Positions 1 through 34,187 of a stretch of 34,187 nucleotides of DNA are shown here, piece by piece. Below the pieces are notes generated by a model, which saw only the letters and a list, made by a program, of their open reading frames with translations, was not told the origin of the DNA and did not search any database. Numbering within the stretch: the first letter of the stretch is position 1; every line of letters starts with the position of its first letter. The stretch is from positions 1 through 34,187 of the IMG/VR virus record IMGVR_UViG_3300027852_000117; one strand, 5' to 3'. This DNA comes from a virus. The position numbers and the translations under genes were made by a program.

Positions 1-36
1 GTACTACGCTATGTAAAAATTGTTAAACAAAGAACA
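1..36 (+). other. possible host flank, open in frame 1
   Basis: Frame 1 on the plus strand is open from base 1 (reads VLRYVKIVKQRTG...) and only stops at 79-81. If the prophage is removed between the two GGGAT copies, this frame continues without a stop into the right flank (MYLMLFQVCRELR). That would fit a disrupted host gene. The stretch is only 26 codons, so chance openness is quite possible. Confidence 0.2.
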
Positions 37-49
37 GGGATCAACTCCA

Positions 50-124
50 GGCAGGTTTTTATTCCATTAGACCCACTATAAAATCTCACCCTATATGGGA
101 CAATTCTGTCACCTTATATGGGGA
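50..124. repeat. phage end with transposase-binding-type repeats
   Basis: Two related motifs stand here: TATATGGGAC at 92-101 and TATATGGGGA at 115-124, each preceded by TCACC plus one pyrimidine. They are 23 bp apart. GGCAGGTT at 50-57 is also found inverted near the other edge (34129-34136). The arrangement matches the clusters of MuA binding sites at the ends of transposable phages. Function is inferred from position and inversion only. Confidence 0.55.
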
Positions 125-172
125 ATTTAAAAGCAAATTATATCCTCTGTAAAAAGCGTTTTGATTTTAATT

Positions 173-206
173 AAAAGAAGCTGCTTAATCTTAATTAAGC
201 AGCTTC
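173..206 (-). terminator. intrinsic terminator after dam
   Basis: A perfect 13-bp hairpin with a 4-base loop (arms 177-189 and 194-206, GAAGCTGCTTAAT and its complement) is followed on the minus strand by TTTTAATT. It lies 40 bases after the methylase stop codon and is the last structure before the phage end, so it probably stops late transcription there. Confidence 0.8.
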
Positions 207-245
207 AGATAGCTTTAAAAAGCTTTAGTAGTTTGTAATCAGAAG

Positions 246-983
246 CTACTTTCCTTGTGTTTGTTTTGCCTTTGCGACTGAGTATGACAACTCGACAGGT
301 TTGATGTTAAACTCCTTGAAGGTTTCCCGAATATCTGGATGATCATTCAGGCTTAGTATGAATTTGGATTTGGTATCAGATAAGACTATGGCTATGTGAT
401 GATAATCAGAAAGTTCTAAATTGTGCTGATAGTATGGGGCTTTGTAATAAGGCGGGTCAAGGTAAAAAAAGGTTTCGGGTCTGTCGTAACGCTTGATAAA
501 TTCATGCCAGGGCAGGTTCTCGATTGTAACATTAGAGAGACGAAAATAAACATCTGAAAGTTCATCTTCCATTCTTAAAAGATTGATTCTTGGTTTGCTT
601 AGCTGGTTTGTACCGAATGTCCGGTTTTTCACACGGCCGCCAAAACACAGGCGCTGAAGATAATAGTATCTCGCTGCTCTCTGAATGTCGGTAAGTCCAC
701 CTGCTTCCTGCTGCAGCTTCCAGTCTTCCCACCATTCCCGTGATACCAGCAGCCATTTAAACTGCTTTAAAAACTCCTCGAGATGGTTCTGCAGTACCCT
801 GTAAAGACAAACCAGATCACTGTCAAGATCGTTTATAGTTTCATATTTTGAAGGTTCTTTGCGGAAAAATACCCATGCAGCGCCAGCAAACACTTCGCAA
901 TATGCTTTGTGTGCAGGCATCATTTTGATTATAGTTTCTGATAGTTTTGATTTTCCTCCGATGTAGGCAAGCGGGCTGTTCAT
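246..983 (-). CDS. dam: DNA adenine methylase (Dam family, phage type)
   Basis: S-adenosylmethionine-dependent N6-adenine methyltransferase of the D12/Dam class, 245 aa. The N-terminal cofactor motif AYIGGKSKL is at residues 6-14 and the catalytic DPPY motif at 176-179 within FFYLDPPYY. Length is normal for the family. It is the last gene before the phage end, 150 bases after the tail gene at 1134-1799, separated by palindromic sequence and closed by its own terminator. The ATG at 983 is preceded by AAGGA. The place is that of the mom DNA-modification operon in Mu, so a role in protecting phage DNA from restriction, or in methylation-dependent control, is a reasonable inference. The target sequence cannot be read from the protein with certainty; GATC is typical of the family. 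Confidence 0.93.
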   Translation of the reverse strand: MNSPLAYIGGKSKLSETIIKMMPAHKAYCEVFAGAAWVFFRKEPSKYETINDLDSDLVCLYRVLQNHLEEFLKQFKWLLVSREWWEDWKLQQEAGGLTDIQRAARYYYLQRLCFGGRVKNRTFGTNQLSKPRINLLRMEDELSDVYFRLSNVTIENLPWHEFIKRYDRPETFFYLDPPYYKAPYYQHNLELSDYHHIAIVLSDTKSKFILSLNDHPDIRETFKEFNIKPVELSYSVAKAKQTQGK

Positions 984-991
984 AACACATC

Positions 992-1041
992 CTTGTGCAC
1001 AATAGTTGCTTGTGCTATAAACCTTGTGCTCGGTCCGAGCA
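992..1041 (-). promoter_or_regulatory. palindrome and direct repeats upstream of dam
   Basis: TGCTCGG-T-CCGAGCA at 1027-1041 is a perfect 7-bp-arm palindrome around one central base. CTTGTGC occurs three times in direct orientation at 992-998, 1009-1015 and 1023-1029. All lie within 60 bases of the methylase start, the right place for an operator. The binding protein is unknown. Confidence 0.4.
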
Positions 1042-1127
1042 GGAAGACCGTCAATTATGATGTCTGGCTGTGCTATGAACAGTCATTCGCCAGTGGAAAG
1101 TTGCTGCTTTCCACTGGCGGTCTTCCT
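1041..1127 (-). other. nested hairpin element between tail gene and dam
   Basis: A 13-bp perfect hairpin with a 6-base loop (arms 1088-1100 and 1107-1119, CGCCAGTGGAAAG) is enclosed by outer arms AGGAAGAC (1041-1048) and GTCTTCCT (1120-1127). No T-run follows on either strand, so it does not look like a normal intrinsic terminator. It could be an RNA processing or attenuation structure in the 1134-to-dam transcript. Confidence 0.5.
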
Positions 1128-1133
1128 TATATA

Positions 1134-1799
1134 TTATTCTGGAAATACCATTGATATTGTATAGGTTATTTTTAGCTGGCCTGCGTCCGCTACTGTTACG
1201 GCTGAGGATAATAGATCTCTGGATGTCATAATAAAATAATTCTCATCAGCAGCCAAACAGGCCTCTGCTACCACAATACTTCCACCTGAATTATTATTAT
1301 AAATTCTTTCAAAAGTTGTATCCCATGTTCTTGTGCCACTTGTATACGCTGGCACACCGGCAGGTGAGGCACCATAAGACATTTCTCCGGAGCCCGTGCC
1401 ATGCGCAATTAGAGCAGCAAGATTATACCCTTCAAAACTTTCTGCATCTGTACCTGTGCCTATTAAAATTCCGGCGCCGTTGTCTCCCAATGCGGCGGAG
1501 TATTGTAGTTCGGGGTAATCGTTAGATATAGTATTAATAGCCCCTCCCGATCTTAATGTGTTTAAATGACCAGCTCCAAAAGTTGCCGTTCCAGTACCTC
1601 CGAGATAACAAGCAAAACAATACAAACAATTATAAAAATTACGATTCCAAGAATGGCTGCGGTCTTTAAAACTTTCTGTTATCTTCCCGTCTTTATCCTT
1701 GACCTGTACCGCCAAATGAGCCAGCGGTACAGGTATTTGCAGTATTCTGCTTAACTTTTCAAACTCAAGATATTTGTCTTCTGTTTTTGTTGGGTGCAT
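1134..1799 (-). CDS. tail tip/fibre-associated structural protein
   Basis: 221 aa, read after the J-like tip protein with a 17-base gap. The body is rich in Gly, Ala, Ser and Thr. The C-terminal half carries phrases common in small phage virion proteins: LIGTGTDAESFEGYNLAAL, then TTFERIYNNNSGGSIVVAEA, SRDLLSSAVTVADAGQLKI and a final beta strand ITYTISMVF. A short polar N-terminus (about residues 1-60) probably anchors it to the tail tip. Its general design resembles the 22258-22749 product, although the two differ too much to be called duplicates by eye. A distal fibre or receptor-contact role is inferred from position after J. There is no clear enzymatic motif. Confidence 0.6.
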   Translation of the reverse strand: MHPTKTEDKYLEFEKLSRILQIPVPLAHLAVQVKDKDGKITESFKDRSHSWNRNFYNCLYCFACYLGGTGTATFGAGHLNTLRSGGAINTISNDYPELQYSAALGDNGAGILIGTGTDAESFEGYNLAALIAHGTGSGEMSYGASPAGVPAYTSGTRTWDTTFERIYNNNSGGSIVVAEACLAADENYFIMTSRDLLSSAVTVADAGQLKITYTISMVFPE

Positions 1800-1816
1800 T
1801 TTTTCTCCTTATAATA

Positions 1817-4800
1817 TTATAATAATTCTGCTTCACAAGTTACTGTTGGTACGGGTACTGTTAAATCTTCATCCCTGCTGTACGCATTACCTGCTGTATA
1901 ATTTTCTGACTGTGCGATTGTAGGCGCAGGCACTGTTAAGGCTTCGTTGCTGCTATACACATTGCCTGCTGTGTAAGTATCATCGCATGCTATTGTAGGC
2001 TCTGGAACTGTTAAAGTATCAATAAAATATGAAATATTATAGACTGTTCTGCTTGACAGATTAACGGTTCTTCCGTCAGCAAACTTCACATACAGATGAT
2101 CCAGGCCTTGATCCTGCATGACAAATATACGTGCGCCTGAAATGGGCTGTGCGACTTCCGAAATCGGCAGAAAACTGCTGTCACCTACCACATCAACAAG
2201 TACAGAGTCCTGGATTCCATAAACTCCTGCCGAATCTATAGTGACTGCCCAATACGTGTGTAGTCCCACGTCTGACTGTATCGCCATAGATGTAGTCCCT
2301 TTCATTGTTCCAACTACATCCGCGTCTTCAAAAACATCACCTCTTCTAAGTTCAGTGACAGCTACAGGCAGCTCACCTTCTGTTATAATCCATGCTAACG
2401 AAACAATATCCCCGGTAACCATTGCTATAAGGTTAGATACAACTCCCTGTGTAATACTTAGACTACATGTTGCTGCGGTTAGACTTTCATTCCCGCTTGT
2501 ATCAACTGCCTTAAGCCAGAAAGTACGGCTGTCCGTCCATGCTGGTTCTATGTCAAGCTCAATACTTAACGTTTGCGATATAAAGATTCCTGTGTCCCAG
2601 TCTGCTCCATATCGGACTTCATAATATGATAAATCTGTATCGATACTTGCATCCCATGACAGTCTTACAACTTCTGACAAGATTGAAGCAGCAAAGCCTG
2701 TGACAGGCTGCGGTGGGTTGTTTTTCCCTTCTATTGTATGAGTAACTATATCTGAAGCTTCTGAGCGTATATCATACGGGGAGAAAGCAAATATAAGCAC
2801 TTCATACTCACAATCCCCGTCAACATTTATTATCTGGATATTGCCCTGTGATGCCTCGCAGGGGGGTGTAATTCTCCATGCACGATTTGCACTAAGCGGC
2901 ACATCATCTTCATCAACAAGATCAACAACAAGCCTGTAATATGCTATAACAGTGCTTGTGAAACTATCTACAGTGAAATTAATCACCATCTGTGTGACAA
3001 GAGCGCCGTTCCCAGAGGATATTATGACCGCCTGGTCTGATATAATACTGTCAATAACAGGCTTTGCAGGGGGAAGTAAGGTTATGTCAACCGGCTGAGT
3101 AATATGTGGATCAAACGCCGGGATAGTTCCGGAGTCTGCAGTATGGACTCCTGGAGCGGCATCAATAAGCGTAAGCCTGGCAGTAAGGTCGTTCAGGGGC
3201 TCAATGCTGTAAATAATATGATCAACACTTTCCTCATCTGTCTCACCAAACATGATAAGATCGCCGACATCCACGCCGGTTACAGGTGCGGAAAATGATA
3301 AGGTTGTATATTCACCTGTCCCGGGATTAACGAGATTTGCCAGTACGCTTTCATTATTCAGCGTCCTGAACCTTGCCACATAGGTTTTTCCGGTCTCAAA
3401 AGTAAAGGTTTCGTCTGTTGTTACCTCATCAACATCATCACCAGACAGATGTATTGTTTTTACGCGGCCCCAGCCAAGCCCCCAGCATGGCACGTCATGT
3501 GATACTTTGACCAGGTCGCCACGCGTGCAGCGCAGGTTCTCAACATCAACATACAGGATGTGTTTTTCAGGCCGTAATTGAGCATTTGCAATGTAGTATC
3601 TGCCTGTTTTCCATAGATGATCTGCATCGGTTATGCCTGGGACTTCAAGTTTTTCAAATTTTGATGCGTTTGCATCTGTATAACCGTCTGCATATACAAC
3701 CATCTCATCTGGCAGCCAGCTTTCTTCTCTGTTAAGAAACGGCATTTTAAAGGCATGAATTTCGTCGGAAAATACCTTTGAACCCTTGTAACCCCATGAA
3801 TTTCTGGGAGTAAAGTGCTGCACACAAAAGGTTTGCGGGATATCATGTACAATAGAATATTGACCGTCCACAACAGCATATGCGCCTCTGCCTGTGGGTG
3901 CTATTTTCCGCAGGACTTCAAATACAGTGGATTTGGAGTTTAAGACGCCGTTAAATTCAAAACTGTTTGCAGTACACCAGTCAGCCCATGTCTTGAAGGC
4001 ATCTGCATCAAGCCTTGAATTTGCCAAAGGCCGTTTATTTGCATCGCCTGTGAGAACATCGACATAAGCCCATGCCGGACTTGATGTTGTTAGAGGCGCA
4101 GTCCATGCAGATCCGTCATATGTTTTTAGCTTTGCGGATGCAACACAGTTATATGTGTCAACTATTCCGGAGAGCTGCTCGGTTGCCTTGATGCGCAGGG
4201 CTACAAGATTCATATTAGGAGCTTTAACAGGCGCATCGCTGTCTGAAGTAACAATCACGCTTCGCATTGAAGACCAGTACAGATCATTATATAAATAGTC
4301 GCTGTGATCTTCATGGCATGGGTCCTGAGCCCACACGCTATCTCCGCCGGCAATAGAAAGCCATATCCTTCTTATTCTGATTTCCCACTGTTCGTCCGGA
4401 TCTACGGAAAGCCTGAAGCTCTGACGCAATGCAGTGCCGTCCTCACCCACCATACCTATGCGATTTGTCGTCCAAGGCCACACCGGAATAACTTCCTGAA
4501 ACTCGGGGATGCTTTCCCACACACCAGAGCCACTTACAGATTTCTGCGCTGCCAGGGTTATGCCCAGAGCGTGCTTATTGTTAGGCACATACCTATCAAG
4601 GTAAAATAGGCCTTGGGGGGCTGTAAGATCAAATATGATTTCGGATGCGTTTACAGCTGCTGTTATCACCGTCCACTCAGTGTCCACATGAGTTGGCCAA
4701 CCTCCAGAGCCTGTCTGATATTCCCAAGAGGGGAGTAGGTTGTTGTAATCGTCCTGCTGCACATTGGTCTCATATATAGAGGGCAGGTTCTCTGTTGTTC

Positions 4801-5491
4801 CGACTACTATTTCACAATCGTCAAAATCTGCAATTGCTGTCTCGCCTATTTTGTGTTCAGACAGGTCAAGGTCACCAAGACCGAGGCAAAACAGCATACG
4901 GATATACTGATCATTGCCAATCAGCTCTGTGTAAGGTTTTGAGGAAAGGGGAGGGAATATGCGATGTGTGCCGTATATTTTCGGTACTGTGCCGAATGGC
5001 GCTGATCTGTTTTTTGTGCCTGTAATAGAAAAAGAGTTCTGGATGCCCATATTACTTGCAAAACCGCCTGCGTCTATTGCCGGAGGAGGGCATATTGCAT
5101 TAACTGCAAGGCTTCCTGCGATACCAACCCCAGCAGATAAAAAACCGCCTCCAATTGTGCCGGCACCCATATTCCAGGCTGCCGGCGCCATATAAGGCGC
5201 TGCGACTGCAAGGGCAAGTGTGGCAACCATTAATATTGTGCGCATTGGGTTTTTACCGTCACCACCGCCGGAAGGAAAAACAAAAACCGTGATTATTTTA
5301 TTTTGCCTGATCTTGAATGAACCCCATTTTGCACGAGGGATAAGATCATCTTCACAGTAGATGCTAAGGTTAGCATTTGACAGACCGGCTGTTTCAATAG
5401 ACTCACTGATAGTAGCCCCTGGGATAACGTTCCAGTGCTGCTTTTTCTGTGAAAAGGGGCTGCTATATATTATCATATCTGTAGAAACCAA
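1817..5491 (-). CDS. J-like tail tip / host-specificity protein
   Basis: 1224 aa, the central tail-tip protein that caps the tube and contacts the host. A hydrophobic Gly/Ala-rich stretch at about residues 80-130 recalls lambda gpI, so the N-terminus looks like an I-J fusion. The middle is the tip body. Two fibronectin type III-like domains follow at about 923-1015 and 1016-1105. The C-terminus has a 25-residue tandem repeat starting LTVPxPTI (1160-1184, 1185-1209, partial 1210-1224) with YTAGNxYS in each full copy. Gene order tape measure, M-like, L-like, K-like, J-like supports the call. The longest frame starts at a TTG (5491) after GGGGGA; the in-frame ATG at 5476 is an alternative. Either start overlaps the end of the upstream gene. 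Confidence 0.88.
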   Translation of the reverse strand: MVSTDMIIYSSPFSQKKQHWNVIPGATISESIETAGLSNANLSIYCEDDLIPRAKWGSFKIRQNKIITVFVFPSGGGDGKNPMRTILMVATLALAVAAPYMAPAAWNMGAGTIGGGFLSAGVGIAGSLAVNAICPPPAIDAGGFASNMGIQNSFSITGTKNRSAPFGTVPKIYGTHRIFPPLSSKPYTELIGNDQYIRMLFCLGLGDLDLSEHKIGETAIADFDDCEIVVGTTENLPSIYETNVQQDDYNNLLPSWEYQTGSGGWPTHVDTEWTVITAAVNASEIIFDLTAPQGLFYLDRYVPNNKHALGITLAAQKSVSGSGVWESIPEFQEVIPVWPWTTNRIGMVGEDGTALRQSFRLSVDPDEQWEIRIRRIWLSIAGGDSVWAQDPCHEDHSDYLYNDLYWSSMRSVIVTSDSDAPVKAPNMNLVALRIKATEQLSGIVDTYNCVASAKLKTYDGSAWTAPLTTSSPAWAYVDVLTGDANKRPLANSRLDADAFKTWADWCTANSFEFNGVLNSKSTVFEVLRKIAPTGRGAYAVVDGQYSIVHDIPQTFCVQHFTPRNSWGYKGSKVFSDEIHAFKMPFLNREESWLPDEMVVYADGYTDANASKFEKLEVPGITDADHLWKTGRYYIANAQLRPEKHILYVDVENLRCTRGDLVKVSHDVPCWGLGWGRVKTIHLSGDDVDEVTTDETFTFETGKTYVARFRTLNNESVLANLVNPGTGEYTTLSFSAPVTGVDVGDLIMFGETDEESVDHIIYSIEPLNDLTARLTLIDAAPGVHTADSGTIPAFDPHITQPVDITLLPPAKPVIDSIISDQAVIISSGNGALVTQMVINFTVDSFTSTVIAYYRLVVDLVDEDDVPLSANRAWRITPPCEASQGNIQIINVDGDCEYEVLIFAFSPYDIRSEASDIVTHTIEGKNNPPQPVTGFAASILSEVVRLSWDASIDTDLSYYEVRYGADWDTGIFISQTLSIELDIEPAWTDSRTFWLKAVDTSGNESLTAATCSLSITQGVVSNLIAMVTGDIVSLAWIITEGELPVAVTELRRGDVFEDADVVGTMKGTTSMAIQSDVGLHTYWAVTIDSAGVYGIQDSVLVDVVGDSSFLPISEVAQPISGARIFVMQDQGLDHLYVKFADGRTVNLSSRTVYNISYFIDTLTVPEPTIACDDTYTAGNVYSSNEALTVPAPTIAQSENYTAGNAYSRDEDLTVPVPTVTCEAELL
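1820..2014 (-). repeat. 75-bp tandem repeat in the J-like gene
   Basis: Two full copies and a partial copy of a 75-bp unit encode LTVPxPTI...YTAGNxYS. The copies have diverged at synonymous and some coding positions. Repeats of this kind at the receptor end of a fibre allow length change by recombination. Confidence 0.75.
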
Positions 5492-5849
5492 CTACTTTTT
5501 TCCCCCAGGTTAATCCATTATATTTTTCAATACAGGTATTCACTTTTTGTTCGCAGTGCAGCATGGTGCCAGGGAAAGTAACGACTCCAACATGCCAGGG
5601 ACAGGTTTTAATCCGCAAAACAATAACATCTCCTGCCTGCTCTTGTCCTGATGCGATATCCTGCCATTTGGCTGATTCTCTTACTATTATATCGGGTATA
5701 ACCTTAGATGTTACATTTTTATATGCCCATGAAAAATCGTTTAAATGCACATTAAAAACCTCTTTGTACACTTTCACAACCAGATCCCAGCAGGTAAAGC
5801 CAGGGTCCTGGAATTTTCTTCCGATATAATTATTTGCCCAGGCAGGCAT
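5463..5849 (-). CDS. NlpC/P60-type tail peptidase (lambda K-like)
   Basis: 128-aa cysteine peptidase of the NlpC/P60 fold. Catalytic Cys20 lies in GFTCWDLVVKVYKEVF, the GDVIVLR strand is at 73-79, His86 lies in WHVGVV, and a further His98 lies in TMLHCE. Lambda gpK and relatives sit at the tail tip and probably cut peptidoglycan for DNA entry. The product matches only the peptidase half and lacks the JAB domain of full-length gpK. The gene begins at the stop of the DUF1833-like gene (TAATG) and overlaps the J-like start, so the group is translationally coupled. This is the only peptidoglycan-directed enzyme recognised in the window. Confidence 0.88.
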   Translation of the reverse strand: MPAWANNYIGRKFQDPGFTCWDLVVKVYKEVFNVHLNDFSWAYKNVTSKVIPDIIVRESAKWQDIASGQEQAGDVIVLRIKTCPWHVGVVTFPGTMLHCEQKVNTCIEKYNGLTWGKKVVGFYRYDNI

Positions 5850-6328
5850 TAAAATAATCCTGGGAAGTTGTTTGGGGTAAAGGTATCAGCCGGATAAGGT
5901 TCGTCTAAGATATTTTCATAAGACAGATCCCCTTCAACTGCAAGAACGTCATAGTCCGCTGTTTTCAGGGTAAAATCAAAGGGTCCGGCTTCCACAAAGC
6001 CGGTGGATGTTTCCATGTCATAAAATAAAAGCTCAAGGGATATTGTCGGCGCTGTTGTAAGGCTGCGGATCGTCTGCACTATCTGCCTGTCAACATTATC
6101 AATAATCAGTTTTACGCGGCTTATTTCGTCTTCTTTGTCGGCTGGAAGGTCTATCTGGAACGGGAAAGCCGTGTATTCAGTTGAACCGACTGTTATATTT
6201 TCGCGGTTATTAATGAAATATAAGGGCTGGTCTAAATCTGCGTGATCGATTGTCAGCAACAAAAAAAAAGGATCATCTGATTCCTGGTCATATATTGCCT
6301 TACGCGCATTTGTGCTTAAAATTCTCAT
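5849..6328 (-). CDS. DUF1833-family minor tail protein (L-like position)
   Basis: 159 aa when started at the ATG at 6328, which overlaps the upstream stop as ATGA and gives MRILSTNARKAIYDQESDDP. The open frame runs upstream to 6361, but those extra codons would sit inside the previous gene. The sequence has the DUF1833 pattern: FFLLLTIDHADLDQPLYF, then YTAFPFQIDLPADKED and a series of beta strands. In siphovirus tails this family sits between the M-like and NlpC/P60 genes, where lambda has gpL, and is taken to join the tail tip to the tape measure end. No catalytic residues are visible. Confidence 0.8.
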   Translation of the reverse strand: MRILSTNARKAIYDQESDDPFFLLLTIDHADLDQPLYFINNRENITVGSTEYTAFPFQIDLPADKEDEISRVKLIIDNVDRQIVQTIRSLTTAPTISLELLFYDMETSTGFVEAGPFDFTLKTADYDVLAVEGDLSYENILDEPYPADTFTPNNFPGLF

Positions 6329-6666
6329 GGCATCTGCTCCAGGGCGAATGACACCCGCCACAATAATGATTTTGAAGGTGTATAAACCGGTTGCCCAGTG
6401 AACCTGAACTCCTTTGTTATTTGTGTCCGGGGGGCCGCATAATCAAATCTTAAAGCACAGTTGGCAAGATAGAATGCGTCAAAGATCTCTACCTGCGCAT
6501 CAGTCATGTTCATATTGATTTTTACAGGCCGGTTGCCTGCCGTGAATCTGCGGCGGACTTTTTCTGGTCCAGCGTCCATAGAGGTTCGGATTGTCAGCTC
6601 CGGTGTGGTTTCTGAAAACCCTTCCTGTAATGGAAGTTGCGGCAATCCTGTTGGCCATGCTGCCAT
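6325..6666 (-). CDS. minor tail protein (M-like position)
   Basis: 113 aa. Starts at the stop of the tape measure gene (bases shared at 6666) and ends in an ATGA overlap with the next gene. The sequence is a mainly beta, soluble protein: MAAWPTGLPQLP, RRRFTAGNRPVKINMNMT, EIFDAFYLANCALRFDY and a final LLWRVSFALEQMP. Such proteins (FTAG..P...W.M...Q...F..FY) directly after the tape measure are minor tail proteins of siphoviruses, equivalent in place to lambda gpM. The assignment relies on both pattern and order. Confidence 0.75.
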   Translation of the reverse strand: MAAWPTGLPQLPLQEGFSETTPELTIRTSMDAGPEKVRRRFTAGNRPVKINMNMTDAQVEIFDAFYLANCALRFDYAAPRTQITKEFRFTGQPVYTPSKSLLWRVSFALEQMP

Positions 6667-8759
6667 TATCTCACCGCCCCTGCCCTGTTAAGGCCGAATG
6701 TAGAATTTATTGTTCTGCCGACATTACCGCCCCTTGATATATTGTCTGCAACCTCATCAATTACAATCTGTATGAGCTGCCTGCCATTACCGGATCTGCC
6801 TTTTTCAACATTAACCTCGCTTTTGGTGTTATTAATTACGTTGACCGTTACTCCGGAGGACAAAGCCTTGACTCCGAGATCACCGCCAGAAGTTCTGGTT
6901 AAGGGCATAACAGCTTCTGGCCCGGCCTCACCCATTAAGCCCATGCCCTGCGCCATAGGAAAAACAACCGGCTTTGTTACTACTCCGCCTTTTGCAAACG
7001 GAACGAGATTCCCGTCGCTGAAAACATTGCCCTTGGCGCTGGCAGTGGCACTGGCACCGCCAAGCCAGCCTGTAAAGCTGCCCATAATTGGAGCTACGAC
7101 TGCCTGTTGAATCATCATCTGGGTAATCATCTTTGCGAAGGACTCCAGGATGTCGCCGAATGTGGCGTCTGCATCCCACAGCATATCGTTTAATGTGGAT
7201 GAGAAATGGCTTCCCCAGCCTGTTATTGCTGTGGCCATCTCCTGTGAGAAAGTGGAGCTGGTTGTTTCTTTTAATTTTCCCATTTCAGCATCATAAGTTT
7301 TTGTCCATTGCTCCAGCATTTTGGTGTCGTCTTCATATTTTTTCTTATTTATTTCATTTTCTTCCTTTAACAGAAATTTACTATAGTCGAATTGATCCAG
7401 CTTTGCCTGTTTTTCACGGTGCAAAAAGACGTTTAAGCTTTCAAATTTTTCTGTGTTTTGTTTGTCATAATCAACTATCTGGCCTGCATAATCTTCGCCT
7501 GGGGAAACAGGCCATTGGGAGATTGCCTGTTTTGCATTTAAAGCAGCTTCAGTAACATAGTTCAACTTATCTGTATAAATTTCAAAAAGCGCAAAGTCCT
7601 CTTCTTTTGTGCCAAAATCAGCAGCGCCGAGGGACAGACCAGGGACTGTAATGTCTTGCATTGGTATTACAGGTTTTTTGCTTGTTTGTTTTTTTGGCTT
7701 ACCATCGTAATATTTCAATGAATCCTGTAATGTTTTTAACTGAAACTGATACGCTTTTATTTTTTTTTCAGCCTCTTCAGTATGTCCTGCTCCTTTCCAG
7801 AAATCGAGCATTCCTTTAGAATTTGAAAGCTCTCCGTCTAATATTTTTATCTGACCTTTAATTTCCTGTATTCTTTTTATTGTATGGTCTCTTGCCGTTG
7901 GCGGTGAAAAAAAATTTACCCAATATTCTGTTACAAGCTTTAATTGCCCGCCCAGATCTTTAACAAGAGGGGTTATAGCTTTAACAGCATTTGCAAAAGC
8001 ATCCAATGCGCCGGTTTCCATAAACTCTTTTTTCATTTCAAAATATGCATTATGCAAACGATTAATCTGCGCCTGGGCTGTTTTGGAAGCCTCCGCCACA
8101 CTGCCTTTATAACGTCCGCTTAATGCCTCTGCAAACTTAGGAAGAAAATCAACAGCAGTGACCTTTCCCATCTCAAGCATTTTTCCTAATTCCGCCGTGG
8201 TCACATTCATGGCCTTAGCTGCAATTTGAAACGCGCCTGGCAGACGTTCGCCAAGCTGCCCTCTTAATTCCTCCGCCTGCACAGTGCCTTTAGAAATCAT
8301 TTGGCCAATGGCAAGCAAAGCGCCACTTGTTTCGGCAGATGATAATTGCAGTGCAGTTGAAGCCTCGGCCATAGCAGTATAAATATCTTTTACGGCCTGC
8401 CCTTCCAGCGCAGTACCTCTTGCCGCTGCTGCTATTTTTTGGAAATCCGATATCTGATTTTCAAAAACAAGCCCCAGTCTTTCCGACTCAAGCCTTAAAA
8501 ACTTTTGAGCTTCAGCCCCTGCCTCAACAGAACCAAGCGCAGCCTCAAGCCCTCTTCCCATTTTTTCGGCTGCTATGCCTGTTTGAAGGAAACTTTTTGC
8601 TACTCCGCCAACTCCAACAGCCACTCCAAGCCCTATAAAAGCAGATTTTAAACCAAATACCTGCTTTTTGGCCGATTCCATATGCGAACCGGCAGTCTTA
8701 AAGGCCTTGGATGTTTTGTCTTTTGCGCTGATTATTATTTCAACTTTATTCTTTTGCAT
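6666..8759 (-). CDS. tail tape measure protein
   Basis: 697 aa. It sets tail length and leaves with the DNA at injection. The N-terminal 'tape measure domain' is clear at about residues 50-220 (FENQISDFQKIAAAARGT, ISKGTVQAEELRGQLGERLP). A coiled and charged middle follows (about 290-500). A hydrophobic stretch is near residues 565-590, and the C-terminal motif AKGGVVTKPVVFPMAQG...GLMGEAGPEAVMPL is typical of the family. At roughly 1.5 angstrom per residue the tail would be about 100 nm long (inference). Its ATG at 8759 lies inside the -1 frame of the chaperone fusion, whose stop is at 8746, so its translation may be coupled to frameshifted ribosomes. Confidence 0.93.
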   Translation of the reverse strand: MQKNKVEIIISAKDKTSKAFKTAGSHMESAKKQVFGLKSAFIGLGVAVGVGGVAKSFLQTGIAAEKMGRGLEAALGSVEAGAEAQKFLRLESERLGLVFENQISDFQKIAAAARGTALEGQAVKDIYTAMAEASTALQLSSAETSGALLAIGQMISKGTVQAEELRGQLGERLPGAFQIAAKAMNVTTAELGKMLEMGKVTAVDFLPKFAEALSGRYKGSVAEASKTAQAQINRLHNAYFEMKKEFMETGALDAFANAVKAITPLVKDLGGQLKLVTEYWVNFFSPPTARDHTIKRIQEIKGQIKILDGELSNSKGMLDFWKGAGHTEEAEKKIKAYQFQLKTLQDSLKYYDGKPKKQTSKKPVIPMQDITVPGLSLGAADFGTKEEDFALFEIYTDKLNYVTEAALNAKQAISQWPVSPGEDYAGQIVDYDKQNTEKFESLNVFLHREKQAKLDQFDYSKFLLKEENEINKKKYEDDTKMLEQWTKTYDAEMGKLKETTSSTFSQEMATAITGWGSHFSSTLNDMLWDADATFGDILESFAKMITQMMIQQAVVAPIMGSFTGWLGGASATASAKGNVFSDGNLVPFAKGGVVTKPVVFPMAQGMGLMGEAGPEAVMPLTRTSGGDLGVKALSSGVTVNVINNTKSEVNVEKGRSGNGRQLIQIVIDEVADNISRGGNVGRTINSTFGLNRAGAVR

Positions 8760-9416
8760 TTTTTTCCGTCAAAACCCCTGAACAAAAAGATAAAATAAGG
8801 TCATTAAGATAATGTTTTATGGTGTCAAAGCTGTAAAAAGTAATGGCTGAGTATATTGCCTGCTGGTTTATGCCGCCGAATGAGTCCATCCAGCAGGTTG
8901 ATTGTGCGATTTCGATTGCCAGGGCTGCGATGCGTGGAAGATTGCCTGGCGGCGCATTATCACAGCCTTCGCACACAGGCGTTCTGTTTTTTATTTTGGC
9001 GTTTTCCCGGCATGTTTTGCACATTTTCGGGCTATGTCTGCATGTCCATTTCCCGTATTCAAAGACTTTTTTTTTACAGTGTCCCATTGAGCCACAGCAT
9101 CGGCCATAATCCTGTATGCCAGTTTGTCATTTGCTGAAAACAGCATGGCTTTTGCATCCGTAGAGCATGTTACAGGCTCGCTTTTATGGTCAACAATATC
9201 TGACCAGCCCACAACATGCTCTATGCACCAATAGTATGCGAACAACGTAACACGTACGCTTTCTATGTTGTTGCCCTTTGTATTATCAGGCACATCCTGT
9301 AATGATTTTAATATGCAGCGTGTCCTGGACGGAAGTGTCTCAGGGATTACAAAAAAAACTGCATCGTCAATTGTTATTTCAAGCTTTGCTATGTTTTTTA
9401 ATTGCATTTTGTTCAT
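8746..9416 (-). CDS. frameshifted tail assembly chaperone (G-T-like fusion)
   Basis: Predicted product of a -1 ribosomal frameshift at 9066-9072. Residues 1-117 of the zero-frame chaperone are followed by 106 residues from the -1 frame, giving about 223 aa. In lambda, gpG and gpGT coat the tape measure and recruit tube subunits; the pair always lies between the tube and tape measure genes, as here. The extension starts VFEYGKWTC and is rich in cysteine: WTC, KMCKTCRENA and VCEGCDN give CxxC-type pairs that could bind zinc. It then becomes helical and ends just inside the tape measure gene. The -1 frame has an ATG at 9087 but no good ribosome site before it, which favours fusion over separate translation. 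Confidence 0.75.
8991..9416 (-). CDS. tail assembly chaperone (G-like), zero frame
   Basis: 141 aa, the unshifted product. It begins with MNKMQLKNIAKLEITIDDAV, has a beta-rich N-terminus and a helical region (VRVTLFAYYWCIEHVVGW), and ends TPK before TAA at 8991. The 115-KKK-117 codons are the slip site. Position between the tail tube gene and tape measure, and the overlap with a long -1 frame, identify it; sequence similarity to any named chaperone cannot be seen by eye. A REP-containing gap of 161 bases separates it from the tube gene. Confidence 0.75.
   Translation of the reverse strand: MNKMQLKNIAKLEITIDDAVFFVIPETLPSRTRCILKSLQDVPDNTKGNNIESVRVTLFAYYWCIEHVVGWSDIVDHKSEPVTCSTDAKAMLFSANDKLAYRIMADAVAQWDTVKKKSLNTGNGHADIARKCAKHAGKTPK
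9066..9072 (-). promoter_or_regulatory. -1 ribosomal slippery site A AAA AAG
   Basis: On the minus strand a run of nine A is followed by G. In the zero frame this reads GTA AAA AAA AAG, so the heptamer A AAA AAG lies exactly in the phase needed for tandem -1 slippage; AAG is codon 117. This heptamer is the most efficient bacterial type, as in dnaX. A weak CGGG/CCCG stem can be drawn downstream; no strong pseudoknot is obvious. Confidence 0.85.
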
Positions 9417-9422
9417 CCTTTA

Positions 9423-9517
9423 TGGATTCCCGCCTTCGCGGGAATGACGACATGGATCCCCGCCTTCGCGGGAATGACGATTATGATTGTGGAGACGGGC
9501 GAACACAAGATTCGCCC
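9423..9517. repeat. REP-like palindromes between tube and chaperone genes
   Basis: Two direct 28-bp copies (9423-9450 and 9453-9480) contain the hairpin CCCGCCTTCGCGGG followed by AATGACGA. A third palindrome, GGGCGAA...TTCGCCC, is at 9497-9517. They are host-type intergenic repeats rather than phage structure. The gap 9417-9577 has no gene. Confidence 0.8.
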
Positions 9518-9577
9518 CTACCCAAAACATTTAATAATTCATCCAACCAAAAACCCAAAACCCACAACCCAAAACCT

Positions 9578-10522
9578 TTAATACGATGCCTGGTCGTTAA
9601 TAAGAACAGCCTGAAAACATGTGTCGTCAGGTGATGCATTCTGAAAATAACCTGTAAATTCAAGTGATACCCAGATTCCTCCAGGGCCTGACAGCTCAGG
9701 AGAGTTTCGTTTATACGTCAGCTCATTTATTGTGAGCTCAAGGGAATTTGTGCCTGATGTGAATGTTGTCACCAGGCTTGATTCAGTGCTGTCTATTGCT
9801 TTGTCTAACAGGGTTGCATCCTCAAACATCGCCTCCAGGGATCCTGAAATAGAGACAATTCCTTCAGGCAGCGCCCCTCGGATTCCGCCGCCGCCTATTA
9901 CGTATGAACCTGCATCCAGATTATTTGCAAAGGACATTTTCAGGTTACGCGCAGTGGCAAGAGAGCTGCCTCCTTCTGTTATTGCAGCCTGAAAGTTTTG
10001 AAATTTCGTCAGGGCAAGCTCATCCGGAGCGGCATCAAATGAAGATGTATCAAGGGTTTCTTTTGCGCCTATAATTCCAAAATCTGCAGTCAGTTCATTA
10101 TCTCCGCCAATATCAATACTCATTGAATCTATCTTGCAGCCGTTAAAGAGAAAAAACTGATTGATATCTGTAAAACCCTGTTCGATAACGAGGGATGGAA
10201 CATCATCTGAAACCTGAAAAGTATGATTATAGGGGCCTGTGCCTGTTGTGACAGGATCTCCGAGCAAAGCCTTTAGCCAGTTCCCAAAATTCAGGATATC
10301 AACAGGCACTGTTATACTGCCTGAAACATCAATATTACCGTCTGACGGTTCAATAGGATCACGACGGCCTGTAATTGTTGCAGATTCAATCTGATTGCGT
10401 GTTGATTTTAATGCTGATGAGTTGACAGGGCATAATATGCCTGCCGGTGTATCAGGTGTTGAGCCGTATGTTGTTTCAAAATCTATTACTATTTGTCCCT
10501 TGCTTCCCTTTGCCTGTGCCAT
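9578..10522 (-). CDS. major tail tube protein
   Basis: 314 aa from the ATG at 10522, which has AGGAG eight bases upstream; an open frame continues further upstream but without a ribosome site. The protein starts MAQAKGSKGQIVIDFETTYG, the usual opening of siphovirus tube proteins of this type, with TPDTPAGILCPVNSSALK next. It is mostly beta and acidic, with Ser/Thr/Gly-rich strands to the end. It follows the gp37 gene by four bases and precedes the tail chaperones, the standard order. Its length exceeds that of the lambda tube protein (246 aa), suggesting an extra surface domain. Confidence 0.82.
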   Translation of the reverse strand: MAQAKGSKGQIVIDFETTYGSTPDTPAGILCPVNSSALKSTRNQIESATITGRRDPIEPSDGNIDVSGSITVPVDILNFGNWLKALLGDPVTTGTGPYNHTFQVSDDVPSLVIEQGFTDINQFFLFNGCKIDSMSIDIGGDNELTADFGIIGAKETLDTSSFDAAPDELALTKFQNFQAAITEGGSSLATARNLKMSFANNLDAGSYVIGGGGIRGALPEGIVSISGSLEAMFEDATLLDKAIDSTESSLVTTFTSGTNSLELTINELTYKRNSPELSGPGGIWVSLEFTGYFQNASPDDTCFQAVLINDQASY

Positions 10523-10526
10523 AGTT

Positions 10527-10943
10527 TTATACTCCTGTTGTTTCTGCTGTGATTGTATATTCCAGGCCGTACACATATGTGCCGGAATCTGCAAAAACCA
10601 GATCCTCGGTTACAGGCCACGACCTGCCGTATGATGTAATTAGACCTATTAATTTTTCCCTGACTTTTTCAATCATATCAAAACTGTCAGATGCACCGGC
10701 CGAGTTTGAGCGCATGTTTTTTATCACTGCGAGGACTGTGAAAGTCATTACATGTTTCGCTATTGCAGCGCCTATGATCTCCGCAGGCACAAACCGTGCA
10801 CCTGCATATACAACAAGCAGGGCAGGGAGCTTATAAGGCTGTTTGATCAGTTCCTCAAAATCTCCTATGCCTGAATCAACCGTAATTACAGATTCAATTG
10901 TTTCAAGCGCTGTTATAATCTCTGCCTGTGTTTCAAGAATCAT
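10527..10943 (-). CDS. Mu gp37-like tail completion protein
   Basis: 138 aa. The pattern fits the Gp37 family of Mu-like phages: ILETQAEIITALETIESV, then FEELIKQPYKLPALLVVYAG and the C-terminal GLEYTITAETTGV. The family works at the head-tail joint or tail terminus. It starts in an ATGA-type overlap with the gpG-like gene and ends four bases before the tube gene, inside that gene's ribosome site, so expression is coupled. No enzymatic motif. Confidence 0.78.
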   Translation of the reverse strand: MILETQAEIITALETIESVITVDSGIGDFEELIKQPYKLPALLVVYAGARFVPAEIIGAAIAKHVMTFTVLAVIKNMRSNSAGASDSFDMIEKVREKLIGLITSYGRSWPVTEDLVFADSGTYVYGLEYTITAETTGV

Positions 10944-11443
10944 TTTAATATTTTCCGCAGATAATCGTTTATTATCAAAGTAATCTCTCTTTGATTTTCT
11001 GTGTTTACTCCAAGATGCCGCCTGACCGGAATTAATGCAGCGAGCCCCCTGCCTGCCCTGCCTCCAAACTGATGCACGGCTGCATAATCTTTGCTTGTTT
11101 TGTCAGGACTTACTACAACAAAATCCATACCTGCCCGGTACACGGTTCTGCGCAGATGATGATCTTTTGTCAAAATCTTTCTGCCTGTAAGAAATTTTTG
11201 AAAGGCGCCGGTTATTCCGCCTTTTTTTGTATACTTTTTTTTTCCGTAGGCTGAATATAAGGTTCTGATCTTCAAGGGCTTCCAGGGCTTTCCATCAGGG
11301 TCTTTTTCATCTTTGAAAAGCTTTTCCCTTTCCCTGACCATATATTCTCCCACCGACTTCATTGCCGGCTTTAGATTAATGTTCTTTGCCAGGGCTTTAT
11401 TGATTGCTCTGTCTTGTATTTGTACGTCTATGCTTATACCCAT
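10940..11443 (-). CDS. phage virion morphogenesis protein (Mu gpG / P2 gpS family)
   Basis: 167 aa, basic. The family signature is visible as KDPDGKPWKPLKIRTLYSA and GRKILTKDHHLRRTVYRAG, then YAAVHQFGGRAGR followed by the basic proline motif LIPVRRHLG. These proteins finish the tail end or head-tail connection. The gene overlaps gp37 by 4 bases and follows the gp36 gene by one base. Family call is firm; precise step in assembly is by analogy. Confidence 0.87.
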   Translation of the reverse strand: MGISIDVQIQDRAINKALAKNINLKPAMKSVGEYMVREREKLFKDEKDPDGKPWKPLKIRTLYSAYGKKKYTKKGGITGAFQKFLTGRKILTKDHHLRRTVYRAGMDFVVVSPDKTSKDYAAVHQFGGRAGRGLAALIPVRRHLGVNTENQREITLIINDYLRKILK

Positions 11444-11444
11444 A

Positions 11445-11894
11445 TCAGTAATTATCCAGTGAGCCTGCAGAGCTGTCTGATGTACGGCCTGTTGAAAAGA
11501 TACGGTCTGTTTTTACAGTAGACACACCAACAGTATCCTGCGAAGTTTCAGCAGGGGCATTGGGGCCGAGTGAAACTGACCCGCTTGATACTCTTTCGAG
11601 AAACCGTATATCATCCTTATGCCTTGAGCTTCGGTTCTCATTGTATATCTGCCGCCGGGAAAAAAGATTATAAATGGCGATATCTACTGAACGCTTACGG
11701 ATAATATCAGGCACGGGATCAAAGGGCACAGTGTAGCGTTCTGCACAATATGAGTTAATTTCCGCATCTGCATCCGCAATGGCCCGATCCGTTATGGAAG
11801 CGTCCACAATTCCAAGATCCTCATCATCTGTGAGCTGTATCAGCTCACTTTCAGGGATCTGTTCTTTTATGTCGTCAAGGGTGCAATAGGCCAT
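11445..11894 (-). CDS. DUF1320 / Mu gp36-like head-tail connector
   Basis: 149 aa. MAYCTLDDIKEQIPESELIQ and the helical RAIADADAEINSYCAERYTV, VPDIIRKRSVDIAIYNLFSRR are the standard DUF1320 pattern. The family joins the portal to the tail. Its start overlaps the stop of the upstream 55-aa gene (TAATG). The last 45 residues are low-complexity Ser/Thr-rich and probably disordered. Confidence 0.87.
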   Translation of the reverse strand: MAYCTLDDIKEQIPESELIQLTDDEDLGIVDASITDRAIADADAEINSYCAERYTVPFDPVPDIIRKRSVDIAIYNLFSRRQIYNENRSSRHKDDIRFLERVSSGSVSLGPNAPAETSQDTVGVSTVKTDRIFSTGRTSDSSAGSLDNY

Positions 11895-12061
11895 TATTTA
11901 ACCTCTTTTCCCTTGTTTTTTACTTGCACAAATTTTTGTTTTTTATCCGCCAGCAAATCTTTCGCAACATCTTCAGCATACTCTACTATCTCGCCCTTTA
12001 TATGCGCAGGATGCCCTCCAATATTAACGGATGGACTTGGACCCATGTATTTTATTTTCAT
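11894..12061 (-). CDS. 55-aa small head/connector protein
   Basis: Short gene between capsid and gp36. It encodes MKIKYMGPSPSVNIGGHPAH, then IKGEIVEYAEDVAKDLLADK and a lysine-rich end. The stop TAA shares its last base with the next start, which is strong evidence of a real coupled gene. It has the place of the small gp35-like protein of Mu relatives. GPSPSVNIGG followed by KGEIVEV-like sequence is common in such proteins. Function is unknown. Confidence 0.72.
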   Translation of the reverse strand: MKIKYMGPSPSVNIGGHPAHIKGEIVEYAEDVAKDLLADKKQKFVQVKNKGKEVK

Positions 12062-12120
12062 TTTTGTCCTTTTTTGTGTTTCATTCGGCAGGGGCGGATT
12101 CTATATCCGCCCCCGGCTTA

Positions 12121-13101
12121 TTATGTTGCGTATGTATCTGCCCATAGATACCCAACATCAGAGGCCACTACTGCGATGTCTGTCTCCTCTGCAACCTCAT
12201 ATACGTCCTGATGTTCCGCTTTTTCCCGCCACGTTGTTGTTCTTCGCGGCTGTCCGTTTTCGTATGCAATCCTGACCTGCAAACCTGCGGTAAGCATTTT
12301 TAAGCCAATTTTTGGGGCGCGATGATAAAGAAAACCCATGCCTTTGCCTGCATTGACCGTCCAGATATCGACGGCATTAAAATCCGTACCTGCTGCGGTT
12401 TCTTCAGCGTCTGAATATACTGCAGATCCTATAAGCACCTGATCAAGATCAAGGATGGCTGCAAGCAGCTCAGCTGTTAAAACCCCGCGCTGGGTGTACT
12501 TGATTTTGTCTAAGACTGCCTCGCACTCCTTGAGCGCCATATAGGTTGCAAAATCGAGAACTAATGTGTTTGGCCTGACTCCGGTTGCAGCTTTAATCGC
12601 CTTTGTGCCTGTTATTATATCTGCAAGAAATGTATTTGTTGATCCTGCAGGCGCCCATAACCCTTCAGCATCTGCTCCGCCTGAATTTCCGTCCACCCAG
12701 GTTGTACCGGTAACAGCGGCCGCAATTCTTCTTTCTTTTTTAAGATCAACCTTGTCTGATGCCAGCTCTATGGCATCCTGATCCGGCTTGATCGCAGGAG
12801 CGCCCTGGCTTTGAACAAATCTCCTGTCTTCATCCGTAACTTCAGATGCAAATGCATATTCTTTTGTTGAAAGCGAAACACTGGTGAGAGGATATGACCC
12901 GCGCTGCGCTCTTGTCCCAGGGGCGCGAATGCCAGCCTCATCCCTGAACCATGCTCCTTTCTGATACTTTGTGATTTTTGCTTTTGGGTCTGCTCCATCA
13001 AGGATGGGAAAAACCTGATCCGCTATATAATCTTTGTTTTTGTAGGCTGCGGACACGTTTGCAAGCGGCCCTGCTACTATTAAGTCTTTTATTCCTGGCA
13101 T
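12121..13101 (-). CDS. major capsid protein
   Basis: 326 aa, close in size to other HK97-fold capsid proteins of Mu-like siphophages. It begins MPGIKDLIVAGPLANVSAAY, with DYIADQVFPIL and a conserved FRDEAGIRAPGTRAQRGSYP loop. Later KYTQRGVLTAELLAAILDLD and LGWADTYAT-like ends (VGYLWADTYAT) occur in this family. It follows the decoration-type and protease/scaffold genes, the normal order. The first codons are preceded by AAGGAGA. No separate scaffold gene is needed because the upstream protease gene carries a scaffold-like C-terminus. Confidence 0.9.
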   Translation of the reverse strand: MPGIKDLIVAGPLANVSAAYKNKDYIADQVFPILDGADPKAKITKYQKGAWFRDEAGIRAPGTRAQRGSYPLTSVSLSTKEYAFASEVTDEDRRFVQSQGAPAIKPDQDAIELASDKVDLKKERRIAAAVTGTTWVDGNSGGADAEGLWAPAGSTNTFLADIITGTKAIKAATGVRPNTLVLDFATYMALKECEAVLDKIKYTQRGVLTAELLAAILDLDQVLIGSAVYSDAEETAAGTDFNAVDIWTVNAGKGMGFLYHRAPKIGLKMLTAGLQVRIAYENGQPRRTTTWREKAEHQDVYEVAEETDIAVVASDVGYLWADTYAT

Positions 13102-13132
13102 TTAACGATCTCCTTATTTTGTGTTTTTTGTA

Positions 13133-13158
13133 AAGACGGGTTTCAACCCCGTAAAGTT
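13133..13158. repeat. REP-like fragment ACGGGTTTCAACCCCGT
   Basis: Short palindromic fragment with ACGGGTTTCAACCCCGT between the capsid and decoration genes. It is related to the copies at 13596 and 13661. Confidence 0.5.
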
Positions 13159-13168
13159 CAGCCTGCTG

Positions 13169-13564
13169 CTACGCGTGGACAGTCAACGGAGCAAGAAGAA
13201 TACTGCCGAGATCGTCTTCGGCGCCACCTTCAAGCAAAAGACCGGCAGTGTATGCTGTCGCCGCTGCAGCCTTTGCCTTTCCTGCGTCTGTTGCGCCAAT
13301 ATATTCCAGTGTGGCAAGCACTCCTGCTGTAAGGGTTGCCCCCAAAATCACCTTTGATACCCCTCCGCAGCCCACCGGCCGGACTGCAGCGGCTTCCCCT
13401 GCTGCAGGCGCATTCTGAAGGACACCAAGCGGAATATCAGTTGCCGCGTTTGGCCTGCGAACCTTTTTGCTTGTTGTATCAAGAACTACGAATCTATATT
13501 GATCGCTTGAAAGATCTTCGTCTGCCTCAAAAGACAGGTCTATTACTTTATTTTCGGTTGCCAT
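13169..13564 (-). CDS. capsid decoration-like protein (DUF2190-like)
   Basis: 131 aa, small, Ala/Gly-rich and beta. FVVLDTTSKKVRRPNAATDIPLGVLQNAP is the pattern of small capsid-associated proteins, and GVLATLEYIGATDAGKAKAA follows. It sits between protease/scaffold and capsid genes, where decoration or head-stabilising proteins are found. The flanks on both sides hold REP-like fragments, so it is bracketed by host repeats. Confidence 0.7.
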   Translation of the reverse strand: MATENKVIDLSFEADEDLSSDQYRFVVLDTTSKKVRRPNAATDIPLGVLQNAPAAGEAAAVRPVGCGGVSKVILGATLTAGVLATLEYIGATDAGKAKAAAATAYTAGLLLEGGAEDDLGSILLAPLTVHA

Positions 13565-13584
13565 CTTATTTTTTCCCCTTTCGT

Positions 13585-13688
13585 TTTATATTGATAGATA
13601 CGGGTTTTAAACAAGGGCAGCTACGGGGAGCTGCCCCTACATCACCGCCGTTTTCTATTGATAGAGACGGGTTTCAAAGCTGTCTCTA
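13585..13688. repeat. compound REP-like element
   Basis: Contains TTGATAGATACGGGTTTTAA, the palindrome GGGCAGCTACGGGGAGCTGCCC, the tail CCCCTACATCACCGCCG shared with 21454-21470, and TTGATAGAGACGGGTTTCAA with GTCTCTAC. It fills the gap between the protease/scaffold and decoration genes. Confidence 0.75.
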
Positions 13689-13690
13689 CG

Positions 13691-14809
13691 TTATCCCTTC
13701 ATTTCATCCATGTATTCTGTCACAAGGCCCGGGTGTTCCGTCTGTACTTCTGCAAAAGCGGCGCTGTACCCGATCTTTTTTTCTGACATTTTTTCTTTCG
13801 TGTATTTCTCCAGCTTTGCGGCTGCATCGCCTGTACTGATATCCGTGTCTCTTAACGCAATCTCTTTGAAGTTCACGGTTTTTGGCAATTCTTCCAAAAA
13901 GTTTTTGAACCAGGCAAGCTGTGATTCTTTGCTTTTTCCTTCTGAAAATTCAATTTCATCCACGGCCTCAAGGCTTTGCATGAATTCTGAGAGCCCTGAT
14001 TTAGCCCATGCAGGGATTATCTTTCCCTCATTGAGCATTGTATCGCAAAAAGATGAAATCTGCTGTCTAACGGCCTCCTGTTTGGCCGTGCGCTGTTTTT
14101 CAGCAAACTCGGCTTCAACTTTTTTGCGTTCTTCTCCAGCCGCCTGTGTTTTTGCTGCCTCCATCTGCTCTTCTGTAAACATTGCATCCTCCTCTTGTGT
14201 TTTTGTTTCACTGAAACCGGCTTCTATTGAGTCCGGTTTCAGTGAAGCTGTTTTTTCGTCTTCTACGGTCTTTATATCCCAGTCTGGTATTATTGCGTCG
14301 GCAGTCTCCCTCCCTTCGTTTTCCAGCAGCCATTCTCTTAATTTTCTGAACACGTCTGCTATGGTTTGCCATGTCCAGGGGTTTGTTTCTGAAAACTCAA
14401 ACGTCATTGCATCGTCATCATCTGAAAACGACAGATCAGTTAAACCCTTGACCGCCGGCGGCATAGCTCCAAGAAAGCCCACATGGCGAAGCCTGCCGTC
14501 CGGATAAAAACTTGCGGATCGTTTTTTGTACATTCCCTTTGCCACAGCGTCTTTAAACTCCGGAACAATATCTTTGAACTTTGCCAAAAGCAGGTTCCCT
14601 GATTTTTTCAGATCTGCAACCCATCCGAACGCCGGGGCATTGTCTTTTGGATGCCCTACAACAACAGGAGGCTCATGCTTTTTTGCGCTGAATGTTGCAA
14701 CGGCTCTATCGATAACGGCATCGCCGTCGTGCTCACGGCCAGTGCTGTCAATCTGTTTTCCTCCCCTGAAAATTTCAATCCAGTCATCAAACCCTTTAAA
14801 GTTTTTCAT
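13691..14809 (-). CDS. Mu I-type prohead protease with scaffold C-terminus
   Basis: 372 aa. The N-terminal ~150 residues are the Mu-like protease domain: GGKQIDSTGREHDGDAVIDR, PPVVVGHPKDNAPAFGWVAD, SASFYPDGRLRHVGFLGAMP. In Mu the I protein is the serine protease that matures the prohead, and an internal start makes the Z scaffold from the same gene. Here the second half (about 190-372) is charged and helical (AKTQAAGEERKKVEAEFAEKQ) and fits a scaffold. A possible internal start is MFTEEQMEAAKTQ, preceded on the message by AGGAGG, so a separate scaffold protein from residue 209 onward is likely. Confidence 0.9.
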   Translation of the reverse strand: MKNFKGFDDWIEIFRGGKQIDSTGREHDGDAVIDRAVATFSAKKHEPPVVVGHPKDNAPAFGWVADLKKSGNLLLAKFKDIVPEFKDAVAKGMYKKRSASFYPDGRLRHVGFLGAMPPAVKGLTDLSFSDDDDAMTFEFSETNPWTWQTIADVFRKLREWLLENEGRETADAIIPDWDIKTVEDEKTASLKPDSIEAGFSETKTQEEDAMFTEEQMEAAKTQAAGEERKKVEAEFAEKQRTAKQEAVRQQISSFCDTMLNEGKIIPAWAKSGLSEFMQSLEAVDEIEFSEGKSKESQLAWFKNFLEELPKTVNFKEIALRDTDISTGDAAAKLEKYTKEKMSEKKIGYSAAFAEVQTEHPGLVTEYMDEMKG

Positions 14810-14818
14810 TATTCTTCC

Positions 14819-15565
14819 TTATGTTGTTTTTAAATGTTTTTGCAGGCCTGCCGGATACTTTGAAAGATCAATCTTCCATTTTTCCTGACCTGCAGCTTCG
14901 CCAACGTTATAATCCCAGCCAGGGTCAATGCCTTTTGGAACTGTGTGTGTTTTTTTAGTCTTTTTATCTGTCCACCGGTATGTCCCGTCATCAGGTGCCT
15001 TGTCTACATCCCTGCCGAGACGTTCTAAATCACGTTCAGATAAGGCAAACACCTTGCACTTGCAGCCCCAGCCGTTTGGCGGATAATGTGTCTGCCACCA
15101 GGGATCGTCTGCAGGCAGGATTTTTCCGTCCCAGGCGAGATGCTCAGGTCTTGGATTGACAGAGTCTCCGTGCCTGTACTCCCAGTACGGCCTGTCTTTC
15201 AAAGTATCCGGATCTGTCATCTGCGCATATCTGCCTGCTGAATATGCAGTGCGGATATTTGTTTCAAAAATTATACGGGTTCTCCAGTTGCGTCCGCCCT
15301 TGTATGCCCAGCCGTGCTTTTCAACAATTTCGTCAAAATCTTTTCTGAACTGCGATAGTGTCATGCCTTCGGATATTGACTTTTCAACAGTCTCGTAAAA
15401 ATCGGTCAGAAGGTCTGCCTTCATTGCCCCTGCAACCATAAAGCCCCTGGAGTGCATACCTTTCCAGAGATCGTTCCAGCGCCTGGTCGGGATGTTGATC
15501 TTGCCCTTGAAAAACTCTATTGCTTCGTCAAAGGATAAATTTTCAAGATGAGGATCAATCGTCAT
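14819..15565 (-). CDS. Mu gp30/F-like head morphogenesis protein
   Basis: 248 aa. The minor-head-protein signature of the Mu F / SPP1 gp7 family is near-complete: FETNIRTAYSAGRYAQM, YWEYRHGDSVNPRPEHLAWDG, PWWQTHYPPNGWGCKC. The Cys pair in GWGCKC is conserved in the family. It is shorter than Mu gp30 (over 400 aa), so the long C-terminal region is absent. It overlaps the end of the portal gene by 11 bases. Confidence 0.9.
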   Translation of the reverse strand: MTIDPHLENLSFDEAIEFFKGKINIPTRRWNDLWKGMHSRGFMVAGAMKADLLTDFYETVEKSISEGMTLSQFRKDFDEIVEKHGWAYKGGRNWRTRIIFETNIRTAYSAGRYAQMTDPDTLKDRPYWEYRHGDSVNPRPEHLAWDGKILPADDPWWQTHYPPNGWGCKCKVFALSERDLERLGRDVDKAPDDGTYRWTDKKTKKTHTVPKGIDPGWDYNVGEAAGQEKWKIDLSKYPAGLQKHLKTT

Positions 15566-17033
15566 TAATCACCTCATAGCGTCCTGAAAGTTCGGCTGCT
15601 GTAAATGCCTTTTGCATGAGACTGCCAAGCTCAGATGCATTCATCTTCGGGTACAGATCAAGAAGACCGTCTCTGACCTCTTCGAGGGTTTCTGATTTAC
15701 TCACAAGGGCTTTTATTTTTTCCGTAAAATCATCAACCATTCCGGCAGATTCAACATCCAGCCTGTCTGCAAGAACATCGGCCAGATCATGCGCTGTGCC
15801 TGATGAAAACTCTTTTTCAATGCCCATTAGTGCCTGTTTTCCGGCCACTTGCCCTATAACTGCCTCATTATCGTTTGCCAAAGGGATGTTATAGGTTTCG
15901 CTTATATATGTTTCTGGTATCCGTTTGCCCATTCCCATGTCTGTAATGATAATCTTGTCACGATCTGCAAGAGGTTTTAAGTCTTTTTCCTCTTCAGTAC
16001 GAGTGTGCAGCCTGGGATAGTTTGACACACCTGGAAAATTATAATCTGTAATCCACTTTATCAGGCTGTTATTCATGCACTCATCAAGCAGCCCTGCATC
16101 CGCTTCCATAACATCCTGCCTTGTTTCATTCTGAGCGTCTTCATTGCCGAGTTTGCCGGGCGTCCCCTCTGTTGTAGCTGTCTGGCCTAACACGGCTTTT
16201 GAGATTTGTTTGTCCATATATTCGCACAGAGACTCATATGTAACGTTCCCGGAGCGTGTTGCCTCCAGCAGATCAATTGCCATTGTATCCGGTATTTTTA
16301 CACCAGCTTCATTCTGTATTGCATCAATTGCATCGAGAAGCGCTGATTGCTGGTCCGGTTCTGTGCCTGATGGATATTTTCCAACAGCAGTCGGCATGCC
16401 GAACTTTTCAAGAAACACCATCCAGAACTTAATTCCATGTTTCTTAAACCATACCGGCCACCAGAGTTTTTGCCCCAGGCCTTTGCCATAGGGATTGTCT
16501 GATGAACCGTATGTAAACCGTATAAATTTGCGATCGGGAACCGGCTCCCCTTCAATCATGTTTTGAGGCGTTAACAGCCGTAACTGCCGGTCTGTAGTAA
16601 AAGAAAACCGTCTTGGATGTTTCGCACGGATGCGCCGGGGCAAAATATTACCGTTTTTAATCTCCCAGATCACTTCTGAAACATAAAAACCGTACAAAAT
16701 CGCCTGCAGGAGTTCCTGTCGCATCTGGTTGAAATTTGTGTTTTTAAGCGCATCTTTTACAAATTCGGTTATTTTTTCAGCGGGCGCTGTATCTTCTCCA
16801 GGCAGTATCTCCCAGTCTTTGCTGATTACGGAAAAAGATCTGGACTGCAAAACAGCGCCGGCATGGGGGTCACGGTCCACTTCATCATAAAGTTTCAGCC
16901 CCTTGCCGCCGGCTTCGGTGCGCAAGGTAGGGTCGGGGTTTTCAAGGCGCTTGATCCAGCCGGCAAAAACATCAATATCTTTTTCAGCAGTTGCAATTTC
17001 GTCTGTGATTATTGTTTTATTTTTTTCCTGCAT
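15555..17033 (-). CDS. portal protein (DUF935, Mu gp29-like)
   Basis: 492 aa; Mu gp29 is about 510. Family landmarks are LKLYDEVDRDPHAGAVLQSRSFSV (quoted in part), VIWEIKNGNILPRRIRAKHP, FGMPTAVGKYPSG and KAVLGQTATTEGTPGKLGNED. The portal is the twelve-subunit ring at one vertex through which DNA is packed and leaves. The gene starts one base after the terminase stop. No frame problem. Confidence 0.93.
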   Translation of the reverse strand: MQEKNKTIITDEIATAEKDIDVFAGWIKRLENPDPTLRTEAGGKGLKLYDEVDRDPHAGAVLQSRSFSVISKDWEILPGEDTAPAEKITEFVKDALKNTNFNQMRQELLQAILYGFYVSEVIWEIKNGNILPRRIRAKHPRRFSFTTDRQLRLLTPQNMIEGEPVPDRKFIRFTYGSSDNPYGKGLGQKLWWPVWFKKHGIKFWMVFLEKFGMPTAVGKYPSGTEPDQQSALLDAIDAIQNEAGVKIPDTMAIDLLEATRSGNVTYESLCEYMDKQISKAVLGQTATTEGTPGKLGNEDAQNETRQDVMEADAGLLDECMNNSLIKWITDYNFPGVSNYPRLHTRTEEEKDLKPLADRDKIIITDMGMGKRIPETYISETYNIPLANDNEAVIGQVAGKQALMGIEKEFSSGTAHDLADVLADRLDVESAGMVDDFTEKIKALVSKSETLEEVRDGLLDLYPKMNASELGSLMQKAFTAAELSGRYEVINDD

Positions 17034-18404
17034 TTATGCTCCGAAATAATTATTCATGCGGGTGAAGTTTCGTTTGCGGCCTGTTGACTCGAATTCAATA
17101 ATTCCAGCAGGCTCAGATGCGCCATGTACTGCCAGGGCATGAGCCCAAAATTCATCGGCATGGCCTTTTTCCGTTCTGTCTGCATCAAACCTGATATTTC
17201 CGGCTGCCGTGACTGTTTTTTTGACTGAATGATGAGCGCGCCTGGTATCCTGATCAATCGGGATCCTGACCTGTTTGTCTTCAAAACGTCTGCGCAATTC
17301 AAATGCAAGTTCCTGTTTTGACGGGCCCGTGAAAATCACGCCCTCAACCCTGTGTTCTCCATATCTTTTTTTTGCATCTTCAACGGGTTTTTCACCCATT
17401 CCGGTCTGATCCATACAGATTCTAAGGGGATTATATGTATCCATCAGTCTGTCAAGCTCATCATCCTGTGCTGCAAATGATGCACCTTTCAGCTTTGAGA
17501 CTTCCCTTGTCCAGAATACATCTCCAACCTCTTCAAGTACCCAGAAAACTGCGAGATCATGACGGCGGCCGATATCGTTTCCAATATAAAATGTTCCGGT
17601 TCCGGCAAGTTCAGGTTTTCCGGCGCCGGCATCCTCGCAGGGCCGGATCAGATCCCAGGTCAGGAATGCATCGTTTTCGTCAACAGGTATGCAGCAATAT
17701 TCCTGAAGCCATATATTTTCATCTCCGCATGCTGCTTTTTCTTCAGCAAGCCAGGCTTCCCGCTCTTCTTTTGTTGTTTCTTTGCCCATGATGCGGTCAA
17801 GCAGGCCCTGGTCAACAGCATCAAATATTGTGACCGTATGCAGGGAGAAGGTGGGAATCTTTCCTTCTGATACGGCTTTTTTTGCGTCTTTTACAAACTG
17901 CGCATACAGGCTTGCGTTTGACTGATATGTACTGAGTATCCGCATATCATAACCCCATGTCACGCAGGGTTTGGCGGCTGCATACATCTTTGGCTGGTCC
18001 TTGTGCCAGTCGAATTCATCGAGGTTTGTTTTTCCTCCTTTTGAACGGAATGCTGTAGGGTTGCTTGACAGGCCGTGAATCCTGGAGCCATTTGCAAAAT
18101 GTATTACCAGGGCTTTAACTCCGTTTTTTTCATCCAGGACTTCCTCTTTGATTGAAAGAATTTCACCGGCTGCCTTGAATATTTTCGCCCATTGTTCGCA
18201 GTAGAGGATATATTCTTTTGCAGCGGATTCATCGGCTGAAGAAAACCAGACAGGCAGGCCGGGCATTTTTACGCAGTCGCGCACGTCTTCGTAGGACTGC
18301 ACGTAGGTTGCGCCGATTCGCCTGGATTTTTCCCAAATTTTGCGGCGGGAATGATCCTTTAGCCAGGCAATCTGGTATGGCAAAAAATAATCTGTTTCTT
18401 TCAT
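17034..18404 (-). CDS. terminase large subunit (Mu gp28-like)
   Basis: 456 aa packaging motor. ATPase: Walker A-type SRRIGATY near residues 28-34 and Walker B acidic pair at 129-130 in TNLDEFDW. Nuclease: Asp277 in YIGNDIGRRHDLAVFWVLEE, Asp in CMDQTGMGEKPVEDA, and the C-terminal HADEFWAHALAVHG. Mu-type enzymes pack by headful after cutting in flanking host DNA. Its start overlaps the stop of the DUF1804-type gene by four bases (ATGA), the usual small/large terminase order. Confidence 0.94.
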   Translation of the reverse strand: MKETDYFLPYQIAWLKDHSRRKIWEKSRRIGATYVQSYEDVRDCVKMPGLPVWFSSADESAAKEYILYCEQWAKIFKAAGEILSIKEEVLDEKNGVKALVIHFANGSRIHGLSSNPTAFRSKGGKTNLDEFDWHKDQPKMYAAAKPCVTWGYDMRILSTYQSNASLYAQFVKDAKKAVSEGKIPTFSLHTVTIFDAVDQGLLDRIMGKETTKEEREAWLAEEKAACGDENIWLQEYCCIPVDENDAFLTWDLIRPCEDAGAGKPELAGTGTFYIGNDIGRRHDLAVFWVLEEVGDVFWTREVSKLKGASFAAQDDELDRLMDTYNPLRICMDQTGMGEKPVEDAKKRYGEHRVEGVIFTGPSKQELAFELRRRFEDKQVRIPIDQDTRRAHHSVKKTVTAAGNIRFDADRTEKGHADEFWAHALAVHGASEPAGIIEFESTGRKRNFTRMNNYFGA

Positions 18405-18988
18405 TTCACGCCCAGTATTTTGTCGACCTCATTAATGAGGCGTTCACGGTCTGCCTCTGTCGCAGGTGTTTTGTCTTCGTTTACCTGGTGTTCGGCTGCC
18501 ATTTTTTCAATAAGTTCCAAAACCTGTTTAAAATCCCTGATTTTTTTCAGTGTCAGGTTTTCAGGTGAAACAAGCATTTTGCCGAGTTTTCGTTCCACTA
18601 CTGTCTGCAAAGCCTTAACTGCCTCGGCAGGTGTATTGCATTTGACTGGTTCGGCTGTTACCGGTTCGGGCGCAGTTTCTTTTTGCGTATCCCTGATTGA
18701 CAGCTCTTCCATACGTGCAAAAGCATAAACCGCCTGGGGGTCAGGAGAGTCTGAGGTCAGGGCAGAGTTAATCAGGCGCTGTCGGAGAAGCATCTTTTTT
18801 TGTTTGAGCTCTGTTAAGATTTGTCTGTGTTCTTTTTTTCTGTCTCTCCACCCACCGGCTGCGCTCCAGCGTTTCAACTGAGAGATGGAGACCCCTGTTG
18901 TTTCTGCGACAAGCTCAAATGTATAGCCGTCGTAAACATAGAGTTCCTCAGCTCTTTCTCTTATTTCCCAGGAAATTTCCTTAGACAT
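18401..18988 (-). CDS. DUF1804-like terminase small subunit
   Basis: 195 aa from the ATG at 18988, which overlaps the previous gene's stop; the open frame extends upstream to 19117 but that part overlaps a real gene. The N-terminus is a helix-turn-helix: EISWEIRERAEELYVYDGYT, then LVAETTGVSISQLKRWSAAG. The rest is charged and helical with an Ala/Pro/Glu-rich linker near 115-135. HTH plus position before the large terminase identifies the small subunit, which picks the packaging start site. Confidence 0.82.
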   Translation of the reverse strand: MSKEISWEIRERAEELYVYDGYTFELVAETTGVSISQLKRWSAAGGWRDRKKEHRQILTELKQKKMLLRQRLINSALTSDSPDPQAVYAFARMEELSIRDTQKETAPEPVTAEPVKCNTPAEAVKALQTVVERKLGKMLVSPENLTLKKIRDFKQVLELIEKMAAEHQVNEDKTPATEADRERLINEVDKILGVK

Positions 18989-19226
18989 TAATATATCTCT
19001 CAAGCTCTTTGATTTCAGACTGCAAAGATGCGTAATCGTTAACAGCTTCAGCAAGCTGAATGCTCTGCTCTGCAGCGATATCGGTTTTAAGCGCAGGTAT
19101 TTCAGCAAAGGGGTCAAGAATGTCCCGAATTGAAAGAATAAGGCCTTCTATTTTCAGGGTAAGCTGTTTTTTTGCAAGCTGTTTGCCTGCAAGCCTCCCC
19201 TGGAACTTAATTTTTTCTGTCATCAT
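18981..19226 (-). CDS. small helical phage protein
   Basis: 81 aa, no known motif. It starts MMTEKIKFQGRLAGKQLAKK and continues as an amphipathic helix (LTLKIEGLILSIRDILDPFAEIP, AVNDYASLQSEIKELERY), likely coiled coil. GGAG lies before the start. It sits between the membrane protein and small terminase, in the place of Mu gp26-type small genes. It is a real gene by operon position, overlap with the next start and ribosome site; function unknown. Confidence 0.65.
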   Translation of the reverse strand: MMTEKIKFQGRLAGKQLAKKQLTLKIEGLILSIRDILDPFAEIPALKTDIAAEQSIQLAEAVNDYASLQSEIKELERYINV

Positions 19227-19258
19227 AGGTTATATCTCCGGTTTTTATCCCTGGGTTT

Positions 19259-19555
19259 TTAATTATGTCTCTGATTTTTGATGCTTTCCACCAGCTCTGT
19301 CATTGTTTGGGTGTTCATTATTACGATATCGTGAAGATCTATCGCCAGTTTTGCGTAGTCTTCCACCAGAAAAATATTATTCTCGTACATTTTTACGACC
19401 CGTTCAAATCTTTGCCCCTGGAGCCATACAAGAATGAATGCCGCAACCCAGGGTCCTATGACAATGCAAAAAAGAACGCTTCCAAACTGCCAGCCTCCCA
19501 TATGTGAAAAGAGACTGACAAACATGGATATTGCCGTTAATTGATCCGGTGTCAT
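19259..19555 (-). CDS. membrane-anchored coiled-coil protein
   Basis: 98 aa. One clear membrane segment (about residues 24-46, FGSVLFCIVIGPWVAAFILVWL quoted in part) is followed by a charged helical part (RFERVVKMYENNIFLVEDYA ... MTELVESIKNQRHN). The N-in or N-out question is open. The form fits either the DUF2730-like small membrane protein of Mu-like phages or an i-spanin-like (Rz) lysis protein. Start overlaps the holin-like stop by one base, so the two are co-translated. No lipoprotein o-spanin was found nested nearby, which weakens the spanin idea. Confidence 0.6.
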   Translation of the reverse strand: MTPDQLTAISMFVSLFSHMGGWQFGSVLFCIVIGPWVAAFILVWLQGQRFERVVKMYENNIFLVEDYAKLAIDLHDIVIMNTQTMTELVESIKNQRHN

Positions 19556-19731
19556 TATATGCCGCCTTTTAACATGCCTGTTCGTAAAAACATTCCAAGC
19601 AGGCCGGTAAAGCCGGTCTGCATGGCAGGGCCGAGAGCCATCTCACCGGTGAAATACCCTGCAGCCGACGCTACTACTGCAGCAGCTCCAGTCCAGAAGG
19701 TTTTTGATTTATAGATTTTTTTTTTCGACAT
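19555..19731 (-). CDS. 58-aa membrane protein, holin candidate
   Basis: Short gene with a strong AGGAGG seven bases before ATG. It encodes MSKKKIYKSKTFWTGAAAVV and then ASAAGYFTGEMALGPAMQTG, FTGLLGMFLRTGMLKGGI. A charged N-terminus, two short hydrophobic stretches separated by an amphipathic loop, and the KSKTFWTG..A opening recall small phage holins. It is the first gene after the late leader (19890-20040), which suits a lysis gene only if timing is controlled by other means. Good evidence as a gene, moderate as holin. Confidence 0.65.
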   Translation of the reverse strand: MSKKKIYKSKTFWTGAAAVVASAAGYFTGEMALGPAMQTGFTGLLGMFLRTGMLKGGI

Positions 19732-19885
19732 GATTCCTCCTTTATTATTTTAAAAAATAAATATATTTTTTGTTCTCTCGTTTCCATATCTGGGGGTTTG
19801 ATCTTAGGTCTGAGGGTTTGAAATGTCTGATATTTTGTCAGTCTTGTTTGTTCATGCTGCCCCCTTTTTTTGAAAAACAAGGTAT

Positions 19886-19947
19886 AAAAACAAAAAAACC
19901 GGTACCTTTTGCAAATTAACAACATTTTGCTGTAAAGGTACCGGTTT
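19886..19947 (-). terminator. intrinsic terminator/attenuator in the late leader
   Basis: Perfect 14-bp stem (AAACCGGTACCTTT, arms 19896-19909 and 19934-19947) with a 24-base loop, followed on the minus strand by TTTTGTTTTTA after a stem already ending in TTT. It stands about 55-115 bases after the predicted start at 20002 and about 165 bases before the first late gene. Confidence 0.75.
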
Positions 19948-19985
19948 ATATTTTATACCGGGGCGGCTGCCAAAAAAAAAGCAAG

Positions 19986-20033
19986 ATCCGCAAACTGATT
20001 GTGAGACTATAATAATTGAATCAGTTTGCGGAT
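19986..20033 (-). promoter_or_regulatory. 15-bp-arm inverted repeat bracketing the -10 box
   Basis: Perfect arms ATCCGCAAACTGATT (19986-20000) and its complement (20019-20033), 18 bases apart. One arm fills the -35/-10 spacer, the other lies just after the expected start, and arm centres are 33 bp apart. As DNA it looks like an operator. For transcripts arriving from rha it can fold and is followed after five bases by nine T, so it could also terminate them. Confidence 0.65.
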
Positions 20034-20038
20034 GTCAA
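20009..20038 (-). promoter_or_regulatory. strong sigma70-like promoter before the late operon
   Basis: TTGACA at 20038-20033 (read on minus) and TATTAT at 20014-20009 with an 18-bp spacer. It follows the stop of the 67-aa gene directly and points to the head/tail operon. The -35 is preceded by CCC exactly as in the promoter at 21226. Predicted start is near 20002. Confidence 0.65.
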
Positions 20039-20044
20039 GGGTTT

Positions 20045-20248
20045 TTACTGTTCTGTCAAAAAATTTATTGTCTGGTCAAGTTTTTCATGTATGTCAAATA
20101 AAAATGCCCCAAAATCATCCTGCAGGGGCGAAAGCTTTTTACCGGAAGGGCTCAGCACATAGTGCATAACGCCGATACAGCCGCGGATACTGTGCAGGTT
20201 TATAATGGCTTTGTCAAAATCAATATTAGTTTGTGTTTGGTTTGCCAT
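20045..20248 (-). CDS. 67-aa protein downstream of rha
   Basis: Starts one base after the rha stop with GGAGG before it. Sequence MANQTQTNIDFDKAIINLHS, IRGCIGVMHYVLSPSGKKLS, then a helical C-terminus FGAFLFDIHEKLDQTINFLT. No recognised family. It looks like a small soluble two-helix protein. Co-transcription with rha and a position immediately before the late promoter make a regulatory role possible but unproved. Confidence 0.65.
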   Translation of the reverse strand: MANQTQTNIDFDKAIINLHSIRGCIGVMHYVLSPSGKKLSPLQDDFGAFLFDIHEKLDQTINFLTEQ

Positions 20249-20980
20249 TTATTTTGCCTCCCTTATGTTTTTCTGAAGGAGGTTTTTGTAATAGTTTTTC
20301 AGGCCAATGCCTCTTACCACCCTTATTTTGGAACCGTGCATCATCATTGTGGATGAATAGGCGGCTTCGACAGCGTGATAAAGCTTCATGAAAAAATGAG
20401 ACTTGCATTCCATATGAACACTATTTGTCTGGCAATGCTGCATATAAACACTGTAAAGATCATCCTTGGCAGCAACATGATTCATGCCTACATGGCAATA
20501 TTTATGCGCGAAAGCCCAGACAGGGCCGTAATGGCTGGAGTTGATTCTCAAGCTGTCAAATTTATTCTCAAGTTTGTCAATTTTTTTAAAAATCATGGGG
20601 AGGATGGAAACATGCATATCTGAAAGGTTTTTTTCCATTGCATTAAAGGCGGCTATGTATTTTTCTTTCCACTCCATTGCCTTTTTGCCAGTAAAACCCA
20701 TTGCGAGGATTGCAAATCCGTCCCGGGTGATAAGGCACATGGGATATTTTTTCCCGCGCTTTTCATAATCTGACTCCCCAAAATTGGACAGTGAAAACTC
20801 ATATGAGCATTTAAGATTTCTAATATCTCTTAAGATATGATTGTGATCTTTTTCAAAATCTTTGGCAATCTTCAACGATGTTATGACGGGTTTTCCATTC
20901 CTGGTGGCGCTGACGAGTTCATTTTTTTGAAAGTTAATGAGGTTTGATGCAGATTGGTCTGTTTTTGTTTCTGTAATCAT
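20249..20980 (-). CDS. rha: Rha family phage regulatory protein
   Basis: 243 aa from the ATG at 20980 with CGGAGG before it; the open frame runs further upstream but those codons fall in the hairpin leader. The Rha domain covers about residues 20-120: LVSATRNGKPVITSLKIAKD, FEKDHNHILRDIRNLKCSYE, YPMCLITRDGFAILAMGFTG, KKAMEWKEKYIAAFNAME. The C-terminal part (about 130-243) is helical and has several His/Cys residues. Rha proteins are lambdoid and related prophage regulators whose expression can interfere with phage growth. Here it stands between the early and late operons, where Mu has its late activator, so it may control the switch (inference). Confidence 0.88.
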   Translation of the reverse strand: MITETKTDQSASNLINFQKNELVSATRNGKPVITSLKIAKDFEKDHNHILRDIRNLKCSYEFSLSNFGESDYEKRGKKYPMCLITRDGFAILAMGFTGKKAMEWKEKYIAAFNAMEKNLSDMHVSILPMIFKKIDKLENKFDSLRINSSHYGPVWAFAHKYCHVGMNHVAAKDDLYSVYMQHCQTNSVHMECKSHFFMKLYHAVEAAYSSTMMMHGSKIRVVRGIGLKNYYKNLLQKNIREAK

Positions 20981-21016
20981 GGTTTTGCCTCCGTATTGAG
21001 TTTTTAGGTTTTGGGC

Positions 21017-21097
21017 AAAAAAAATGCGCCCGAGTGTTACCAGCGGCTCAATACGAGACCGCCCCGGCGCGTCACCACACCGAGACACTCGGGCGCA
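21017..21097 (-). terminator. long-stem terminator/attenuator in the rha leader
   Basis: Perfect 13-bp stem (arms 21025-21037 and 21085-21097, TGCGCCCGAGTGT) with a 47-base loop, followed on the minus strand by eight T. The loop itself can form a hairpin, GCGG-T-CTC / GAG-CCGC with GTATT between. It lies only 36 bases before the rha start codon, so it acts on transcription into rha. Confidence 0.8.
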
Positions 21098-21133
21098 AGA
21101 ATTAATCGCCCTGAAACTAAAAACCCCCTTATT

Positions 21134-21151
21134 GCATCATATATTTGATGC
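21134..21151 (-). promoter_or_regulatory. palindrome GCATCA-6-TGATGC in the rha leader
   Basis: Two 6-bp arms around six A/T bases, nearly a perfect 18-bp palindrome. It sits about 45-60 bases after the predicted start of the 21226 promoter. Possible operator or small RNA hairpin. Confidence 0.4.
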
Positions 21152-21197
21152 GGTTAAAGACCGGAGACAGCCTCGCATTGTATTACTGGTATTTTCA

Positions 21198-21226
21198 GCT
21201 ATATTTATGTTTGTTTTGATTGTCAA
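21198..21226 (-). promoter_or_regulatory. sigma70-like promoter for rha
   Basis: TTGACA at 21226-21221 (minus) and TATAGC at 21203-21198 with a 17-bp spacer. The -35 is preceded by CCC, and the AAAAACCCTTGACA context is shared with the promoter at 20038. The only long gene downstream before a terminator is none: the hairpin at 21017-21097 comes before rha. Confidence 0.6.
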
Positions 21227-21278
21227 GGGTTTTTCTTGCTGTTGATGTTTTACAGGGTCATTCATTGTTTATTTCCTT

Positions 21279-21335
21279 GTAGGGGCAGCCCTTGTGGCTG
21301 CCCTATGTAGGGCAGCCACGGGGGGCTGCCCCTAC
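21279..21335. repeat. REP-like palindrome GTAGGGGC...GCCCCTAC
   Basis: 13-bp arms (21279-21291 and 21323-21335, GTAGGGGCAGCCC) with a second complementary pair inside (GGCTGCCCTAT / GTAGGGCAGCC). It provides the stop codon of the gene at 21332-21910 and fills the start of the gap before the rha promoter. Confidence 0.85.
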
Positions 21336-21910
21336 GACAAACGATTTTTACGATAATTCGCCGTAATTTTTTTCATATTTTCAAAATTGATTCTTTCTGG
21401 CTTTTGGTCTGACGGGCCGCCACGGGGGTTTGACGGGCAGCCACTGAGGGCTGCCCCTACATCACCGCCGCTTTGGGTTCTGGAAAAGCTTCCATTCCGT
21501 TCTGTTTGATTGCGTTTGACTTCTTTGTGTCTGTCGGTTTCATCCGCCAAATCGTACACAATCGATTTAAGATATCCGTGGGTTTTTAAGGGCAGACGCT
21601 GGGGCGGATTCTCAACAATCTTTTCCAGGCCCTGCCCCCACATTTTTTGGGTGCACGGCCTGGCAGGTCTTCTGTCCCATTGGATATGGCCTTCTTTTGT
21701 TAGAGTTTGTATTTCATGCAGCAGGCGCAAAACCTTTTTCCAGGACAAAGCTCTGGCAGGGGGTCTGAATAATGCAAGATATGCAAAGCAGCGACTTGAT
21801 ATATCGCCTGGCATTTCACCTGCAAGTTTCAGGCACTGGCGGGCTGCTACATCGTTTTGCCAGGCTTCAACGCTGTGGATTGCTCCGCATGAGGGGCAGA
21901 TTAGTTTCAT
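21332..21910 (-). CDS. zinc-ribbon phage protein with REP-derived tail
   Basis: 192 aa. The first ~120 residues look like a true phage protein: MKLICPSCGAIHSVEAWQND has a CxxC pair at residues 5 and 8, then helices (FAYLALFRPPARALSWKKVL, LHEIQTLTKEGHIQWDRRPA) seen in proteins of other Mu-like phages. The C-terminus does not: GGDVGAALSGCPSN is encoded by a REP-like palindrome (about 21420-21470), and the stop codon lies in another (21279-21335). The original C-terminus has probably been replaced or extended. Its start overlaps the preceding gene's stop (ATGA). Function unknown; DNA or tail-fibre related cannot be decided. Confidence 0.7.
   Translation of the reverse strand: MKLICPSCGAIHSVEAWQNDVAARQCLKLAGEMPGDISSRCFAYLALFRPPARALSWKKVLRLLHEIQTLTKEGHIQWDRRPARPCTQKMWGQGLEKIVENPPQRLPLKTHGYLKSIVYDLADETDRHKEVKRNQTERNGSFSRTQSGGDVGAALSGCPSNPRGGPSDQKPERINFENMKKITANYRKNRLS
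21422..21470. repeat. REP-like unit inside a coding region
   Basis: GGGCAGCCACTGAGGGCTGCCC palindrome followed by CTACATCACCGCCG, the same tail as at 13637-13650. It is translated in frame as part of the 21332-21910 product. Confidence 0.8.
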
Positions 21911-22245
21911 GTTATTTTAGCGAGGTTAATGATTTTAAATTCTTGCTCGGCTTTTAAGGGGAGGGACGCGCCAAGGGTTGATGAATAAACAGCTTCAACT
22001 GTAACAACCCTGCGCCCGTCCCTCCTGGATTCAAGGGCAAGATCATCACCGGACAACACTACGCATATGCTTGACGCAGGCGATATGCTTACCTGGTCTC
22101 TCTCGTTAATTACAGCCCCGCTTAAATCTGTAAGAGACCAGGTGACGCTGTTTGGGATTACAGCGTCACCGTCTTCATCTGTGAACTGAGCTGTAACAGC
22201 ATATGTGCTTTTTTCTACTGCATTTGGTAATAGTGTCGTTGTCAT
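21907..22245 (-). CDS. Ig-like virion-associated protein
   Basis: 112 aa, all-beta. YAVTAQFTDEDGDAVIPNSV, TWSLTDLSGAVINERDQVSI and the later VVTVEAVYSSTLGASLPLKA read as an Ig-like fold of the kind attached to phage capsids, tails or fibres. It lies between two virion-like genes, with CGAGGA before the start and an ATGA overlap at the end. Likely a structural or decoration subunit working with the 22258-22749 product. Confidence 0.65.
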   Translation of the reverse strand: MTTTLLPNAVEKSTYAVTAQFTDEDGDAVIPNSVTWSLTDLSGAVINERDQVSISPASSICVVLSGDDLALESRRDGRRVVTVEAVYSSTLGASLPLKAEQEFKIINLAKIT

Positions 22246-22257
22246 AAAATCCTCGTG

Positions 22258-22749
22258 TTATGAAAATGTAATCTCAAGATCTATTGTCCATGTCTGACCG
22301 GCTGCTTTTGTTCCCTGATCATCTACTCTGCGGTTGAGATTGTCTGCTGAATCACTTGTTCCGCTGGCAGCTGTAAATTCCTGCCATGCAAAATTACCCT
22401 CAGTGCTTCCGAAAACCGATCTGAATGTTATTGCCTGGCCTGAAATTGACGGATAACCGGTTTCCATTCCCTTATATAGTTTGTTGGTTACAGCCTGGAG
22501 ACCGGTTTGTGTGGCAGCGGCTTCTGTGGTTGAATCGCCAACCCCTATATTTGCATTTGTATTATTGAATGCATCTTCGGCAGCTCCTGACAGGAGGTTA
22601 AGCAGGGCTGTTATGCCTTCATTCAACAGCAGGTTTCCTTTAATTTCCGAGACTGAATATGGCAGGTTTTTTTTAAAATCATCGTCGTTTTTAAATCTGT
22701 TGATTGTCCATTTTGTGCTATAGTTAATTTTGTCAGATAGCTTTTCCAT
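22258..22749 (-). CDS. phage structural protein (baseplate/fibre-associated type)
   Basis: 163 aa. The central part has the recurrent phage pattern NANIGVGDSTTEAAATQTGL, then YKGMETGYPSISGQAITFRS, VFGSTEGNFAWQEFTAASG and the closing TWTIDLEITFS. This family of small beta proteins occurs near fibre genes in many phages. It follows the spike-like gene by 13 bases with AGGAG before the ATG. It may cap or attach the spike. Confidence 0.65.
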   Translation of the reverse strand: MEKLSDKINYSTKWTINRFKNDDDFKKNLPYSVSEIKGNLLLNEGITALLNLLSGAAEDAFNNTNANIGVGDSTTEAAATQTGLQAVTNKLYKGMETGYPSISGQAITFRSVFGSTEGNFAWQEFTAASGTSDSADNLNRRVDDQGTKAAGQTWTIDLEITFS

Positions 22750-22762
22750 GATTCTCCTTTTT

Positions 22763-25075
22763 CTAATTAAAAGTTATGTCTGGTTTTTTTGCTGTAAAAT
22801 TTATAGACGGCGCTTTGGCGGTAAATGTAATTTTAAACTTACCGGTTGCGGTGCCTGAAAATGAAATAACAACGTCCGTGCCAAACCCTGAGTCTGCCGT
22901 GCTGATGAACGCCGCCACCTGGTTTATAATATCTGCTGCCTGGGCGGCATCTGATACAGTTACGGATGCTGTAACAGATACGGAATCATCCCCGGATGCT
23001 GTATCTGATACAGTTATCAGGGCTGTTTTTAATGTTTCAATAATGTCTGCGGCCTGGGCGGTGTCTGATACAGATATACCGGCTATAATCTGTCCGATAA
23101 TATCGGACGCGGCTGCAGCATCATTAATATTAAGATTGACAGACAGCCCTGTTAGGCTGTCTACTCCTGTGGCTGTGTCTGTTACAGTTTTTATTGTTGC
23201 GCCGGTATTGATTGACACAGAGTCTATGCCGGCGCCTGTATCTGACAGCAGCAGAGAGGATATGACTTGCGCTATGGCGTCTATCCCTGAACCTGTATCA
23301 GATATATTTACTGCATTGAGAATACCTGAAATCAGATCCACTGCAGCCGATGTGTCCTGCACGGTCAATGACACTGACATGGCAGACAGGCTGTCTGTGC
23401 CTGTGCCTGCATCTGTTACAGAAAAAGCAGCGCTTCCAGTTAGATTGTCTGCGCCTGAGCCTGTGTCTGATATGGAAAAAGCTGCGCTTCCAGTTAGATT
23501 ATCTGAGCCTGCGCCTGTGTCTGATATGGATAGGCCAACATTGATATTTTTCAGGCTGTCTGCTCCTGTGGCTATGTCTGTTACGGTTATTGTGGTACCG
23601 GCTGCCGCTATATACTCAAAAGCCCCTATGTCGGGCGTTGCACCTCTTTCGTTTCCTGCTATGTCTCGCCATATACCTTCCGAAGAGGCAAGAGAAGTGC
23701 CGTTGTCTATACAGATTGACCCTTCAGGCAATGAAAAATCACCTCCAGCGGCATCTGTAAACTCGGTGCCATATGCGGGTGTGCCAGACGAATCAAGCAA
23801 TTGTGAGTTTGTTCCGTCCTCATCATCAGAAGCACAATAAGTAATAGTATTATTAGTGCCAAAAAAATCATCTGTGTTTAAAAATACAGCATTGTTCGTG
23901 GCTGTTATCGCTGGAGCATTATAACCGCCAATACCATATCCACAACTATTTCCAGTCATGTTATAGACAGTACAATGAAATATATTTAATATTGGAGATG
24001 CTTGGTTGCCATAAATCCCCTTACCATAAGACCCTGAATTTCCATCAAGCACAGAGTTTTTAACATTTATTGTATATACTTTTGAGTCTGCAGCGTTTAT
24101 ATACGTTTGGTATGTCCCTGTAGCATTTTTACCTATTGTAGAATCTATATTATACTCACCATTCGCTGCGCTTGGATCAATATCAAGAATGGCTGAAGTA
24201 GCGTTTACAGCATCTAACTGAAGTCCTTGTGTGTCTATAAAACTTTCCTGATACTCTATAAACCGATCACTCGCAGCTAATTGTGTATAAGCTTTATTAC
24301 TATCCCATTTTCCACTATGCCGTTGATTACTTATACTTTCAGCATTTCCTGTGGGAGTATAAATAACTAATTTTCTTGTTGCATCGGTAGTCCCTCCCCA
24401 GTTGATAACTGTGGAAGTTGAATCAGGAGTATAATCGGCATGGTCGTAATATATACAAGCATGAGCAACCACATCAGCATCAGTCAAATCGGTATTGTTA
24501 ATAAAGCTTGCCCCTGTAAAAGCCGCTTCAAAAGCTGAGAGTGTTGCCCAAACGTGGTGAATAGATGTTACAGCAGTTGCGGTTTGATTTGCAGGAGTTC
24601 CACCAGTAGCTGTTTTAACACAATATTCATCGTTTGATCCACCGATATTGCCCTGCAAAGAACCATTAGTGGTAGCAATATTAGTTGAGCTTGTAGGTTT
24701 TGTTCTGTTTATCTGTTCGTTGTCTTGAAATGTTCCAGTTGTTTTTTCAAAGTAAATCCAGCCAGCAGCATCACCCCCTGCCCATGTGCCCGAAGTTAGC
24801 TCCACAAATCTTACTATACCAGTTGCATCAGACGTTTCACCCTCAATTTTAGTATCTACTAAGAGTTCAGCAGTTCCTCCACTATCAAAACCAATTCGAT
24901 TAGGAGCAATAAAACATTCTAAAGAATTATATTCTATGCAAACCCCTGCGCCTATATTACCTGTTTGCGCAACAGATAAAGTAGCAACTCCATCAGTGAT
25001 GGTGATTGTACCTGCTCCGGTTTCAATAGTTCCGGTACCGAATGGGCTGACGCTATAAAAGACAGGTTCTGGCAT
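22763..25075 (-). CDS. beta-helix spike-like protein with DTGxGxD repeats
   Basis: 770 aa, strong AGGAGG before the ATG. Residues ~1-130 form a beta N-domain. About 150-490 resemble a right-handed beta-helix, with short N-rich turns (VLDGNSGSYGKGIYGNQ, FHCTVYNMTGNSCGYGIGG) and the end motif GNERGATPDIGAFEYIAA found in beta-helix surface proteins. About 495-735 consist of roughly a dozen imperfect 20-25-residue repeats of the form xxSDTGxGxDxL. The end is FKITFTAKAPSINFTAKKPD. It is probably a tailspike or adhesin-like virion protein. No polysaccharide lyase active site can be named. It is unusual in lying between the early and late operons, far from the tail module. Confidence 0.7.
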   Translation of the reverse strand: MPEPVFYSVSPFGTGTIETGAGTITITDGVATLSVAQTGNIGAGVCIEYNSLECFIAPNRIGFDSGGTAELLVDTKIEGETSDATGIVRFVELTSGTWAGGDAAGWIYFEKTTGTFQDNEQINRTKPTSSTNIATTNGSLQGNIGGSNDEYCVKTATGGTPANQTATAVTSIHHVWATLSAFEAAFTGASFINNTDLTDADVVAHACIYYDHADYTPDSTSTVINWGGTTDATRKLVIYTPTGNAESISNQRHSGKWDSNKAYTQLAASDRFIEYQESFIDTQGLQLDAVNATSAILDIDPSAANGEYNIDSTIGKNATGTYQTYINAADSKVYTINVKNSVLDGNSGSYGKGIYGNQASPILNIFHCTVYNMTGNSCGYGIGGYNAPAITATNNAVFLNTDDFFGTNNTITYCASDDEDGTNSQLLDSSGTPAYGTEFTDAAGGDFSLPEGSICIDNGTSLASSEGIWRDIAGNERGATPDIGAFEYIAAAGTTITVTDIATGADSLKNINVGLSISDTGAGSDNLTGSAAFSISDTGSGADNLTGSAAFSVTDAGTGTDSLSAMSVSLTVQDTSAAVDLISGILNAVNISDTGSGIDAIAQVISSLLLSDTGAGIDSVSINTGATIKTVTDTATGVDSLTGLSVNLNINDAAAASDIIGQIIAGISVSDTAQAADIIETLKTALITVSDTASGDDSVSVTASVTVSDAAQAADIINQVAAFISTADSGFGTDVVISFSGTATGKFKITFTAKAPSINFTAKKPDITFN
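23150..23560 (-). repeat. internal repeats of the spike-like gene
   Basis: Part of the gene with the best preserved units. Two adjacent copies of about 54 bases around 23425-23530 differ at only a few bases and encode SDTGxGxDNLTGSAAFS. The wider array is more diverged. Confidence 0.75.
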
Positions 25076-25083
25076 TTATCCTC

Positions 25084-25539
25084 CTATAAGTTAAGGTCTG
25101 GAACTAATTCATTATTCTTCTCGTCAAGATGGATTTTTTCAACAACTTTATTCAAAATTATGTCTTTAGCCGTGAAATTTATTTCTTTATCGCCCAATGT
25201 TGCCACTTCCAATTCAGAGACATCTTTAAAAGATAAGGCATACTTTGGCCTGGCTATCAAATCACACCATTCCCCTTTATCATTTTTCCAAACCTCTTTC
25301 TCTTCCATAAAGCACAACTTGCCTGCCGTAACCTTGACAGCTCTTTTTTGCTCAGGGGCTTTGGGGCTTAAAATACTTCTCACCTCAGCACATGTCTTGC
25401 CTTCAACTTTAATAATTTTATACCCTGAGTATCCTGATCCGGTTAAAGCGACATCATCATCATGTATTCCCACAATATCGCCTATTTCATTAATGTCTTT
25501 GTTAAGTGTTCCATCTGCAATTAATATTATTTGCGCCAT
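25084..25539 (-). CDS. hypothetical phage protein at head of the spike cassette
   Basis: 151 aa, start with AGGAGGTGGGC. Sequence begins MAQIILIADGTLNKDINEIG and has IVGIHDDDVALTGSGYSGYK, IIKVEGKTCAEVRSILSPKA. This type of small acidic protein accompanies tail-fibre genes in some phages, and WKNDKGEWCDLIARPKYALS suggests a beta core. No known catalytic motif. First gene after the possible promoter at 25585, in line with the spike gene 9 bases later. Confidence 0.6.
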   Translation of the reverse strand: MAQIILIADGTLNKDINEIGDIVGIHDDDVALTGSGYSGYKIIKVEGKTCAEVRSILSPKAPEQKRAVKVTAGKLCFMEEKEVWKNDKGEWCDLIARPKYALSFKDVSELEVATLGDKEINFTAKDIILNKVVEKIHLDEKNNELVPDLNL

Positions 25540-25584
25540 TGCCCACCTCCTGTTTCGTTAATGCCAAGTTTTTAGGTATCTTTC

Positions 25585-25590
25585 ATTATA
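25585..25590 (-). promoter_or_regulatory. possible -10 box before the spike cassette
   Basis: TATAAT, extended as TATATAAT, lies 46 bases before the start at 25539, with no good -35 at 16-18 bp (only TAAAGA or TTAAAG). That is the form of an activator-dependent middle promoter, but AT-richness may mimic it. Confidence 0.35.
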
Positions 25591-25629
25591 TATACTAATT
25601 GTGCTATTCTTTAAGTCTCTGTTTTAATT

Positions 25630-26337
25630 TCATCCCAGCGCCTCCACCAGCTTAGACAATTCAGATGCCTTTGCCTTCATTGCTGCAACTTCTGTTTTGT
25701 CAAGCAGGATGCTTCCATATTTTTTTGATAATCGTTTTAAGCCTGCCGAAAATTTTTCAGGATTTTTTGTCATCCGCGAAAGAAACGAGTCCACAACTGC
25801 TATTGCGGCTGAATCGCCTGGTGATATATCAGACGCATTGAGTATGCCGATATCAGCAGCCCTATCCTCAAACTCAAATGAAAGCTGCTGCATCATATCA
25901 ACAAAAGCCGCCTTTTTACCCCGGGAGGCCTTTACCAGACCCGTCATGCCCCGCTTTCGGAAAGCATTATAAAAATCTGTGGCATCATCTTTGTTGTCTG
26001 CAATCCAGTAACCTCCACCCTTGCCGGCAGTGGAAAAAACAGGAATATTATCATGCATGGTAATAAGATGATTCTGGATATATCTGACCATGCGTTTTTG
26101 TTTTTGAAACTCCGGCAAATCTTTTACCCTGGCAATTGTTGCGGCTATTTTTTTGCGCCCAGGCATGACATCTCTAAGCGCAAAATCAAATCTGACTGCC
26201 AATTCGTTTGCCGAAATTGCGTTTTCCCTGCCATTGCATTCCGTCCACATAATGCCGAGAAAACAGCTCTCTGTCTCCGTGAGGATTTTTTTATGAATTT
26301 TTGTTTCAGGGTCTATCCCAAAATTATTCAGTTTCAT
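25630..26337 (-). CDS. last early gene, winged-helix-like protein
   Basis: 235 aa. The segment MVRYIQNHLITMHDNIPVFS, TAGKGGGYWIADNKDDATDF has the look of a winged helix with its GGGYW wing, as in phage and YafY-type DNA-binding proteins. The N-terminus (MKLNNFGIDPETKIHKKILT) and C-terminus are helical. It ends the early operon, the place of mor in Mu, but shows no similarity to Mor/C. A role as the middle/late activator is a hypothesis from position and fold. GGGGG precedes the start. Confidence 0.6.
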   Translation of the reverse strand: MKLNNFGIDPETKIHKKILTETESCFLGIMWTECNGRENAISANELAVRFDFALRDVMPGRKKIAATIARVKDLPEFQKQKRMVRYIQNHLITMHDNIPVFSTAGKGGGYWIADNKDDATDFYNAFRKRGMTGLVKASRGKKAAFVDMMQQLSFEFEDRAADIGILNASDISPGDSAAIAVVDSFLSRMTKNPEKFSAGLKRLSKKYGSILLDKTEVAAMKAKASELSKLVEALG

Positions 26338-26349
26338 ACATGCCCCCTT

Positions 26350-26895
26350 TTATTCGAGAGAAAAGTTTCCGCTGATCCAAAACAGTATCTGCTGCTCTGG
26401 GTTCCTGAACTCTTCTTTTGCTATTTTTTTGATTTCCTCCAGTATTTCAGGATAATCCGCAAAGGATATTGACAGAATGTTTTCTGCCTGCTGATTTTTT
26501 TCCGGCTGGCGGTTTATTGTAGGGGCAGCCCCTTGTGGCTGCCCTATAACAGCCCCCTGTGGCTGCCCTGTAACAGCCAGCCTGCGTGCTTTTCTATATT
26601 CTTTTGAATGTATTGATCTGCATGTTTTGCAATTGCACTGCAAGCCGTCAGACGCTTTTTTGTTTGCGTGAAAATATTCAGTCGTTGCAGGAAATTGATT
26701 GCCGCAAGTTTTGCATACCTTTTCTTTAACGTTTTCCATTATATTTTTGTCTCCTGTTTTTTCACTTTCAAGATCTGATGTGCACGTCATAGGCCCTATT
26801 GATTTAACATACTGGACTCGCAACTCGCATTCCTTGCACTCAGGGTTATTTTTATCGATGTCTTTATTTTTACATTTTAAACATGAATTTATCAT
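26350..26895 (-). CDS. zinc-finger early protein with REP-encoded insert
   Basis: 181 aa. Two Cys clusters are visible: CLKCKN...CKEC (residues 5-23) and VCKTCGNQFPATTEYFHANK...CNCKTC (60-92). The second is the common phage zinc-finger that precedes HNH-like domains, although no HNH catalytic motif follows. Residues about 106-128 (VTGQPQGAVIGQPQGAAPT) come from a host-type REP palindrome read in frame. The helical C-terminus (FADYPEILEEIKKIAKEEF) remains in frame. Starts by ATGA overlap with the preceding gene. Confidence 0.7.
   Translation of the reverse strand: MINSCLKCKNKDIDKNNPECKECELRVQYVKSIGPMTCTSDLESEKTGDKNIMENVKEKVCKTCGNQFPATTEYFHANKKASDGLQCNCKTCRSIHSKEYRKARRLAVTGQPQGAVIGQPQGAAPTINRQPEKNQQAENILSISFADYPEILEEIKKIAKEEFRNPEQQILFWISGNFSLE
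26518..26577. repeat. REP-like element inside a gene
   Basis: GTAGGGGCAGCCCCTTGTGG followed by two GGCTGCCCT-type half units and CAGCCCCCTGTGGCTGCCC. It belongs to the same family as 21279-21335. Its length (multiple of three) and frame keep the gene open. Confidence 0.85.
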
Positions 26896-27143
26896 TTTTT
26901 TAGAACCTCCGGTGTCAGCACGGACACAGCGCAGCCTCGCAGATGGTCCACCGATATCACAATGTCAAGGTCCGGCTGCCAGTATATCCCAAGCCTCTTA
27001 TACTTTGCGCCATCAACCAGCGTGAATTCTTTGAAAGACTGTACCCTGACTGAGTTATGAATTATATTTTTGACTCCTTTTACTGTGGGAGTATTGCCTA
27101 CACGTTTTTCCCAGTTTGAAATAAAATGTTTGGTTAGTACCAT
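26892..27143 (-). CDS. small early protein, unknown
   Basis: 83 aa: MVLTKHFISNWEKRVGNTPT, then a beta-rich part FKEFTLVDGAKYKRLGIYWQ, PDLDIVISVDHLRGCAVSVL. It shares one base with the gemA stop and overlaps the next gene. It has the feel of a small alpha+beta fold, but no family can be named. Gene status is supported by tight coupling on both sides. Confidence 0.65.
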   Translation of the reverse strand: MVLTKHFISNWEKRVGNTPTVKGVKNIIHNSVRVQSFKEFTLVDGAKYKRLGIYWQPDLDIVISVDHLRGCAVSVLTPEVLKK

Positions 27144-27538
27144 CAGGCCTTTCTCCTCTTCTGATAATATGACAGGGCGGCAACAAGCTTATGAAGCTGG
27201 GACGGGCTGCACCACTTATAAGTTTGTATGCCAAACATTCGCTGTGCCATGCCGTCTGCATATTTTTCAGGTAGATCAAGGTCGTTTAATATTGCATTTA
27301 TTTTTGAGATTAGAGGCCTGTTTTGAACCGCAGCTTTTTTATTTTTTTTGTGACTTGTGCTCTTAAAGCCCATTTTTTCAAAATGTTTCATAACATCTTG
27401 AAACACAGCCGGATTCAGTTTTTTTGATGAGTCAGCGCCAAAACTTTGCAGCATGTCTCTGTATTCATCCTCTGTCATGCCTGTTTTTGTTTTTGCTACA
27501 TGAATCAGCGCTATTTTTTTGTTTGAAAGCCGGTTCAT
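27143..27538 (-). CDS. gemA: GemA-like regulatory protein (DUF1018)
   Basis: 131 aa. The DUF1018 pattern is clear: KIALIHVAKTKTGMTEDEYR, DMLQSFGADSSKKLNPAVFQ, then YADGMAQRMFGIQTYKWCSP and LHKLVAALSYYQKRRKA. In Mu GemA changes host DNA supercoiling and gene expression. It is a marker of transposable phages and has its usual place in the semi-essential early region. Start overlaps the zinc-ribbon stop (ATGA). Confidence 0.9.
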   Translation of the reverse strand: MNRLSNKKIALIHVAKTKTGMTEDEYRDMLQSFGADSSKKLNPAVFQDVMKHFEKMGFKSTSHKKNKKAAVQNRPLISKINAILNDLDLPEKYADGMAQRMFGIQTYKWCSPSQLHKLVAALSYYQKRRKA

Positions 27539-27726
27539 GCTGCCCTCCAGCTTTCTATTTTTTCAGAGCATCTGTTTAACTCTCTGAGGTTTGACATGGG
27601 CATTATCCATTTTCCAAGCCTTGTTGTCTGTTGTGATCCGCAGCGCGGGCAGGCCAATATTTTCGGGTATCTGGGCTGAAAAACCTCATCACAATCAATA
27701 CAGATATGTGTATCTTTTAATTTCAT
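27535..27726 (-). CDS. small zinc-ribbon protein
   Basis: 63 aa. CIDCDEVFQPRYPKILACPRCGSQ carries two CxxC pairs (quoted residues 9-30), a zinc ribbon of the rubredoxin/TFIIS-like type. Frequently found beside gemA in Mu-like phages. Overlaps both neighbours by ATGA. The rest is short and helical. Confidence 0.72.
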   Translation of the reverse strand: MKLKDTHICIDCDEVFQPRYPKILACPRCGSQQTTRLGKWIMPMSNLRELNRCSEKIESWRAA

Positions 27727-28319
27727 GGCTGCACCTCCTGTTTTTGTTTTAATTTTTTTTCAATGTTTCGGCAAAGGTCTATGGCTTCTTTGCATGCTGC
27801 ATCATCACATATCACGCGTCCTGAGCATATCAGCCTGTTAAGATTTACCGTCTCTTCTATTATTGGTTCAGGCTTGAACTCTCTGTACAGCACAGGCTTC
27901 TTGAAAAAAGCCTGGCCTTTTGCCGTAAGTCGCCATAATTTTTCATATCCGCCGGTAATGTTTTGTTTGCGGCCTGACGGCTTAATCAAATTTTCTGCAA
28001 GGTAATACTTCAGCCGTTTATATATATAGTTAATTGTTGACCCTGTCTGGAGAGCTATTTCACCGGATGTAAACACAGGATTAATCCTTAATGCATGACG
28101 AATCTTATTTTCTACAATGCTTTTTTGCGCAGGGGTTTTATTGCAAAACTCATAAAGGCCGTGACTGATCCGTTTCAGGGCGCCCTGGGAGCAAAGAGTT
28201 TCCACAGAACTTTTTGCCTGCTCTTTGGAAAGATTAAGGTCTTTTTGCACCTGTTTTTTCCGTATAAGATTTTGTACGGAAGCGTATTGCCGTACCTGAT
28301 CCGTTATATTGATTTTCAT
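27723..28319 (-). CDS. winged-helix early regulator
   Basis: 198 aa with two probable winged-helix units. First: SVQNLIRKKQVQKDLNLSKE-like helices and SQGALKRISHGLYEF as wing (about 15-57). Second: RINPVFTSGEIALQTGSTIN, YIYKRLKYYLAENLIKPSGR with wing GGYEKLWRLTAKG (about 75-130). C-terminal helix NRLICSGRVICDDAACKEAI. It could bind DNA or act as a replication adaptor between A/B and host proteins. No close named family by eye. Confidence 0.65.
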   Translation of the reverse strand: MKINITDQVRQYASVQNLIRKKQVQKDLNLSKEQAKSSVETLCSQGALKRISHGLYEFCNKTPAQKSIVENKIRHALRINPVFTSGEIALQTGSTINYIYKRLKYYLAENLIKPSGRKQNITGGYEKLWRLTAKGQAFFKKPVLYREFKPEPIIEETVNLNRLICSGRVICDDAACKEAIDLCRNIEKKLKQKQEVQP

Positions 28320-29032
28320 TTTCTGCGTCCCCCTGTCGGGCCTTTTTTTCTTGCAGGCAGTGCATTTACATGATCAAGAGTAACCGCGTTAATTTTATTT
28401 GCCCTGGCAAGCCGTTCCATGTCTCTAAGATCAAGCCATACAGTCCTAAAATCCCCTTTTGCCCTTGCAGCCAAAGCGCCTGCAGCTTCAGGTTCTATTT
28501 TCAGATCGGCTGCTTTCATTCCAAGAAGCAGCACATCTTCTGTAATTACAGGCCCAAACTCTACAGTTTTTGTGACCCTGCTTAAAATTCTTGGTCGCGC
28601 TGAAACCGTTGCGTACAGTTCCGGCTCCCCGATTAGCACAACCGGCGCGCCTGTTAGATCGTGAATGTCACGGAGATGCTCTATCAGGTTAATCTTCAGC
28701 CGGTCAGCTTCATCAACAAGAATTGTAAGGTTGTTTGCTTCCAACTCTTCACAGATAATCTTTTTTGCGCGCTCTTTTGTGTGCGGCTCCATACCGTTGA
28801 TAGAGCTGCATATTGCCGCCAACATTCCGCGCGGCGTCCAGTCTTCCATGACTCTGATATAACATGCGCCTGTCCTGACAGCATATTCCCTTGCGCATTC
28901 GGTTTTTCCCCGGCCAGGCTGTCCCCAGACAACCATCAGTCCGGGCTGACCTTTTTCCATGTCCTCCACAACCGACAGGGCTTCACGGAATTCAACAACA
29001 CGTTTGGTTTCAAGAAATATTCGTTTCATCAT
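28316..29032 (-). CDS. MuB-like transposition ATPase
   Basis: 238 aa AAA+ ATPase. Walker A GQPGRGKT at residues 37-44; Walker B ILVDEAD ending at 110; the sensor region VVLIGEPELY follows. MuB binds target DNA, activates the transposase and gives target immunity. Mu B itself is 312 aa with an N-terminal HTH; this shorter form lacks that domain and resembles the B proteins of D3112-like phages. Starts in ATGA overlap with the transposase gene. Confidence 0.92.
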   Translation of the reverse strand: MMKRIFLETKRVVEFREALSVVEDMEKGQPGLMVVWGQPGRGKTECAREYAVRTGACYIRVMEDWTPRGMLAAICSSINGMEPHTKERAKKIICEELEANNLTILVDEADRLKINLIEHLRDIHDLTGAPVVLIGEPELYATVSARPRILSRVTKTVEFGPVITEDVLLLGMKAADLKIEPEAAGALAARAKGDFRTVWLDLRDMERLARANKINAVTLDHVNALPARKKGPTGGRRK

Positions 29033-31191
29033 CCTCCCTTTACCTGTTTTTGCCTGTCCATCAGGCTGTATAATTCTTTCAAATCTGCGAACCGGTTATA
29101 ATAATTTTCTTTAAACTCTTCGGTCTTTTCAAAGTATGCCATAAAGGCTGCATCCTCTTCGTTCAGATCCTGTCTGTGCTCGTATTCGACTGCAAACGCC
29201 CATTCATAATGCTGCAAATCAGACTGCCAGATTGCCGGACGTTTTATTTTCTGTTCCTGAGCTTTATCTTTTTCGGCCTGCTCCATAATTAGCTCCAGGC
29301 GTTTTATTTCAGTTTTATCCATTTTTTCCGGCTGATTTTGGGTTTTAATATGCGTATTTTGGGCCCTGTTAATCGGGACAACTTTGTTGTATGGGAGGGC
29401 ATCTAATGTTTGAATATCGGATGATGAGGCCCCCAGTTCTAAAAGCTGTTCTTTTGTTTTTTTTGCCAGGCTTGCATGATGTTTGATTGTTTTTGTGACG
29501 GCATCCATTGCGATTTGATCTCCAAAGAGAGATGCAAGCGGATGAAGAGCCCGCACGGGCAGAGCTTCGCCGAGGTATTGTTTGTCTTTAGAATAACAAT
29601 ATATTTTGCGCAGGTCAGAGGCATCATACATTATAAGCAGCTTTGCATTTGCGCTGCGGCCGTGAAGAAAATCAGCCTCATAATCTATGCCGTACAGCCT
29701 GACGCGGCATTTGCGGGGCGCTATTTCTTTGCGCCACAAAAAGTCATAATTTAGGGTGTTTGCGTCAATTCCAGGCCCAAGCCCCGGCTGAAGCACGTCA
29801 ATCGGCTTGCTGCCGTTGAGTCCTGCGTGGGGCTGATTAACATACCATCTGAAATATGACTCTATAATATGTCCGGCCTCGTCTATACTCGGGACCCAGT
29901 TGTCTGTTTTTGCTTTATGCCATGCCTTGTGAAACTTCTCGTTTCTATGCATCCATGCCGGTTTTGTTGCGATTGAATCTCCGCAAAAAGATGGCAGCAG
30001 GCATTCGCACTGCTCTTGAAATGTAAGAAAGAACCTTTCCACTACTTTTGATCTGCCTGAATAGGGCTTTGCTGTTTGCACTGCCGTGCCGACACGGCCA
30101 TAAAGGCCTGCAAATTCATTCATGTCAGGATTTGTTGTTATGAAAAATTTAGACTTGAAAGCACGGCCGTTATCGATATAAACAGCTTCAGGATATCTCC
30201 CGAGATTGATTGCCGAGCGCCTGAATGCTGCATGTATGGCCATTGTATTTTCTGTTGGCATGAGCTGCCATCCAACAGGGCATCTACTTGCCCAGTCAAA
30301 AAATACTATAAGAATCATTCTGACAGGTTTGCCTGTTTCCGGATGCAGGATAAGAAAGTTTAAAACCTTTCCGTCTGCAACAAGGCATTGACCGGGAGAC
30401 AGGGCAGAGGCATCACGGGTAATATATGGCGCGTATTGATCCTGATATGCTTTCATCCCCTCTCTTGCAAGACAGATTACATGGGAATTGATTTCTGTAT
30501 AATCAGTGAGCCAGCGCCGAAATGTTGAGTCTGCGCTGTTTTCAATTATATTCTTTTTTTCCATTATAATTCTTGTCGCCCTGATTGCCATAATCACAGA
30601 CGGCTGGCTGGGCTGAAGATAGCATTGCAAAAAGACTCTTTTCGTTTCTTCAGTCAAATTACGTGCTTTCCATTTTGTTGTGCCATGTTTTTTCCATCCG
30701 CCCCGGCCATCACAAAGGGCCAGATAAGAGCCGCCATTTGCAACGAGCTTTCGTTCGAGATTGCCCAGGGTTTTTTTAGTTATTTTTCCTATTTGCTGAA
30801 AAACAAGGGGAAGATAAACCCCTGAGTTATATGCCAGAATAAAGTCTCTTGCCGCCCGCTGTTTTTTGCCCCATACTGCAGACTCTTTGGCAAACTGAAA
30901 GGCCTTGACAAGCTGAAATTTTGCCAGGCCTGTTTTTTTTGCACGTTCCGGAACGTTGCAGTCCTGTGTTTCCGTGATAACTGGGCTTATAGACAGCCCT
31001 GCGGATTCAATTTCTTTTTTTGCGGCGGCGCTGCGGATATCTTCAGGCAAAAGGCCGGCAATATATTTTTTTTGCCTGCCCCCTTTTTTTGTTTCCGATC
31101 CGGCTGACCATGATTGTTTTTGTGCTTTCATTCTGACTGCCCTGTTTGAAGTATTCAGAATATTGCCAAGCTCATTCGCAGAAATTTCCAC
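29029..31191 (-). CDS. MuA-like DDE transposase
   Basis: 720 aa; MuA is 663. N-terminal HTH for end binding: MEISANELGNILNTSNRAVR with KKGGRQKKYIAGLLPEDIR. Catalytic RNase H-like core with Asp273 (CLVADGKVLNF), Asp340 (VYIDNGRAFKS) and Glu385 (SKVVERFFLTFQ), close to D269/D336/E392 of MuA. A beta-barrel follows (CRVRLYGIDYEADFLHGRSA), then a basic, Glu/Lys-rich C-terminus (about 630-720) that would meet the B protein. The start codon is GTG, with GAGGA upstream. It performs both integration and replicative transposition. Confidence 0.95.
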   Translation of the reverse strand: MEISANELGNILNTSNRAVRMKAQKQSWSAGSETKKGGRQKKYIAGLLPEDIRSAAAKKEIESAGLSISPVITETQDCNVPERAKKTGLAKFQLVKAFQFAKESAVWGKKQRAARDFILAYNSGVYLPLVFQQIGKITKKTLGNLERKLVANGGSYLALCDGRGGWKKHGTTKWKARNLTEETKRVFLQCYLQPSQPSVIMAIRATRIIMEKKNIIENSADSTFRRWLTDYTEINSHVICLAREGMKAYQDQYAPYITRDASALSPGQCLVADGKVLNFLILHPETGKPVRMILIVFFDWASRCPVGWQLMPTENTMAIHAAFRRSAINLGRYPEAVYIDNGRAFKSKFFITTNPDMNEFAGLYGRVGTAVQTAKPYSGRSKVVERFFLTFQEQCECLLPSFCGDSIATKPAWMHRNEKFHKAWHKAKTDNWVPSIDEAGHIIESYFRWYVNQPHAGLNGSKPIDVLQPGLGPGIDANTLNYDFLWRKEIAPRKCRVRLYGIDYEADFLHGRSANAKLLIMYDASDLRKIYCYSKDKQYLGEALPVRALHPLASLFGDQIAMDAVTKTIKHHASLAKKTKEQLLELGASSSDIQTLDALPYNKVVPINRAQNTHIKTQNQPEKMDKTEIKRLELIMEQAEKDKAQEQKIKRPAIWQSDLQHYEWAFAVEYEHRQDLNEEDAAFMAYFEKTEEFKENYYNRFADLKELYSLMDRQKQVKGG

Positions 31192-31193
31192 TT

Positions 31194-31865
31194 TTAGTCC
31201 TCAATAATTAGTTTTTTGAGCTCGTCAATGTGCTTTATCACTGCTTTTTTACTGTTTTCCTTCCAATTTTTGTCTCTTGCGTCGCATACAACATCAAGAA
31301 ACGCCTGAAAGCCGACCTTAAACGGCCTGGTGTAGATGTTTTCTGTGTCTATACGTTCTTTTATTTTACCTATTTCTTTGTCTGTTTTATTGTCCTGAAC
31401 CGCCTGAACTATTCTTGCGACCAGGGCTGCTGATATTCTGCCGCCGTCTGCAGCCTCTATTACTTTCAGCCATGCTTCTACCTGTCTTTCAGGATCTAAC
31501 CTGGTTAACGGCCTTGCCTGGCGTTCGTTTGCAGGCAGGATTTTTGTTTCAGAAGGGTTGATATTTGCTGAATTTGTATTTATTTTATTTTGTTGCGTTT
31601 CAGAATGGGAACCAAGGTTCCCATTCTGCTTTAAATTTTCAACTACATCCGATGATAAAATCAACATACTTGAATACCTTTTCCCCATATCCCACTCATA
31701 CTTGCAGTAGTCTTCAAACGTATGGTATTTTTGCCTATACAGACGGCTGTCCCGTATTTCTGCCAGCGCTTGGCCTGTCAAAACAAATCCCCGGATATTT
31801 TTTTTTATTACCGTTTGCAGCTCCTGTAGCCGGGTTTTTTCGGACAATTCTATGTCATACAGCAT
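31194..31865 (-). CDS. early protein of phage/plasmid HTH type
   Basis: 223 aa from the ATG at 31865 with AGGAG; the open frame extends to 31892 through a TTG but that would overlap the previous stop. The N-terminus RLQELQTVIKKNIRGFVLTG, QALAEIRDSRLYRQKYHTFE, DYCKYEWDMGKRYSSMLI is the DUF3102-like pattern found in many phage and plasmid early proteins. The middle (about 95-130) is low complexity. The C-terminus is charged and helical. It precedes the transposase by two bases. A DNA-binding role in early control is likely; nothing more specific. Confidence 0.65.
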   Translation of the reverse strand: MLYDIELSEKTRLQELQTVIKKNIRGFVLTGQALAEIRDSRLYRQKYHTFEDYCKYEWDMGKRYSSMLILSSDVVENLKQNGNLGSHSETQQNKINTNSANINPSETKILPANERQARPLTRLDPERQVEAWLKVIEAADGGRISAALVARIVQAVQDNKTDKEIGKIKERIDTENIYTRPFKVGFQAFLDVVCDARDKNWKENSKKAVIKHIDELKKLIIED

Positions 31866-31878
31866 GTTTTTATTTCTC

Positions 31879-32358
31879 CTATACGATTTCAACTGGAATT
31901 TTATAGTTTTTTACCCAACTCTCTATAATGAGGTCTATTCTGGATTGAAAAGCCTGGTCTGTGTCTCTGAAACCGTCATCTGCGATTGCAGCTTTCGGCC
32001 TGCACCAATAAATTTCATCATAAGTGCCTAACCAGTTCAGCGCGTTATAAAAATATTCTTTAAATATTTCCTTGAATCCTGCTTCTTTTGTATATGCAAG
32101 GCCGTCTAAAATTGTTCTGTCGCAGACAATGATGTCATTTTTTAGAGACGCCTCAAGCTCTGCAATCATCTGAGCATTATAAATCCATAATTGCGCCTCT
32201 ACAGAAGTGTCTTTATTGATAGCGAAGGGGCAATTCCTTGCGATTTCGGATACAATTCCGACCTGAATGCCAGGATGTTTTTTCTTTAAATCCGCTGCAA
32301 GCTGCAGGGCGAAGCCTGATTTGCCGGTTCCGTGTGTTCCCATAATACCTATCTTCAT
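31879..32358 (-). CDS. P-loop NTPase, nucleotide-kinase-like (AAA_28 type)
   Basis: 159 aa from the ATG at 32358 with AAGGAG just before. Walker A GTHGTGKS at residues 7-14 directly after MKIGIM; NDIIVCDRTILDGLAYTKEA is the Asp-Arg switch of NMP-kinase/NadR-like enzymes; WCRPKAAIADDGFRDTD resembles a lid and RxxD region. Substrate cannot be fixed. Such ATPases occur in phages as accessory nucleotide or nicotinamide metabolism genes, or as host-takeover factors. Placed before the transposase, it is an addition to the Mu plan. Confidence 0.78.
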   Translation of the reverse strand: MKIGIMGTHGTGKSGFALQLAADLKKKHPGIQVGIVSEIARNCPFAINKDTSVEAQLWIYNAQMIAELEASLKNDIIVCDRTILDGLAYTKEAGFKEIFKEYFYNALNWLGTYDEIYWCRPKAAIADDGFRDTDQAFQSRIDLIIESWVKNYKIPVEIV

Positions 32359-32359
32359 A

Positions 32360-32911
32360 CTATCTCCTTTTTTTCTTAAATTCATTCATGAGCCGCGATA
32401 TTCCCATCTTTGCATCATACATTCTGCCTACCATCAGTGTGTCTTTTTCCTGTCTTGATACGACCTCTGCATCCTCAGCCTCGGCCAGGGATCTGCAAAC
32501 AGCGAGAGAGCCTGTTACACCCTGAATTGCATACAGAATGCCCGCTGGGATCGGGTAGTCAACCGGTTTGGAAAGATAATGATTAAACATGTGTGCATAC
32601 AGGTGTTTGCGGCCTTTATCATCTCCGGTTTTTTTCAGAGATTCCATTTCTGCCGCTGTCGGCCAGCTAAAATATTTATTGACTCGATCAGCGACATCAT
32701 TCCTTGAAAGGCCTGATGCTTTTATAGATTTTTTGATTGCAGAGGCAATTTCCATACATGCGTCTGCAAAATTTTCCATAGCTTTCCGGGGGCTACTTTG
32801 ATGATTGATTTCATCAAAAACATTTTCAACCTCTTTCAGACTGTTTTCAACACGCTCTGTAAAAGGTAGAGGAAGCTGCCTGTTGTCTATTTTTTTTGTT
32901 TTTTTAGCCAT
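32360..32911 (-). CDS. early phage protein with HTH-like segment
   Basis: 183 aa. After a basic start (MAKKTKKIDNRQLPLPFTER) come long helices and the segment IKKSIKASGLSRNDVADRVN, which resembles a helix-turn-helix. YFSWPTAAEMESLKKTGDDK and YAHMFNHYLSKPVDYPIPAG follow. Similar proteins stand first in the early operon of several transposable phages. It stops at TAG, one base before the NTPase start, so they are coupled. Function unknown. Confidence 0.65.
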   Translation of the reverse strand: MAKKTKKIDNRQLPLPFTERVENSLKEVENVFDEINHQSSPRKAMENFADACMEIASAIKKSIKASGLSRNDVADRVNKYFSWPTAAEMESLKKTGDDKGRKHLYAHMFNHYLSKPVDYPIPAGILYAIQGVTGSLAVCRSLAEAEDAEVVSRQEKDTLMVGRMYDAKMGISRLMNEFKKKRR

Positions 32912-32942
32912 TGCTATTATTTTATTTTTTTAATAAGGGTTA

Positions 32943-33194
32943 TTAAGCTGCTCTTTTATCAATTTGGCCAAAGGCTTTGGAGGTTTTGCGCAATTTAGGG
33001 CCACGATAGTATGTGAAAGCCTCATCTTTGGGTTTGTCTATAGCCTTTGCGATTGCTGTAAATATGCGATCTGAAACCGCCCGCCCGTGAATCACATTTG
33101 AAACAGTCATTTCTGCTACTCCGAGATCAAGGGCAATGGTTTTTTGTGTTGTTCCTTTATTTTTAAGTGCAGCTTGTATTTCTTTTGGTGTCAT
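32943..33194 (-). CDS. Ner/Cro-like HTH regulator
   Basis: 83 aa. XRE-type HTH at residues ~15-38, TQKTIALDLGVAEMTVSNVI, then GRAVSDRIFTAIAKAIDKP, the format of lambda-like and Ner-like small regulators. First gene of the early operon, as ner in Mu. Basic C-terminus (GPKLRKTSKAF). With no other repressor in the window, this may serve as Ner, or as the lysogeny repressor, or both. AGAGG lies a few bases before ATG. Confidence 0.8.
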   Translation of the reverse strand: MTPKEIQAALKNKGTTQKTIALDLGVAEMTVSNVIHGRAVSDRIFTAIAKAIDKPKDEAFTYYRGPKLRKTSKAFGQIDKRAA

Positions 33195-33234
33195 TATTAA
33201 CCTCTTTATCTATTTTTATTTATTGTTTAGATAA

Positions 33235-33277
33235 GACTTATTCGCATATTGCGAGCAAGTCAAGAGAAAAATTCGCA
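33235..33277 (-). promoter_or_regulatory. early promoter with TCGCA operator
   Basis: Minus strand: TTGACT at 33263-33258; TAAGTC at 33240-33235 with 17 bp between. The spacer is occupied by the palindrome TCGCA-TAT-TGCGA (33242-33254). A third TTCGCA half-site is at 33272-33277. The layout fits autoregulation of the early operon by the 83-aa HTH protein. The -10 is weak, so exact start is uncertain. Confidence 0.5.
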
Positions 33278-33441
33278 AAATGTTAATTTCTTCAAAAATA
33301 ATTGATCGGGTCTTAGAATATAAAGAAAAGCCTTAAGCAAGCCGATCGCATACGGAAGAAAGACCAAAATGAATACCGCGGAGAAATTCTAAAAAAGCGG
33401 GCAATGTGATATTTATTAATTTCAACTTATAGGAAATAAGA

Positions 33442-33765
33442 ATGTTTACAATGACTGATTTGGATTGGTTCTCAATATTAATAGCCTTAGCTATTACTGT
33501 TTATATTTATGGCGCTACAAATCCACATGAAAAAGATACAGACGAGTATCAGAGCTTAAGACTTTGCCGTATAGGATTAATATTATTGGCCTGGAGTTTT
33601 GGCGCAGGGTTAATAGGATTTGCTTTTGCATTAACAACTTTTATTTTGGCAATTATTGGAATAGTAAAAGGCCGAACAGTATATGGAATAATGTTAATAA
33701 TAGGCTCAGTGGCCCTTCCTGTTATAAGCGTTTTTAGCACAATTCCCAGTCTTTCATCTCCATAA
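33442..33765 (+). CDS. small membrane protein, only plus-strand phage gene
   Basis: 107 aa with AGGAAA before the ATG. Three or four hydrophobic segments: about residues 10-25 (SILIALAITVYIYG), 44-60 (GLILLAWSFGAGLIGFAF), 62-76 and 82-100. A short polar loop with HEKDTDEYQSL lies between the first two. It is divergent from the early operon, where Mu and relatives carry the c repressor. It is expected to be expressed in the lysogen, so superinfection exclusion or another lysogenic trait is plausible. No named family. Confidence 0.7.
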   Translation: MFTMTDLDWFSILIALAITVYIYGATNPHEKDTDEYQSLRLCRIGLILLAWSFGAGLIGFAFALTTFILAIIGIVKGRTVYGIMLIIGSVALPVISVFSTIPSLSSP

Positions 33766-33767
33766 TT

Positions 33768-33892
33768 GCTTCCGACTTCGGATTTGTCCAAAACAGCCTT
33801 TCCCTTACAACTAAAGGGTTTGCGTGGATTTCCCTTTTTTCAGTAAATTTTGCTTTTAAAATTTTAGTCGGAAGCAAAAACAACGACTAAAA
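33768..33892. repeat. inverted repeats after the membrane protein gene
   Basis: GCTTCCGACT (33768-33777) and its complement (33866-33875) are 88 bases apart. TTTTAGTCG (33862-33870) and CGACTAAAA (33884-33892) form a 9-bp hairpin. Neither carries a standard T-run on the plus strand. They may mark transcription end or a protein-binding region. The stretch 33766-34187 has no gene. Confidence 0.45.
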
Positions 33893-33947
33893 AACCATAA
33901 CTATTTAATATATAAAAAAATAAACAAAAATAAATTGTAAACAAAAG

Positions 33948-34136
33948 TTCCCATATTACATGCAACAAAACCCCAAAAAACCTAAATAGTCCCATATACA
34001 AAAATCACCCGCACAAAACAAAAAAAGACCATGTGCTTACCACATAAGTCCCCTAAATGTTTCATAAACATACCAAAAAAATATCACTTAAAGCTCATCA
34101 AAACCCCTAAATTCAATATGTCCCACATAACCTGCC
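33948..34136. repeat. phage end with transposase-binding-type repeats (other side)
   Basis: Motifs, in the opposite direction to those at 92-124: TTCCCATATT (33948-33957), GTCCCATATA (33989-33998, exact complement of 92-101), CACATAAG with AAGTCCCC (34041-34054) and GTCCCACATAACC (34120-34132). AACCTGCC at 34129-34136 complements GGCAGGTT at 50-57. This is the phage left end in Mu terms, with more copies than the other end. Confidence 0.55.
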
Positions 34137-34187
34137 CCTTCATAGGGATGTACTTGATGCTATTCCAGGTTTGCAGAGAGTTGAGAT

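Follow-up and report, generated by a model that had tools for sequence, protein, structure and literature searches.

A lambda-like -1 frameshift very probably adds a conserved four-cysteine module to the tail assembly chaperone of a phage

Introduction

When a phage reading frame runs into nine adenines between the tail tube and tape measure genes, does translation simply continue to the stop of that frame, or do some ribosomes slip into a second frame that carries four cysteines, and is such a design peculiar to this phage? The tail assembly chaperone mechanism of lambda gpG/gpGT has been reviewed (PMC5009743, citing Levin 1993; Xu 2004, 2013, 2014), and the frameshift has been termed usual for tail assembly chaperone genes (PMC8601537). 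Here we address the question for the whole IMG/VR virus record IMGVR_UViG_3300027852_000117, a stretch of 34,187 bases referred to below as the window. Genes for a MuA-like transposase and a MuB-like ATPase were read from its open reading frames at 28316-31191, and on this reading the record resembles a transposable Mu-like phage whose tail is of the siphophage type. We consider it highly likely that the region between tube and tape measure genes encodes a chaperone pair of the lambda G/GT type, made by a -1 slip, with a probable zinc knuckle in its T part.

Results and Discussion

Two frames and a slippery run in the window

The chaperone frames are flanked, according to family searches, by a Phage_tube_2 tail tube gene upstream and a TMP_3 tape measure gene downstream. 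The features are as follows.

6666..8759, minus strand: tape measure gene (TMP_3, E = 5.4e-27), its start overlapping the -1 frame
8746..9072, minus strand: -1 extension (T-like) with KK, a helix, the Cys4 module, a DUF1799-like helical domain and the stop, based on the relatives' profile, alignments and a structural model
8962..9021, minus strand: Cys4 module CKTC-x12-CEGC, a putative zinc knuckle, its cysteines invariant in aligned extensions
8991..9065, minus strand: zero-frame remainder past the slippery site, 24 codons and a stop, translated when no shift occurs
9066..9075, minus strand: slippery run A9G with in-phase A AAA AAA and A AAA AAG, similar heptamers standing at the equivalent place in related loci
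9066..9416, minus strand: G-like tail assembly chaperone domain, read in the zero frame as far as the slippery site, between the tube and tape measure genes
9082..9085, minus strand: GGGA, a weak Shine-Dalgarno-like sequence and possible stimulator, 9 nt upstream of A AAA AAG
9578..10519, minus strand: tail tube gene from ATG 10519 (Phage_tube_2, E = 3.8e-54), within a longer TTG-started frame from 10594

The zero-frame ORF (9416-8991, minus strand) includes the sequence GTA AAA AAA AAG TCT. Counted from ATG 9416, codons 115-117 read AAA AAA AAG, and the heptamer A AAA AAG (9072-9066) lies in exact phase at codons 116-117; the overlapping A AAA AAA (9075-9069) is likewise in phase. Read in the -1 frame, the sequence stays open from 9126 until the stop at 8748-8746. 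This gives a fusion of 117 + 106 = 223 aa, and ATG 8759 of the tape measure gene falls 14 nt inside the -1 frame. The preliminary description had reported this phase, this opening down to 8746, the 223-aa fusion and the enclosed tape measure start, and all of them hold. The chaperone itself more likely starts at ATG 9407 than at ATG 9416, because AAGGA stands 8 nt upstream of the former. Between the tube stop and the chaperone start, at window positions 9429-9478, the sequence GTCATTCCCGCGAAGGCGGG occurs in two exact copies 30 nt apart; the pair is a REP/MITE-like repeat, of a type known from bacterial chromosomes and located here in a phage morphogenesis operon.

The -1 frame is conserved as protein. 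A profile of the -1 extensions of cysteine-bearing A-type relatives (those with A AAA AAN heptamers), from which the window was left out, was compared with the 618 six-frame segments of the whole window, and it matched 8749-9126 on the minus strand at E = 4.6e-11, the next best segment scoring 0.049. The alignment begins exactly at the KK of the slippery site. The zero-frame half is far less conserved, with a weak profile match to the relatives' zero-frame proteins (E 0.0022-0.0045).

The frameshift design is shared by related loci

A direct search of phages, viral contigs and genome contigs with the 223-aa fusion found no real homologue; a match to Pseudomonas phage Henu_18-20N (E = 6) falls in an unrelated region and was rejected. 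Relatives were reached through the tail tube gene, for which an alignment of six sequences proved too divergent as a search query, while one of three worked. This yielded about 70 related loci, of which 65 are viral (two had been found earlier) and 7 lie in genomes, plus named phages. The genome loci come from Desulfobacterales, Deferribacteraceae, Desulfomicrobium, Megasphaera, Geobacter and others.

At each locus, a script scanned the sequence following the tube gene for another open frame that comes with a heptamer in phase. Where the interval between tube and tape measure genes is intact, most loci share one design, among them records from Desulfobacterales, Deferribacteraceae, Megasphaera and Geobacter. 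A chaperone of 80-200 aa is encoded in the zero frame, a heptamer (A AAA AAC/A/G or T TTT TTC/T/G/A) lies in phase near its end, and the -1 frame ends close to where the tape measure gene starts. The script chose the wrong frame in three loci (L015, L022 and L038); the first two were afterwards read by eye. No frame pair was obtained for 14 loci, several of them cut off at contig ends and six (L018, L019, L044, L049, L059 and L078) left unassigned, and in L055 and L085 the -1 frame lacks a heptamer. In many A-type relatives the zero frame stops only 2-4 codons past the heptamer. The relatives keep the in-phase heptamer, and neither a pair of independently started genes nor a missing run was found to be their arrangement. 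The proposal that G and G-T type chaperones are made here by a programmed -1 frameshift is therefore strongly supported by the comparison.

Several named phages carry recognizable versions of the design. In Rhodobacter phage RcBaka (MW677509; L015), which has a related tube, genes 16/17 are annotated as a joined chaperone CDS, the Cys4 module follows the slippery site directly and the overlap with the tape measure gene is 8 nt. RcBaka differs in its in-phase junction site (G GGA AAC), in the shorter spacing between its cysteine pairs and in a T domain nearer DUF7697, and its sequence is only remotely similar. VarioGold, Enterobacter phage Phc, Synechococcus phage S-CBS1 and Nitratiruptor phage NrS-4 have an in-phase A AAA AAC or A AAA AAG, a -1 frame starting with KK, a C-terminal part of the TQWR...GLDY type and a DUF1799-type T domain, but lack the cysteine module. 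In two Synechococcus phages the annotated second chaperone gene begins well past the slip site (Sc-Yong805-1, L006 5400-5633; S-CBS1, L086 1276-1539); that of Sc-Yong805-1 starts inside the conserved extension and thereby loses the Cys module.

The slip heptamer of lambda is GGGAAAG. The window resembles the lambda system in the position of the chaperone between tube and tape measure genes, in a -1 shift that falls towards the end of the first ORF and in the fusion of T to G; it differs in its heptamer and in its DUF1799-like T domain with a Cys4 module. No sequence similarity to lambda gpG/gpGT was shown in this analysis.

The preliminary description had also suggested that the tape measure start within the shifted frame could tie its translation to frameshifting. 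A tape measure start overlapping the end of the -1 frame was found in 29 of the 59 loci with a measurable start, most commonly by 8 nt. Since such overlaps are common among relatives, we reject a special coupling and regard the 14-nt overlap as ordinary; no link between frameshifting and tape measure synthesis is suggested beyond common translational coupling.

Stimulators and other routes to the second frame

Shine-Dalgarno (SD) cores are enriched upstream of the heptamer in the family. They lie 5-14 nt upstream in 16 of 29 non-redundant A-type loci, whereas other in-frame positions in these genes give 4.5 +/- 1.9 and 2000 resamplings never reached 16. In the T TTT TTN group they do so in 9 of 19 loci, as against 3.0 +/- 1.6. 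Very stable hairpins follow the site in some relatives (L021, z -4.5; L023, z -4.9; L041, z -5.0). That of L041, at 6302-6333, is a perfect 14-bp hairpin 8 nt past A AAA AAC and looks like a textbook frameshift stimulator. Upstream of the window's heptamer there is no strict SD core, only the GGGA, and RNA structure downstream of it is no better than in shuffled sequences (z -0.4 and -1.0). The A9 run may be slippery enough without a stimulator.

Could the second frame arise in another way? A mistake of assembly or sequencing within a single intact gene would be natural to suspect where the break falls on a homopolymer, but independent records from many sources share the break at different sequences, often with the zero-frame stop soon after the heptamer; comparison with these related records refutes an error, to which we give practically no weight. 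We also think it very unlikely that the -1 ORF is a separate gene read from ATG 9087 or a later ATG. That ATG lies in the -1 frame of the window five codons before the heptamer, so that the frame is not formally closed to internal initiation, and Sc-Yong805-1 and S-CBS1 have been annotated with a separate second gene. However, the window sequence has no Shine-Dalgarno sequence ahead of ATG 9087, and in 17 of 27 A-type Cys loci (the window and some near-identical pairs are counted here) the -1 frame has no ATG, GTG or TTG from the opening stop to the first CxxC. The Cys part is thus hardly reachable in those loci without a shift, which makes frameshifting the plausible route, and the annotated second genes begin within the extension that the family conserves.

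A change of frame by RNA polymerase slipping on the nine adenines, instead of or besides the ribosome, deserves somewhat more weight, yet we still hold it to be distinctly unlikely. The window's run is A9G and has no strong ribosomal stimulator, and transcriptional slippage on an A11 run produces two length variants of TssM in Citrobacter rodentium (PMC4256274). Most A-type relatives, however, have only A AAA AAC, with six to seven A, which makes transcriptional slippage unlikely as the mechanism of the family, while the second group uses T TTT TTN and SD-like stimulators are enriched upstream. What these sites have in common is the in-phase heptamer, which is accordingly the conserved feature.

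Judged from the sequence, a programmed ribosomal slip very probably gives this phage a chaperone in two forms, one long and one short; the occurrence of the slip in the cell and its level are what we infer. Most ribosomes would complete the zero frame and yield the short chaperone, whereas a minority would slip by -1 on the A9G run, with tRNA-Lys re-pairing on A AAA AAG, and yield a fusion of about 220 aa. On the lambda model, many copies of the G part would coat what is presumably the tape measure protein. The T part, of which there would be few copies, would bring in a partner, presumably the tail tube subunit, whereupon polymerisation would start; G and GT would both depart before the tail is completed. 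In this phage and its relatives, the T part would consist of a short helix, a CxxC-x(n)-CxxC element that is most likely a structural zinc knuckle, and a DUF1799-like helical domain.

The cysteine module

Across 21 aligned extensions no residues are invariant except the two lysines of the slippery site and the cysteines C18, C21, C34 and C37. With RcBaka and two other phages added to the alignment, C18, C34 and C37 remain invariant and C21 is kept in at least 90%. The module is all or none: both Cys pairs are present in 24 of 32 distinct A-type loci (counting RcBaka, which has GGGAAAC) and neither in the other 8, with no intermediates. In L057 and L058 there is an insertion within the second Cys pair, and both cysteines are retained. 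The preliminary description had singled out the cysteine-rich extension as unusual; it is real and conserved, with invariant, all-or-none cysteines, but it is a feature of the whole family and not peculiar to this phage.

An invariant Cys4 set that is present or absent as a whole and kept despite insertions looks like a metal site, in the simplest case one for structural zinc. The Cys4 module is probably a structural zinc knuckle ahead of the DUF1799-like T domain, its metal binding being putative, and we regard zinc as the likely metal. An iron-sulfur cluster, disulfides or a redox switch could be invoked instead, for the relatives with named hosts include anaerobes (Desulfobacterales, Megasphaera), in which Fe-S could occur, and different metals are indistinguishable by sequence. 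Such alternatives appear unlikely to us, though less so than those raised against ribosomal slippage: two CxxC pairs of variable spacing, the cysteine-sparing insertions and the all-or-none loss fit Zn(Cys)4 best, and the module occurs in Rhodobacter and cyanobacterial phages as well. A Pfam match of the fusion to zf_ULT1 (E = 0.00099, below the curated cut-off) spans from the zero-frame half into the -1 half and was taken as chance.

In the Cys4-free relatives Phc, VarioGold, S-CBS1 and NrS-4 a metal-free stretch replaces the module, and the similar design of these phages indicates that the Cys module is optional in the wider family. Within the T TTT TTN group, six loci (L003, 6214-6591; L004, 6202-6600; L038; L043; L045; L046) carry a closely similar Cys4 motif, YCxxCRxxGxxDCxxC, at the far C-terminal end; L038 is counted with this group though its slip site is unclear. 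There the Cys4 sits on a -1 extension otherwise unlike the A-type one. The A-type profile scores 10-14.6 bits on these motifs, compared with a mean of 2.6 and a maximum of 14.2 for shuffles that keep the Cys positions, and the close relatives L026-L034 are without the motif. A tentative reading, which we consider possible but doubtful, is that frameshifted tail chaperones acquire or lose the Cys4 knuckle whole, as a functional and portable part; it would cover the module that directly follows the slip site here and in 23 further A-type loci, and the C-terminal motif of the T TTT TTN group. We found no description of a Cys module in tail chaperones in the open literature that we searched. The Cys4 module of the frameshifted chaperone is apparently undescribed so far.

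Family and fold of the T domain

DUF1799 is matched by 13 of 23 aligned extensions, DUF7697 by 5 and PHROG 680 by 17. The Pfam DUF1799 match begins after the Cys module, and PHROG 23549, of unknown function, spans the module in relatives. PHROG 680 is labelled tape measure protein, a misleading label, as it is actually a small chaperone of the T type. PHROG 23549 and PHROG 680 match the relatives' extensions, but in the window itself the extension reaches the threshold of no Pfam or PHROG family. Given the family matches of the relatives and the strong profile match, with the window below the Pfam cut-off, we regard the extension as a distant DUF1799/DUF7697 relative and do not file it as a member; the window's copy is divergent.

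An AlphaFold2 model of the -1 extension (mean pLDDT 76) has helices at residues 2-12, 19-28, 47-58, 70-79 and 83-107. The first Cys pair opens the second helix, and the loop that follows this helix holds the second pair. Foldseek gave no confident match for either of two models, and the best viral matches, at E of 1 or more, include several tail assembly or tape measure chaperones. For a zinc ribbon or knuckle fold there was no PDB match better than E = 5.5, a weak test with so small a module and a model of medium confidence, and a profile search of the PDB for such likeness returned only ribosomal L37 (E = 0.58).

Conclusion

Our comparison confirms that transposable siphophages of little-studied bacteria have a lambda-like frameshift. 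In public annotations the second frame can be called from too late a start, which cuts away the Cys module. This module, which probably binds zinc, is confined to the frameshifted form of the chaperone, and it offers a handle on what the few long copies do that the many short copies cannot. If the Cys4 knuckle is indeed portable, it would represent a zinc-dependent contact, for example with the tail tube or tape measure protein, that is exclusive to the rare frameshifted form.
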